From Sulfurospirillum sp. (GTDB taxonomy: Bacteria > Campylobacterota > Campylobacteria > Campylobacterales > Sulfurospirillaceae), in assembly GCA_016744795.1 (NCBI GenBank), contig JADGDR010000008.1, forward strand, positions 44,969 through 108,968: 64,000 nt of DNA, in the 5' to 3' direction. Under the pieces are notes generated by a model that was not told the DNA's origin, did not search any database, and was given only the letters and a program-made list of their open reading frames with translations. Position 1 is the stretch's first letter. Each line of letters starts with the position of its first letter. Positions 1 through 64,000 of this stretch are shown here, one piece after another. Position numbers and translations under genes: made by a program.

Positions 1-85
1 TTGCGCAAACTGCACTTCCACTTGGTAAGTATCTTAGTTCACAATCTCTTGTTAAATTTCCTACTAAAATTACTTTATTAAACAT
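1..85 (-). CDS. ssb: Single-stranded DNA-binding protein, N-terminus only (truncated by window edge)
   Basis: Reverse strand from 85 reads [28 protein letters not shown], a typical SSB N-terminus, directly after rpsF. Confidence 0.9.
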
Positions 86-100
86 ACATGGCTCCTTAGA

Positions 101-595
101 TTAAGCTTCAGTTGTCTCTTGAGTAGCGGCAGGTGCTTCAATAGCAGCTGCTTCTGTAACAACTGTTTCTTCAACAACTGGTGTTTCTTCAACAACTGGT
201 GTTTCTTCAACAACCGGTGTTTCTTCAACAACCGGTGCTTCTGTTTTAGTTTCAGTTTTTGGAGTAAACTTTTCTACTAGTTTATTCCAGTGTCTAATCT
301 CTTTTTGTTTTTCATATTTAACAGTCATAAACTTAATGAAATCTTCACTAATACGAAGGTTACGCTCAACTTCTAAGATAGAATCTGTTGGAGCTTCAAA
401 ATAAAACACACCATAGTGTCCACGTTCAAATTTTTGAACTTGGTAAGCAAGTCTTCTTGTTCCCATATCTTGTAATGCAGCAATTGCTGCGCCATTTTTT
501 TCTAAAATTTCTTTTAGATAGTTAATTTTTGCTTGTAACTCTTCTTCAACCAATGTTGGTTTAAGAACGAAAAGCAATTCATACTTTTTTGTCAT
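101..595 (-). CDS. rpsF: 30S ribosomal protein S6 with acidic repetitive C-terminal extension
   Basis: MTKKYELLFVLKPTL...LGTRRLAYQVQKFERGHYGVFYF is the S6 fold; next to ssb. Confidence 0.95.
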   Translation of the reverse strand: MTKKYELLFVLKPTLVEEELQAKINYLKEILEKNGAAIAALQDMGTRRLAYQVQKFERGHYGVFYFEAPTDSILEVERNLRISEDFIKFMTVKYEKQKEIRHWNKLVEKFTPKTETKTEAPVVEETPVVEETPVVEETPVVEETVVTEAAAIEAPAATQETTEA

Positions 596-671
596 TGTTT
601 CTCCTTATGGATTTGACTCTGTTTGACAGAGCAAGAATAGCACTGCATATGCAGTACGAACGCGGAGTATA

Positions 672-1646
672 TTACAAATATGCTTGCAGTTTGATTAAAG
701 AAGAAATAAGATATGAGTTTTTGTCAATATTTTTTGTTTTTTTTAGAGCCAATTCACTTTTAGCTAAATGTTCGAGTAAGTTTTTATAACTTAGTAGATT
801 TATTTTGATACTTTGGTCTGCCCTTTGTTTTGCTAATTGAGGAGGAAGAGGGTATCCTAGTATTGCTCTAGCATCAAAAGAACCATGCATTTTAATATAC
901 ATATGAAAAAGAAGAAGTTGGCTTAGATAATTTTGTATTGAGTTTATGACCCTAACTTCATCTGCTAATCCACTTTCACAAAGAGTAACAAAAGAGTCTT
1001 TTATATCCTCTTTTTTTAGTAGTTTTTCTACAAAAGTATCAAGTCCTACTGAACCAAGACCATAAACAACTCTATCTATATCTACTGAGTGTATTTCACG
1101 TTCAAATAAAGCGAGTTTTTCAAACTCATTTACACACAAAGAGAGATTTTCCAAGTGTAATAAATATAAATGTTGAAGTGTATATCCATTGATATTTAAT
1201 CCAACTTCTTTTGCCTTTACCTGTAGAAGAGTTAAAGCTTCATTAAGATTTGGTTTGAAAAATCTAACAAAGCTTTTTTTAAATGATTTTGCTATGCTCA
1301 TAGCTTTTTTTGAATCACCAAAATACTGAAAAAGAAAAAAACTGTTGTCACTTTTTTCACAAAGACCTACTAAAACATCTAACTCTTTTTTTGGTATTGC
1401 CTTATCACTTTTTATTATGACAATATTTTGCCCGCCAAAAAGAGATGACTGACTTAGATGATTTTTTGCAGTTATAAAATTATATTCATCATAATGAAGT
1501 AAAAGTTTTTCATCATCAGGTTCACTCCAAGAAGCTATTATCTTTTCAGAAAAATAGTTATTTTGATAGTTACACTCTCCATAAAGAAAGATAGTTTTTT
1601 GTAGCTTATTATTATTTAAAAGATTTTCAAATTCTCTTTTATACAT
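672..1646 (-). CDS. holA: DNA polymerase III delta subunit
   Basis: Epsilonproteobacterial HolA-like sequence (FLYGECNYQ..., C-terminal clamp-loader region); upstream of rpsF. Confidence 0.8.
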   Translation of the reverse strand: MYKREFENLLNNNKLQKTIFLYGECNYQNNYFSEKIIASWSEPDDEKLLLHYDEYNFITAKNHLSQSSLFGGQNIVIIKSDKAIPKKELDVLVGLCEKSDNSFFLFQYFGDSKKAMSIAKSFKKSFVRFFKPNLNEALTLLQVKAKEVGLNINGYTLQHLYLLHLENLSLCVNEFEKLALFEREIHSVDIDRVVYGLGSVGLDTFVEKLLKKEDIKDSFVTLCESGLADEVRVINSIQNYLSQLLLFHMYIKMHGSFDARAILGYPLPPQLAKQRADQSIKINLLSYKNLLEHLAKSELALKKTKNIDKNSYLISSLIKLQAYL

Positions 1647-3579
1647 CTTTACTCACAATTTTAGCATATATTCTACCAGTAGCTATATCTGCTTCAACGA
1701 TTTTGATTATAACTCTCTCAAAAAGTTCTGCTTCATCATCGAGTAAAAATATTCTAGCACCTACTATCTCATCATCAAGTTTTGCTATCGGGTTTTTTGC
1801 TATATCTGTTACTATTGCTTTAACATTTTCTCCAATTCGCTCATTTGCCCATCTTGCAAATTTTCTATCCATATAATCCCAAGCCACTTTGTCACTTTCT
1901 CTTTCAAGATTGCTTATACTTTCACAAAGAGAATCTATATTTTTTAGTAAAAATTCTTTTCTTTTTTTATCTGATTTCAAATCAGCTTTTAGTAGTCTAT
2001 GAAGAGTTAAATCACTATATCTTCGTATAGGAGAAGTAAAGTGAGTATAACTATCAAATCCTAAACCAAAATGACCTTTATTTTGAGGTTCATATACTGC
2101 TTTTTGTTGAGCTCTTATAATGAGTTTATCTACTTCTTCGCGTATATCAATTTCATCTGCTTTTTTTTGAAGATGCTTTATAAGAAGTGGAATTTCTGGA
2201 TTAAATTTTTCATGTATGCCAACATAAGCCAAATCTTCGAGTAGTTTTTCTATTTTTGAAAGACTTGGTTCACCATGAGTTCTAAATATTCCATACTCTA
2301 GTTTTTTTGCTGCGGCTTTATTTGCCAAAAGCATACAGTCTTCTATTAGTGAGTGCGAAGCCGTCTCTTTTTCAATGCGTGTTGATATAAGATTTTGTTT
2401 TTCATCTACAATCATTCTAGTATCTGATGAACGAAATTCAAAAGAGTTTTTTAGTCTTTTGTTTCTAACTTTTTTCATAAATTCATTTAATGGAAGTAGT
2501 GATTTTAATATTTTTTTATCTATTTCATTTTGTTGTGAGAAATCACCTTCTAAAAAGTTATCTATCTCTTCGTAGGTATATCTTCTTTTTGAATGAATTA
2601 CAGCATTTAAAAGTTCTTCTTTTATAGGAGCATAGCTATTTTTATCTAGTGTGATTTTAAAAACAAATGCAAGCCTATCAACATCAGGTTTAAGTGAACA
2701 TATGTTTTCACTTAGTGAGCGTGGAAGCATAGGGATTGATTTATGAGGAAAGTATATGGAAAAAGCTCTTTGTTTTGCTTCTTTATCAATGTGCCCCATA
2801 TCAAAAATATATTCACTAACGTCTGCTATAGCTACATAAAGAGTTGAATTTTCTACATCAAAGTAAACTGCATCATCAAAGTCTTTTGCATCTACTGGGT
2901 CTATGGTACAAAAATCAAGCTGAGTTAAATCTACTCTATCTGGATAAAAAGATTTATCTACATAATTGCCATGAGATGCGGCTTCTAATTCAGCTTTTTC
3001 ACTAAAAGACTCAGTTTTTTCAAAAATAGCCATAGAAATTTTTTCATCTATTGTTGGGTCACTCAAAATTCCTAAAACTTCGACTAGTGTTCCTGTTTCA
3101 TTGTCTATTTTTAGTACAGTTCCATCTGGCAGTTGTTTAAGTGATTTTTGTGTTGCAGTTATGTCTTGAACAAGCGTTGTTTTTACATTTACACCAACTA
3201 CTCTTTTATGCAGAATTTTTGTATAGACTAAGCTTGTTGCATGTTTTCTTTTTGCTATATGTATAACTTTTGCTTTAGGACGACCTTGTTTAGTGTGAAG
3301 TCTTTTTACAATGACTATATCACCTCTCATAGCCCCATTTGTATCGCTTGCTTCAACTAAGAGGTCTTTCATTTGTTTGTTAGCATAAGTTTTAACAAAA
3401 CCTGTTCCACCAAAGGTTATATCTATAGTTCCTGCTCGATATCTTGAATCAAGTGTATATGTTCCTTTGTTAAGTTTGATAGCTTTTAGTCTTACAAGGT
3501 CATTTATGAGGGAGGAAAATTCAGAAGGAATCTCCTCGTTTGCCACACCATGGCTCAGTGCGAGGAGAAGTTCTATCAC
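1639..3579 (-). CDS. rnr: Ribonuclease R family 3'-5' exoribonuclease
   Basis: RNB catalytic motif TIDPVDAKDFDDAVYFD...VAIADVSEYI; FTSPIRRYSDLTLHR. Confidence 0.93.
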   Translation of the reverse strand: MIELLLALSHGVANEEIPSEFSSLINDLVRLKAIKLNKGTYTLDSRYRAGTIDITFGGTGFVKTYANKQMKDLLVEASDTNGAMRGDIVIVKRLHTKQGRPKAKVIHIAKRKHATSLVYTKILHKRVVGVNVKTTLVQDITATQKSLKQLPDGTVLKIDNETGTLVEVLGILSDPTIDEKISMAIFEKTESFSEKAELEAASHGNYVDKSFYPDRVDLTQLDFCTIDPVDAKDFDDAVYFDVENSTLYVAIADVSEYIFDMGHIDKEAKQRAFSIYFPHKSIPMLPRSLSENICSLKPDVDRLAFVFKITLDKNSYAPIKEELLNAVIHSKRRYTYEEIDNFLEGDFSQQNEIDKKILKSLLPLNEFMKKVRNKRLKNSFEFRSSDTRMIVDEKQNLISTRIEKETASHSLIEDCMLLANKAAAKKLEYGIFRTHGEPSLSKIEKLLEDLAYVGIHEKFNPEIPLLIKHLQKKADEIDIREEVDKLIIRAQQKAVYEPQNKGHFGLGFDSYTHFTSPIRRYSDLTLHRLLKADLKSDKKRKEFLLKNIDSLCESISNLERESDKVAWDYMDRKFARWANERIGENVKAIVTDIAKNPIAKLDDEIVGARIFLLDDEAELFERVIIKIVEADIATGRIYAKIVSKDV

Positions 3580-4388
3580 TGTTTAACTTTTTCTATTGCG
3601 TTTAAAAATACTTCTTGGTTTAAATTATTTGAAGCGAGCATCTCTAAAGATGAAGATATATCTTTATCTTCAAATTGTCCAAATATATTGATACACTTTT
3701 TAATGATTAAAAGCGTTGTCGCATAAGGTCGTATATGCTCATCTGCATTTAGCGGTGAATTTGAGTATCTTATTGTATCTACAAGTTCTGGTTCTAAATT
3801 CCATTGCTCAAATATCTTAGCTGTAATTTCTTCATTAGAAAACCCAACTGCCTCATTTTCTAATGCTGAAAGTTCTGAAGGTGTATTTATTTTTTTAAGA
3901 CCTATTAAAAAATCTTCATTTTTATTTTGCTCTATGAGTTCATTTGCTATGATTATTTTACCAACTTCCATCATAAAAGAGGCGGGTAGAAGAATGTCTA
4001 ACATCTGTGTATCTACTTTTGAAAACCAGTTAAAAGTTAAGGCACTTTGAGCAACACTTATTTCTAAAAATTTAGCATTTGTTAAATCATAAGGAGATAG
4101 GTTTATTTTGATGTTTTGTTTAATAGCACTAGAGAGTGCAAAACCTCTGATAGTTGCCATACCAAATAAAGAGATAGCATGAGAAATATTTTTTATCTCA
4201 CGACTAAATCCATATAGAGGTGAATTTGAGGATTTAAGTATGTTTGCTGTGAGCATAGGGTCACCCTCTACGACTTTAACTAAGTCATTTAGTGAACTAT
4301 TTTTATCTGTGCATATTCTTTGTATTTTCATGATTGTGTCATCAAGTGGTGGAAGTGCTTTTATTTTCTTAAGTATGTTGCTATCCAT
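3576..4388 (-). CDS. HDOD domain-containing protein
   Basis: LPPLDDTIMKIQRICTD...DPMLTANILKSSNSPLYGFSREIKNISHAISLFG is an HDOD signature. Confidence 0.88.
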   Translation of the reverse strand: MDSNILKKIKALPPLDDTIMKIQRICTDKNSSLNDLVKVVEGDPMLTANILKSSNSPLYGFSREIKNISHAISLFGMATIRGFALSSAIKQNIKINLSPYDLTNAKFLEISVAQSALTFNWFSKVDTQMLDILLPASFMMEVGKIIIANELIEQNKNEDFLIGLKKINTPSELSALENEAVGFSNEEITAKIFEQWNLEPELVDTIRYSNSPLNADEHIRPYATTLLIIKKCINIFGQFEDKDISSSLEMLASNNLNQEVFLNAIEKVKQ

Positions 4389-4518
4389 AAGTGTTCCCTA
4401 ATTTGTTATTTAGCCTATTTTACCTATTGTTAGTTTATAGTTTCCTTTACATGTAAGGGTGAGAAATATTATTCTAAGTATGATTTAGTTAAAATAACGT
4501 AAATTAATAAAAGGGTAA

Positions 4519-5544
<1,026 letters not shown>

Positions 5545-5549
5545 AAACC

Positions 5550-5581
5550 TTTACATGTAGGGAATCTTCTCTACATGTAAA
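5550..5581. terminator. Hairpin from two inverted TTTACATGTAG copies between ilvC and minD
   Basis: TTTACATGTAG (5550-5560), 10-nt loop, CTACATGTAAA (5571-5581); perfect 11-bp arms. Confidence 0.55.
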
Positions 5582-5601
5582 CCTATAAAGCGGAGAATAA
5601 C

Positions 5602-6411
5602 TTGGGAACAATCATAACTGTAACATCTGGAAAAGGCGGTGTTGGAAAGTCAACTACAACAGCAAATCTAGCAGTAGGGCTTGCTAATCTTGGTAAAAAA
5701 GTAGTAGCAATAGATTTTGATATTGGGTTAAGAAACCTTGATATGATTTTAGGGCTTGAAAACCGTATTGTTTATGATGTTGTTGATGTTATGGAAGAAC
5801 GTTGTAACCTTTCTCAAGCACTTATTAACGATAAAAAAGCAAAAAACCTTTATTTCTTACCCGCGAGTCAAACAAAAGATAAAGACGTACTAGAACGTGA
5901 TAAAGTAAAAAAACTTCTTCTTTCACTTAAAAAACAGTTCGATATTGTTTTACTAGATTCTCCTGCTGGAATAGAGAGTGGTTTTGAACACTCAATATTT
6001 TTAGCTGATAGAGCCTTAATAGTCTCTACCCCTGATGTTAGTTCAGTTCGTGATGCTGATCGTGTTATAGGCATTATAGATGCCAAAAGTGAAAAAGCAA
6101 AAAATGGAGAAGAGGTAGAAAAACACGTTATTATTAACCGTATTAAACCAGAAATGGTTGAAGCTGGTAATATGCTTAGTACAGAAGATGTTCTTAGTAT
6201 TTTAGCATTACCACTTATAGGCGTTGTTCCTGATGATGAAGACATAATTGGTTCAACTAATATGGGTGATCCTATCATAAATAAAGAAAAATCAATTTCA
6301 GCAGAGAGTTACAGAAGAATTTCAAGAAGAGTTTTAGGCGAAGAGATAGAGTTTTTGGATTTGAAAGCTAAAAAGGGATTTTTTAAAGCCATAAAAAGTA
6401 TTTTCAAATGA
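5602..6411 (+). CDS. minD: Septum site-determining ATPase MinD
   Basis: [23 protein letters not shown]...[26 protein letters not shown]; followed by minE. TTG start. Confidence 0.95.
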
Positions 6412-6650
6412 GTTTCTTAAGTAGTATATTTGGAAATAAAAAGAGTAGCGCTAGTGTTGCAAAAGATAGACTTACTATCATGTTAGCCCATGAAAGAGTA
6501 AACTGCAAACTTCCATATTTAGATGATTTAAGAAATGATTTGATAGAAGTTATAAAAAAGTATACTTCAGTTGATGATGTAAAGATAAGTTCACAAAATA
6601 ATCAAAATATAGAAATGCTTGAAATTGAGATAATTCTTGGCAAAAAATAG
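6408..6650 (+). CDS. minE: Cell division topological specificity factor MinE
   Basis: Small ORF overlapping the minD end; [34 protein letters not shown]. Confidence 0.92.
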
Positions 6651-7686
6651 CAGAAAAAAGAAAAAAAGTAGTAAAATAAATACTTTTTTTTCTAAGAAAA
6701 AGATAGCGCTTGTTTTATTGGCTTGTTTTAGTGCTTTTGCTATAGTTTATGGAGTTAACTATTTTCAGTTAATACAATCTAAAAGTGTGAATGAAAAATC
6801 AACAGAACTCTTGATGGACAAGATGCAAAAAATGCTTGATGATGAGAAAAAAAGGTTAGATTCTATTCCTAAGTACGAAAAAGAAAAAAAGCTTAAAAAA
6901 CTACCTCCTGTTGCAATCATAAAACCTAAAGAGATTGAAAAAGAGACTCATCTTTCAGAGATAAAAGATTATAAAAAAAGCTTGGAAGCAGAAGCTAAAA
7001 AACCAAAGAAACCTTTACATGTAGAGAAAAAAGTTATCTACAGTGGTAAGCCAAAACTTGCTATTATTATAGATGATGTTGCATATGTACATCAAACTAG
7101 ACTTATTAAACAAATTCCTTTTAAAGTTAGTCCATCATTTTTTCCACCTACAAAAAGGCACCCTGATACCATAAATCTTTCAAAAGATTTTAAATTTGCT
7201 ATGATTCATCTCCCTGCTGAAGCTTTGAGTTATGGAAAACCTGAACCACAAACTCTTAGAGTTGCTGATTCAGTGATTGAGATGCGAAAGAGAATTAAAC
7301 AAATCAAAAAATGGTTCCCAACAATAAAATATTATAATAACCATACAGGAAGTAAGTTCACTTCAGATTATGAAGCTATGGACCGACTTATGAGAATTAT
7401 GAGAGATGAAAAATTACACTTTGTAGACAGTCGAACAACGGCAAGAACAAAAGCTCCTGAATTGGCTAAAAAATATGGTTTAAAACTTTACTCTAGAGAT
7501 ATTTTTATAGATAATGATATAGATAAAAAACTAATTAAAAAGCAGTTAAAAAAAGCTGTAGCAATAGCTAAAAAAAGAGGCTATGCAGTTGCTATAGGGC
7601 ATCCTCACGAAAACACGCTCAGAGTACTTATTGGTGCAAAAGATATGCTAAAAGATGTTGATTTAGTTTATTTAAAAGACTTATAA
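6637..7686 (+). CDS. Divergent polysaccharide deacetylase (YibQ-like) with N-terminal membrane anchor
   Basis: KLAIIIDDVAY...FKFAMIHLPAEALSYGKPEPQTLRV...KYYNNHTGSKFTSD...FVDSRTTA. Confidence 0.85.
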   Translation: MAKNSRKKKKSSKINTFFSKKKIALVLLACFSAFAIVYGVNYFQLIQSKSVNEKSTELLMDKMQKMLDDEKKRLDSIPKYEKEKKLKKLPPVAIIKPKEIEKETHLSEIKDYKKSLEAEAKKPKKPLHVEKKVIYSGKPKLAIIIDDVAYVHQTRLIKQIPFKVSPSFFPPTKRHPDTINLSKDFKFAMIHLPAEALSYGKPEPQTLRVADSVIEMRKRIKQIKKWFPTIKYYNNHTGSKFTSDYEAMDRLMRIMRDEKLHFVDSRTTARTKAPELAKKYGLKLYSRDIFIDNDIDKKLIKKQLKKAVAIAKKRGYAVAIGHPHENTLRVLIGAKDMLKDVDLVYLKDL

Positions 7687-8456
7687 TGATAAATGAAGTT
7701 CAATTTCATATAAATGAGTTGGACTTTATGAAAAAATATCCTAAAGAGCTTTTTTATATGGGTAATATAGAAGTTCTTAAAAGAAAAAAAATCTCTATTA
7801 TTGGAACACGTAGACCATCTTCTTATACTAAGTTTCAAACAGCAAAAATTTCATCTGAACTCTCAAAACGAGGAGTTTGTGTTGTAAGTGGTGCTGCTAT
7901 GGGAGTGGACTCTATAGCTCATAAAAATGCAGGATCAAAAAACACTATAGCTGTTATGGCAAATGGACTTGATATAAGATATCCAAATATAAATAAATCT
8001 ATTATAACAAGCATAGAAGAAGAGGGTTTAACACTCAGCCAGTTTAAAGCTGGATTTAGAGCAACTTCTTGGAGTTTTGTAGTTCGTAATGAAATAGTAG
8101 TCTCTTTAGGCGATATTCTTATAGTTTCAGAGGCAGATTTAAAAAGCGGAAGTATGCGTAGTGTTGAATATGCTTTAAAAATGCAAAAAAAAATATATGT
8201 TTTACCTCATAGATTAGGTGAAAGTGAAGGAACAAACTATCTTTTAAAAAATTCTTTAGCAACTGCAATTTATGATGTAGATGAGTTTGTATCTCAGTTT
8301 GGTTCTATATGTAAACACAATTATGATGGTTTTTTAGAGTTTTGTAAAACAAATCCAACTTATGAAGATGGTATCAAAAAGTTTGGTGATAAAGTCTTTG
8401 AAAATGAGTTAAATGGTAAAATTTCTGTTATAAACAACATTATATCGGTTAATTAA
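7686..8456 (+). CDS. dprA: DNA-processing protein DprA
   Basis: KKISIIGTRRPSSYTK...VVSGAAMGVDSIAHKNA...TIAVMANGLDIRYP is a DprA Rossmann-like fold. Confidence 0.9.
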   Translation: MINEVQFHINELDFMKKYPKELFYMGNIEVLKRKKISIIGTRRPSSYTKFQTAKISSELSKRGVCVVSGAAMGVDSIAHKNAGSKNTIAVMANGLDIRYPNINKSIITSIEEEGLTLSQFKAGFRATSWSFVVRNEIVVSLGDILIVSEADLKSGSMRSVEYALKMQKKIYVLPHRLGESEGTNYLLKNSLATAIYDVDEFVSQFGSICKHNYDGFLEFCKTNPTYEDGIKKFGDKVFENELNGKISVINNIISVN

Positions 8457-8513
8457 GCATGAATTACTCTTAATTGGATTAGAATCTAAAATATTAAAGA
8501 TAAGGAGGCGAAG

Positions 8514-10394
8514 GTGAGTTTTAAAAATAAAATAGGATTGGTTGTTTCAGTTATAGTCTTTTTAGGGCTGAGTATGTTTGGTATTTTTAGTTATGTTGAT
8601 ACTAAAAAGAGTAGCGTTCTTCAAGTTCAAGCTACACTACTTTCAAAAGCGGAAGGTTTAACAAACTATATAGATTTATGGCTTAGAAATAAAAAAAATA
8701 CAGTTGCCAATACAGCTGAAATCTTTAAATATTCAGAAGATTCTTGGGAAGGAGAATTAGTTCCTAAACTTAAGAAATATGCAGATAGAATTGGTGCAAT
8801 TGAAGCGTATATTGCTTTTAAAGATGGAAGGATTATTCTTGCTACAGGAACTAAGTTACCTGATGGGTATGACCCAAGAAAAAGGCCTTGGTATATTAAG
8901 GCTAAAAAAGATAAAAAAATGGGTATTACAGATGCCTACATTGATGCTTTTACGAAAAAATATATTGTAACAATTATGGCTCCAGTTTTTTATGATTCTG
9001 ATTTTATTGGTGTTTATGGTGTTGATTTAGCATTAGATGATTTATTAAAAGAGATTGATAGTGTAAAATTTGATGGTGGATATGGTATTCTTTTAGATGG
9101 TAAAAATAGATTTATTGCACATCCCGAAAAAACATTGTTAGGAAAAGATTTATCAAAAGTTATGCCAACAATGGCTAGTGCTTTAAAAAGCCCAAAAGGT
9201 TCTTTTATAGAGTATACATATAAGGGAAAAGAAAAACTTTTTGCATATTTTGTTTCAAAGGAGAGTGGTTGGACTCCAGGTATTACATTTGATAAAAAAA
9301 CTGCTTATGCCTTTTTAAATAAACAAGCAATGGGTCTTTTTTTGTTAGGATTAATTATTTTGGCAATTACTTTATTAGTAGTTGTTTTTGGAACAAGAAT
9401 TTTAATGAGACCTCTTGATAATCTTAATGAATTGGTAAAAGGTATGGCTGGAAGTGAAGGGGATTTACGCCAACGTCTTGAAGTAAAATCAAATGATGAA
9501 TTTGGAGAAGTCTCAAAAAATATAAATCTTTTTATAGAAAAACTTCATAAGATAGTCAAAGTTTCAAAAGGTATAAGTGCTGAAAATTCAGCTATCTCAG
9601 AAGAGCTTTCTCAAACAGCGGCAGAAGTTGGCAAAAATGTAGAACAAGAATCAGCAATAGTTACCAACACAAGAACTACAGGTATGGAGTTAAGCTCTTA
9701 TCTTGATGGTGCAGTTGAAAAAGCAAAATTATCTCTAGTTGAGCTCGAAAATACTTTTAGTAGCGTAAATAATGTAAAAACTAAAGTAGAAGAGTTAGAA
9801 AACACTATGCAAGGAACTTCTCAAAAAGAACAAGATTTAGCAGAAAAACTCAATCAGGTAAGCCAAAATACAAATGAAGTTAAAGAGGTCCTTAATATTA
9901 TCAAAGATATTGCAGACCAGACAAATCTTCTTGCCTTAAATGCTGCAATAGAAGCAGCACGTGCAGGAGAACAGGGACGAGGTTTTGCAGTTGTTGCTGA
10001 TGAAGTACGAAAATTGGCGGAGAGAACACAAAAGTCTCTTGTTGAAATTGATGCTACTATAAATATAGTAGTTCAATCAATTATGGAGGCAAATAGTGAG
10101 ATTTCAGAAAATGCGAAAGATGTTCATGATTTGGCTGATGTTTCTGTAGAACTACAAAATCAGATGGTTGAGATTTCAAATGTAATCAATCAAACTATAA
10201 GTGATGCTAGTAAAACAGTAGATGATTTTTCTGATACATCTAAAAAAGTACAAGATATAGTTAACGAAGTAGATGCGGTGAATGATATTTCTGCAAGTAA
10301 TGTAGAGAGTGTTGAAAATGTTTCAACTGCTTCAGGACATCTACACTCAATGACAGAGAAGTTAAATAATGAATTGGGGAAATTTAAATCATAA
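8514..10394 (+). CDS. Methyl-accepting chemotaxis protein with Cache-type sensor, HAMP and signalling domain
   Basis: Two TM segments; RPWYIKAKK Cache motif; [48 protein letters not shown] start. Confidence 0.95.
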
Positions 10395-10476
10395 AATTGA
10401 TATAGAACATTTCATTGTAATTAAAAGGTAATTTTTTTAATGTAGTATTAAAAAGAAAAAATTTAAGGAGAAAAAT

Positions 10477-11538
10477 ATGAAAAAACTAGCTATTATATCT
10501 GTAGCTGCGGTTACGTTACTGTCATCAACACTTTTTAGTGCTGAAACTCTAAAAATATTGACATGGAAAGGTTATGCTCCAAAAGCATTAGTGGAAAAGT
10601 TTGAAAAACAAACAGGCATAAAAGTAGAACTTACTTATTCAAATAACGAAGAGATGATTTCAAAACTTCGTGCAACTAGAGGTGCTGGTTTTGATTTAGC
10701 ACAACCAAGCCAAGACAGAATAAGTTCAGTTCAAGCAAAATATAAAATTTACAAAGCATTAGATTACTCAAAAATCAATTCTTCTCAAGTAATAACTTCA
10801 ATGCTTGAGGCAGTTAAGAAAAATACAAAAGTAGGTAATGAATCATTTGCGGTTCCTTTTTGTTATGGTACTTCTGGTTTGATTGTTAATACAAAACTGG
10901 CTCCCAATGTAAAAGATTATAGTGATTTACTTAATCCTTCTTATAAGGGTAAAATTTCTTATAGGCTTAAGCGTCCCACTCTTATAGCTATTGCTTTTTC
11001 AAAGGGTGATGATCCATTTGCAAAGTATGGTGATGTAAAAGCATATAAAAAGCTTATGGATGGAGTAGCTAAAGATTTAAAAAAAGCTAAACCTTATGTT
11101 AAGAATTATTGGGCAAATGGAGATGCACTTTTAGGTATGATTAGAAGTGGAGAAGTTACTGTAGCTATGGGTTGGGATAATGGTGGTTGGAAACTTCATA
11201 AAGAAAATCCAGATTTAGATTTTATTGCACCAAAAAGTGGAGCATTGGGTTGGATTGATACTTTTGCCATTCCTTCAAAAGCTAAGAATGTAGAGGGCGC
11301 TTATAAGTGGATTAATTTTATATTAAAACCTGAAAATGCTGCATATTTTACAAATGATAGTGGTTATGGTACTGCTTCAAATGGTGCAATTGCACTTTTA
11401 GATGCTGAGAAAAAAGCTGATTTTCAAAGAAGTTTTTCCAAAGCAGATATAGATAACATTAAATGGTATCCACCAGTTCCAGCAAAGTTAGAGAAAATAG
11501 AAGGTAAGATTTTAGATAAGATAAAATCAGCAAGATAA
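10477..11538 (+). CDS. potD: PotD/PotF-family ABC transporter substrate-binding protein
   Basis: Signal peptide; LKILTWKGYAPKALVEKFEKQTGIKVELTYSNNEEM; followed by potA/B/C-like genes. Confidence 0.85.
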   Translation: MKKLAIISVAAVTLLSSTLFSAETLKILTWKGYAPKALVEKFEKQTGIKVELTYSNNEEMISKLRATRGAGFDLAQPSQDRISSVQAKYKIYKALDYSKINSSQVITSMLEAVKKNTKVGNESFAVPFCYGTSGLIVNTKLAPNVKDYSDLLNPSYKGKISYRLKRPTLIAIAFSKGDDPFAKYGDVKAYKKLMDGVAKDLKKAKPYVKNYWANGDALLGMIRSGEVTVAMGWDNGGWKLHKENPDLDFIAPKSGALGWIDTFAIPSKAKNVEGAYKWINFILKPENAAYFTNDSGYGTASNGAIALLDAEKKADFQRSFSKADIDNIKWYPPVPAKLEKIEGKILDKIKSAR

Positions 11539-11544
11539 TTTATG

Positions 11545-11570
11545 CAAAAGGAGGATTATTCCTCCTTTTG
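11545..11570 (+). terminator. Strong hairpin between potD and potA (partial terminator or mRNA stabiliser)
   Basis: CAAAAGGAGGA-TTAT-TCCTCCTTTTG, perfect 11-bp stem with 4-nt loop. Confidence 0.75.
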
Positions 11571-11584
11571 TTTCAAGGGAAAAG

Positions 11585-12652
11585 ATGAATCAGAGTTTAG
11601 TGATAGAGAGTTTAAAAAAGAGTTTTGGTGATTTTAAAGCAGTAGATGGTATAGATTTTTATGTTGAAGAGGGTAAGTTTTTTTCAATACTTGGACCTTC
11701 TGGATGTGGTAAAACTACACTCCTTAGGATGATAGCGGGATTTTTAGAACCAAGTTCTGGCTCTATTAGAATATGCGGTGATGAAATGATAGGAATATCA
11801 CCAAATAAAAGACCAGTAAATCTTGTTTTTCAAAATCTTGCACTATTTCCTATGATGGACGTTGGTGAAAATATTGCTTTTGGATTAAAAAGACAAAATT
11901 TTAGTAAAAAAGAGATAGAAGAAAAAGTAAAAAATATTTTAGAAAAAGTTCATTTAACTGGTTATGAAAGAAAAAATGTATCTAATTTATCTGGAGGGCA
12001 AAAACAAAGAGTAGCAATAGCAAGATCTCTTGTACTAGAACCTTCAATACTTCTTTTAGATGAACCACTTGGTGCTCTTGATTTGAAACTTAGAGAACAG
12101 ATGAAAATAGAGCTTAAAAAACTTCAAAATGAGTTTGGAACTACTTTTATATATATAACACATGACCAAAGCGAAGCACTTGTTATGAGTGATAAAGTAG
12201 CAGTTATGAACAATGGAAAATTTGAACAGATTGATACTCCTAAGAATCTTTATGCAAATCCAAAAACAAGTTTTGTAGCTAATTTTGTTGGAGAAACCAA
12301 TAAATTTGAGGCAAAACTAATTGATGATGCAGGAGTCGTTAAAACGAAAGAGGGAATTGATTTTAGAGTTAATTTAATTGATAAAAATATAAAAAAAGAT
12401 TGTTTTGTTTTTATTCGACCTGAAGCTATCGTTATGATGGTTGAAGGAAATATGGAAGATATGAACTATTTTGATTTGAGTATAAAAACAATTCTTTTTG
12501 ATGGTTCAAATACAAAGGTTTTAGCAACACTTAATGACACTGAACATGAAATCATGGTCTCTTTACCTCAAAATAGAAAATTTGCTCACATAAAAGAGGG
12601 TGAAGTTATAAGTGCTGGTGTACATATAAGCGATTGTAAGTGTTATGAGTAA
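11585..12652 (+). CDS. potA: Polyamine-type ABC transporter ATP-binding protein
   Basis: Walker A GPSGCGKTTLLRMIAG, signature LSGGQKQRVAIARSL, TOBE region. Confidence 0.9.
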   Translation: MNQSLVIESLKKSFGDFKAVDGIDFYVEEGKFFSILGPSGCGKTTLLRMIAGFLEPSSGSIRICGDEMIGISPNKRPVNLVFQNLALFPMMDVGENIAFGLKRQNFSKKEIEEKVKNILEKVHLTGYERKNVSNLSGGQKQRVAIARSLVLEPSILLLDEPLGALDLKLREQMKIELKKLQNEFGTTFIYITHDQSEALVMSDKVAVMNNGKFEQIDTPKNLYANPKTSFVANFVGETNKFEAKLIDDAGVVKTKEGIDFRVNLIDKNIKKDCFVFIRPEAIVMMVEGNMEDMNYFDLSIKTILFDGSNTKVLATLNDTEHEIMVSLPQNRKFAHIKEGEVISAGVHISDCKCYE

Positions 12653-13502
12653 ACATTCTAAATTGGGATTTTATATCTTTTTTATGCCAATTTTTTTATG
12701 GCTGTTTTTACTTATAGTATTACCTCATATTGAACTTTTTTTGATGTCTTTAAAGTATGAAAATGATATGGGAGATATGGTTTGGTCTCTTCAGAATTAT
12801 GGCGAGTTTTTTGCTGAAGAGATATATTGGTTGACTTTTATTAGAGTAGCTTTATATTCAATATTAGTAACTTTTTTGACTTTTGTTATAACCTTTCCAA
12901 TAGCCTTTTACATTACTAAGATTGTCTCAGTAAAATATAAAGGTTTTTTGATAATTCTTCTTTTGATGCCTTTTTGGGTTAGTGAATTGGTAAGAGTTTA
13001 TGGTTGGATGATACTGCTTCGTGAAAGTGGTGTAATAAATTATTTTTTACAAGCTCTAGGTTTGATTGATAAACCAATCGAAATGCTTTATAATGATGTT
13101 AGTATGATTATGGGTTTAGTTTATACTTCTATGCTTTTTATGGTTGTTCCTCTTATCTCTTCACTTGATGGTATGGATGATAGTTATATAGAGGCTGCAC
13201 ATGATTTGGGTGCTTCAAAAATTGTGATTTTCTTTAAAATTGTAATTCCTTATACTGCTCCTGGTATTGTATCTGGCTCAATTGTTGTTTTTATGTTAAC
13301 GCTTGGAAATTATCTTACACCAAACCTTATGGGAGGGAAAAACTCTCTTTGGTTTACAGAACAAATTTATAATCAATTTATAGCAAGTTTTAACTGGAAT
13401 CAAGGAGCTGCATTTGGATTTTTATTGTTAATTCTATCTTCTTTTATAATTTGGCTTGGTTTAAAATTAACAAAACAAAATCTTACTAAGGCTCTTTCAT
13501 GA
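12645..13502 (+). CDS. potB: ABC transporter permease, PotB-like
   Basis: Polytopic; EAAHDLGASKIVIFFKIVIPYTAPGIVSG EAA motif. Confidence 0.88.
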   Translation: MSKHSKLGFYIFFMPIFLWLFLLIVLPHIELFLMSLKYENDMGDMVWSLQNYGEFFAEEIYWLTFIRVALYSILVTFLTFVITFPIAFYITKIVSVKYKGFLIILLLMPFWVSELVRVYGWMILLRESGVINYFLQALGLIDKPIEMLYNDVSMIMGLVYTSMLFMVVPLISSLDGMDDSYIEAAHDLGASKIVIFFKIVIPYTAPGIVSGSIVVFMLTLGNYLTPNLMGGKNSLWFTEQIYNQFIASFNWNQGAAFGFLLLILSSFIIWLGLKLTKQNLTKALS

Positions 13503-14359
13503 TAAAATCTCTTCCTAAATCTAAGTTCTATGATAATGGTTTTAAGATTTACGTTGTACTATTTTATATTTTTTTATTTTCACCACTAGTGATTACATGC
13601 ATATTAGCTTTTAATGATTCTGATTTTCCAACATTGCCTTGGAATGGGTTTTCATTAGATTGGTTTTTTTCAGATACTGAACAAAGAGTGGGACTCTTTA
13701 GTGATAGTGCAAATTTAAAAAGTATTTGGGTAAGCATACAGACCGCTTTTTTTGTGTCAATATTCTCTTTAGTAATTGGAACTATGGGAGCTTTTTTGTT
13801 TGAACAAGAAGATTTTAGATTTAAACAAGGTCTTTATTTTTTAGCTCTTTCACCACTTGTTATTCCTGGAGTTATTTTGGGTATTTCGCTTTTACTTGCA
13901 ACAAATAGCGCAGGAACTTTTGTAGAAGAAAATTTTGGATTTGATTTTTCTATTCTTAGACCTAGTTTTTGGTTAGTAGTTTTAGGACAATTTGCTTTTA
14001 TATCAACTTTTGTGCTTTTAGTTGTAAGTGCTAGATTAAAAAAGTTTGATAAATCACTTGAAGAAGCAGCCTTAAATCTAGGAGCAAGTAGATTTGATGT
14101 GATTAGATTGATTACATTACCATTTTTACGTCCAGCTCTTATTGGGGCTGGTGCAGTTGCTTTTTTAATGAGTTTTGAGAATTTTAATACTACAATGTTC
14201 TTAATAGGCTCAGACACTACCTTGCCAATAAACTTATATTTGCAAGTTAGAGATGGAAGTACACCAATTATTAATGCTATTTCATTTTTACTTATCATTT
14301 CAACGTCAATATTAGCTATAATAAATCTAATATTTACAAAAAAAGAAAACAGTAGGTAA
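13499..14359 (+). CDS. potC: ABC transporter permease, PotC-like
   Basis: Polytopic; EEAALNLGASRFDVIRLITLPFLRPALIG EAA motif. Confidence 0.88.
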   Translation: MIKSLPKSKFYDNGFKIYVVLFYIFLFSPLVITCILAFNDSDFPTLPWNGFSLDWFFSDTEQRVGLFSDSANLKSIWVSIQTAFFVSIFSLVIGTMGAFLFEQEDFRFKQGLYFLALSPLVIPGVILGISLLLATNSAGTFVEENFGFDFSILRPSFWLVVLGQFAFISTFVLLVVSARLKKFDKSLEEAALNLGASRFDVIRLITLPFLRPALIGAGAVAFLMSFENFNTTMFLIGSDTTLPINLYLQVRDGSTPIINAISFLLIISTSILAIINLIFTKKENSR

Positions 14360-14362
14360 AAG

Positions 14363-15175
14363 ATGGGATTTTGGGAAAATTTTAAAAAAGATAAGAAGCT
14401 AATAGTAGCGCATCGTGGTGCTAGGTCAATAAGAGCTGAAAATACAATGTCTGCTTTTAAAGAAGCTATAAAAAAAAGTGATTTTATAGAATTAGATGTT
14501 GGGTTAACCAAAGATGGAGTTGCCGTTGTCATTCATGATAATACACTTGAGAGAACTTCAAATGTTAAGGAGTTTGCGGAATTTAAAAAACCCTATAGAG
14601 TTATTGATTATACCTATAAACAATTACAAAAATTGGATTTTGGCTCTTGGTTTTTAGAAGAAGATCCTTTTGAGAGTATTAAAAATGGGGTTGTGAAACT
14701 AGAAGAATTACAAGCTCTTAAAATTCAAAGAATTCCAACATTAAATAATGTATTAAAATTTTTAAAAAAATATAATTATCCTGTAAATGTGGAAATAAAA
14801 GATTTAACACGAACAAAATACAATAAAACAGTAGTAAAAACAATAGTGGATATTATTGAAGATAATGTGATGGTAAATTATGTACTAGTTTCATCTTTTA
14901 ACCATAAGTATTTGAGGCAAGTGCATAAGCATAATACAAGCATAGATATTGCAGCACTACAAGAAAATGAACATCCAAAGGATTTAGTTAAACGTTTAAA
15001 ACGTTTAAGAGTTAGAAGTTATCATCCTGAATTTAGAATTGCAGATACAGATTTGATACAAAACCTAAATAATGTAGGAATTTTTACAAATATTTATACA
15101 GTTAACGAGGATGATGATATAGAAAAATTATTTAATGCTGGTGCAAAGTCAGTATTTACAGATAAATTAAAATGA
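14363..15175 (+). CDS. Glycerophosphodiester phosphodiesterase family protein
   Basis: LIVAHRGARSIRAENTMSAFKEAIKKSDFIELDVGLTKDGVAVVIHDNTLERT. Confidence 0.92.
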   Translation: MGFWENFKKDKKLIVAHRGARSIRAENTMSAFKEAIKKSDFIELDVGLTKDGVAVVIHDNTLERTSNVKEFAEFKKPYRVIDYTYKQLQKLDFGSWFLEEDPFESIKNGVVKLEELQALKIQRIPTLNNVLKFLKKYNYPVNVEIKDLTRTKYNKTVVKTIVDIIEDNVMVNYVLVSSFNHKYLRQVHKHNTSIDIAALQENEHPKDLVKRLKRLRVRSYHPEFRIADTDLIQNLNNVGIFTNIYTVNEDDDIEKLFNAGAKSVFTDKLK

Positions 15176-15561
15176 AAAAAATAGCTTCAATTGATATAGG
15201 ATTAAAACGTATAGGAATAGCTATATGCTTAGGTGGAGAGATAGTAAGTCCACAAAATGCGATATTAAGAAAAAACAGAAATCAAGCTGCACGTGATGTT
15301 GATTTTTTTTTAAAAGAGTGGGAAATCAATACCTTAGTAGTAGGGCTTCCTAGAGGTGGTTCAAGCGAAGAAGAGATGACAAGACGTATAGAGCATTTTG
15401 TATCTCTTTTGGAGTTTAGTGGAACAGTAACATACCAAGATGAGTACGGTTCATCAATCGAAGCCAAAGAGATGATGCAAGGAGTAACCAAACAAAAGAG
15501 AGATGGTAAAATAGACTCTATGGCTGCAAAAATAATTTTAGAGAGATGGTTAACTAGATAA
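15172..15561 (+). CDS. ruvX: Putative Holliday junction resolvase RuvX/YqgF
   Basis: IASIDIGLKRIGIAIC...VVGLPRGGSSEEE...YQDEYGSSIEAKE...KIDSMAAKIILERWL. Confidence 0.9.
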   Translation: MKKIASIDIGLKRIGIAICLGGEIVSPQNAILRKNRNQAARDVDFFLKEWEINTLVVGLPRGGSSEEEMTRRIEHFVSLLEFSGTVTYQDEYGSSIEAKEMMQGVTKQKRDGKIDSMAAKIILERWLTR

Positions 15562-15892
15562 AAATAGTTTTATATTTTTCCTCATCAAAAGCTACAAAAA
15601 CATCATTTTTGTACTCAATAACAGGTCTTTTAATAAGAATATTTTCTTTTATAAGCCACTCTTTTTTAGCTTTATCATCTAAGTTTAGCTCTTTTAATTT
15701 GAGTGTTCTATATTTTGTACCTCTGTTGTTAAAAAGAGTATCAATAGATACTTTTTCTAGCCAATAATTTATTTCATCTTCACCTACTGTAGTTTTTTTG
15801 AAATCTATAAGTTCAAATTCTATTTTATTTTCTTTGAAAAACTTTATAGCTTTTCTAACACTTCCACAAGTTTTGATTCCATATAGTTTCAT
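15554..15892 (-). CDS. ArsC/Spx-family protein
   Basis: MKLYGIKTCGSVRKAIKFFKENKIEFELIDFKK...LFNNRGTKYR. Confidence 0.85.
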   Translation of the reverse strand: MKLYGIKTCGSVRKAIKFFKENKIEFELIDFKKTTVGEDEINYWLEKVSIDTLFNNRGTKYRTLKLKELNLDDKAKKEWLIKENILIKRPVIEYKNDVFVAFDEEKYKTIFI

Positions 15893-15964
15893 ATATTTAT
15901 CCTAGTTTAATTTTTATAATAGTAGAGTATACATGTAAATAGTCCAAAATGCAAGGAGAAGATT

Positions 15965-16249
15965 ATGCAAGTAAACGCAAATTCTATGATGGCTCATCAA
16001 AATTGGATGAGTAATAATGCAAACAATGTTGCGAATGTAAATACAGAAGGTTTTAACTCCACGCAAACTACGATACAAAATCCGAGTGAAGGGAGTGTTC
16101 AAGCTGTTTCGTCTTCAACTGAGACTAGTACTAATCTAGCTCGTGAACTTACTGAAGAAATTCCTATTGAAAAAGCTCATGGAGCAAATGCAGTAGCTGT
16201 TAAAGCTTATGATGAGATGATAGGCTCTTTAATCGATTTGAGTGTTTAG
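15965..16249 (+). CDS. Short flagellar rod/hook-like protein (N- and C-terminal motifs only)
   Basis: ANNVANVNTEGFNS near the N-terminus and NAVAVKAYDEMIGSLIDL at the C-terminus resemble rod/hook terminal motifs; 94 aa. Confidence 0.75.
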   Translation: MQVNANSMMAHQNWMSNNANNVANVNTEGFNSTQTTIQNPSEGSVQAVSSSTETSTNLARELTEEIPIEKAHGANAVAVKAYDEMIGSLIDLSV

Positions 16250-17265
16250 ATAATCAGCATTGCATCACCATAAGAGAAAAATCTATATTTTTTCTCTACA
16301 GCAATTTTATATATTTCTAACGATTTTTCTATTCCTACGAAAGATGCAACAAGCATTAGAAGTGTTGATTTTGGTAAATGAAAGTTTGTCAAAAGATGAT
16401 TAACACGTTGAGGCTTATTATTCGGATGTAAAAAGAGATCACTTTTTCCTGTACGTAAGTTTTCTCTAACATAGTATTCAACTGTTCTTGTTACTGTTGT
16501 TCCAACTGCAAGTATAGGTTTGTTTGAATCTATTGCTTTGCAAGTTGATTCAGGAATCTCATAAAATTCTGAGTGCATAACGTGATCTTTTATATGTTCT
16601 GCTTCTACAGGTTTAAAAGTTCCAGCTCCTACATGTAAGGTTAAAAAATGAGTTTTGTATCTTTTTTTTAGCTCTTTAAACATGTTATCTGTAAAGTGAA
16701 GAGATGCTGTAGGAGCAGCTACTGCTCCACGTTCTTTAGAAAAGACTGTTTGATATTGTGTTTCATCTTCTTTATTGTCTTCACGTTTTATGTAAGGAGG
16801 AAGGGGAATATGTCCTATTTTATCTAAGATATTAAATAATTTATCACTATTGATTGCTATTTTATTGCAGTAAAAAGATACTACGCGAGTTCCATCTTCT
16901 TGTAGTGATATAACTTTTGCACTTAAGCCTTCCTCAAAGATGAGTTCCATGTCTTTTTTTACACGTCCTTTTATGTAAACACAAAATTTTTCATCTTGAA
17001 GTGGAGAGTTTAGTAAAAGTTCTATCTTTCCACCACTCTTTTTTTTACCAAAAACTCTAGCTTTGATTACTTTTGTATCGTTTAAAAGTATATTTACATC
17101 TTTATCAATAAACTCAAAAAGTTTTGAAAAAACACTATGTGTTATGGAATTGTTTTTTGTGTTAAAAACTAGTAGTTTTGCACTGTCACGAGGAGATGCC
17201 GGAAACGCTGCTATAAGAGATTCCGGTAGTTTATAATCGTAACTTGATTTTAAAAGAGGGTTTAT
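16246..17265 (-). CDS. queA: S-adenosylmethionine:tRNA ribosyltransferase-isomerase QueA, apparent ATA start
   Basis: The track ORF starts at an internal Met (16950). The same frame is open upstream to 17265 and reads (I)NPLLKSSYDYKLPESLIAAFPASPRDSAKLLVFNTKNNSITHS...NDTKVIKARVFGKKKSGGKIELLL, the conserved QueA N-terminus, with no ATG/GTG/TTG among the 105 codons. Confidence 0.9.
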   Translation of the reverse strand: MNPLLKSSYDYKLPESLIAAFPASPRDSAKLLVFNTKNNSITHSVFSKLFEFIDKDVNILLNDTKVIKARVFGKKKSGGKIELLLNSPLQDEKFCVYIKGRVKKDMELIFEEGLSAKVISLQEDGTRVVSFYCNKIAINSDKLFNILDKIGHIPLPPYIKREDNKEDETQYQTVFSKERGAVAAPTASLHFTDNMFKELKKRYKTHFLTLHVGAGTFKPVEAEHIKDHVMHSEFYEIPESTCKAIDSNKPILAVGTTVTRTVEYYVRENLRTGKSDLFLHPNNKPQRVNHLLTNFHLPKSTLLMLVASFVGIEKSLEIYKIAVEKKYRFFSYGDAMLII

Positions 17266-18083
17266 TTTATTTCCCCTTTTGTCTCTTCTTCGTCTTCATC
17301 TTTTTCATCATCACTTTCTTCTTCGTCAAGTTCTGGATTAACAGTACGAGCTACAAGGATAGAAACACCATAAAGTACAATAAGAGGACCGGCCATTAAA
17401 AACTGAGTCAAAAGATCAGGAGGAGTAAGAAGAGCAGCCACAAAGAATATAATGATTATTGCATATCTAAAAAATCGTATAAGACTTTTGTCCGTTACAA
17501 ACCCAAGTTTAGCAAAGAAAAATGTGATAACAGGAAGTTCAAAAGCTAAGCCAAAACCAAAAAGAAGTTTTGTAAAGAAGCTAACATAATCACCAATGCT
17601 TGGAAGTGCTTTAAATAGTTTAGCACCAAAGTTGATTAGAAAATCAAATCCAAGAGGAACAACTATGTAGTAACAAAACGAGGCTCCCATAAGAAACATA
17701 AGAGTTGCAAATAGAACAAAAGGTATAACTAGTTTTTTTTCATTTTCATAAAGACCAGGTGCAATAAATAACCAAAATTGCCAAAATATAACTGGTAATG
17801 ATAGAATAAAGCCTGAAAAGAATGCAACTTTTAGAGCTGTAAAAAATGGTTCTTGTACTCTAGTAAAAATTACTTCAGATCCTGCTGGTAGAATAGCCTC
17901 TAGTGGATGAATCATCCATGCTAAGATAGGTTCCCAAAAAGAGAAACATGTAAAAAAAGCAATAAAAAGAACAGCTACTGAAATTCCAAGACGTTTTCTT
18001 AATTCAATTAAGTGTGGTTTTAACTCATCAAACATCTTCGCCCTTATCTTGTGTGTTTTTAGATTTTTTTTCTGTGTTATCAC
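17262..18083 (-). CDS. tatC: Sec-independent protein translocase TatC
   Basis: MFDELKPHLIELRKRLGISVAVLFIAFF..., six TM segments, acidic C-terminus. True start probably the internal MFDELKPH Met, because the longer ORF overlaps tatB. Confidence 0.93.
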   Translation of the reverse strand: MITQKKNLKTHKIRAKMFDELKPHLIELRKRLGISVAVLFIAFFTCFSFWEPILAWMIHPLEAILPAGSEVIFTRVQEPFFTALKVAFFSGFILSLPVIFWQFWLFIAPGLYENEKKLVIPFVLFATLMFLMGASFCYYIVVPLGFDFLINFGAKLFKALPSIGDYVSFFTKLLFGFGLAFELPVITFFFAKLGFVTDKSLIRFFRYAIIIIFFVAALLTPPDLLTQFLMAGPLIVLYGVSILVARTVNPELDEEESDDEKDEDEEETKGEIK

Positions 18084-18459
18084 TTGTGATAGTTTTTTTG
18101 ATTCCTAATGGATCAGTTTTCATTTCATTGACTTTACTCATACTCTCTTTTATCTCTTTGAAAGTATCAGTTACACCAGCAGTTGATTTTTTTATATCTT
18201 CTAGTTCATCGAAACTTACAGTTTTTCTCATACTTGTTGCAGCTGAATCAAGTTTCTTTTTGTACTCTAAAGTCTCTTCTTTTAGTTCTTGTATTTTCAT
18301 CTCTTGTTCAAATGATGACTTTGCATCATTAATGCTACTTTTAAAAGATTTAAAAAATTTAGCTATTTGTACCATAGTAGATGGGAGTTTATCTGGTCCT
18401 AAAAAAAGTACAGCGATAACTGCTATTATCATAATTTCTGCGAAACTCATTCCAAACAT
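18028..18459 (-). CDS. tatB: Sec-independent protein translocase TatB
   Basis: MFGMSFAEIMIIAVIAVLFLGPDKLPSTMVQIAKFFKSFK. Confidence 0.92.
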   Translation of the reverse strand: MFGMSFAEIMIIAVIAVLFLGPDKLPSTMVQIAKFFKSFKSSINDAKSSFEQEMKIQELKEETLEYKKKLDSAATSMRKTVSFDELEDIKKSTAGVTDTFKEIKESMSKVNEMKTDPLGIKKTITSDNTEKKSKNTQDKGEDV

Positions 18460-18502
18460 ATTTATCCTTTAATGTAAGCCTTGAATTTTATCTAAAATAG
18501 CC

Positions 18503-19546
18503 TTAAGAAATTATGTAAAGTGCTATCTCATCTGCTATAAGAAAGTTGTTGTTATTATATACTTTGTTATCTTTACATGTAAGCTTTTTTTCTTCTATTA
18601 ATATATCAAGTTTAAGTTTTTGTTTGGCATTTAATATACTTATGTCGACCCCAACTTTACTTCTAAGTCCTAAAAATATTTTTTCAGTGGTTAACTCTTC
18701 ACAAGATAACTTTTCTATCTTTACATGTAGAGGATTTTTTATGTACTCTTCAATGTCTTTATTTGGATAATATCTTTGGTTTTTTAAAAAACCAACAGCA
18801 CCAGCACCTATTCCTATGTAATCTGAACCGCTCCAATATCCTAAGTTGTGTATACTTTGATACTCTCCAAAGTTTGAAATTTCATATTGGGTAAATTTTG
18901 AAGTGACCTTATTGATAAACTGACCTGCCAGTTTTGTTGAGTCATCTGTTAACTCTGTTTTTTCAAAAAATGGAGTATTTTCCTCGAGAGTTAATGCATA
19001 GGAGCTAATATGGTTTATTGGAAGTGAAAAAGCTATATCAATATCATCTTCAACATCGAATGATGTTGCATATATGAGGTCTATCGAAATATTTTTAAAT
19101 CCAAGTTTATGTGCACTGTTTACTGCATCAATAGCCTGTTTTTTTGAGTGATTACGTCCTAGTTTTTTTAGTTTTTTCTCATCAAAACTTTGCACACCAA
19201 AACTAACACGGTTTACACCTAAACTTTGCATGCCTTTTAACCATTGTGTTGAAGAAGAGTTTGGATTTGCTTCAGTTGTTATCTCCGCGTTTTGTTTTAA
19301 GTAAGGGGCTAATGTATCAAAAAACTCTTTGTACATGTAAGGCTCAACTGTCGAAGGAGTTCCTCCCCCTATAAAGAGGGATTTGATTGAATTTGGTTTT
19401 GGATTAAATCTTTTTAGCTCATATTTTAGCTGTTTTGTGATAGCTTTCATATAATCTTTTCTTTTTGAGAATTTATCAACATAAGAGTTAAATGCACAGT
19501 AATGGCACTTTGAGTCACAAAAAGGGATGTGTAGGTAAGTTAACAA
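18503..19546 (-). CDS. hemW: Radical SAM coproporphyrinogen III oxidase-like HemW
   Basis: YLHIPFCDSKCHYCAFNSY (CxxxCxxC), IKSLFIGGGTPSTVEP, TEANPNS. Confidence 0.9.
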   Translation of the reverse strand: MLTYLHIPFCDSKCHYCAFNSYVDKFSKRKDYMKAITKQLKYELKRFNPKPNSIKSLFIGGGTPSTVEPYMYKEFFDTLAPYLKQNAEITTEANPNSSSTQWLKGMQSLGVNRVSFGVQSFDEKKLKKLGRNHSKKQAIDAVNSAHKLGFKNISIDLIYATSFDVEDDIDIAFSLPINHISSYALTLEENTPFFEKTELTDDSTKLAGQFINKVTSKFTQYEISNFGEYQSIHNLGYWSGSDYIGIGAGAVGFLKNQRYYPNKDIEEYIKNPLHVKIEKLSCEELTTEKIFLGLRSKVGVDISILNAKQKLKLDILIEEKKLTCKDNKVYNNNNFLIADEIALYIIS

Positions 19547-19714
19547 ATTTACTCCATTATGAGGTACAAACTAAATTGCTACCAGATTTTTTTGTATATA
19601 TTTTAGCATATTATATTGTTGGATTTAAAACTTTTTAAATAAAATTTCTTATCAACTCATCATTTTTTAATCATACTTTAGATAAAATCACGCTATTAAA
19701 TATAAGGAGAGAGA

Positions 19715-20179
19715 GTGCATAAACGTTATCGACCGAATGTTGCTGCTGTTATTGTCTCTTCTAAATATCCATTTGAGGCAGAACTTTTCATAGCTTTACG
19801 CAATGATATTGAAGATGCATGGCAATTTCCTCAAGGTGGAATTGATGATGGAGAGACTCCTAGAGAGGCACTTTTTAGAGAGCTTGAAGAGGAGATAGGT
19901 ACGGGAGATGTAGAGGTTTTAGCTGAGTATCCGCAATGGATTAGTTATGATTTTCCAGGAACTGTGGCGAAAAAAATGTACCCATTTGATGGGCAAACAC
20001 AGAAATATTTTTTAGTTAGATTAAAAGATGATTCAAAAATAAGTTTAGAGACTAAAGAACCAGAGTTTAGTAGTTATAAATTTGTTAAAGTCAATGAGGC
20101 TTTTAAATATATTACATTTTTTAAAAGACCTGTTTATAAAAAAGTTTTAGAATATTTCAGAAAAGAAGGATATTTGTAA
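19715..20179 (+). CDS. rppH: RNA pyrophosphohydrolase (Nudix)
   Basis: [59 protein letters not shown] Nudix box. Confidence 0.92.
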
Positions 20180-21382
20180 GTGTTAGTAGTTCAAAAATAT
20201 GGTGGTACTAGTGTAGGAACATTGGAGAGGATTGAAGAGGTTGCTAAGAGAGTTTCAAAAGCAAAAGCAGATGGTAATGATGTAATTGTCGTAGTTTCTG
20301 CTATGAGTGGAGAAACCAATAAGCTTATAAGTTATGCAGAGCATTTTAGTAAAAATCCACAACCAAGAGAGATGGATATGCTTTTGAGTTCTGGGGAGAG
20401 GGTAACAAGCTCTCTTTTAGCTATTGCTCTTAACTCAATGGGGTTTCGTTCAGTTGCTATGAGTGGACGACAAGCTGGTATAAAAACAGATAAATTTCAT
20501 ACTAAAGCAAGAATAGAATCCATAGATAGATTATGCATAGAAAAAGAGTTAAATGGTGGCAATATTGTAATTGTAGCTGGATTCCAAGGAGTTACTGAGT
20601 TAGATGAAGTTTCAACTTTGGGACGTGGGGGAAGTGATCTTAGTGCAGTAGCAATTGCTGGAGCATTGGAAGCTGACTTGTGTGAGATATATACTGATGT
20701 TGATGGTGTATATACAACAGATCCTAGAATAGAGCCAAAGGCAAAAAAATTAGAAAAAATATCTTATGATGAGATGTTAGAGCTTGCTAGTCTTGGAGCA
20801 AAAGTGCTTCAAACTCGCTCAGTTGAGATGGCTAAAAAATTAAATGTAAATCTTGTAACAAGAAGTAGTTTCAACAATAACGAAGGTACATTGATAACAA
20901 AGGAAGAAAATATTATGGAACAACCATTAGTCAGTGGTATAGCATTGGACAAAAACCAAGCAAGAGTAACACTTAGAGGCGTAACAGATAAACCAGGAAT
21001 AGCAGCAGAAATTTTTAGAAAACTTGCTAATGATAATATAAATGTTGATATGATAATTCAAAATGTAGGACATGACGGAACTACAAACCTTGGTTTTACA
21101 GTACCTGAGAATGAATTAGAGATAACAAAATCTTCTATGAGTGAAATTAATGCTTCACGAACAGTAGAGTATGATAGTGATATAGTAAAAGTAAGTATAG
21201 TTGGTGTTGGAATGAAAAGTCATAGTGGTGTTGCTTGTACTGCATTTGATACTCTTTCAAAAGACGGGATTAACCTAGAAATGATAAGCACAAGTGAGAT
21301 AAAAATCTCTATGGTAATAGCTTCAAAGTATGGTGAATTAGCAGTTCGTGCACTTCATGCGGCATATGAGTTAGATAAATAA
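20180..21382 (+). CDS. lysC: Aspartate kinase
   Basis: VVQKYGGTSVGTLERIEEVAKRV...STLGRGGSDLSAVAIAGALEADLCEIYTDVDGVYTTDPRI; ACT domains. Confidence 0.95.
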   Translation: MLVVQKYGGTSVGTLERIEEVAKRVSKAKADGNDVIVVVSAMSGETNKLISYAEHFSKNPQPREMDMLLSSGERVTSSLLAIALNSMGFRSVAMSGRQAGIKTDKFHTKARIESIDRLCIEKELNGGNIVIVAGFQGVTELDEVSTLGRGGSDLSAVAIAGALEADLCEIYTDVDGVYTTDPRIEPKAKKLEKISYDEMLELASLGAKVLQTRSVEMAKKLNVNLVTRSSFNNNEGTLITKEENIMEQPLVSGIALDKNQARVTLRGVTDKPGIAAEIFRKLANDNINVDMIIQNVGHDGTTNLGFTVPENELEITKSSMSEINASRTVEYDSDIVKVSIVGVGMKSHSGVACTAFDTLSKDGINLEMISTSEIKISMVIASKYGELAVRALHAAYELDK

Positions 21383-21933
21383 TGCAGCAATTACTTAAGT
21401 GGACCTTGGAGACCATCAGAAAAGATGGCTCAATGATGAGTTGGATGGAAGAGAAGAGATTTGAGTGGGTTCCTCAAGTCTCTTCAATGTTACAAAACCT
21501 TTTATCCGGACAGACAATAGTTATAATCACAGATTTTGAACGTGAATGGTTTAGTGAATACGTTTTGAGAAAGTTAAATGAAAATGACAAAAATCGTCCA
21601 ATGCTTCCTTTTGTATCACTAAAAACATTTTTTCCAAATGTACGTCAATTAAAAACAAAAGACGATATAGAATTACTTGAAGATATGCTTGCTCAGTCAT
21701 TTTCAAATGGATATACATTTTTTTATATTGGTAAAAGTACGGATATCAAGATGCAAATAGCAAAACTCCATGACGATAGTTTTATGTGGGTTTTTGATGA
21801 GCATCTTCAAAATAGTTTTTATCTTTCAAGTGGTGATGATTTATTAGATATTAAACTTATTCAACTTTTTAGGTTATTAGATAAAAGCATAAATGCTGTA
21901 CTTTTTGCAGAGGTAGATTTAGAAGATGGTTGA
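21382..21933 (+). CDS. hobA: HobA, DnaA-associated replication initiation factor
   Basis: ~180-aa protein with HobA-like pattern (WTLETIRKDGSMMSWMEEKRFEWVPQVSSMLQNLLSGQ...) between lysC and holB, a Campylobacterota arrangement. Confidence 0.8.
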   Translation: MQQLLKWTLETIRKDGSMMSWMEEKRFEWVPQVSSMLQNLLSGQTIVIITDFEREWFSEYVLRKLNENDKNRPMLPFVSLKTFFPNVRQLKTKDDIELLEDMLAQSFSNGYTFFYIGKSTDIKMQIAKLHDDSFMWVFDEHLQNSFYLSSGDDLLDIKLIQLFRLLDKSINAVLFAEVDLEDG

Positions 21934-22546
21934 ACCTCTTAGTCATATATTAGTTTGCTCTGATATACTAAAAGCCTACGAGAAATGCCAAGAGTTATAT
22001 GCAGAGTTTAGAATCTGCCCTTTTCTAAAAGAAAAAGATGATTTTCTTTTAGAAGATGCAAAGAAGGTTGTTAAAGAGGCTTATATAGCTGAGATAAAAC
22101 CAAAAATTTTGATTTTAGGAGCAAAGGGCTATAGAGTGGAAGCTCAAAATTCTCTTTTAAAAATCTTAGAAGAACCGCCAAGAAATATAGTTTTTGTTCT
22201 TATAGCTCCAACAAAAACAGTTTTTTTACCAACTATACGTTCACGTATGGGACTCCAAGAATTAAAAATTGAAAAAGAGATAATCAAAATTGGATTAAAT
22301 TTAAAAAATATTTGTGAAAAAGATATATATGAATTTGTTCAAGCAAATTCTAGAATAAGTAGAGTAGAATTAAAAGAGACAATACAAGCAGTAGTAAGTG
22401 AAGCTGTGTTAGAACAAGGTATCTCGTTTACGCAAAACGAGCTAAGCCATTTTGGAAATTTATTAGAACTAGCACAGTTAAATTCCCGACCACAAAACCT
22501 GCTTTTCACACTTTTGATTTCTATTATGAAGAGAAAAAGACAATGA
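21926..22546 (+). CDS. holB: DNA polymerase III delta' subunit
   Basis: LILGAKGYRVEAQNSLLKILEEPPRNIVFVLIAPTKTVFLPTIRSRM. Confidence 0.85.
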   Translation: MVEPLSHILVCSDILKAYEKCQELYAEFRICPFLKEKDDFLLEDAKKVVKEAYIAEIKPKILILGAKGYRVEAQNSLLKILEEPPRNIVFVLIAPTKTVFLPTIRSRMGLQELKIEKEIIKIGLNLKNICEKDIYEFVQANSRISRVELKETIQAVVSEAVLEQGISFTQNELSHFGNLLELAQLNSRPQNLLFTLLISIMKRKRQ

Positions 22547-23364
22547 AAATACTTAATAATAAAGAGTTCTTACCAAAAATAATGGGTGTTTTAAATACCA
22601 ATGAAGATAGCTTTTTTCATGGAAGTAGGTTTAAAGAAGATAAAGCTCTTTTACATGTAAACAAGATGATAGAAGAGGGTGCAAGTATCATTGATCTTGG
22701 TGGAGTATCTTCACGTCCTGGTAGTATTGGTGTGAGTGAAGAAGAGGAATTGCGTAGAGTAAAACCTATCATAGACATGATATATGCAACGAAGCTTTAT
22801 GAAAAAGTAGAATTTTCTATTGATAGTTACTCTCCATTGTGCGTTAAGTATGCATTGGAACATGGATTTAGTATTGTAAATGATATAACGGCTTTACATA
22901 ATGATGAAGTTGCAAAATTGGTGGCTTCATTTGATGCAACAGTAGTATTGATGCACAAAAGTGGAAATACACAAGATATGCAAATAAATCCAAAGTATAA
23001 CAATGTCATAATTGAAGTGAATGATTTTTTTGAAGAACGCATTAAAAGAGCAGAAAGTTTTGGTATTAAAAAAATAGTATTAGATGTTGGAATAGGTTTT
23101 GGCAAGAGTTTGGAGCATAATTTGCTTTTGATAAAACAACATTCTTATTTTTTACATTTTGGCAAAGAACTTCTAATAGGAGCTAGTCGAAAATCAATGA
23201 TAGACATGATAAGTAAATCAAGTGTAGAAGATAGATTAAGTGGTACTTTAGTTTTACACTTAAAAGCTGTGCAAGAAGGGGCTAATATAGTGAGAGTTCA
23301 TGATGTAAAAGAACATATTCAAGCGTTAAAAGTACAATACGCTATAAATAAGGTAGCAGTGTGA
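22543..23364 (+). CDS. folP: Dihydropteroate synthase
   Basis: MGVLNTNEDSFFHGSRF...EEGASIIDLGGVSSRPGS...SIVNDITAL...DVGIGFGKS. Confidence 0.93.
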   Translation: MKILNNKEFLPKIMGVLNTNEDSFFHGSRFKEDKALLHVNKMIEEGASIIDLGGVSSRPGSIGVSEEEELRRVKPIIDMIYATKLYEKVEFSIDSYSPLCVKYALEHGFSIVNDITALHNDEVAKLVASFDATVVLMHKSGNTQDMQINPKYNNVIIEVNDFFEERIKRAESFGIKKIVLDVGIGFGKSLEHNLLLIKQHSYFLHFGKELLIGASRKSMIDMISKSSVEDRLSGTLVLHLKAVQEGANIVRVHDVKEHIQALKVQYAINKVAV

Positions 23365-23792
23365 ATATATCTCTTATAGCACAGGAATATAATGTACCAG
23401 AATATCTAGTTATTTTTTTCCCAATGGTACTTCTTTTAATGACTATCTTTTTGGTCATAGTTATTATTAAAATATTTGAACCAAAATATAAACAATATAA
23501 ACAAGACATGTTTCATAATATGTTTTGGAAATGGAGATATAAAGGTGATAGTATCATAGATTTATGGTGTTATTGTCCATCATGCAAATCTATGCTTCTG
23601 GTAGATGATGAAAATTGTAGTGCTACGTCAAATTTAGGTGACAAGATAACTTTTTTTATCTGTCACGAGTGTGGAGAACATGAAATAGGACGTATAAAAG
23701 GTGGAGATAGAACGTATGCACTAAAAATTCTTAAGCGTGAGATATTAGCAAAAATACGACTTAAAACATTTGATATATATGCTTATAGATGA
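23361..23792 (+). CDS. Hypothetical membrane-anchored protein with putative four-Cys zinc ribbon
   Basis: One N-terminal TM, then CPSC...CHEC pairs; in the folP gene run. Confidence 0.6.
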   Translation: MNISLIAQEYNVPEYLVIFFPMVLLLMTIFLVIVIIKIFEPKYKQYKQDMFHNMFWKWRYKGDSIIDLWCYCPSCKSMLLVDDENCSATSNLGDKITFFICHECGEHEIGRIKGGDRTYALKILKREILAKIRLKTFDIYAYR

Positions 23793-24550
23793 TAGAGTTT
23801 GAACTATATTATTACGCTATTTTTTTGGCAGCTGGATTTTTAGCAGGTTTTGTAGATAGTATAGCTGGAGGTGGAGGAATCATCACTGTTCCTGTCCTTT
23901 TAGCATCAGGGATGCCTCCTCATATCGCACTTGCAACTAATAAACTTCAAAGCTCATTTGGTAGTTTTACCGCTTCTTTTAATTATATACGTAAAGGTTT
24001 AGTTAGTCTAAAAGAAGTTTATATAGGAGTGATTTTCACTTTTATTGGAGCGGGTTTAGGTGCTTATTCTATTCTTCTGATGGATGCAGAGATTCTTAGT
24101 AAAATTATTCCTGTGATGATGGTAATTATATTCTTCTATACATTGTTTACTCCAAAACTTGGTTCAAAAGATAGGCATCATGTACTAAAACCAAATCTTT
24201 TTTATTTTATGCTTGGTATAACTCTTGGATTTTATGATGGCTTTTTTGGACCAGGAACTGGAGCATTTTGGACTATTGCCATTGTAACGCTTCTTGGATT
24301 AAACTTGAAAAGTGCAACTGCACAAACAAAGATAATGAACTTCACAAGTAATATAGTTTCATTGGGAGTATTTATCATAGGTGGGCAGGTTTTATGGCTT
24401 GTAGGTATTCTAATGGGCGTAGGACAGATACTTGGAGCATATCTTGGTTCTAATTTGGTCATCAAAAAAGATGTAAAGTTTATACGAGTCTTTTTTCTTA
24501 TTATTGTTGCTATAACAATTGTAAAACTTATGTATGATAGTTACATGTAA
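23789..24550 (+). CDS. TSUP-family transporter (TauE/SafE-like)
   Basis: AGFLAGFVDSIAGGGGIITVPVLLASGMPPHIALATNKLQSSFGS. Confidence 0.9.
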   Translation: MIEFELYYYAIFLAAGFLAGFVDSIAGGGGIITVPVLLASGMPPHIALATNKLQSSFGSFTASFNYIRKGLVSLKEVYIGVIFTFIGAGLGAYSILLMDAEILSKIIPVMMVIIFFYTLFTPKLGSKDRHHVLKPNLFYFMLGITLGFYDGFFGPGTGAFWTIAIVTLLGLNLKSATAQTKIMNFTSNIVSLGVFIIGGQVLWLVGILMGVGQILGAYLGSNLVIKKDVKFIRVFFLIIVAITIVKLMYDSYM

Positions 24551-24580
24551 AGAGTTATGCTTTTATGAAGCATAACTCTT
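24550..24580. terminator. Bidirectional terminator between convergent genes
   Basis: AAGAGTTATGC-TTTTATGAA-GCATAACTCTT, 11-bp stem; immediately preceded by TTACATGTAA. Confidence 0.75.
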
Positions 24581-24584
24581 GCGT

Positions 24585-27500
24585 CTAAGATAAATAATCT
24601 TCGATATTTATATCATCAATTTGTTCTTTAAATAAAAATCTTTTAGCATATTTCATATATACACCAGATTTTAAAAACAGATCAAATATATCAGGATCTA
24701 TATGTTTGTCTGCTACCATAAATTTCATAATTTTTAATGATTCTGAAAGTGTTTTTGCTTTTTTATATGGTCTATCTGAGGCTGTTAAAGCTTCAAAAAT
24801 ATCGGAAATAGCCATAATTCTTGAAGGTATTGACATATCTTCTTTACTTAATTTTTTAGGGTAACCAGTTCCTATTAGAGTTTCGTGATGTCCTCCTGCA
24901 TATTCTGGGATTCTTTTTAATCTTTCAGGTAGAGGAAGTTTGTTTAACATTTTAATTGTAACCATTATATGTTCGTTGATTTTAAATCTTTCTTCTTCCG
25001 TTAGTGTTCCTTTTTTTATTGAAAGATTATAGATTTCACCTAAATTATATAAATCTTTAGGAATATTTACTTTAAAGCCATATTTTTCATACTCTTTTGT
25101 TCTGTCTACTTCTCTCTTAATTATATGTTCTTTTTTGTCACTTAGAAGATTTTCTTCAAAAGGAACTTTATCAATATTCGTATATCTTTTTTCCTCTGAT
25201 ATTGATAAACCTAGGCTATTATCGAAAAATCTTACCCAAGGTCTTTTTGCTATTTCTTCGACTCTTAACATATCTTCATCGCTCATAAACTCTCCACCAA
25301 CGTTGCATTTTGCAATAAATTCAAAATCATCTTTTAACTTATTTTGTTCTTGATTTAACCAAGTATTTGTTTTTTCTCTGTCTTCATTGTTTTGTATTTT
25401 TTCATAAGCTTGAATTTGTAGGTCCCTATAAATAACCTCGAATCTAGTTCTAATTTCATGTATTCTATTATATATTGTTTCAAGTTTGACCGCTTTATCT
25501 ACAACATATTCAGGAGTTGTAACTTTTCCACAGTCATGTAACCATGAAGCTATTGTTAACTCTCTTTTTTCATCTTTTGTTTTTAAGTCAAAATCTTTAA
25601 AAGGCTCATTTTTTGATTCAATTGCTTTTTCTGTTAACATTAAAGTCAATATAGGAACTCTATGGCAGTGGCTTCCTGTATAGATTGATTTTTCATCAAT
25701 GGACTCAGCCATTAAATGAATAAAAGAGTTTAAAAGGTTTTCATGCTCTTTTTCATGATTTTTAATTATGCTCGCTAAATCAAAAAAAGATAAAGATAAA
25801 TCATTAAGCTCTTTAATCCTTGTTTGAATTATGTTTACTTTGTTATATTCCCTATTTTTCATTTTTTCATTTTCTTTTTCAAGAGCCAAAATAGGTTTAA
25901 CAATCATTGATGTTAGGTACCATATAGCTGGTAATGTTATTAAAAATATAATAATACTCATGATTGATGAATCTAATATTTTTTTCATATAAGGAGCAAG
26001 AATATCTGATTCTTTTGTTAAAATAGCAAAATAGTGGTTATGTGAAACATTCTTTAGTTTTGAGGTAAAAAGAAAATATTTATTATTGTTTATTGTTATT
26101 TTAGTTATTTTATCTGAATTTTTCCTTGCAATATCTAATATTTTTTTGCTTGGAATTGTATTTGAGTTGTTAATAAAAAAATCAATATGTTTATCAGAAA
26201 ACCACTTTTGATATAAAAAATCTTTTTCCTCTTTTGTTATATTCGCACAAACTCTATTAAAAATTTCTATCAATATTTTATCTTTACTCATGAATTTTAA
26301 TCCAGGAAAAAGAGTTAAATCAATTTCTCCTTCTGGTAATTCAACCATTTTTAAATCACTAATATGATGACTTTTTGTGATATTTTCAAAGGTTTTATCT
26401 ATTTCTATATATGCCGGAGATGTTCCTTCCTCTAGCATTTCAAAAGCACCTACAGGGTTTTTAGCATAAAGTATTTGTAGATTTGGATAATGTTTTCTTA
26501 TATAGTTTTCTGTATAGGCATAACCTTCTACATTTATGATGCTTTTTTTGTTTTCTTCCAGTTCTTTTAGAGTATTATATTTAGAGTTTTTTTTAAGAAC
26601 AAGCATGGGTTTTACTTTTAAATAAGGTTTATTTGAAATATAGGTATCTTCTGTTTTATAAGATCTTGATAAAATTGAATTGACAATATCAATTTTGTCA
26701 TTCTCAAATAAATTTAGAAGTTCTATCCATGTATACCCATTCATAAATCTTATTTTGATATCTGCTTTTTTTGCAATTAATTTAAACAAATCAACTGAAT
26801 AACCTTTTGGTATTCCACTTATGGTAAAATCAAATGGCATCCAAGAATGATCATTACTAACAATAATTGTACCTAAATTTTTTAAGTAGTTTTTTTCTTT
26901 TTTTGTTAATTTAAATTTTTTTTCCAGAAAAATTTTTTTATCTTTTGCATTTAAATTAGCAGTTAATTCTTTATCATCATTAAAAATAAATGCATTTACA
27001 TTAGATTTTAAACTATTGTCTTTTAATTTTTGGGTAATACTTCTAATAGTATAACTTAAGCCTAAAGAAGCATCTAAGTTTTTAACTTTTTTTGCATAAG
27101 TAATCCCTTCTTGAAGTAAATGTGCAAAGGAGTAAGGTGGAGTTTTAATAACGGAATTTTTTATTTGACTCAAAGTATACCAACTTCTAATTTTTAAATC
27201 ATAACTGGTTTGAGTTTGATCTCTATCTATAATATTTAAATTTTTATCAAAAATTTTTTTATGAAGGGTATTCTTATTTCTTCTGGCATTGTAGTAGAGT
27301 CTATTTTCTTGCCAAATTGCATTTTTATTTATGTTGTTTAAATTTCCACTTTGTTTTACAGATAAATTTATTAATACGTATAAGTTTCCTTTTTTGTCGC
27401 CAAAATGAATAGCGTATAGATTCTTGTTATTTTCTAGAATTTGAACAAAAGTATCTAAATATTTGTATTTTGAATTAATTTCTGGCATTTTTGCTATGTC

Positions 27501-27752
27501 TTGTATATCAGATAAAGGAATCAATATATTTGAATTTGTTTTATCAAAAGATGCTATTTTTTCACTGATATTTTTTGAATACTGAACAAAATTATTTTGA
27601 GTCTCATTTATGGCTATATTTTTTAAATCAAAATACTTTTGAACTAGTATAAGTGTTGAAAAAACAAAAACAACAATAAAAAACAAAAATAAAATTGTAG
27701 GACGAATTTTTACTAAAAAGTTATTAAAATTTAACATTATTAATCCTTCCAT
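24585..27752 (-). CDS. Large sensor: periplasmic sensor region, SBP_bac_3-like domain, TM, HD-GYP output
   Basis: TM at N-terminus; SBP-like GTIIVSNDHSWMPFDFTISGIPKGYSVDLFKLIAKKADI; HD-GYP motifs WLHDCGKV and GGHHETLIGTGYPKKLSKEDMSIPSRIMAISDIFEALTASDRPYK. Confidence 0.9.
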   Translation of the reverse strand: MEGLIMLNFNNFLVKIRPTILFLFFIVVFVFSTLILVQKYFDLKNIAINETQNNFVQYSKNISEKIASFDKTNSNILIPLSDIQDIAKMPEINSKYKYLDTFVQILENNKNLYAIHFGDKKGNLYVLINLSVKQSGNLNNINKNAIWQENRLYYNARRNKNTLHKKIFDKNLNIIDRDQTQTSYDLKIRSWYTLSQIKNSVIKTPPYSFAHLLQEGITYAKKVKNLDASLGLSYTIRSITQKLKDNSLKSNVNAFIFNDDKELTANLNAKDKKIFLEKKFKLTKKEKNYLKNLGTIIVSNDHSWMPFDFTISGIPKGYSVDLFKLIAKKADIKIRFMNGYTWIELLNLFENDKIDIVNSILSRSYKTEDTYISNKPYLKVKPMLVLKKNSKYNTLKELEENKKSIINVEGYAYTENYIRKHYPNLQILYAKNPVGAFEMLEEGTSPAYIEIDKTFENITKSHHISDLKMVELPEGEIDLTLFPGLKFMSKDKILIEIFNRVCANITKEEKDFLYQKWFSDKHIDFFINNSNTIPSKKILDIARKNSDKITKITINNNKYFLFTSKLKNVSHNHYFAILTKESDILAPYMKKILDSSIMSIIIFLITLPAIWYLTSMIVKPILALEKENEKMKNREYNKVNIIQTRIKELNDLSLSFFDLASIIKNHEKEHENLLNSFIHLMAESIDEKSIYTGSHCHRVPILTLMLTEKAIESKNEPFKDFDLKTKDEKRELTIASWLHDCGKVTTPEYVVDKAVKLETIYNRIHEIRTRFEVIYRDLQIQAYEKIQNNEDREKTNTWLNQEQNKLKDDFEFIAKCNVGGEFMSDEDMLRVEEIAKRPWVRFFDNSLGLSISEEKRYTNIDKVPFEENLLSDKKEHIIKREVDRTKEYEKYGFKVNIPKDLYNLGEIYNLSIKKGTLTEEERFKINEHIMVTIKMLNKLPLPERLKRIPEYAGGHHETLIGTGYPKKLSKEDMSIPSRIMAISDIFEALTASDRPYKKAKTLSESLKIMKFMVADKHIDPDIFDLFLKSGVYMKYAKRFLFKEQIDDINIEDYLS

Positions 27753-27874
27753 TTCAGTATATAAAATGTATTTAAAGTTTAGCCTTATAAATATAAGCTA
27801 AATTCATTCTATGAGATTAGATTTTAAAGCTTTTTTTGTTATCCTAAAGAATATAATGTATTAGGAAGAAATAA

Positions 27875-30534
<2,660 letters not shown>

Positions 30535-31358
30535 TGTTGATACTATCGCTATTGGTAGTTTTGATGGTATTCACTTAGGGCATATGCAACTTATTGATAA
30601 ATTGGGAGAAAATGGTGCCTTATTTGTTATAGATAAGGACCAAGCAAATTTGACACCTGGGTTAAAACGTGTACAGTATTCAAGGTACCCTTGCATGTTT
30701 TATCATTTTTTAAAAATAAAAAATCTTAGTGGTAATGAGTTTATAAAACTGCTTAAAAATGAGTTTATAAATCTAAAAAAGATTGTTGTAGGGTATGATT
30801 TTCAATTTGGTAAGAGTCGCTCTTGTAGTACGTCTGATTTGATAGAACTTTATGATGGTGAAGTTGAGATTGTTGATGAGTTTTTATATGATGGAGTATC
30901 TGTTCACTCTTCATTGATAAGAAAGACTTTAGTAAACAAAGGAATAGATAGTGCAAATAGGTTTTTTGGAAGAGAGTACTCTATTTTAGGCAGTGTGATT
31001 TCTGGTCAAGGTTTAGGAAAAGAAGAGCTTTATCCTACCATAAATGTAGAAGTAAAAGATTATTTGTTACCAAGTGATGGTGTTTATGCTTCTAGAACAA
31101 AAATAGGTTGCAAGATATATGATTCAGTTTCATTTATAGGAACAAGAGTTAGTACTGATAATATATTTTCTGTAGAGACACATATACTTGATTGTAATGT
31201 AGAAGTAGATGATGAGGTTGAAATATTTTTTGTGCATTATTTAAGAGAAAACATAAAATTCTTGAATCTAAAAAATTTAAAAGCTCAGATAAGTAAAGAT
31301 ATTACTAATGCTAAAAGTGCACTTAAAGTTTGTAAGTTTTATAATTATGAGTTGAGCA

Positions 31359-32060
31359 ATGGATAAAGTTTTTTCAAAAGCAATTAAAAAACAGTTTGAA
31401 TTTGATGAGAGTGTAGCAACTGTTTTTGACGATATGTTAGAGCGTTCAATACCTTTTTATAATGAGGTTATCACTTTAGTTTGTGACTTGATTGAACTTC
31501 ATTGCAAAAGTGATGCTAAGGTAGTAGACCTTGGATGTTCTACTGCTAACACACTTCTTCATTTATATAAAAAATCTCATAAATATAATTTAGTTGGCAT
31601 AGATAACTCAGCGGCGATGTTAGAAAATGCAGGCAAAAAAATAAGAGCATATGGAGCTAATATTGAACTTATAAATGGTGATATTACAAAAGAAAATTTG
31701 AGTGGTAGTGATGTTGTTATAGCTAATTATATGTTACAGTTTATTCGTCCATTAGTTCGGGATAAATTTGTTAAAAAGATTTATGATTCTTTGGAAAAAG
31801 AGGGTATTTTTATATTTAGTGAAAAAATCATTTTTGAGGATAAGAGTTTAAATAAAGAGATGATAGATATGTATTATGAGTTTAAAAAGAAACAAGGTTA
31901 TAGTGAATTTGAAATTTCACAAAAAAGAGAAGCTTTAGAAAATGTACTTGTCCCATACACAGAAGAAGAGAATAAAAACATGATATTAACTGCTGGATTC
32001 AAAAGTGTAGAATCGATTTTTAAATATGGTAATTTTGTTACATTTTTAGCGAAGAAATAA
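31359..32060 (+). CDS. cmoA: Carboxy-S-adenosyl-L-methionine synthase CmoA
   Basis: [26 protein letters not shown]...[15 protein letters not shown]. Confidence 0.9.
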
Positions 32061-32069
32061 CTTTTTTAT

Positions 32070-33419
32070 TTAATAAATAATTTTCCACCAAAGATAGTTT
32101 AATGGGTATAAAAATACGATACTAACAGAACCAAGAATTAATAAAATTTTTATAATTTCTTTGTATTTTATTTTTGCTAATTGTATCGCAATCATAATTG
32201 GTGGTGCTTGAAAAGGAAATAAAACAGTTGAAAATCCAACAACCTGCATCATAAGTATTTGATCTAAAGTAAAATTAGTAATATCTGCAAGATGTTGGGC
32301 TATTGGAGTAAATAGTGCAGGAATTGTAGGTTGAGTAGTTAAAACAGCTGTAAAAGTTGAACTTAGAGTGATAAACATGTAGTTTAGGAATGAATTATGT
32401 GAGAAATTATAAATACTTATAATTTCTTGCAAACTCTCTTTTATGAAAAGGTTGCTTGAAATAATGTTCCCAAAGCTTATAAGCGTTGCGACAAATAGAA
32501 GTAAAGGAAAATTAAGATTTTTTAAGTTTTTTTCTTTAATTATGCCAATACTTGGATTTGCTAAAATTAAAACACCAATAATAGCAATGAAGCTAACATT
32601 TAAATGGTGAATAAAATCTGTTATCCAAAGAAGTATCATAATGCCTAGCACAATAGAAACTGTTTTTTCATCTTTTGATATAGGTGTATTTATCTCTTTG
32701 TCATTTTTTGATTTTTGACGCACTTTATCATTGTAAAAATAGTAAATAATAAAGGTAATAACAATAGTTTTTAAAAATCCTAATACTAAAAAGTTTACAA
32801 GTAAATAGTGAGAATATAAAAATTTGTAAGAATATAGGCTTTCACTCATACCACTTAAAATCATATTTGGTAAATTTGAAGGTAAAATGGAAAAAGCTGA
32901 TAAATGAGTGGAAAGAACTAGTCCGAGTATGATTCCTATATATCCTTTTGAATTGCTTTGAAATCCAAAATTCTTCGCAATACCAATAGCAATAGGGACT
33001 AACAATATGATTCTAATAATAGCTGATGGCATAATGAAGCTAAAAAGAAGTCCAAATGTATTTAATGAAACTAATATTTTAAAATAGCTGGGTGAATTTA
33101 ATTTACCAAAAACAGTAGCAAGTCTATTTGTAAGTCCTGACTCTTTAATCGCAGTTGCAATAAGCATACCTGCAAAAACAAGCCAAAAAGCTGAAGATGA
33201 AAATCCTGAAAAAACAATCTCTTTTGGTTCTAAAGAAAAGAAGAGTGTACCAAAAAGAAATATTAATGATGTTTGATAGCTTGGTATAAGATTTGTTACC
33301 CAAGATATTATGGTAGTAAATAATAGGGTTATTAATAGGGCATTTTGTATATTTTGTAAAAAATGAAAACTAAAAAAATATATGCATAACGAAATAATAA
33401 AAAATGAAATATTTTTCAT
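32070..33419 (-). CDS. SLC13/DASS-type anion transporter
   Basis: Polytopic; AFWLVFAGMLIATAIKESGLTNRLA; FIMPSAIIRIILLVPIAIGI. Confidence 0.82.
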   Translation of the reverse strand: MKNISFFIISLCIYFFSFHFLQNIQNALLITLLFTTIISWVTNLIPSYQTSLIFLFGTLFFSLEPKEIVFSGFSSSAFWLVFAGMLIATAIKESGLTNRLATVFGKLNSPSYFKILVSLNTFGLLFSFIMPSAIIRIILLVPIAIGIAKNFGFQSNSKGYIGIILGLVLSTHLSAFSILPSNLPNMILSGMSESLYSYKFLYSHYLLVNFLVLGFLKTIVITFIIYYFYNDKVRQKSKNDKEINTPISKDEKTVSIVLGIMILLWITDFIHHLNVSFIAIIGVLILANPSIGIIKEKNLKNLNFPLLLFVATLISFGNIISSNLFIKESLQEIISIYNFSHNSFLNYMFITLSSTFTAVLTTQPTIPALFTPIAQHLADITNFTLDQILMMQVVGFSTVLFPFQAPPIMIAIQLAKIKYKEIIKILLILGSVSIVFLYPLNYLWWKIIY

Positions 33420-33449
33420 TTATTTTATAATCCTTCTTTAATAATTATT

Positions 33450-33479
33450 TAACATGTAGAGGTCTATATCTACATGTTA
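33450..33479. terminator. Hairpin from two inverted AACATGTAGA copies
   Basis: TAACATGTAGA-GGTCTATA-TCTACATGTTA, downstream of the minus-strand gene 33487..33750. Confidence 0.55.
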
Positions 33480-33486
33480 TAATATT

Positions 33487-33750
33487 TTATCTAAAAAGAT
33501 GTTTATGTGTTGTTTTAAGAGAATTAATAACTTGGATAACTTCTTCAAATCCCATTTCAGCTGACTCTTCATCATCGTCAAAAACTTCGTCAAGCCCTTT
33601 AAGATATGCATCAACTGCATCTGGAATTTTATCTTCTTTAACTCCTGCAAAATGTAGAGCAGCTCCAAGCATATCTGCTAGTTGCATTGCTATTTCATCT
33701 AGCTCAAATTCAGCATCTTCTAAAGCATCTGTTAAATTTTTATTTGGCAT
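33487..33750 (-). CDS. Conserved-looking small acidic hypothetical protein
   Basis: Uninterrupted 87-aa ORF overlapping the upstream DHH gene; MPNKNLTDALEDAEFELDEIAMQLADML. Confidence 0.65.
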   Translation of the reverse strand: MPNKNLTDALEDAEFELDEIAMQLADMLGAALHFAGVKEDKIPDAVDAYLKGLDEVFDDDEESAEMGFEEVIQVINSLKTTHKHLFR

Positions 33751-34804
33751 TGTGTACCCCTTTGCTTAGGATTATATCCATTACTTGTTTTCTTACGTTA
33801 TCATATATAAAACTATCTTTAAAACCATTTAAAAGTCCACCACTTGCATTTGGATGTCCTCCTCCATTACCTATTCTTGCTGCCATTTTACTTACATCTA
33901 TTTTACCATTTGCTCTTAGACTTACAGTTTTTCTTGAAGTTATGTCCATAAAAAAATCAAAATCAGGGTTTGCTTTTAAAAAGTCATTTCCAATAATAGA
34001 AACATTACCTATATTGTAGGTTAAAATTCCCTTAAACTCTCCATAGTTTATAGTCATTTTATCTCTGTTTTTCGTAAGCATAGCGACGTTACATGTAGAA
34101 ACAAGATTACTTAATGTATCATCTTTTTTAAGAGTAAAAAATGCTTTTTTTATGGTGTGAACTGCTTCATCTAAAGCAATATGAGGATTTTGTTTTATAA
34201 AGTATGGTTGTATTTCTTGAAGGATATTAAACATATACTCAGAGTTCTCTTTGTTAAACATTATTCTATTTATCTCTTTTGCACCACTTATAAGTCCAAG
34301 ACAGACTTTACCAAGTTCAAACTCAGGTTTGTCATCTAGCCAAATATCAACAGCATTTATAACATCTACTAGTTTTGAAAGTTGCAAGTTTTCACTCATA
34401 ATAGAACTAAAGAAATCATATGCTATTTTTGTTGCACATCTAGTATGATCAAGATAGTACCAGTCAAATTCATTGGCACAATCTTGTCCACTTTTATGGT
34501 GATCTAGCAATAAAATCTTTACATCTTTTTGATTTGTTTTGGCTCTACCATCTAAGTCTCTAGCTTGTTCAATTGTTAGGTTTAAATCTGTTATAAGTAT
34601 TAGATTGTTTTGTATTTCACTAGAAGCAATTGATTGAATTATTTGATTTATTCTTTCGTTTATCTCTTTACCGTAGTTTGAGTTTAAAAATTCAACATTT
34701 TTAAAAAAGTGATTGGTTACCATTTGGCAACCGTATCCGTCTAAATCTGTATGTGACAGATGATATATTTTATATTTTTCCATATTTTTATTGAGGACAG
34801 CCAT
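33740..34804 (-). CDS. DHH/DHHA1 family phosphoesterase
   Basis: HLSHTDLDGYGCQMVT...LLLDHHKSG...NGGGHPNASGG. Confidence 0.9.
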   Translation of the reverse strand: MAVLNKNMEKYKIYHLSHTDLDGYGCQMVTNHFFKNVEFLNSNYGKEINERINQIIQSIASSEIQNNLILITDLNLTIEQARDLDGRAKTNQKDVKILLLDHHKSGQDCANEFDWYYLDHTRCATKIAYDFFSSIMSENLQLSKLVDVINAVDIWLDDKPEFELGKVCLGLISGAKEINRIMFNKENSEYMFNILQEIQPYFIKQNPHIALDEAVHTIKKAFFTLKKDDTLSNLVSTCNVAMLTKNRDKMTINYGEFKGILTYNIGNVSIIGNDFLKANPDFDFFMDITSRKTVSLRANGKIDVSKMAARIGNGGGHPNASGGLLNGFKDSFIYDNVRKQVMDIILSKGVHNAK

Positions 34805-34850
34805 TTTTTACTTTGAAAAACTAGGCAGTCCCACTCCTTCCATTTTTAAT

Positions 34851-37061
34851 TTAAAGATTTTCAATTTGCACACTTCCCATGACTTCAAATTTTGCTTTTG
34901 AGTCAATTTCAGCATGACTTAATACAACAATATCTAAGCCAAATTTTTCAAAGATATCATTTAGTGCTTTTCTAAGCATTGGATCGACGATAATAACAAC
35001 AGGGGCAACTCCACGTTGTAGTAATTTTGTAGCTTCATCACTTACAACTTGGACAAGTGTATTTATCTGTCCTATGTTTAAAAGTAGTTCTCTTACTCCA
35101 TCTCTATCGTGAGAAGCATCTAGTAGTTTTTGTTCTGTATTTGCATTAAATGTGAGTAACTTTAAGATACCATCTTCATCTACATACTGTTTTGTTATCA
35201 TGCGTGATAGTCTTGCACGAACTTGTTCTACAATTATATCTATGTTTTTAGTAACTTCTGCTACATCGCTTATTGTTTCTAATATTGTTAAAAGATCTTT
35301 AATTGGTATTTTCTCATGAAGAAGAGCTTTTAGCACTTTTTGTATAAGTCCTATAGTCGCTACTTTTTGACAATCTTCTACTATAACAGGGTAAGTTTCT
35401 TTTAGCTTTTCTACAAGAGATTGAACTTCTTGACGAGTAAGAAGCTCTTCTGAATGTGCTTTTATAAGTTCGCTCATGTGAGTTGAAACTACTGTAGCAG
35501 GGTCAACTGCTGTATAACCCTTTATGATAGCATCTTCTTTTATTTTAGGATCAATCCAAAGAGCATCAAGCCCAAAAGCTGGCTCTTTTGTGGGCATGCC
35601 CTCTACTATATCTGTTACAAGTCCACTATCCATCGCTAGATACTTATCTGGATATATTTCACCTTCTCCAATAGCAATTCCTTTTAATAAAAGTTGGTAT
35701 TGGTTTGGTTGAAGATGTAGATTGTCTCTAATTCTTACTTGAGGAATAAGATAACCAAAATCTCCAGCAATTTTACGTCTCATACTTTTGATACGTTCAA
35801 GCAAATCACCACCTTGTGCTGGGTCTGCTAATTTTATAAGTTGATACCCTAAATCTAATTCTAAAATTTCAAGTTTTAATATATCATTTAAGGCCGTTTC
35901 TTCTTCTTTTTTCTCTTCTTCACGACTCTTCCTTGGAGCTTCTGAGGTGGAAGTTTGATCTGCATTTGCTTGAGAAAGTTTTGTTCCTGCTTTAGGCTCT
36001 TTTTGACCACCATGTTTGTTGAAGAATTCTTCCATTGAAAAACTACCATCTTGTGTTACTTTTACAAGATAACCAAGGCACAAAAATATAAGCCCAACAA
36101 AACCCAAAGAGATAGTGGGAAGACCTGGTACTATTGCAAACATCATCATAATAAAACCTACAATAATTAGTGTTTTATATTCACTAAAAAGTTGATCTAT
36201 AGTACTATCTGAAAAGTTTTTGCTATCATCGGCTTTACTTGCACGAGTTATAATAATACCAGTTGCTGTAGAAGATATTAGTGCAGGAAGTTGAGAAACT
36301 AAACCATCACCAATAGTTAAAATTGTATAAGTTTGAGCACTAACAGCTGCATCCAAATCATGTTGAAATGCACCAATGAGAAATCCACCAATTATGTTAA
36401 TAATAGTTATGATAATACCAGCAACTGCGTCACCTTTTACAAATTTGCTTGAACCATCCATTGCTCCATAAAAGTTTGCTTCTTGAATAATGGCTTCACG
36501 TCGTTCACGAGCCGTTTTTTCATCTATTAGTCCAGCATTTAAATCAGCATCTATTGCCATTTGTTTTCCAGGCATTGCATCAAGAGTAAAACGTGCAGCA
36601 ACTTCTGCAACTCTTGTTGATCCTTTTGTGATAACCATAAAGTTAATTAAAACTAAAATAGAAAATACAATAATACCAATAACATAGTTTCCACCAACAA
36701 CAAACTGCCCAAAGCTAGATATGATTTCACTAACTGCGTCAGTTCCTTCATGCCCTTTACTAAGAATCATCCTAGTAGTTGCAATGTTAAGTGAGAGTCG
36801 ATAGAGGGTTATGATTAGAATAAGAGTAGGAAATGTTGTCAAATCAGTTGGTTTAGGAATATAAAGTGCAATTAAAATAAGAAGAACTGAAATGGCAATG
36901 GATATGGTTAAGAAAAAATCCAATAGTCCACTAGGAAGTGGTACGATGATAATAGCAATAATAGCTATTATAAAAGCTACTACTGTTAAATCTTTTGCTT
37001 TAACAATTATCTCTAAAAAAGGAGCAATACGAGTAAGCATGCTTTTTTGTCTGGGTGCCAT
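34851..37061 (-). CDS. flhA: Flagellar type III export protein FlhA
   Basis: PLPSGLLDFFLTISIAISVLLILIALYI...FTLDAMPGKQMAIDADLNAGLIDEKTARERR. Confidence 0.96.
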   Translation of the reverse strand: MAPRQKSMLTRIAPFLEIIVKAKDLTVVAFIIAIIAIIIVPLPSGLLDFFLTISIAISVLLILIALYIPKPTDLTTFPTLILIITLYRLSLNIATTRMILSKGHEGTDAVSEIISSFGQFVVGGNYVIGIIVFSILVLINFMVITKGSTRVAEVAARFTLDAMPGKQMAIDADLNAGLIDEKTARERREAIIQEANFYGAMDGSSKFVKGDAVAGIIITIINIIGGFLIGAFQHDLDAAVSAQTYTILTIGDGLVSQLPALISSTATGIIITRASKADDSKNFSDSTIDQLFSEYKTLIIVGFIMMMFAIVPGLPTISLGFVGLIFLCLGYLVKVTQDGSFSMEEFFNKHGGQKEPKAGTKLSQANADQTSTSEAPRKSREEEKKEEETALNDILKLEILELDLGYQLIKLADPAQGGDLLERIKSMRRKIAGDFGYLIPQVRIRDNLHLQPNQYQLLLKGIAIGEGEIYPDKYLAMDSGLVTDIVEGMPTKEPAFGLDALWIDPKIKEDAIIKGYTAVDPATVVSTHMSELIKAHSEELLTRQEVQSLVEKLKETYPVIVEDCQKVATIGLIQKVLKALLHEKIPIKDLLTILETISDVAEVTKNIDIIVEQVRARLSRMITKQYVDEDGILKLLTFNANTEQKLLDASHDRDGVRELLLNIGQINTLVQVVSDEATKLLQRGVAPVVIIVDPMLRKALNDIFEKFGLDIVVLSHAEIDSKAKFEVMGSVQIENL

Positions 37062-37080
37062 ATATACCTTAATAAATTTA

Positions 37081-37488
37081 TTAGCTAATTATATCTTTAA
37101 GTGACATATTATCTAAAAAATCATCAATTTTAGATTGTAGTTTATTTAAAAATGGTAAAATTTTACAAAAATCTGACTTATTGTTAGGACAACAACCATG
37201 TGATGTGGTGCATTCTAATACCATAGTTGGTTTTTTTTCTGCACAGGCTATTATCTGTTTTAGGCTAAATTCACTGGGATCTTCTGCAAGTAAAAAACCT
37301 CCATGAGCACCTTTGTAGGATTTTAAAATTCCTTCTTTTGCAAGTGATTGAAGTATCTTTGCTAAAAAGCTTTTAGAAATGCCAAGTTGAGTTGATAAAG
37401 TATCCACATCTTGAGGGGTCTCCTTTTGAGAAATCATTATCAATGATAATAGGGCATATTCGCTTGCTTTTGTTAGTAGCATACACAA
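37081..37488 (-). CDS. Rrf2-family transcriptional regulator with Cys cluster
   Basis: LLTKASEYALLSLIMISQKETPQDVDTLSTQLGISKSFLAKILQSLAKEGILKSYKGAHGGFLLA; ECTTSHGCCPNNKSDFCKI. Confidence 0.9.
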   Translation of the reverse strand: MCMLLTKASEYALLSLIMISQKETPQDVDTLSTQLGISKSFLAKILQSLAKEGILKSYKGAHGGFLLAEDPSEFSLKQIIACAEKKPTMVLECTTSHGCCPNNKSDFCKILPFLNKLQSKIDDFLDNMSLKDIIS

Positions 37489-37654
37489 TCCTTGTTTTAA
37501 ATAAATGAGACAATAATTGTACTAAATATAAACTTGTATTTTCTTTACATCTTGAAGTTACTGTTTAGTTGTTAGCTTTAATGATAAATTTTGTTTAAAG
37601 TGGTATAATGATGTTCCTCATTTTATGAGAGATTATACCAATTTGGAGGTCATT

Positions 37655-37927
37655 ATGGCTTTGGATTCGGCGAAAAAATTAGAAATCGCAGCAGAATATG
37701 GTTCAAGTGCAACCGATACAGGTTCACCAGCAGTGCAAATCGCACTTTTAACTTTTAGAATTAGAGAGTTAACTGAGCATTTAAAGATAAACAAGAAAGA
37801 TCACTCTTCAAGACTTGGTCTACTAAAACTTGTTAGTCAAAGAAAGAGATTAATGAAATATCTTAAAAGACAAGATTATGCTAAGCATAATGATATAGCT
37901 GCAAAGCTTTCTATAAGAATAAAGTAA
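37655..37927 (+). CDS. rpsO: 30S ribosomal protein S15
   Basis: MALDSAKKLEIAAEYGSSATDTGSPAVQIALLTFRIRELTEHLK...; ATG at 37655 preceded by TTTGGAGGT (track ORF starts upstream at 37625). Confidence 0.95.
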   Translation: MALDSAKKLEIAAEYGSSATDTGSPAVQIALLTFRIRELTEHLKINKKDHSSRLGLLKLVSQRKRLMKYLKRQDYAKHNDIAAKLSIRIK

Positions 37928-37930
37928 TTA

Positions 37931-37951
37931 AAGAGACCGTGAAGGTCTCTT
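37931..37951 (+). terminator. Rho-independent-like hairpin after rpsO
   Basis: AAGAGACC-GTGAA-GGTCTCTT. Confidence 0.7.
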
Positions 37952-37991
37952 CTCTCTTCCTCCAATAAATAATTCTTCTTTAATTTATGTT

Positions 37992-38011
37992 TTATACGAT
38001 AAACCGTATAA
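37992..38011. promoter_or_regulatory. Inverted repeat, candidate operator upstream of small HTH gene
   Basis: TTATACG-ATAAAC-CGTATAA. Confidence 0.35.
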
Positions 38012-38164
38012 TTATATACTTATGTGTTTCTAAATTCTCTAAAACTGTATAAAAAACAAAAAATAATGTTTAAAATGGTATTAAATTGAGTTTTTTTCGA
38101 TATAATTTATGATGTTTTACTTATATTTAGGTGTAATTAAAACAATATTGGTTAAACTCTTGTG

Positions 38165-38413
38165 ATGAAGACAAAAGATATATTTAATCTGCTTCACAAT
38201 GCAGTGGAATCAAAATTTCTTGGTAAAAAAATTAGTCAACGTGAAATGGCAAATAGACTGGATATTTCAATGAGAACATATCAAGATTGGAAGCTTGGTA
38301 ACTCCCAACCTCAGTCAGCAGTTGCTATTTTTAAAATGCTTACTGAATTAGATGATGATGATGTATTACATGTAGTAAGACGAATCAGACGTGGCTTGGA
38401 GGAAAAAAGCTAA
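38165..38413 (+). CDS. Small helix-turn-helix protein
   Basis: KISQREMANRLDISMRTYQDWKLGNSQPQSAVAIFKMLTEL reads as an XRE-like HTH; ATG at 38165 directly after the track GTG. Confidence 0.75.
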   Translation: MKTKDIFNLLHNAVESKFLGKKISQREMANRLDISMRTYQDWKLGNSQPQSAVAIFKMLTELDDDDVLHVVRRIRRGLEEKS

Positions 38414-38574
38414 TGAGTACACTTACAAAGAATGAAAGACAAGCATTAGATGAGCTATTTATAGCTATGAAAGAGAGACGCAATTTTTTTGCTAGAGTTC
38501 AAGACTCAAGAAAAGAGATGCTTCGTCTTTTAAAAACACTATTTATAAAACAGAAAACTTCAAAACACTATTAA
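38413..38574 (+). CDS. 53-aa hypothetical protein, 1-nt overlap with the HTH gene
   Basis: ATG within TAATG; MSTLTKNERQALDELFIAMKERRNFFARVQDSRKEMLRLLKTLFIKQKTSKHY; not in supplied ORF track. Confidence 0.55.
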   Translation: MSTLTKNERQALDELFIAMKERRNFFARVQDSRKEMLRLLKTLFIKQKTSKHY

Positions 38575-38683
38575 CTTCTAGCATGCAGATACTTATCTAT
38601 GAATAATGTATTATTTAACATAATCCTATCTTAAAATATTTATAACTAAATAAACTTGAGTTAAGTAGACTAAAGTTTATTGC

Positions 38684-38713
38684 TTGACAAGACTACACTC
38701 AATGTTGTATAAT
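38684..38713 (+). promoter_or_regulatory. Sigma70-type promoter of hrcA-grpE-dnaK
   Basis: TTGACA (38684-38689), 18-nt spacer, TATAAT (38708-38713). Confidence 0.75.
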
Positions 38714-38717
38714 GCTA

Positions 38718-38744
38718 TCAGCAATTAAACATAAAGAGTGCTAA
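38718..38744 (+). promoter_or_regulatory. Degenerate CIRCE element overlapping hrcA start
   Basis: TCAGCAATT-N9-GAGTGCTAA against canonical TTAGCACTC-N9-GAGTGCTAA; exact 9-nt spacing. Confidence 0.7.
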
Positions 38745-39535
38745 TGACTAAGAGAGAGATTATACTTGAAGCGATTATCCAAGAATACTTAAGTTCTGGA
38801 GAGCCTATAGGCTCGTTGGAACTTCAAAAGTGTATGGATATAGAAATATCCCCTTCAACTATAAGAATCTACCTTAACAGGCTTTCACAAGAGGGTGCTT
38901 TAGTTCAATTGCATGTTAGTAGTGGAAGAGTACCGACCAATGATGCTCTTGTTCAGTATTGGATAGATAGGCTTAATCCTATGAAAACTTTAGAGATAGA
39001 TGATATACAAAGGTTTGAAAACTCAGCTAATGAGTATGGTCTTTTTTGTATTGCTCAAAAGAGTTCAGAAGAGTTTCTTAAAGAGATTATTGAAGTAAGT
39101 GCTAGGTTTCTTATTTTAAGCTTTGATACTCAAGAAGTCGTTTTGAAATATAGTGAACAAGTTAAAAGATTTTTATCAAATCTGATTGGTTCTGAGATGA
39201 GAGAGCTTAAAAATATTTCTGCTCAAGTAGGATTGTATGAACTATACGATAAATTGGACCAGATTTTAAATCATGAGCCTCTTATAAGTGTTGGTATAAA
39301 CCAGCTATACGATATTGCAAAAGAACAAAGTGATAGTACTTTTGTAAATAAGTTACTAAATAATGAGTTCTCTTTTGGATTAAAAGAGGGTGTTTATTTT
39401 GATGGTTTTGTTCCTTATGGATGTTTGGCTGTTAAGCAATTAGCGACTATAGAAGAAAAAGACGCTAGTCTATTTTACTTTGGTGATATAGGCAGTGATT
39501 TTGAAGGTTTTTTAAATCAAGGAGATAATAAGTGA
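38744..39535 (+). CDS. hrcA: Heat-inducible transcription repressor HrcA
   Basis: TKREIILEAIIQEYLSSGEPIGSLELQ...ISPSTIRIYLNRLSQEGALVQLHVSSGRVPTNDAL; before grpE-dnaK. Track start is a GTG at 38738; ATG at 38744 preferred. Confidence 0.92.
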   Translation: MTKREIILEAIIQEYLSSGEPIGSLELQKCMDIEISPSTIRIYLNRLSQEGALVQLHVSSGRVPTNDALVQYWIDRLNPMKTLEIDDIQRFENSANEYGLFCIAQKSSEEFLKEIIEVSARFLILSFDTQEVVLKYSEQVKRFLSNLIGSEMRELKNISAQVGLYELYDKLDQILNHEPLISVGINQLYDIAKEQSDSTFVNKLLNNEFSFGLKEGVYFDGFVPYGCLAVKQLATIEEKDASLFYFGDIGSDFEGFLNQGDNK

Positions 39536-40095
39536 GTGAAAAAGAAGAAGAGACTAACTTAGCTGAAGAAGAAGTCGTTAAGACAGAAGAAGAGAAAGTT
39601 GAAGTGGTTGACCAGAAAGAAGAGATTCTTGAAGTTGATGAAGTAGAAACTTTAAAAGAAAAAGTCGCCCAACTAGAAGATCAATATTTAAGAGCAAATG
39701 CAGAGTTTGCAAATATGAAAAAAAGACTTGAAAAAGAGAAATTGAGTGCTGTTGCATATGCAAATGAACTTTTTGCAAGAGATATGTTAGCTATTATCGA
39801 TGCCCTTGATTCAGCTTCACTTTTAAAAGAGAGTGAAGATATAAAATCTGAAGAGCTTTTTGAAAAAGTAAAAGAAGGTATAGATTTAACAGTAGACCAG
39901 TTTAAAAAATCTTTTGAAAAACATGGAATTGAACTTGTTCACGTTGATGGAGAATTTGATCCAAATTTTCATAATGCAGTTATGCAAGTAGATAGCGAAG
40001 AGAAAAAAAGTGGCGAAATTTTACAAGTATTCCAAAAGGGATATAAGATAAAAGATAGAGTTCTAAGACCCGCAATGGTTAGCATAGTAAAGTAA
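39532..40095 (+). CDS. grpE: Nucleotide exchange factor GrpE
   Basis: QYLRANAEFANMKKRLEKEKLSAVAYANELFARDMLAIIDALD...; between hrcA and dnaK. Confidence 0.95.
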   Translation: MSEKEEETNLAEEEVVKTEEEKVEVVDQKEEILEVDEVETLKEKVAQLEDQYLRANAEFANMKKRLEKEKLSAVAYANELFARDMLAIIDALDSASLLKESEDIKSEELFEKVKEGIDLTVDQFKKSFEKHGIELVHVDGEFDPNFHNAVMQVDSEEKKSGEILQVFQKGYKIKDRVLRPAMVSIVK

Positions 40096-40194
40096 TCAAG
40101 TTAAAGAAAACAGTAAATCTAAATACGACCGTAAGGTTGTGCTTTAGTGCAATGAATTTAACTTGGACTTGTTCAAGTTAAAGAAAACAGTAAA
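40096..40194 (+). repeat. grpE-dnaK spacer with 22-bp direct repeat and inverted repeat
   Basis: TCAAGTTAAAGAAAACAGTAAA at 40096-40117 and 40173-40194; TTTAACTTG (40157-40165) complementary to CAAGTTAAA in both copies. Confidence 0.85.
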
Positions 40195-40211
40195 ATAAAA
40201 AAGGAAATAGT

Positions 40212-42092
40212 ATGGGAAAAGTAATAGGAATAGATTTAGGAACAACAAACTCTTGTGTTTCTGTATATGAACGTGGTGAAAGTAAGGTTATAGCAAATAA
40301 AGAAGGAAGAAATACAACTCCTTCAATCGTAGCTTTTACAGATAAAAATGAAGTTTTGGTAGGAGAGACTGCAAAACGTCAAGCTGTAACAAACCCAAAA
40401 AGAACTATTTACTCTATAAAAAGAATCATGGGTCTTATGAGCAATGAAGAGACAACAAAAGAAGCTAAAAAAAGACTTCCTTATGAGATAGTTGATAGAA
40501 ATGGTGCTTGTGCAATTGATATTGAAGGAAAAGTTTATACTCCTCAAGAAATTTCAGCAAAAGTTCTTATGAAGTTAAAAGAAGATGCGGAAAGCTTTTT
40601 AGGTGAAGAAGTAACTGATGCAGTTATCACTGTTCCTGCTTATTTTAATGATTCACAAAGAAAAGCTACAAAAGAAGCTGGTGTAATTGCTGGGCTAAAT
40701 GTTCTAAGAATTATTAATGAGCCAACTTCAGCTGCACTCTCTTATGGACTTGATAAAAAAGAAGCTGAGAAAATCGTAGTTTACGATCTTGGTGGTGGTA
40801 CATTTGACGTTACAGTTCTTGAAACGGGTGACAATGTAGTAGAAGTTTTATCAACAGGTGGTAATGCATTTTTAGGTGGAGATGATTTTGATAACCGTTT
40901 AATTGATTGGTTAGCTGCTGAGTTTAAAAAAGATAATGCAATTGACCTTAAAAATGATGTTATGGCTCTTCAAAGACTAAAAGAAGCTGCTGAAAATGCA
41001 AAAAAAGAGCTTTCAGCTGCAAGTGAAACTGAAGTAAACTTACCATTTATTACAGCAGATGCATCAGGACCAAAACACTTAGTTAAAAAACTTACTCGTG
41101 CTAAATTTGAGTCTATGATTGATGATTTAGTAGATGAGACTATCAAGAAAATAGCAGAAGTTGTTAAAGATAGTGATTTAGCTAAAAACGAAATCAAAGA
41201 GATTATTATGGTTGGTGGTAGTACAAGAATTCCATTAGTTCAAGAAAAAATCAAAGCATTCTTCGGAAAAGAGTTAAACAAGTCAGTTAATCCTGATGAA
41301 GTAGTTGCAATTGGTGCTGCTATTCAAGGTGCTGTTATAAAAGGTGATGTTAAAGATGTTCTTCTTCTTGATGTTACTCCTTTAAGTCTTGGAATCGAGA
41401 CTCTTGGTGGAGTTATGACAAAGTTAATTGAAAAAGGAACTACGATTCCTGTTAAAAAAACTCAAACTTTCTCAACTGCTGAAGATAATCAACCAGCAGT
41501 TACAATTAATGCTATTCAAGGTGAACGTGAATTTGCTAGAGATAACAAGTCTTTAGGACAATTTAATCTAGACAATATACCTGCAGCTCCAAGAGGTGTT
41601 CCTCAGATTGAAGTTGCATTTGATATAGATGCAAATGGTATTTTAGTTGTAAGTGCAACTGATAAAGCAACTGGAAAAGCTCAAACTATTACTATTTCTG
41701 GTTCAAGTGGACTTGATGATGCTGAAATTGAAAAGATGGTAAAAGATGCTGAACTTCATAAAGAAGAAGATAATAAGCGTAAAGAAGCAGTAGATGCTAG
41801 AAATCAAGCAGATGCTCTTGCTCATCAAACTGAGAAGTCTTTAGGAGAGATGGGTGAAAGTATAAGTGCTGAGGACAAAGAAAATATAGAAGCAAAACTA
41901 AAAGAGTTAAAAGACGTTTTAGCTGATGAAAATGCAACTAAAGAGCAAATTGATGAAAAAGTGAAAGCTCTTACAGAAGCTAGTCATAAACTTGCTGAAG
42001 CAATGTACAAAAAAGATGAAAAAGGTGCTGAAGGAAATGAGCCTAAAGGTGCTAAAAAAGATGAAGATGTAATTGACGCAGAAGTCGAGTAA
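40212..42092 (+). CDS. dnaK: Molecular chaperone DnaK
   Basis: [41 protein letters not shown]... Confidence 0.98.
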
Positions 42093-42099
42093 TCTTTAC

Positions 42100-42126
42100 A
42101 TGTAAGAGCCATTTTGGCTCTTACAT
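42100..42126. terminator. Bidirectional terminator between dnaK and ppk2
   Basis: ATGTAAGAGCC-ATTTT-GGCTCTTACAT; the left arm runs into a TTTACATGTAA copy. Confidence 0.8.
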
Positions 42127-42948
42127 CTGTTCGTTTTTAAGTGTAAATTTAAACTCTTTTTCCATTTTTATTGCTTCATCTCTCCCGTAAATAATAACAC
42201 TTCTATCAACTTTTATTTTATTTATATTGATTTTATCAGGATAATCAACAAAATTGAGTATATGTTTTATTACATTGATTCTAGCTTTTTTCTTATCATC
42301 ACTTTTTATTATTGTCCATGGAGCAATATCTGTATGAGTTGCACTTAGCATCATAAATTTTGCTAATGAATATTCATCCCATAGCTCTTGAGATTTTTTA
42401 TCAACTGGCGAGAGTTTATACTGTTTTAGTGGATCTGTTTCTCTTGATTTGAATCTATTGTCTTGCTCTTTTTTAGAAACTGAGAAGTAAAATTTAAATA
42501 TTTTTATATCTTCATTAACTATCATAGTCTCAAATTCAGGAGCATCTTTTAGAAACTTGTGATGTTGTCGTTCAGAACAAAAACCCATAACAGGTTCAAC
42601 CATAGCTCTATTGTACCAGCTCCTATCAAAAAGTACTATTTCTCCTGCACTTGGAAGATGTTTTACATATCGTTGAAAGTACCATTGAGTTTTTTCAGTA
42701 TCACTTGGTTTTTCTAGTGCTACAACTCTTGCCCCCCTTGGATTGAGGTGTTCAGTAATTCTTTTTATAGTTCCACCTTTACCTGCGGCATCACGTCCTT
42801 CAAATATCATAAGAATTTTAAGGCCTTTCTCTTTAACGTGGTTTTGAAATTTTAGAAGTTCTACTTGGAGACGTCTTAACTCTTGTTCATAAGCAAGTTT
42901 GTCTTTTTTTACCCAAATTTGTATTCTATTTTTATTTTTTTTGTCCAC
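42121..42948 (-). CDS. ppk2: Polyphosphate kinase 2
   Basis: ILMIFEGRDAAGKGGTIKRITEHLNPRGARVVALEKPSDTEKTQWYFQRYVKHLPSAGEIVLFDRSWYNRA. Confidence 0.95.
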   Translation of the reverse strand: MDKKNKNRIQIWVKKDKLAYEQELRRLQVELLKFQNHVKEKGLKILMIFEGRDAAGKGGTIKRITEHLNPRGARVVALEKPSDTEKTQWYFQRYVKHLPSAGEIVLFDRSWYNRAMVEPVMGFCSERQHHKFLKDAPEFETMIVNEDIKIFKFYFSVSKKEQDNRFKSRETDPLKQYKLSPVDKKSQELWDEYSLAKFMMLSATHTDIAPWTIIKSDDKKKARINVIKHILNFVDYPDKININKIKVDRSVIIYGRDEAIKMEKEFKFTLKNEQM

Positions 42949-43051
42949 ATATAGTCCTTTAGAAGAGTTCGTACGTATAAATCGCCAATATTTATAATAT
43001 ATTTAGAGTTATTTGATAGAATAAGACAAATTATTGGGCAAGGTATAATTT

Positions 43052-44818
43052 ATGATGAGATTGTTAAAGTTATTTCTAATGGTATTATTGTTTTCAACGT
43101 CACTTTTTGCTGTAACACAAAAAAAGGTTTTAATACCAGAAGAAGCATTTAAAGTTAATGCTAAACGCACTGGTGATGTTATTGTTTTGAGTTTAGAACT
43201 TGGTAAAAATATATATGTTTATGATGATAAACTTAAAATTTCTATAATAGAACCTACAAAAATTATTTTTGATAAAGAGATAAAAAGACCAACAGCCGTT
43301 GATTATAAAAATTATCAAGTGCATAAAGAACCTTTGTCATTTATGATTCCAATTTCTGTTATAAAAAAGTATGTTAGTAGTGGTAAATTTAAGATTCAAT
43401 TAGAGTATCAAGGATGTGCAACATCTGGTATCTGTTATCAACCTATGAAGAATGATTTTGCTTTTGATTTGGGTGGAATAGTTAGTAAAACAAAAAACAC
43501 AAGTTCTCAAGGAAATCTTTCAGAATCAGATTTTATAGCAAGCACCTTAGCAAATGGCAATACTTGGATAGTATTATTGAGCTTTTTGGGTTTTGGAATT
43601 CTTCTTTCTTTTACACCTTGTATATTTCCTATGATACCAATTCTTTCATCTATTATAGTTTCTCAATCTGGAAAACAGATGTCAACTAAACGAGCCTTTA
43701 TGCTCTCTTTAGTATATGTACTTGCAATGTCTTTAGCTTATACAATTGCAGGTGTTTTTGCTGGACTTTTTGGAGCGAATATATCTGCTACTCTTCAAAA
43801 TCCATGGATTATAGGTACTTTTAGTGCAGTTTTTGTTGGGCTTGCTTTTTCTATGTTTGGTTTTTATGAGATCCAAATGCCTTCATTTATACAATCAAAA
43901 TTAACAAAAAAATCAGATGAAATGCAAGGGCAGGGTGTTCTTGGGGTTGCTATTATGGGTTTTTTATCGGCTCTTATTATGGGACCTTGTGTCGCAGCTC
44001 CTTTAGCAGGCGCACTTGTGTACATAGGTCAAAGTGGTGATGCTTTTCTTGGTGGAGCTGCTTTATTTGTTATGAGTATGGGTATGGGACTTCCTCTTTT
44101 AGTTATAGGAACTGGAGCAGGAAAGTATATGCCAAAGCCTGGTGGATGGATGGATGCAATCAAAGCTATGTTTGGTGTTGTTATGTTGGCTCTTAGTGTG
44201 TGGACACTTTCACGCGTTATTTCTGGTGATATAATCATATTTTTATGGATGGCATTAGTTATAAGTTCAGCTGTATATATGGGTGCTTTGGAAAGTTTAG
44301 AAAAAGGTGTTAGCGGTTGGAAAAAACTTATAAAGAGTTTTGCTGTTATTTTATTTATTTATGGAATTATGCTTTTCATTGGAGCAATGACAAGTGCTAC
44401 TAATCCTTTGAATCCATTAGAAAAATTTTCATCTAAAACAACAGTAAGTTCTTCCTCTAAAGTAATTGAAGATAAATATTTTCAAGTAGTACCAACGCTA
44501 AAAGAGTTAAAAACTATTATAGCTGAGTCAAAAGAACCTGTTATGGTTGATTTTTATGCTGATTGGTGTGTGAATTGCATTGAGTTAGAACATTATACAT
44601 TTTCAGACCCAAGTGTTAAAAACAAATTAAAAGAGTTTAGACTTGTTCAGATAGATGTTACAAAAAACAGTGCTGATGATAAAGAAATCTTAAAAGAATT
44701 TGGACTTTTTGGTCCACCTGCCATTATGTTTTTTAAAGATGGCAAAGAACTTAAAAGAAAGAGGATTATAGGTTTTAAAAATGCAAAAGAATTTTTAGCC
44801 CATCTTAATTCTTTCTGA
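43052..44818 (+). CDS. dsbD: Thiol:disulfide interchange protein DsbD
   Basis: N-terminal domain with GCATSGICY, multi-TM middle with FTPCIFPMIPILSSI, C-terminal thioredoxin-like DFYADWCVNCIELE. Confidence 0.94.
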   Translation: MMRLLKLFLMVLLFSTSLFAVTQKKVLIPEEAFKVNAKRTGDVIVLSLELGKNIYVYDDKLKISIIEPTKIIFDKEIKRPTAVDYKNYQVHKEPLSFMIPISVIKKYVSSGKFKIQLEYQGCATSGICYQPMKNDFAFDLGGIVSKTKNTSSQGNLSESDFIASTLANGNTWIVLLSFLGFGILLSFTPCIFPMIPILSSIIVSQSGKQMSTKRAFMLSLVYVLAMSLAYTIAGVFAGLFGANISATLQNPWIIGTFSAVFVGLAFSMFGFYEIQMPSFIQSKLTKKSDEMQGQGVLGVAIMGFLSALIMGPCVAAPLAGALVYIGQSGDAFLGGAALFVMSMGMGLPLLVIGTGAGKYMPKPGGWMDAIKAMFGVVMLALSVWTLSRVISGDIIIFLWMALVISSAVYMGALESLEKGVSGWKKLIKSFAVILFIYGIMLFIGAMTSATNPLNPLEKFSSKTTVSSSSKVIEDKYFQVVPTLKELKTIIAESKEPVMVDFYADWCVNCIELEHYTFSDPSVKNKLKEFRLVQIDVTKNSADDKEILKEFGLFGPPAIMFFKDGKELKRKRIIGFKNAKEFLAHLNSF

Positions 44819-44854
44819 GTATAATTATATCTAACTTATCACGAGGAGGTTGTT

Positions 44855-45148
44855 TTGAAAGTGATTTTGATAGTAGATGTAAAAGGGTTAGAAGATAGAG
44901 AGTTGTTTGACAAACACCTAAAAAAAGAGGGTTTTAAATCTGTAGAAGACGAAGAGTCAGCCTATGAAGGTGATACTACAACTCATTTAGAAAGTACTAA
45001 AGCATATATATTAGATGTAGTTATAAAAGGTTTGAAGAAATCAGATTTTGATACATGTAAAATCATCTTTCAAGTTGGTGAAAATCCTATGGAAGCATAT
45101 GTTTTTAACAAAAAAGATGACGGCTTTGATGGAGTTGGAATTAGTTAA
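44855..45148 (+). CDS. Small hypothetical protein
   Basis: 97-aa ORF, TTG start with upstream GAGGAGG. Confidence 0.6.
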   Translation: MKVILIVDVKGLEDRELFDKHLKKEGFKSVEDEESAYEGDTTTHLESTKAYILDVVIKGLKKSDFDTCKIIFQVGENPMEAYVFNKKDDGFDGVGIS

Positions 45149-45842
45149 AATACTCCAAGGCTCTTTTTAAATCCTCTTTTGTATCTATTCCAAAGCTTTC
45201 ACTTTTTACTCTTACCATAGATATCTTTTTTCCATGATAAATAGCTCTAAGTTGTTCTAGTTTTTCAATATTTTCAAGAGGGGCAGGGCTCAATTCACAA
45301 AACTTTTTTAAACTTTTTTTAGTAAAACCATATATGCCTAAATGTCCAAAGTATTCTAAGTGTTCTTCTCTATCATAAGGGATTTTACTTCTTGAAAAGT
45401 AGATTGCATTTTCATTTACATCAGTTATAACTTTTACATGATTTGGGTCATCAGCAAATGTTTTATCTATAAGTTTATAACAGCTTGCCATAAAACAATC
45501 GCTATTTTTAACTCTATCAATAACATTTTGAACTACTTGTGGCTCTATAAAAGGCTCATCTGCTTGAACATTGACTATAACTTCATTTTCGTCTATATCT
45601 AAGCTCAAAGAGGCTTCATTGATTCTATCGGTTCCACTTTGATGGTGTGTTCCTGTCAGCACAGCTTCATATCCATATTTGTTTGCAATATCTATAACTT
45701 CTTGTGAATCAGTTGCAATAACAACACGATCAAGTTTTTTGACACGTGCAGCAGTTGCTATAACCATAGGTAAGCCATTTATATCTGCTAGGATTTTGTT
45801 TGGAAATCTATTTGAAGCCATACGTGCAGGGATTATTATCAT
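45141..45842 (-). CDS. kdsB: 3-deoxy-manno-octulosonate cytidylyltransferase
   Basis: MIIIPARMASNRFPNKILADINGLPMVI...VNVQADEPFIEP. Confidence 0.94.
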   Translation of the reverse strand: MIIIPARMASNRFPNKILADINGLPMVIATAARVKKLDRVVIATDSQEVIDIANKYGYEAVLTGTHHQSGTDRINEASLSLDIDENEVIVNVQADEPFIEPQVVQNVIDRVKNSDCFMASCYKLIDKTFADDPNHVKVITDVNENAIYFSRSKIPYDREEHLEYFGHLGIYGFTKKSLKKFCELSPAPLENIEKLEQLRAIYHGKKISMVRVKSESFGIDTKEDLKRALEYFN

Positions 45843-47308
45843 TTTATGAATTCCAATATTTCTTTTTGTATCTCTTTTCTATCTATTACTTTGTTATGTA
45901 AAATTTCTTTTTCAAAAAGAGCATTTATAGATTCTGGAATCTTTACATGTAAAGATTCACTTATTCCTTTTAATGCTACTTTATCAGTATATTTTTTATT
46001 GTCTTCGTTGATAGCATTTAGCATGGTTGGAGCAAATTTTGTCCACTCCGCAGTTGAACATAATACACTTGGTATATTTTTTTCTCTGAGTTTATCATAT
46101 GCTTTTAGACAAGTTGCAGTGTGTGGATCCATGATATAATTTTCATTGGCAAATTCTTTTATAGTTTGTTTTGCATAAGTATCATCACAATATACTGCAC
46201 TAAAATCTTTTTGTAATTCTTCAAGTTCACCATTGCTAAGTTGGTAGAATTGTTTATTTTTTAACTCTTCCATCATCTCTTTACATCTTGTAGCTCCATA
46301 TTTGTCAAATAGAACTCTTTCTACATTTGAAGATATAAGTATATCCATAGCAGGACTTGTTGTCATAAGAAGTTCACGATTTCTCAAATCGTATTGACCT
46401 TTAGTGATAAGGTCTGTTAAGATGTTATTGATATTTGAAGCTATTAAAATCTTTTCTATAGGGAGTCCCATTTTTTTAGCATAGTATGCTCCTAGTGCAT
46501 TTCCAAAGTTACCACTTGGTACTATTTGATAAAATTTTTCTCCAAGGCTTAGACGATTTTGTTTCAATAGTGAAACATATGCAAAAACATGGTAAATAAT
46601 TTGAAAAATTATTCGACCAAAGTTTACTGAGTTTGCAGCACTAAGTTTAATATTTTGTTTTTCTAGTTCTTGAGCAAAACTTTCGCTTGCAAGAAGTGTT
46701 TTAAGAGCATTTTGTGCATCATCAAAGTTACCTTCTATTCCAATAACTTTTAGGTTTTTGCCTTTTTCAGTTACCATTTGTAGACGTTGAACATCACTTG
46801 TTCCACCATCTGGATACAAACAAGCTACTTTTATATTTTTTTTGTTAGCAAAAGTATCAAGAGTAGCAGGTCCAGTGTCACCACTCGTAGCTGCTAAGAT
46901 AAGATAGTCTTGATTCTGTTTTTGTGCTACATGTGACAAAATATGTCCAAAAGGTTGAAGTGCCATATCTTTAAAAGCCCTTGTTGGTCCATGATAAAGC
47001 TCATTTACAAAAAGGTCATTTTTTATCTGTACTAATGGTACAGGAGTATTATTATCAAAATTATCATAGAGACTAACTGCTTCTTTTAAAACTGATTTTT
47101 CAATATCTATATTAAAAAGTTCAAGAATATCTAGAGTTATCTCTTTATAGTTTTTTTTAGTTGCGAGTTGTAAAAATTCTAAATCAATTTTAGGTAAGTT
47201 TTCAGGAACATAGAGTCCCCCAAAACTAGCACTTGGATTCATAATAGCATATGAAAATTCTACTTTAGTATCTTTTTGCCCATCATTTCCTCTAGTTTCT
47301 ATAAACAT
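45839..47308 (-). CDS. thrC: Threonine synthase
   Basis: YHGPTRAFKDMALQPFGHIL...AATSGDTGPATLDTFANKKNIKVACLYPDGGTSDVQRLQM. Confidence 0.95.
   Translation of the reverse strand: MFIETRGNDGQKDTKVEFSYAIMNPSASFGGLYVPENLPKIDLEFLQLATKKNYKEITLDILELFNIDIEKSVLKEAVSLYDNFDNNTPVPLVQIKNDLFVNELYHGPTRAFKDMALQPFGHILSHVAQKQNQDYLILAATSGDTGPATLDTFANKKNIKVACLYPDGGTSDVQRLQMVTEKGKNLKVIGIEGNFDDAQNALKTLLASESFAQELEKQNIKLSAANSVNFGRIIFQIIYHVFAYVSLLKQNRLSLGEKFYQIVPSGNFGNALGAYYAKKMGLPIEKILIASNINNILTDLITKGQYDLRNRELLMTTSPAMDILISSNVERVLFDKYGATRCKEMMEELKNKQFYQLSNGELEELQKDFSAVYCDDTYAKQTIKEFANENYIMDPHTATCLKAYDKLREKNIPSVLCSTAEWTKFAPTMLNAINEDNKKYTDKVALKGISESLHVKIPESINALFEKEILHNKVIDRKEIQKEILEFIK
45937..45958. repeat. 22-bp perfect palindrome inside thrC
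   Basis: GAATCTTTACATGTAAAGATTC equals its own reverse complement. Confidence 0.95.
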
Positions 47309-47310
47309 AT

Positions 47311-48177
47311 TTATTTATCTCTCTTTTTCTTTGTTATCATTGTTCCAATTCCTTCGTTTGTAAAAAGCTCAAGAAGTATAGAATGCTCTACTCTTCCATC
47401 TATAATAAAAGCACTTTTTACACCACTTTCTACTGCTTCTAAACAGGCATCTACCTTTGGTAACATTCCACCTGTTATAGTCTCATTTTGTTTTAATCTT
47501 TCTACTTCTTTTTTATCAAGTTCAGTTATAAGTTCTCCTTTTTTATCTAGGATTCCCTTAGTATCTGTTAAAAATATAATTTTTTCTGCTTTTAAGGCTT
47601 TTGCAATTTTACTAGCACATAAGTCTGCATTTATATTGTAACCTGAATGCGTTGAATTCTCTCCTGATGCTATAGGAGCAATAACAGGTATAAATCCATC
47701 TTTAAGAAGATTTTTTAGTACTTTTTTATCTATTTTAGTTATTTCTCCAACAAGTCCATACTTGCCATCTTTTAGAGGTTTTGCTTTTATGAAGTTTGCA
47801 TCTTTACCTGTAATACCAATAGCTTTTCCACCATGATGATTTAAAAGAGTAGTTATCTCTTTGTTTATATTTCCACTTAAAACCATCTCAGCAACTTCCA
47901 TAACTTGCTCATTTGTAACACGAAAACCATCTACAAATTCACTTTGAATATTTAGTTTTTCTAGCATTGAACTTATTTTATTACCACCACCATGAACAAT
48001 GATAGGTCGAAGACCTACTAAGTAAAGTAAGATAATATCTTGTGCAAACCTATCTTTTAGTACACTATTTATCTGGGCTGAACCGCCATATTTGATAACA
48101 ATAGTTTTTTTCTTATACGCTTTTATATATGGTAAAGCATCTAGTAGTGTTTTTACTTGTTGAATCTTTTTTTGCAT
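47311..48177 (-). CDS. argB: Acetylglutamate kinase
   Basis: TIVIKYGGSAQINSVLKDRFAQDIILLYLVGLRPIIVHGGGNKISSML. Confidence 0.95.
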   Translation of the reverse strand: MQKKIQQVKTLLDALPYIKAYKKKTIVIKYGGSAQINSVLKDRFAQDIILLYLVGLRPIIVHGGGNKISSMLEKLNIQSEFVDGFRVTNEQVMEVAEMVLSGNINKEITTLLNHHGGKAIGITGKDANFIKAKPLKDGKYGLVGEITKIDKKVLKNLLKDGFIPVIAPIASGENSTHSGYNINADLCASKIAKALKAEKIIFLTDTKGILDKKGELITELDKKEVERLKQNETITGGMLPKVDACLEAVESGVKSAFIIDGRVEHSILLELFTNEGIGTMITKKKRDK

Positions 48178-48203
48178 TGCTAATCCTCTTAAAAGAAGAT
48201 ATT

Positions 48204-49136
48204 TTATCTAAAATTTGCTAAAAATGTGTTTACTTGGTTATTTATCTCGTTATTTATCTTTACATGTAAACATAAAATAGATAAGGGTAATCCAAAATCT
48301 TGCATTTTGACCATATCTTTTTGTGTAGTTAAAATAGAAGTTGCGCAGTATTTTTTCATTAACTCTTCAAGTTCCGCTTTTGTGTACATGTAATGGTCAA
48401 TGAAGTGTATTTTTCCTGCTAAGTTTTTTGGTAAGTAAACATCTAATCTTTTAGGTTTTGAAATAGCTGTTACTAAGAGCATATGTTTTGTTGGGTTTTC
48501 TAGTGTAACAACTCTTGTAAAGTCTATATTTTCCTCTACAACTAAGTTTGCATTTTTATAAAGAAATTTTGGTTCTCTATAAGCTCCACTTGGAAGAGTA
48601 AAATTTAGTTTTGGTTCTGGATTTGGACGAATAAGGATATCAAATTTTTCTATAAATGCTTTTGAAAACCCATCATCTAAAAATACTGCTTTACATCCTA
48701 ATTGATGGGCATAATTTATGCCTTCAAGTCTATCTTCACTTACTATGACGGTTGCATTTGGAAGTGAGAAGGCATAGAGCAAAGCTTCGTCTCCACTTGT
48801 TTTTACATCAGTTTTTTTAGTTATTACATGTAACCCAGTTGATTCTCTTCCATAACCCCTTAAAACTACTGCTATATTTTCATAATCCTTAACTAATGAG
48901 ATTAAAAAAGGAGTTTTACCGCTACCTCCGATGGTAAGGTTTCCAATGCTTATAACAGGGATAGGAGGTTTTGTTTTTTTTGCCATTAATCTTTTGGATA
49001 GAACTATAATAGAGTAGATAATACTAAAAGGAAACAATAAAAATAAAATAAAAAATTGTAATTTGGAAGTGGGGTGAAAGAGATACTCCTCCACCCAAAA
49101 TATAAAAGCCTGTTTGTTAAACACGAGTTTTAGCAA
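48204..49136 (-). CDS. lpxK: Tetraacyldisaccharide 4'-kinase
   Basis: KTKPPIPVISIGNLTIGGSGKTPFLISLVKDYENIAVVLRGYGRES...GDEALLYA. Confidence 0.92.
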   Translation of the reverse strand: MLKLVFNKQAFIFWVEEYLFHPTSKLQFFILFLLFPFSIIYSIIVLSKRLMAKKTKPPIPVISIGNLTIGGSGKTPFLISLVKDYENIAVVLRGYGRESTGLHVITKKTDVKTSGDEALLYAFSLPNATVIVSEDRLEGINYAHQLGCKAVFLDDGFSKAFIEKFDILIRPNPEPKLNFTLPSGAYREPKFLYKNANLVVEENIDFTRVVTLENPTKHMLLVTAISKPKRLDVYLPKNLAGKIHFIDHYMYTKAELEELMKKYCATSILTTQKDMVKMQDFGLPLSILCLHVKINNEINNQVNTFLANFR

Positions 49137-50250
49137 TCTCTTTTATCTGTTCACAAATGTAATATATTTCTTTATTAGTAAGACCATTATATATAGGAAT
49201 AGAAAGGATCTGCTGATAGTTGGTTAATGCATTTGGAAAGTCATTTACTCTTAGGTTATACTTGTGTTTGTAATAACTCAAAAGGTGAAGAGGTATAAAG
49301 TGCAGGGTAGTAAATATACCGTTTTGACTTAATTCTTTTGCAAAACCATCTCTATTTTTGTCAATTTTTATGATGTATTCACTATATATATGGTCACTCT
49401 TTTTTATTGGTGTAGATACATGAGGACAATCTTTTAATTCTTTGTCATATATAGCAGCTATCTCTAATCTTCTTTTTATAAAAGAATCATTTTTCTTTAG
49501 TTGGGCTACTGCATATGCTGCATTTAGCTCATTTAAATCGTATTTTAATCCTATGTCAACTACATCATAAACATAACCAATATTGCCAAATCTATCCCAG
49601 CCTTCACTCACAATAGCGTGATTTCTAAGTAGTTTTGCTCTTTCCATAAGTTTTTCATCATTGGTAGTCATAACTCCACCACTTGCAATAGCATTTTTCA
49701 TTTGAGGAGAGAATCTAAAAGCAGTTATATCAGAACCCGTTGTTCCTATTTTTTTACCCTTATATGTAGCTCCTAATGCTTGAGAAGCATCTTCTACAAC
49801 TTTTACACCATATATATTTGCTAGTTCATAAATTTTATCTAAATTTGCAACTTGCCCAGCAACATGAGTAATAAATATGGCTTTTAATTTTTTATGATTA
49901 CTTTTATCAAGAACTTTTTCAAGTTCAGCCATATCCATGTTGAAATCTTCTTTATTGATATCTACAAAAATTGGTTCAGCATCAAAATGTCTAACAACTT
50001 CTGCTACAGCAGGAAAAGAGTTTACAGAACATATGATTTTATCACCGCGTTTAAGATCAAGTGCACACATAGCCAAATGCATAGCAGCTGTTCCATTGCA
50101 TGTAGATACTGAGTGTTCGCATCCTATGTATTTAGAAAAGTTTTTTTCTAACTCTTCAACTTTTGAATTCTCATTGAACTCTAAAACTTCATTAATAAGT
50201 TTTTTTTCGCTCTCATCGATTGATGGTTTATAAAATGGAATCTCTTTCAT
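49117..50250 (-). CDS. DegT/DnrJ/EryC1/StrS family PLP aminotransferase
   Basis: IPFYKPSIDESEKKLINEVL...CNGTAAMHLAMCALDL...VVEDASQALGATYKGKKIGTTGSDITAFRFSP. Confidence 0.9.
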   Translation of the reverse strand: MKEIPFYKPSIDESEKKLINEVLEFNENSKVEELEKNFSKYIGCEHSVSTCNGTAAMHLAMCALDLKRGDKIICSVNSFPAVAEVVRHFDAEPIFVDINKEDFNMDMAELEKVLDKSNHKKLKAIFITHVAGQVANLDKIYELANIYGVKVVEDASQALGATYKGKKIGTTGSDITAFRFSPQMKNAIASGGVMTTNDEKLMERAKLLRNHAIVSEGWDRFGNIGYVYDVVDIGLKYDLNELNAAYAVAQLKKNDSFIKRRLEIAAIYDKELKDCPHVSTPIKKSDHIYSEYIIKIDKNRDGFAKELSQNGIFTTLHFIPLHLLSYYKHKYNLRVNDFPNALTNYQQILSIPIYNGLTNKEIYYICEQIKEIAKTRV

Positions 50251-50258
50251 AATTATCC

Positions 50259-51062
50259 TTATAACTTTATATCTCTTGGGTACAAGAAGTCATGCCCTAT
50301 TGTTCTATTGCCTAGTTTTGCTATTAGTGGTAGTTTTCTTTTAAATTGATTTTGGTAAATCTTAGTTGTTATGAGTTCAACTAATTCAAAATCAAAACCT
50401 TTTTTTATTAACTCTTCTTTACTAAATCTATTGTCTACAAAAGCTTCTAGTGCTAAGTCAAGCTCGGCATAAGTGTATCCTAAATCTTCTTCATCGCTTT
50501 GACCTTCCCACAAATCTGCAGTTGGTGGTTTTGTGATGATTGACTTTGGAATTCCCAAATGCTCAGCAAACTCAAAAACTTGAGTTTTGTACATATCACC
50601 TATAGGGTTTAGCGCACTTGCTAAGTCCCCAAACATAGTTCCATAACCCAAAAGAAGTTCACTCTTGTTACTTGTACCAAGGACAAGTGCTGAGTGTTTT
50701 GCTGAGAGATCATAAAGAACTGACATTCTCATTCTTGCACTAAAATTACCTATTCTTAGGTTAGATTTTTCTTTATCATGAAAATAGCTTTGTACTAAAT
50801 CACCTATGTAAACAGAGGTGTTTTTAATATTAAACTTTTTACAAAGCTCATCCGCATCATCAAAACTACTTTGAGATGAACTAGAACTTGGTAACATAAC
50901 TGCTAAAAAATTCTCACCAAAAGCACGCTGTGCAAGAACTGCAACTACAGCAGAGTCAATACCTCCACTAAGTCCAATAATTGTATTTTTAAGACCAGTT
51001 TTATAAACTTCGTCTTTTAAAAACTTGATAAGATAATTTTCTATAAGTATATATTTTTTCAT
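50259..51062 (-). CDS. nadE: NAD+ synthase
   Basis: NTIIGLSGGIDSAVVAVLAQRAFG...LVLGTSNKSELLLGYGTMFGDLASALNPIGDMYKTQVFEFAEHL. Confidence 0.95.
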   Translation of the reverse strand: MKKYILIENYLIKFLKDEVYKTGLKNTIIGLSGGIDSAVVAVLAQRAFGENFLAVMLPSSSSSQSSFDDADELCKKFNIKNTSVYIGDLVQSYFHDKEKSNLRIGNFSARMRMSVLYDLSAKHSALVLGTSNKSELLLGYGTMFGDLASALNPIGDMYKTQVFEFAEHLGIPKSIITKPPTADLWEGQSDEEDLGYTYAELDLALEAFVDNRFSKEELIKKGFDFELVELITTKIYQNQFKRKLPLIAKLGNRTIGHDFLYPRDIKL

Positions 51063-51174
51063 TTGTACTATTATACTAAAGAAAATATTAATTAATTCTT
51101 GTAATTGTAATGTTTTTATTTAAGATTAAAGATTTTATCAATTTTGCTATAATAAATATAAAAAGGTCTAGAAA

Positions 51175-51768
51175 ATGAAGATTACTTATGAACCTATGGG
51201 AATGTACCAAACAAACTGTTATATAGTTGAAGTAAATGGGAAAGAATTTATTATAGATCCAGGTGTGGGTGCTACTAATTGGGTGTTAAAAAATGTCAAA
51301 AATCCTGTTGCTATTTTAAATACACATGGGCATTTTGATCATGTCTGGTCAAATAAAGAGTTAAAAGAGAAGTTAAATATTCCAATTTATGTACCAAAAG
51401 ATGATGAATTTATGTTAAAAGATGATCCTTTTGGACAAGGAACACCAGCAAGTCAAGCAGATGTTTTAGTTATTGGCGACCAAGAATTTGATATAGAAAA
51501 TGTTAGAGTCAAGTATCTTCATTTCCCTGGACATACTCCAGGATGTAGTGCTATTTTGATAGAAGAGACACTTTTTAGTGGAGATTTTGTTTTTAAAGGC
51601 TCAATTGGAAGAGTAGATTTTCCTTTTAGTTCTCCTGATGATATGAGTCAAAGTATAGAAAAGTTTTTACATGTAGAAGAAAACTGGACTATATACACTG
51701 GACATGGAGAACCAACAACTGTTCAAGCTGAACAAAAAACTCTTCCTATGTGGCTTAATATGATTTAA
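51175..51768 (+). CDS. MBL-fold metallohydrolase
   Basis: AILNTHGHFDHVWSNKEL...LHFPGHTPGCSAILIEETLFSGDFVFKGSIGRVDFPFSS...YTGHGEPTT. Confidence 0.92.
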   Translation: MKITYEPMGMYQTNCYIVEVNGKEFIIDPGVGATNWVLKNVKNPVAILNTHGHFDHVWSNKELKEKLNIPIYVPKDDEFMLKDDPFGQGTPASQADVLVIGDQEFDIENVRVKYLHFPGHTPGCSAILIEETLFSGDFVFKGSIGRVDFPFSSPDDMSQSIEKFLHVEENWTIYTGHGEPTTVQAEQKTLPMWLNMI

Positions 51769-51770
51769 AT

Positions 51771-52310
51771 TTATTTGTAAGAGCGTCCTGCATTTTTGAT
51801 TTTTGTCTTAAAGACATGTTGTTCTAAAACAACTGCTTGAAAGACTCCTTCATATACTTTAATTTCATTTATATGACCTGTTACCTTTATTTCACGTTTT
51901 CGACTATCTTCAAATTTGGCTTTTGCTTCAAATTCTATTAAGTCATCTATCTTTGCAGGTGCTAAAAACTTTGAACGAGAGCCAATAATAACTACATTTG
52001 GTTCATTTACAGCTACGGCAGCTGCATAATCAGCAGCTCCAAAGATAAAGCCACTATGAATTAAGCCCAAATCATCTAAAATCATATCTTTTGTAGTTTG
52101 CAGTGTTGTTTTTGAGTAGCCAGAGGCCAGTTTTAAGATAGTTCCACAAAGGTTTATTTTTATCTTCTCATGAGTTTTTAAGGCTTCTTTTCTTTCATCT
52201 ATGTCAAGAAGAGATTCTGTACTCTCTTCTTCATCTCCAAAGGCATTACTAAAATCTTCTTCTATACTATCATTTTCTATATTTATTTCATGTGTGACAT
52301 TATCTGCCAT
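51771..52310 (-). CDS. Hotdog-fold (thioesterase-like) protein with acidic N-terminal extension
   Basis: LIHSGFIFGAADYAAAVAVNEPNVVIIGSRSKFLAPAKIDDLIEFEAKAKFE. Confidence 0.75.
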   Translation of the reverse strand: MADNVTHEINIENDSIEEDFSNAFGDEEESTESLLDIDERKEALKTHEKIKINLCGTILKLASGYSKTTLQTTKDMILDDLGLIHSGFIFGAADYAAAVAVNEPNVVIIGSRSKFLAPAKIDDLIEFEAKAKFEDSRKREIKVTGHINEIKVYEGVFQAVVLEQHVFKTKIKNAGRSYK

Positions 52311-52356
52311 GTAAGCTTCCTTGCTTTTATACTTTTATATTATTTATATCGGTAAA

Positions 52357-53256
52357 TTATTTTTTAAGTTTAACGTAGACTCGTTTTGGAGCCGGGTATC
52401 CTTCAATTGTAACTTCTGGATTATTTGGGTCTAAGAAGTCTCCTAAACTCTCACCTAGTATCCAATCAGTTCTTCTTTGTTCATCTGTATCTGTTTTTTT
52501 AATTTCAAGTACTTCAAATGAGCTAAATTTTGCTTTTTCACTCCAGTTTTGTAGGGCTTTTATTGTAGGAACAAAGTATATGTTTGGTATCTTCGAGTAA
52601 GTCTTACCTGGACATAAGGCATAAGGCTCATCTCCATCAATCATAAAAGTATCTAAAATTACTTCTCCATTTTTGTTTAAAGAATTCCATAATTCTTTTA
52701 GGGTATTAACTGGATTTGCTCTATGATAAAGCACACCAAGACAAAATAGTATATCAAATTTATGTTCATAAAAAGGTAGGTGCTCAACCCCTAAAAGTTC
52801 AAATTTTATTTTTGTTTTTGCAAAATGATTAATAAAGTCAAATTGCATTTTACAAAGAGCACTTGGATCAAAACCAACTATCTTTTTTGGTTTATCTTCA
52901 AGCATACGAAATAGATAGTACCCATTACTACACCCAATGTCACCAACAATTTTATCTTCTAAGTCAAAATATGATCTTATAAGGTTGTATTTAATAAAAC
53001 TTTTCCACTCAGTATTTATAAAAGTATCAAAAACTTGAAAAGGACCTTTTCTCCAAGGACGAAGACCTAAGGCACTTTTATGAATTTTTTCTTTATCTAT
53101 CTCACTTATATCTTTACATGTAAGAGTTACTTTATCTTTTAGTTCCAAAACGCAGCCATCTATTTTGGGTAGATTGTCTACTATGGCTTTTCGTATTTTA
53201 TTGTCTTTCCATTCAAAGCATTTGCTTCGTTCATATCTTATGCTATCTAAATTCAT
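52357..53256 (-). CDS. cmoB: tRNA (cmo5U34) synthase CmoB
   Basis: WRKGPFQVFDTFINTEWKSFIKYNLI...VGDIGCSNGYYLFRM...LFCLGVLYHRANPVNTLKELWNSL. Confidence 0.92.
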   Translation of the reverse strand: MNLDSIRYERSKCFEWKDNKIRKAIVDNLPKIDGCVLELKDKVTLTCKDISEIDKEKIHKSALGLRPWRKGPFQVFDTFINTEWKSFIKYNLIRSYFDLEDKIVGDIGCSNGYYLFRMLEDKPKKIVGFDPSALCKMQFDFINHFAKTKIKFELLGVEHLPFYEHKFDILFCLGVLYHRANPVNTLKELWNSLNKNGEVILDTFMIDGDEPYALCPGKTYSKIPNIYFVPTIKALQNWSEKAKFSSFEVLEIKKTDTDEQRRTDWILGESLGDFLDPNNPEVTIEGYPAPKRVYVKLKK

Positions 53257-53477
53257 TATTGTGTTGTATACTCTTTTGTATTTTTATATATTTTTTTAAC
53301 TCCATCTTTTACATCTTTGTATTCTACGAGGTTTTCATCACATGTTTTATGATAGATACCCATACTGTCATAGTACTCTTTGCAGTTGTTATAGTAGTGA
53401 TTATCTATACCTCTATCATTTACATAAAGACAACCACCTAATAAAAATGGTAAAATTAGAATTAATATTTTTTTCAT
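53256..53477 (-). CDS. Small putative lipoprotein
   Basis: MKKILILILPFLLGGCLYVND: signal peptide with lipobox LGGC. Confidence 0.7.
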   Translation of the reverse strand: MKKILILILPFLLGGCLYVNDRGIDNHYYNNCKEYYDSMGIYHKTCDENLVEYKDVKDGVKKIYKNTKEYTTQ

Positions 53478-53509
53478 GGTGATTATAATATCATTATATA
53501 AGTTAAATA

Positions 53510-54802
53510 TTGATAAGGAAAATAATGAGTAAAATATTGGAATACTTTAAAATCATAACTGCAACACCAAGATGTAGTTTTAAGACTGACATGATGAAAG
53601 AAAAGGTTCAAGAGATATCAAAGAATTTAGGTTATGATATTAGTATTGATAAAAGTGGAAATATTTTGTGTAAGAAAGGTAATCCAAAAGTTTGTTTGCA
53701 AGCCCATTATGATATGGTCTGTTTAGGAGATGTATCAAAAATAGAGTTGATTGAAAAAGATAGAATTTTAAAAGCAAAGAATTCAACACTAGGTGCAGAC
53801 AATGGTATGGGTATGGCAATTATGTTTACTCTTATGGAAAAATTTAGTGATTTAGAATGTCTTTTTACCAATAATGAAGAGGTGGGACTAATAGGTGCTT
53901 CACACCTAGAGTTAGAATTATCATCTGATAAACTCTTAAATCTTGATGGAGAAGAAGAGAAGGATATATACATAGGCTGTGCTGGTGGTGTTGATATTGT
54001 CTCAAAACTTACCTTAGAGTATTTACCCTTAAGTGAAGATGATGTAGTTTATGAAATTAGCATAGAAGATTTGCCTGGAGGTCACTCTGGTTTAGATATC
54101 AATAAAGGCGTAGATTCTGCTACAAAAGTTTTAGCATATGAACTTGTAAAACATGATTTGAAACTTTTGCATATTGAAGGTGGTGAGATTAGAAACTCCA
54201 TTGCTAAAAATGCTAAAGCAGTGGTTGCTACATGTAAAAATCTAGAGTTATGTAATAAGTCTTTACATGTAAAGAAAATAGAGCACAAAAGAGAGTATAT
54301 TAAAGATGGACAAAAGATAACAAAAGCACTCAATGCATTTGCTCAAGGTGTTAGAGGATTTGATCAAAGTTTTAATATACCATCTATTAGTATAAATTTG
54401 GGTGTTGTTCGTGTGAAAGACGGTATTTTACAGATTGATTGTGCTGCAAGAGCTATGGTAAATAGTGACTTGATAAGTTTAGCAAATCAAACTGAGTCAT
54501 TTTTTCAACTCATAGGTTGCAATACATCTTTAAGTGAAGGACATGAGCCTTGGGTTCCAAGTATTGGTGAGTTTGCTAATGTAGTAAAACAAGAAATGGC
54601 ACAAGTTTATGAAGATGCAAGTTTTTGTGCTATTCATGCTGGATTAGAGTGTGGTATACTTATGAGTAGTCAGTCAAAAAAGATTGAGGCTGTTGCCATT
54701 GGACCTACTATAAGATTTCCTCATTCACTTAGAGAAGAGTGTGATTTGGATTCAGTACAGAGAATTGGTAAAGTTGTAGAAAATATAGTGAGAGGATTGT
54801 AA
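53510..54802 (+). CDS. pepD: Aminoacyl-histidine dipeptidase (PepD-like, M20 family)
   Basis: KVCLQAHYDMVCLGD...STLGADNGMGMAIMFTLME...LFTNNEEVGLIGASHLE...DLPGGHSGLDI. Confidence 0.92.
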   Translation: MIRKIMSKILEYFKIITATPRCSFKTDMMKEKVQEISKNLGYDISIDKSGNILCKKGNPKVCLQAHYDMVCLGDVSKIELIEKDRILKAKNSTLGADNGMGMAIMFTLMEKFSDLECLFTNNEEVGLIGASHLELELSSDKLLNLDGEEEKDIYIGCAGGVDIVSKLTLEYLPLSEDDVVYEISIEDLPGGHSGLDINKGVDSATKVLAYELVKHDLKLLHIEGGEIRNSIAKNAKAVVATCKNLELCNKSLHVKKIEHKREYIKDGQKITKALNAFAQGVRGFDQSFNIPSISINLGVVRVKDGILQIDCAARAMVNSDLISLANQTESFFQLIGCNTSLSEGHEPWVPSIGEFANVVKQEMAQVYEDASFCAIHAGLECGILMSSQSKKIEAVAIGPTIRFPHSLREECDLDSVQRIGKVVENIVRGL

Positions 54803-54803
54803 T

Positions 54804-55367
54804 ATGGCATTGATGAAATCAGCCAAAGTAGAGTTAGGAACAAAATTAGAGCATTTCGTATTAGAAGATTCTTTAGCAAATAATTTTAACTCTAAAGAGA
54901 AGTTTGGGAAGGGTGGGATGATTATAGCTGTAATGTGTAATCACTGTCCCTATTCAAATGCTATTTGGGAAAGATTACAAGAAGTATCAGAATTTGCAAA
55001 AAAACTTGATATTAATACAATAGCAATAAATCCAAATATACATCCAAATTATCCAGAAGAAAGTCCTGCCCATATGACAGATAAAATAAAAGAGTTTCAA
55101 TTAGATTTTCCATATCTTGTTGATAGTGAACAAAAAGTATCAAAATCACTAGGAGCAATTTGTACTCCTGATATATTTTTGTTTGATGAATCTGCTAAGC
55201 TTTATTATCATGGTAGACTTGATGATAATTGGCATGATGCTAGAAGTGTTAAAGAAGAAGATTTAAGAGAAGCCGTAATTTCACTATTTGGTCAACAATC
55301 TGCACCAACATCACAGATAAATTCGCAAGGATGCTCCATAAAATGGATAGACACAGTAACGGGTTAA
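54804..55367 (+). CDS. Redoxin/thioredoxin-like protein
   Basis: GGMIIAVMCNHCPYSNAIWERLQEVSEFAKKLDINTIAINPN...LGAICTPDIFLFDESAKLYYHGRLDDN. Confidence 0.85.
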   Translation: MALMKSAKVELGTKLEHFVLEDSLANNFNSKEKFGKGGMIIAVMCNHCPYSNAIWERLQEVSEFAKKLDINTIAINPNIHPNYPEESPAHMTDKIKEFQLDFPYLVDSEQKVSKSLGAICTPDIFLFDESAKLYYHGRLDDNWHDARSVKEEDLREAVISLFGQQSAPTSQINSQGCSIKWIDTVTG

Positions 55368-56050
55368 AAAAAGATACACATGTAGTTATTGTAGAAGATG
55401 AGACTATTATTGCAATGGATATTCAGCAGTGTTTATTAGAATTTGGTTATATAGTCGATGAGGTAGCTAGTACGACTGAAGAAGCTGTTTTTTATGTTGA
55501 TAAGTATCAGCCTAATATTGTTTTGATGGATATCAAACTCAAGGGCAGCCCTGATGGTATTGAAGTAGTGGATATTATTCAGCAAAAGTACAAAGTTCCA
55601 GTGATATATCTTACTTCTTTTAGTGATGAAGAAACTTTAAAACGAGCACAGTTTACAAAACCTTACGGATATATAGTAAAACCCATAGATGAAAATCAGC
55701 TTAATATAACAATTATGATGGTTTTATTAAAACTAAAAGATGAGCAGAAAAAAATTGTTGGTGAAGTTATTAACATGGGTGATAATTATACTTATAATAT
55801 AAAAACAAAAAATCTATATTTGTTAAGTGAAAAAGTAAATTTGACAAAAAAAGAGAGTGAATTTTTTGCATTTATGGTAGATAGACTTAATACAGAAGTT
55901 AGTTATGATGAAATTATTAAAAATGTATGGTATAGCAATGAAATACCTACTTCAACTCTTAGAAGTTTAGTTAGACGAGTGAGAAATAAGTTAAATGAGA
56001 ATTTGATAGAAAGCATCTCTTTAAAGGGATACAAAGTATCAAATAAGTAG
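55343..56050 (+). CDS. Response regulator, REC plus winged-helix DNA-binding domain
   Basis: THVVIVEDETIIAMDIQQCL...PNIVLMDIKLKG...VIYLTSFSDEETLKRAQFTKPYGYIVKPI; C-terminal wHTH. ATG at 55343 preferred over track start 55331. Confidence 0.88.
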   Translation: MDRHSNGLKKDTHVVIVEDETIIAMDIQQCLLEFGYIVDEVASTTEEAVFYVDKYQPNIVLMDIKLKGSPDGIEVVDIIQQKYKVPVIYLTSFSDEETLKRAQFTKPYGYIVKPIDENQLNITIMMVLLKLKDEQKKIVGEVINMGDNYTYNIKTKNLYLLSEKVNLTKKESEFFAFMVDRLNTEVSYDEIIKNVWYSNEIPTSTLRSLVRRVRNKLNENLIESISLKGYKVSNK

Positions 56051-56082
56051 TAGATAAGATTTGAAATTCATCTAAGAGCGAG

Positions 56083-56136
56083 TAGGAAGAGGTAGCGGAT
56101 TATGGATTGTGGATAAGTGTAAAGACCCTCTTCCTA
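56083..56136. repeat. Inverted repeat with GGA-rich 34-nt loop
   Basis: TAGGAAGAGG (56083-56092) and CCTCTTCCTA (56127-56136), perfect 10-bp arms. Confidence 0.7.
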
Positions 56137-56165
56137 TGAGTAAAATTATACTATAAAAAAATGGT

Positions 56166-56204
56166 ATTTCTGTGCCATTTTATACATTTCTGTGCCATTT
56201 TATA
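56166..56204. repeat. 20-bp-period tandem duplication
   Basis: ATTTCTGTGCCATTTTATA at 56166-56184 and 56186-56204. Confidence 0.95.
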
Positions 56205-56240
56205 TTTTTTTGAAGAATACTTGTTTTTTTACTTATATAA

Positions 56241-56888
56241 TTAGCCAACTTTAAAACTCTTTTTTGTTTTACAGTGTTTTTGTAAAAAACACTCAGTTTC
56301 GCATTTTGGTTTGATTGCCTTACATATATATCTTCCAAAAAGAACCATGCCTTGATGTAGTACATGTAAATCGGTTTTAAATTTCTTTGTTAATTCTTCT
56401 TCTGTTTTAATTGCTGTTTTTGCATCACTTAATCCTAGTCTATGTGCTACACGAAATACATGAGTATCAACAGCCATCAAATTTGCTCCAGCGTACTCAA
56501 TCATAACTACATGTGCTGTTTTTTGTCCAACACCAGCTAAAGTTATGAGATCCTTTTCATTAATAGGTATTTGACCATCGAAGTGTTCTACAACCCTATT
56601 CGCCATTTTGATGAGATTTTTTGCTTTATTGTTAAAAAAAGAGCAAGACTGTATAATCTTTTTTATATCATCTAACTCTGCAATAGCCAGTTTATAAACA
56701 TCAGGATATTTTAAAAAAAGTGTTGGTGTTATGATATTTACTCTTTTATCCGTACATTGAGCTGATAACATTACTGCAATAGTAAGTTCATATAGGTTTT
56801 TATAGTTTAGCTCTGTAACTGCATTTGTATAATTTTTTATTAAAATATCTTTTATTTTAGTAATTTCTAATTTTGTAGCTTTTTTTAT
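56241..56888 (-). CDS. nth: Endonuclease III, apparent ATA start
   Basis: The track ORF begins at internal MLSAQCTDKRV. The same frame is open upstream and reads (I)KKATKLEITKIKDILIKNYTNAVTELNYKNLYELTIAV, the expected N-terminus; HhH and Cys cluster (C..C..CFLQKHC) at the C-terminus. Confidence 0.9.
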   Translation of the reverse strand: MKKATKLEITKIKDILIKNYTNAVTELNYKNLYELTIAVMLSAQCTDKRVNIITPTLFLKYPDVYKLAIAELDDIKKIIQSCSFFNNKAKNLIKMANRVVEHFDGQIPINEKDLITLAGVGQKTAHVVMIEYAGANLMAVDTHVFRVAHRLGLSDAKTAIKTEEELTKKFKTDLHVLHQGMVLFGRYICKAIKPKCETECFLQKHCKTKKSFKVG

Positions 56889-57074
56889 TACATTTCTCCT
56901 TTAGCTTGAATAAACTCAAGCTAAATTTTCTTTAACTAAAGTTATTACTCCAGCACAGAAAACATTTATAGTATTGTATCAAAATATTAACTAAGTGTTT
57001 AATATAGTTTCGTATAATCATATTTTAATTCAAACATTAGTAAAATAAGACAAATTTTATAAAGAAGGAAAGAT

Positions 57075-57887
57075 ATGAGAAAAGTTATTATTGGGAGTTT
57101 AGCAACACTTGCTTTGGGTGTTAGTTTAAATGCAGCAGTATATGCAACAGTAAATGGATCAGAAGTTACAGATAAAGATGTAGCAAATCTTATGAGAGCT
57201 ATGCCAGGTCAAAATTTTGCAACATTAAAATCTGAACAGCAAAAGCGCGTGCTAGACCAAGCGATTGAGAGAAAGCTTTTAGCAAAAGAAGCAATGAAAT
57301 CTGGTATAGAAAAAGATGCAGAGTATATAAAGACTTTAAATTCTATAAAAGGTGATTTAGCACTTGAAATATGGATGAAAAGAGTATTTGAAAAAGTAAA
57401 AGTTTCTCAGAAAGATGCAAAAGCATATTTTGATAAAAATAAAGATAAGTTTGTAAAACCAGCAACTGTAAAAGCAAGACATATTGTTGTAGCAGATGAA
57501 GCAACTGCAAAAAGCATTATCAAAGAGCTTAAGGGCTTAAAAGGTAAGGCATTAACAACTAAATTTATAGAATTAGCAAAAACAAAATCAACAGGACCAA
57601 GTGGTGCAAATGGTGGAGATTTAGGTTGGTTTAATAAGAAACAAATGGTTTCAGCTTTTAGTAAAGCTGCATTTGGTCAAGCTAAAGGTGAAGTTACAAT
57701 GACTCCTGTTAAAACTCAGTTTGGTTACCATGTAATTTTAACAGAAGATAAAAAAGGTGGAGAAAAAGTTAAATTTGCAGATGCAAAAGTACAGATAGAA
57801 AATGGTCTTAAAATGGAAAAATTCCGTAAAGATGTTTCAAAAAAAGCAAAAGATTTGAGAAAAAAAGCTAAAATAGTTATAAAATAA
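57075..57887 (+). CDS. Periplasmic peptidyl-prolyl cis-trans isomerase (PEB4/SurA-like)
   Basis: Signal peptide; VKARHIVVADEATAKSIIKEL...GPSGANGGDLGWFNKKQMV...TQFGYHVILTEDKK parvulin domain. Confidence 0.9.
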   Translation: MRKVIIGSLATLALGVSLNAAVYATVNGSEVTDKDVANLMRAMPGQNFATLKSEQQKRVLDQAIERKLLAKEAMKSGIEKDAEYIKTLNSIKGDLALEIWMKRVFEKVKVSQKDAKAYFDKNKDKFVKPATVKARHIVVADEATAKSIIKELKGLKGKALTTKFIELAKTKSTGPSGANGGDLGWFNKKQMVSAFSKAAFGQAKGEVTMTPVKTQFGYHVILTEDKKGGEKVKFADAKVQIENGLKMEKFRKDVSKKAKDLRKKAKIVIK

Positions 57888-57897
57888 GAGGTATTAC

Positions 57898-58965
57898 ATG
57901 GCACTATTTGATTTTGTAAAACCTGGGGTTTTATGTGGTGATGATGTTACTAAAGTTTTTGAAGTTGCAAAAGAGAACAACTATGCTCTTCCGGCAGTAA
58001 ATGTTGTTAGTACAAGTTCTGTTAATGCTGTTTTAGAGTCTGCAAAAAATGTTAACTCACCTATTATTGTTCAATTTTCTAATGGTGGGGCACAATTTTA
58101 TGCAGGAAAAGCTTTAAGTGGCACTGATTCTGGTGTTTTAGGAGCTATTAGTGGAGCTTTACATGTTCATACTATTGCAGAGGCTTATGGTGTACCAGTT
58201 ATACTTCATACTGACCATGCAGCAAGAAAGCTTCTTCCTTGGATAGATGCACTTTTAGATGCAAGTGAAGCTCATTTTGAAAAAACTGGAAAACCTCTTT
58301 ATAGCTCTCATATGATAGATCTTTCTGAAGAGAGCCTAGAGCAGAATATTGCAACATGCGAAGCTTATCATAAAAGAATGAGTAAAATTGGTATGACATT
58401 AGAGATTGAGCTAGGTTGTACTGGTGGAGAAGAAGATGGAGTAGACAATACTCATTTGGATAACTCAGCTCTTTATACTCAACCCAAAGATGTTGCATAT
58501 GCATACGAAAAATTAATGGCAATTAGCCCTAATTTTACTATTGCTGCTTCATTTGGAAATGTTCATGGCGTATATAAACCTGGTAATGTTCATCTAACTC
58601 CAAAGATACTTGATAATTCTCAAAAGTATATTCAAGAGAAGTTTGGAACTTTAGAAAAACCTGTAAATTTTGTTTTTCATGGTGGAAGTGGAAGTGAGTT
58701 AGCTGATATTCGTGAAGCTATTGAGTATGGTGTTATAAAAATGAATATTGATACTGACACACAGTGGTCTTTTTGGGAAGGAACTAAAGAATATGTGCAA
58801 AAAAATGAAGCATATCTTCAAACTCAAATTGGTAATCCAGATGGTGATGATAAACCAAATAAGAAGTACTATGACCCAAGAAAATGGCTAAGAGCAGCAG
58901 AAGAGTCTACTATAGCTAGATTAGAACGTGCATTTTCTGATTTAAACTGCCTTAATAGGAACTAA
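57898..58965 (+). CDS. fba: Class II fructose-bisphosphate aldolase
   Basis: VILHTDHAARKLLPWIDALLDASEAHFEKTGKPLYSSHMIDLSEE...NFVFHGGSGSELADIREAIEYGVIKMNIDTD. Confidence 0.96.
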   Translation: MALFDFVKPGVLCGDDVTKVFEVAKENNYALPAVNVVSTSSVNAVLESAKNVNSPIIVQFSNGGAQFYAGKALSGTDSGVLGAISGALHVHTIAEAYGVPVILHTDHAARKLLPWIDALLDASEAHFEKTGKPLYSSHMIDLSEESLEQNIATCEAYHKRMSKIGMTLEIELGCTGGEEDGVDNTHLDNSALYTQPKDVAYAYEKLMAISPNFTIAASFGNVHGVYKPGNVHLTPKILDNSQKYIQEKFGTLEKPVNFVFHGGSGSELADIREAIEYGVIKMNIDTDTQWSFWEGTKEYVQKNEAYLQTQIGNPDGDDKPNKKYYDPRKWLRAAEESTIARLERAFSDLNCLNRN

Positions 58966-59838
58966 ATGATATTTTCTCCTTCCCCATTTGAAAAACATAT
59001 TTTTAGAGGGAGGGAGATATATATTAAAAGAGATGATTCTTTACATGTAGACTTCTCTGGGAATAAAGCTAGAAAATTTCATTGGTTTTTAAATCAAGAG
59101 TTTTTACATGTAAAAAGATTAATTTCCTATGGGTCTAATCAGTCAAATGCTATGTATTCATTGTCTGTGATGGCACGTCTTAGAGGTTGGGATTTTGTAT
59201 ATTTTTGTAATCATATTCCAAACTTTCTAAAGCAAAATCCAGTAGGAAACTACAAATATGCTCTACAAAATGGTATGAAGATTTTTGAAAGTTCAAATAG
59301 ACAAGATGATGCATCCGCTTATAATTCTAAGAGTGATTTAGTTATACAAGAGGGTGGTCGTCAAGTTGAAGCAGAATTTGGAATTAAGATCTTAGCTAAT
59401 GAATTAGATAAAGATATAAAAGTAGCAGGTATTAAAGACCCATATCTATTTTTACCATCAGGAACTGGAACAACGGCACTTTATTTAGAAAAAAACTTAT
59501 CTTTTAGAGTCTTTACATGTAGCACTGTTGGAGATGATGAGTATCTAAAAGATCAGTTTCGAGAGATAGAGTCGGATGAAATACATTTTCCTACTATTTT
59601 GAGTAGTGAAAAAAAGTATCATTATGGAAAACTTGACCTTGAATTGTATGAATTATGGCAAGAGTTAAAGCGAGATATGGGTATTACATTTGATTTAATG
59701 TATGATCCTGTTGGTTGGAAAAAATTTCTTTTACATGTAGATAGTATAAAAGGAACGCCAATTTATATCCATCAAGGTGGAGTATTGGGTAATGAGTCTA
59801 TGAAACAAAGATATAAGAGGAAATATGAAACAAATTAA
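58966..59838 (+). CDS. ACC deaminase/D-cysteine desulfhydrase-like PLP enzyme
   Basis: REIYIKRDDSLHVDFSGNKARKFHWFL...SYGSNQSNAMYSLSVMARLRGW...FLPSGTGTTALYLEK. Confidence 0.85.
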   Translation: MIFSPSPFEKHIFRGREIYIKRDDSLHVDFSGNKARKFHWFLNQEFLHVKRLISYGSNQSNAMYSLSVMARLRGWDFVYFCNHIPNFLKQNPVGNYKYALQNGMKIFESSNRQDDASAYNSKSDLVIQEGGRQVEAEFGIKILANELDKDIKVAGIKDPYLFLPSGTGTTALYLEKNLSFRVFTCSTVGDDEYLKDQFREIESDEIHFPTILSSEKKYHYGKLDLELYELWQELKRDMGITFDLMYDPVGWKKFLLHVDSIKGTPIYIHQGGVLGNESMKQRYKRKYETN

Positions 59839-61114
59839 CACTAAAGATGAAAATTTCAGACAAGAATTTGGGCAGTTATTAAAACGTGGGCATATGGATA
59901 TGGATAATGTATCTAAAATAGTTCAAAATATAATTTCTGAGATAAAACAAGATGGTAATGAGGCTTTAAAAAAGCATATAGAAAAGTTCGATATGTGGAC
60001 ACCTGCTAGTGATGAAGAGTTAGAAATATCTTGTAGTTCAATGAAAAAAGCTTATGATGAACTTGATGATAAACTAAAAAGTGCTTTACAACTTGCATAC
60101 GACAGAATCAAAGCATATCATCAAAAACAAAAACCTACTTCTTGGTTAGATTTTGAGGACAATGGTAATGTTTTGGGTCAAAAAGTAACACCAGTTGATA
60201 AGGCTGGACTTTATATTCCTGGTGGAAAAGCAGCATATCCTAGTTCTCTTCTAATGAATGCCATTCCGGCTATAGTTGCTGGAGTCAAAGAAATAGTAGT
60301 TTGTACACCTGCACCATGTAATGAACTGAATTCTCTCTTATTGGCGGCTATGCATCTTTGTGGCATAAAAAAAGCTTATAAAGTTGGTGGGGCAAGTGCT
60401 ATTTCGGCTATGGCTTATGGAACAAAAACTATATCTAAAGTTGATGTTATAACAGGACCAGGTAATATTTTTGTAGCAACTGCAAAAAAACTTGTTTTTG
60501 GTGAAGTAAACATAGATATGATTGCAGGACCAAGTGAGATAGGAATTTTAGCAGATGAGAGTAGTGATACTAATTTTTTAGCAATAGATTTGCTTTCTCA
60601 AGCGGAACATGATGAAATGGCAAGTTCCATTTTAATAACTCCTTCACAACGAATTGCAGATGAAACTAGTAAAAAAGTTTACGAATGGTTAGAAAAATTA
60701 AATAGAAAAGATATAGCAATGAGCTCTATAAAAGAGCGTGGAGCTATTATTGTAACACGTGATATGGATGAAGCAATTAAGCTAATAAATGAGATTGCAC
60801 CAGAGCATCTTGAAGTAATGACAGAGCAGCCTTTTGATATTTTGCCCTCTATTAAACATGCAGGAGCAATTTTTATGGGAAGGTATACTCCTGAGCCTAT
60901 AGGTGATTACATAGCTGGACCAAATCATACTCTGCCAACTGGAGGAACTGCGAAGTTCTATTCTCCACTTGGCGTAGAAAATTTCTTAAAGAAAACATCT
61001 ATTATAAGCATGAGTAAAGAGGGCATTAAAGAGATTGGGCATGAGTGTGCCTTACTAGCTAAAGCAGAAGGATTAGGAGCTCATGAGGCTTCAGTGCTTG
61101 AGAGATTAAAGTAG
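59825..61114 (+). CDS. hisD: Histidinol dehydrogenase
   Basis: PVDKAGLYIPGGKAAYPSSLLMNAIPAIVAGV...TGPGNIFVATAKKLVFGEVNIDMIAGPSEI. Confidence 0.96.
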   Translation: MKQINTKDENFRQEFGQLLKRGHMDMDNVSKIVQNIISEIKQDGNEALKKHIEKFDMWTPASDEELEISCSSMKKAYDELDDKLKSALQLAYDRIKAYHQKQKPTSWLDFEDNGNVLGQKVTPVDKAGLYIPGGKAAYPSSLLMNAIPAIVAGVKEIVVCTPAPCNELNSLLLAAMHLCGIKKAYKVGGASAISAMAYGTKTISKVDVITGPGNIFVATAKKLVFGEVNIDMIAGPSEIGILADESSDTNFLAIDLLSQAEHDEMASSILITPSQRIADETSKKVYEWLEKLNRKDIAMSSIKERGAIIVTRDMDEAIKLINEIAPEHLEVMTEQPFDILPSIKHAGAIFMGRYTPEPIGDYIAGPNHTLPTGGTAKFYSPLGVENFLKKTSIISMSKEGIKEIGHECALLAKAEGLGAHEASVLERLK

Positions 61115-61123
61115 GAATAATAT

Positions 61124-62470
61124 ATGAAAAAATTATATGCCCCATGGGAAAAAGCGTTTAATAAAATCTCAACACCATTTGAGGATTTTATACATGCACA
61201 GACTACTACTGGTTTAGTGTTAATGTTTATGACAGTGTTTGCACTTATACTTGCAAATAGTCCATTGGCAGATGGTTATGCTCATTTTTTTCATACAAAA
61301 GTAGATTTGACAATTGGTTCATGGCAGTTATCAAATAGTATTCATCATTGGATAAATGACGGTCTTATGGCTATATTCTTTTTTATAATTGGTCTTGAGA
61401 TAAAAAGGGAAATACTCGTAGGGGAACTTTCCAATATAAAAGTTGCGATTTTACCAATCTTAGCTGCTATTGGCGGAATGGTTTTTCCTGCATTAATATA
61501 TACTTGGATTAATGCAGGTGATTTTGGTGCAACTGGATGGGGCATACCCATGGCTACTGATATTGCCTTTGCTATTAGTGCATTAGTTCTTTTAGGCAAA
61601 AGAGTTCCTACTACCCTCGTAACGTTTTTAGTTGCTCTTGCTATTGTAGATGATTTAGGTGCTGTTTTGGTGATAGCCATATTTTATACGGATCAAATTC
61701 ATATGTTACCACTTGCTTTATCTGGAATCGCTTTCTTAATCTTAGTTGGTTTTAATCGTGTTGGAATACATATGATTCTGCCATATTTTATTGTGGGACT
61801 ATTAATGTGGTTTTTTATGCTTGAATCAGGTGTTCATGCAACAATAGCAGGTGTAATAGCAGCAATGGCTATACCATCAAAACCAAAATATCCTCCAGCA
61901 AATTTTGCAAAAAATACTAAAATATTACTTGATGATTATGATAAATATCCAGTTACACAAGATCATAGGCTCCACGAAAAACAAAAAGCAATTTTGCAAA
62001 ACATAAAAGATAAAATAGATGCAGTAGGTACTCCAGCTGCTAGGCTTGAGCATGATTTACATCTTCTTGTTGCTTTAGTGATAATTCCTCTTTTTGCACT
62101 TGCAAATGCTGGTATTGCTATAGATTTTAGCTCTATTGGTGCAATTATTATGGAACCTATTTCACTTGGAATAATAGCGGGTCTTATACTAGGAAAAGTT
62201 TTTGGAATTTTTGGCGTGGCATGGTTAGCTATAAAGTTAAAAATAGCAAAACTTCCAGAAGGAAGTAGTATGAGCCAAATTTTTGGTGTTTCATTTCTTG
62301 GTGGTATTGGTTTCACTATGTCTATTTTTGTAGCAGACTTGGCATTTTTAGATAAGCCTGAACTTGTTTTTCAAGCTAAAGTTGGAATTTTGGCAGCTTC
62401 ATTATTTGCAGGTTTATTTGGATTTTTCTGGTTAAAGCATGTAGCAAAAAGAGAAAATTCAATAAACTAA
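61124..62470 (+). CDS. nhaA: Na+/H+ antiporter NhaA
   Basis: HHWINDGLMAIFFFIIGLEIKREILVGEL...GIPMATDIAFAISALVLLGKRVP...VDDLGAVLVIAIFYT. Confidence 0.96.
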   Translation: MKKLYAPWEKAFNKISTPFEDFIHAQTTTGLVLMFMTVFALILANSPLADGYAHFFHTKVDLTIGSWQLSNSIHHWINDGLMAIFFFIIGLEIKREILVGELSNIKVAILPILAAIGGMVFPALIYTWINAGDFGATGWGIPMATDIAFAISALVLLGKRVPTTLVTFLVALAIVDDLGAVLVIAIFYTDQIHMLPLALSGIAFLILVGFNRVGIHMILPYFIVGLLMWFFMLESGVHATIAGVIAAMAIPSKPKYPPANFAKNTKILLDDYDKYPVTQDHRLHEKQKAILQNIKDKIDAVGTPAARLEHDLHLLVALVIIPLFALANAGIAIDFSSIGAIIMEPISLGIIAGLILGKVFGIFGVAWLAIKLKIAKLPEGSSMSQIFGVSFLGGIGFTMSIFVADLAFLDKPELVFQAKVGILAASLFAGLFGFFWLKHVAKRENSIN

Positions 62471-62571
62471 AAACAGTATAGAATGTTTTTATATATGTAC
62501 CTTTGTACAATAGATTTTAAAATTATATTTTAGTAATATTATAATAATAAAAATTATACAAAGGCTATATC

Positions 62572-64000
62572 ATGTCAAAAGTAATAGGAATAGTAAAAGA
62601 GATAATTGGAACAGTAAAAGTTACGACTCAAGAAGGAGAAGTGAAATTACTTTCTAAGGGCGATGTTGTACATGAAAATGATAAAATAGATGCAATGGCA
62701 TCAAGCCAAACAACGATTTTATTAAATAATGGAAAAGAAATCATTATTGAGAGTGATACTTCACTATCTCTAAATGAAGAGTATATAAATTCTTCTGATA
62801 CAGAAGTAGCTTTAACAGATACAAATAGTGATATAGCCGAAGTTGAAGCACTTTTGGCAAATGATGAAGAGGGAACCGCTGCAGGACAAGATGGCGGAGG
62901 AGAAGCAGGTGGACTAGGAAGTGCATATTATCATGATAGATTAGATTTTGGAGAAGATCAAAATGCACTTAATAGAACGGGGTTTGAAGAAAATAATTTT
63001 TCTACAGTTGAAAATGAAAATCTTAACATAAATGATACAGTAAATATTGATATAACAGCTCCAGATGCTCCAACAGTAGAATTAGCAAACGATACAGGAA
63101 CTAGCCAAACAGACCTTATTACCAAAGATGGAGAACTAAATGTAACTCCAAGTGAAGTTGGAAACACTATTGAATACTCAAATGATGGAGGAGCTACTTG
63201 GAGTACAACTCCACCAGTTCCAAGTGAGGGTGAAAATACTGTAAATGTAAGAGAAATAGATGATGCAGGAAATCAAAGTGCCTCAACACCTATTACTTTT
63301 ACATTCGATACAAGTGCTCCAAGTGTAGATGTAACAGATATATCTTCAACAAATGATTCAACACCTCAAATTACAGGAACAATTAATGATGGAACTGCAA
63401 CAGTAGTTGTCACAATTAATGGAACGGATTATACGGCTACAAATAATGGTGATGGAACATGGACCTTAGCAGATAATGTGGTTTCTGAGCTTTCAAATGG
63501 AGAAACCATTGTTAGTGTAAAAGCAATAGATATAGCAGGAAATGAAGGAACTGGTGAGGGAACAGTAAATATTAATAATGCCATAAGCCCACTAAGTGAT
63601 TCAGACTCCTCAACTAACACCGTAGATGAAAACGCACAAGCTGGAACAGAAGTAGGAATTACAGCTCTTGCCACTGACGCTGATGCTGGAGATACTGTAA
63701 CTTATAGCCTAAGCCAAACTGATATAGATGCAGGACTATTTAGTATTAATCCAACTACAGGAGTAGTAACAACCCTAGGTAATATGGATTATGAAACAGC
63801 TCAATCTCATACAATTAATGTAATAGCAACCTCAAGTGATGGATCTAGCTCTAATGCTGATATGACAATAAATGTAACTGATGCAACTGGTGGAGATACT
63901 GATAATGCCATAAGCCCACTAAGTGATTCAGACTCCTCAACTAACACCGTAGATGAAAACGCACAAGCTGGAACAGAAGTAGGAATTACAGCTCTTGCCA
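62572..64000 (+). CDS. LapA-like large repeat adhesin with N-terminal retention module (truncated at window end)
   Basis: Open frame from ATG at 62572 to the window end (absent from track because it has no stop): MSKVIGIVKEIIGTVKVTTQEGEVKLLSKGDVVHENDKIDAMASSQTTILLNNGKEIIIESDTSLSLNEEY..., then Ig-like and cadherin-like repeats. Confidence 0.88.
   Translation, partial: MSKVIGIVKEIIGTVKVTTQEGEVKLLSKGDVVHENDKIDAMASSQTTILLNNGKEIIIESDTSLSLNEEYINSSDTEVALTDTNSDIAEVEALLANDEEGTAAGQDGGGEAGGLGSAYYHDRLDFGEDQNALNRTGFEENNFSTVENENLNINDTVNIDITAPDAPTVELANDTGTSQTDLITKDGELNVTPSEVGNTIEYSNDGGATWSTTPPVPSEGENTVNVREIDDAGNQSASTPITFTFDTSAPSVDVTDISSTNDSTPQITGTINDGTATVVVTINGTDYTATNNGDGTWTLADNVVSELSNGETIVSVKAIDIAGNEGTGEGTVNINNAISPLSDSDSSTNTVDENAQAGTEVGITALATDADAGDTVTYSLSQTDIDAGLFSINPTTGVVTTLGNMDYETAQSHTINVIATSSDGSSSNADMTINVTDATGGDTDNAISPLSDSDSSTNTVDENAQAGTEVGITALA

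Follow-up and report, generated by a model that had tools for sequence, protein, structure and literature searches.

A putative AUA start of nth at the 3' end of a dispersed two-hairpin, Shine-Dalgarno-carrying element in Sulfurospirillum

Initiation at an AUN codon other than AUG is known from the infC gene of E. coli, which starts at AUU. Short dispersed repeats of bacterial genomes include the REP/BIME, BOX, RUP and Correia elements, and structured 5' leaders of the ompA type stabilise mRNA or tune initiation. In S. aureus, extended Shine-Dalgarno (SD) sequences accompany the AUA starts of infC and ccpN, the AUA start of citZ is restricted to a lineage whereas that of ccpN is conserved, and the non-canonical sites that were tested gave about 10-30% of the expression from AUG (PMC13009471). 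In this paper, we describe a putative AUA start of nth, the gene of endonuclease III, in a stretch of 64,000 nucleotides (the window) from a Sulfurospirillum sp. genome (G000), together with a dispersed RNA element, here called the cassette, a copy of which ends at this codon, and a second gene, queA, with an ATA start. The present case resembles infC, ccpN and citZ of S. aureus and infC of E. coli in that a strong SD sequence accompanies an AUN start that is not canonical.

The nth reading frame and its start

The nth frame is open on the minus strand from 56900 to 56241, its earliest ATG, GTG or TTG is the ATG at 56771, and between the upstream stop and codon 40 none of these three codons is found. 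A preliminary description of this DNA had claimed that the frame encodes 39 more residues ahead of the Met at 56771 without a canonical start, that an ATA stands at the expected start with AAAGGAG 7 nt upstream, and that the nearby ATG belongs to another frame and meets a stop directly; the frame, the sequence (which reads ATG TAA TAA) and the homologues agree with these claims. The coding sequence reconstructed from the ATA spans 56241..56888 (minus strand), as judged by homology and by selection on codons 2-39. The proposed start codon, homologous to the start codon of the relatives, lies at 56886..56888, the strong AAAGGAG SD sequence at 56896..56902, at the correct spacing of 7 nt, and the out-of-frame ATG at 56891..56893, 2 nt after GGAG (all on the minus strand).

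We compared the start region among 63 distinct Campylobacterota frames, taken from the relatives' loci and from named genomes and read at the same codon. The Nth proteins of relatives typically begin M-K-K-A-T exactly at the codon aligned with the ATA, and within the genus an ATG is found there in G002 and G005 (M-K-K-A-T) and in G004 (M-K-Q-A-T). Over the whole set this codon is ATG in 34 of the 63 frames and GTG or TTG in five, and most of the others start a few codons off. A canonical start anywhere between the upstream stop and codon +5 is lacking only in G000 (ATA) and G035 (ATC); three Campylobacter-type frames were flagged as well, but their ATG start lies close to this point. The apparent ATC start of G035, which belongs to another family of the order, has GGGAG 5 nt upstream. 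No relative shares the ATA, so that the non-canonical codon is not conserved at nth; such conservation is a mark of regulated starts, and AUA can be used without it. We propose an AUA start for nth on three grounds: it is where the conserved protein begins, the frame offers no canonical alternative, and a full SD sequence is well spaced from it. The evidence for this ATA comes from one genome, of one strain of the species.

Codons 2-39 show dN of 0.13-0.20 against dS of 0.74-1.31 in three comparisons within the genus, i.e. dN/dS of about 0.15-0.18, which indicates purifying selection and hence that these codons are translated. This bears on the possibility that the start has been lost and that nth is an early pseudogene in this species. 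Two genus-mates that are 98-99% complete, G001 and G003, have no close Nth match, and the gene may therefore be dispensable; however, the frame is of full length, its dN/dS is about 0.1-0.2, and an alignment with 29 relatives shows that Nth keeps GVGQK (the helix-hairpin-helix Lys motif), VDTH (the catalytic Asp motif) and the four-cysteine Fe-S loop. The additional residue of this loop (C-X6-C-X3-C-X5-C) was considered as a sign of decay and rejected, since the variant occurs in several of the 29 relatives. We give an early pseudogene a slim chance.

A dispersed cassette in front of nth

An alignment with the genus-mates G002, G004 and G005 shows an insertion of about 79 nucleotides in the window, placed exactly at the nth start between a conserved promoter-like region and the coding sequence, and including a hairpin that abuts the SD sequence. 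A covariance model match of 38.9 bits, together with the alignment, identifies this segment as a copy of the cassette at 56886..56961 (minus strand), which with a few flanking bases makes up the sequence missing in the genus-mates. Its hairpin 1 is half degraded, and the stem of hairpin 2 (56900..56925, minus strand) adjoins and slightly overlaps the SD sequence. Upstream, TACAAT at 56973..56978 (minus strand), the putative promoter box, aligns with the TATAAT or TATACT box of the genus-mates, in which the box ends 6-8 nt before the ATG of nth. Judged from this -10-like box alone, the nth mRNA of the genus-mates looks leaderless or near-leaderless. An ATG at about 56966 was considered as a remnant of the original start and rejected, as other cassette copies likewise have AAATGT at their 5' edge.

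The cassette was defined from related copies in G000 and other genomes, and has a consensus of about 75 nt in the form ACTCTCGCC-AAA-GGCGA AGCTTTAGT GAGAGGAA TTT-stem-loop-stem-AAAGGAGAAATNAAATG. In an alignment of 17 copies, first chosen by their fixed flanks and not by their stems, the linkers and the SD sequence are constant, whereas substitutions in both stems compensate each other; 96% of the cells are paired, and 13 of the 17 pairs have changed on both sides. The covariation score is 0.63, against 0.21 +/- 0.03 for shuffled alignments (none of 500 as high), and slid controls score far lower. The two hairpins thus covary strongly, as a conserved structured RNA does. Against Rfam 15, no match above a gathering score was found in the window, nor did any of eight cassette loci searched at a relaxed threshold exceed a family's gathering score. 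A literature search on dispersed repeats of this group and on SD-carrying repeats returned nothing close.

As an over-strict pattern gave four sites, copies were counted with the covariance model, scoring at most 110 candidates per genome. By this count there are about 40 copies in G000, 8-66 in its genus-mates, and more than 100 in each of G017 and G019 among the at most 110 candidates scored; genus g3 has 0-3, and in the seven genomes inspected a copy lies directly 5' of argF. Driving by a Y1 (RAYT-type) transposase was rejected, because the copy number does not track Y1 numbers: PF01797 has no match in G003, G021 and G023, with their roughly 44-54 copies, but is present in the g3 genomes, with 0-3. 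When 30 copies of G000 were read, 25 were found in sense orientation directly ahead of an ORF that has 45 codons or more, two further copies precede rpmJ and nth, and two others are tandem neighbours of these. The genes behind them, named by eye from their N-termini, include the housekeeping genes typA, tuf, ftsZ, dnaK and atpC as well as rplL, leuB, leuC, purA, ndk and rpmF, and the copy 5' of dnaK (35.8 bits by the covariance model) is the second one in the window, at 40122..40196 on the plus strand. Among 30 nth loci, only those of G000, G012 and G023 carry a cassette. G012 and G023 belong to another genus and their cassettes have a different stem, which suggests separate gains. In G023, tandem 47-bp partial copies lie in front of nth (L016:851-939), and similar tandem copies occur in G000 (L264/L269 and L257/L278).

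The 3' ends of the 30 copies read bear directly on the ATA. Nine end in the ATG of the gene and ten in ATA; in eight of these ten the gene's own start lies 13-32 nt further on, often with its own SD sequence, and the ninth (L260) has no gene assigned. In the tenth copy, that of nth, no canonical start follows the ATA, which falls on the conserved first codon itself. If the A at 56886 were a sequencing or assembly error for ATG, the cassette would be real and the start ordinary; a single base change restores ATG, the nine ATG-ending copies provide a precedent, and the ATA is found in no relative. On the other side, the ten ATA-ending copies provide the opposite precedent, the site is internal to a 121-kb contig, the assembly looks clean (of 749 genes, a single one was conspicuously broken, as if by a frameshift), and ATA is an accepted start in queA (see below). 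On balance we regard such an error as unlikely, though it deserves some weight.

The same region could be read in another way, namely that translation begins at the AUG at 56893 and terminates directly at the UAA, and that the ribosomes then initiate anew at the overlapping AUA. The AUG UAA does lie 5 nt before the AUA; however, 2 nt from GGAG is too close for normal SD use, and the arrangement is absent from the other cassette copies, and we give this re-start almost no credence.

Other repeats were noted along the way. The palindrome TTTACATGTAAA occurs 310 times in the G000 genome, against four for the reversed control, and up to 791 times elsewhere in the family (G007), while genus g5 and other families hardly contain it; it is seen in many genes of the window, as LHV words in their proteins, and looks like a lineage-specific highly iterated palindrome. 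TTACATGTAA occurs 200 times in 864 kb, against four expected from base composition. A ribosomal protein S6-like frame at 101-604 of the window (minus strand) has a C-terminal tail with repeated VVEETP units.

AUA-type starts of queA and the rest of the genome

The second gene of the window with an ATA start is queA (16246..17265, minus strand, by homology), whose ATA at 17265-17263 overlaps the tatC stop codon. At the homologous place ATA is found in G000, G001, G002 and G004 (genus g1), in G006, G010 and G013 (g2), and in G007, G011, G016, G018, G020 and G024 (g3), and is replaced by ATC in G022 (g3) and by ATT in G008 (g4). In G005 (g1) the ATA is at the same place, but an in-frame ATG lies upstream, and most members of genus g5 have a TTG one codon further upstream. 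In g3, which includes several closed genomes, the frame has a stop one codon upstream of the ATA-type start, which leaves no room for a canonical start; since the first canonical codon further on is reached only after about 31 codons in G007, G011 and G020, a non-canonical start is forced. Judging from these alignments, ATA, ATC or ATT is the likely or the only possible start of queA in four of the family's five genera, closed genomes included, and this conserved start in the same family makes AUA initiation at nth credible. The earlier suggestion that two ATA starts in one window are not a single error thus holds for queA, where conservation of the ATA in other genera excludes errors, while at nth a base error is still a rival.

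The same description had proposed relaxed initiation or regulation by IF3, to be checked by a scan for further ATA, ATT or ATC starts and by inspection of infC. Our coding-signal survey of G000 covered 864 kb and 749 genes (32% of the genome), with a sensitivity of about 30% of lost starts. Only nth and queA stood out as strong unexplained cases, in which a long coding signal precedes the first canonical start; the other frames were a SelW-like selenoprotein, a lipoprotein gene with a frameshift, a decayed fragment and some short, marginal extensions. The SelW-like frame (L122:6990-7202) follows directly after an in-frame TGA and is probably a selenoprotein, and G000 may use UGA for selenocysteine. 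An SD-based survey adds a weaker third case, an RND efflux-type gene (G000:C7:319370-319963; L321, minus strand), which, from a comparison with relatives, apparently begins at ATA. One codon upstream of this ATA the relatives carry ATG, TTG or GTG and G000 an AAG, and TAGGAG precedes the ATA at a distance of 6 nt. In the closed genome G016, no frame was flagged by the coding-signal survey in 400 kb and 320 genes; its queA, with an ATA start, was in the sample, and thus the survey also misses true cases.

These counts bear on a general relaxation of initiation in this organism, through an altered IF3 or ribosome, that would make ATA starts common. Such a change would fit the use of ATA by nth, queA and possibly the efflux-pump gene, and a survey that detects only about 30% of lost starts would overlook many; the cases are nevertheless few in 749 genes and none among those of G016. 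An altered IF3 was rejected: the G000 protein is nearly identical to that of the genus-mate G001, the C-domain segment FRVFLRGREM is intact, and infC starts with TTG, as in the family; nothing in it points to altered start discrimination. In the third of the genome scanned, nth and queA are the strong cases and the efflux gene a weaker one, and relaxed initiation or a changed IF3 is unsupported; we consider a general relaxation extremely improbable. The AUA of nth has a local cause as well, the cassette at its start codon, and does not indicate that start selection has changed throughout the genome.

Origin of the nth start and comparison with known systems

The SD sequence of nth, the hairpin against it and the AUA together form the 3' end of a cassette copy that is absent from three genus-mates. 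Our preferred reading, to which we give a probability of roughly three in four, is that nth is translated from the AUA at 56888 after the cassette supplied a leader and an SD sequence, the ATA itself possibly being cassette-derived. The ancestral state would have been that of the genus-mates, a leaderless or near-leaderless mRNA started from AUG; insertion of the cassette would then have given the mRNA a structured leader and a strong SD sequence, which would let fMet-tRNA(CAU) start at AUA in spite of the third-position mismatch. The AUA may either have arrived with the cassette or have arisen later from ATG. By analogy with the described cases, Nth expression is probably lowered several-fold and IF3-sensitive, and not abolished.

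More tentatively, and with somewhat less than even confidence, we suggest that a portable module of two covarying hairpins, an SD sequence and a start position spreads between genes in this family and replaces a gene's own initiation signal at the start codon, making a leaderless gene SD-led and its AUG dispensable, as at nth, and that the AUA, AUC or AUU of queA is kept in parallel as a translational brake. If the cassette sets mRNA stability or the initiation rate, pairs of genes with and without the insertion would be a natural experiment on the co-evolution of leader and start codon. Gene callers miss or truncate such genes, and nth would lose 39 residues. With queA, the phylum gains an AUA-type start conserved in evolution, where the searchable literature yielded none, and the cassette is a dispersed RNA element, absent from Rfam, that fronts essential genes.

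Among the known non-canonical starts, queA resembles the conserved ccpN of S. aureus and nth the lineage-restricted citZ; the present cases differ from those of S. aureus and E. coli in phylum and in the genes concerned, in that the SD sequence of nth comes from a dispersed element, and in that the nth start is known from sequence alone. Like the REP/BIME, BOX, RUP and Correia elements, the cassette is short and palindromic and occurs in many copies, in uneven numbers between related genomes; unlike them, the copies examined here stand in sense orientation right ahead of start codons, carry an SD sequence and covary in both stems, and, unlike RAYT-type REP, it has no link to Y1 transposase numbers. 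With the ompA-type leaders it shares hairpins just upstream of the SD sequence of highly expressed genes; unlike those leaders, it is one homologous module common to dozens of unrelated genes.
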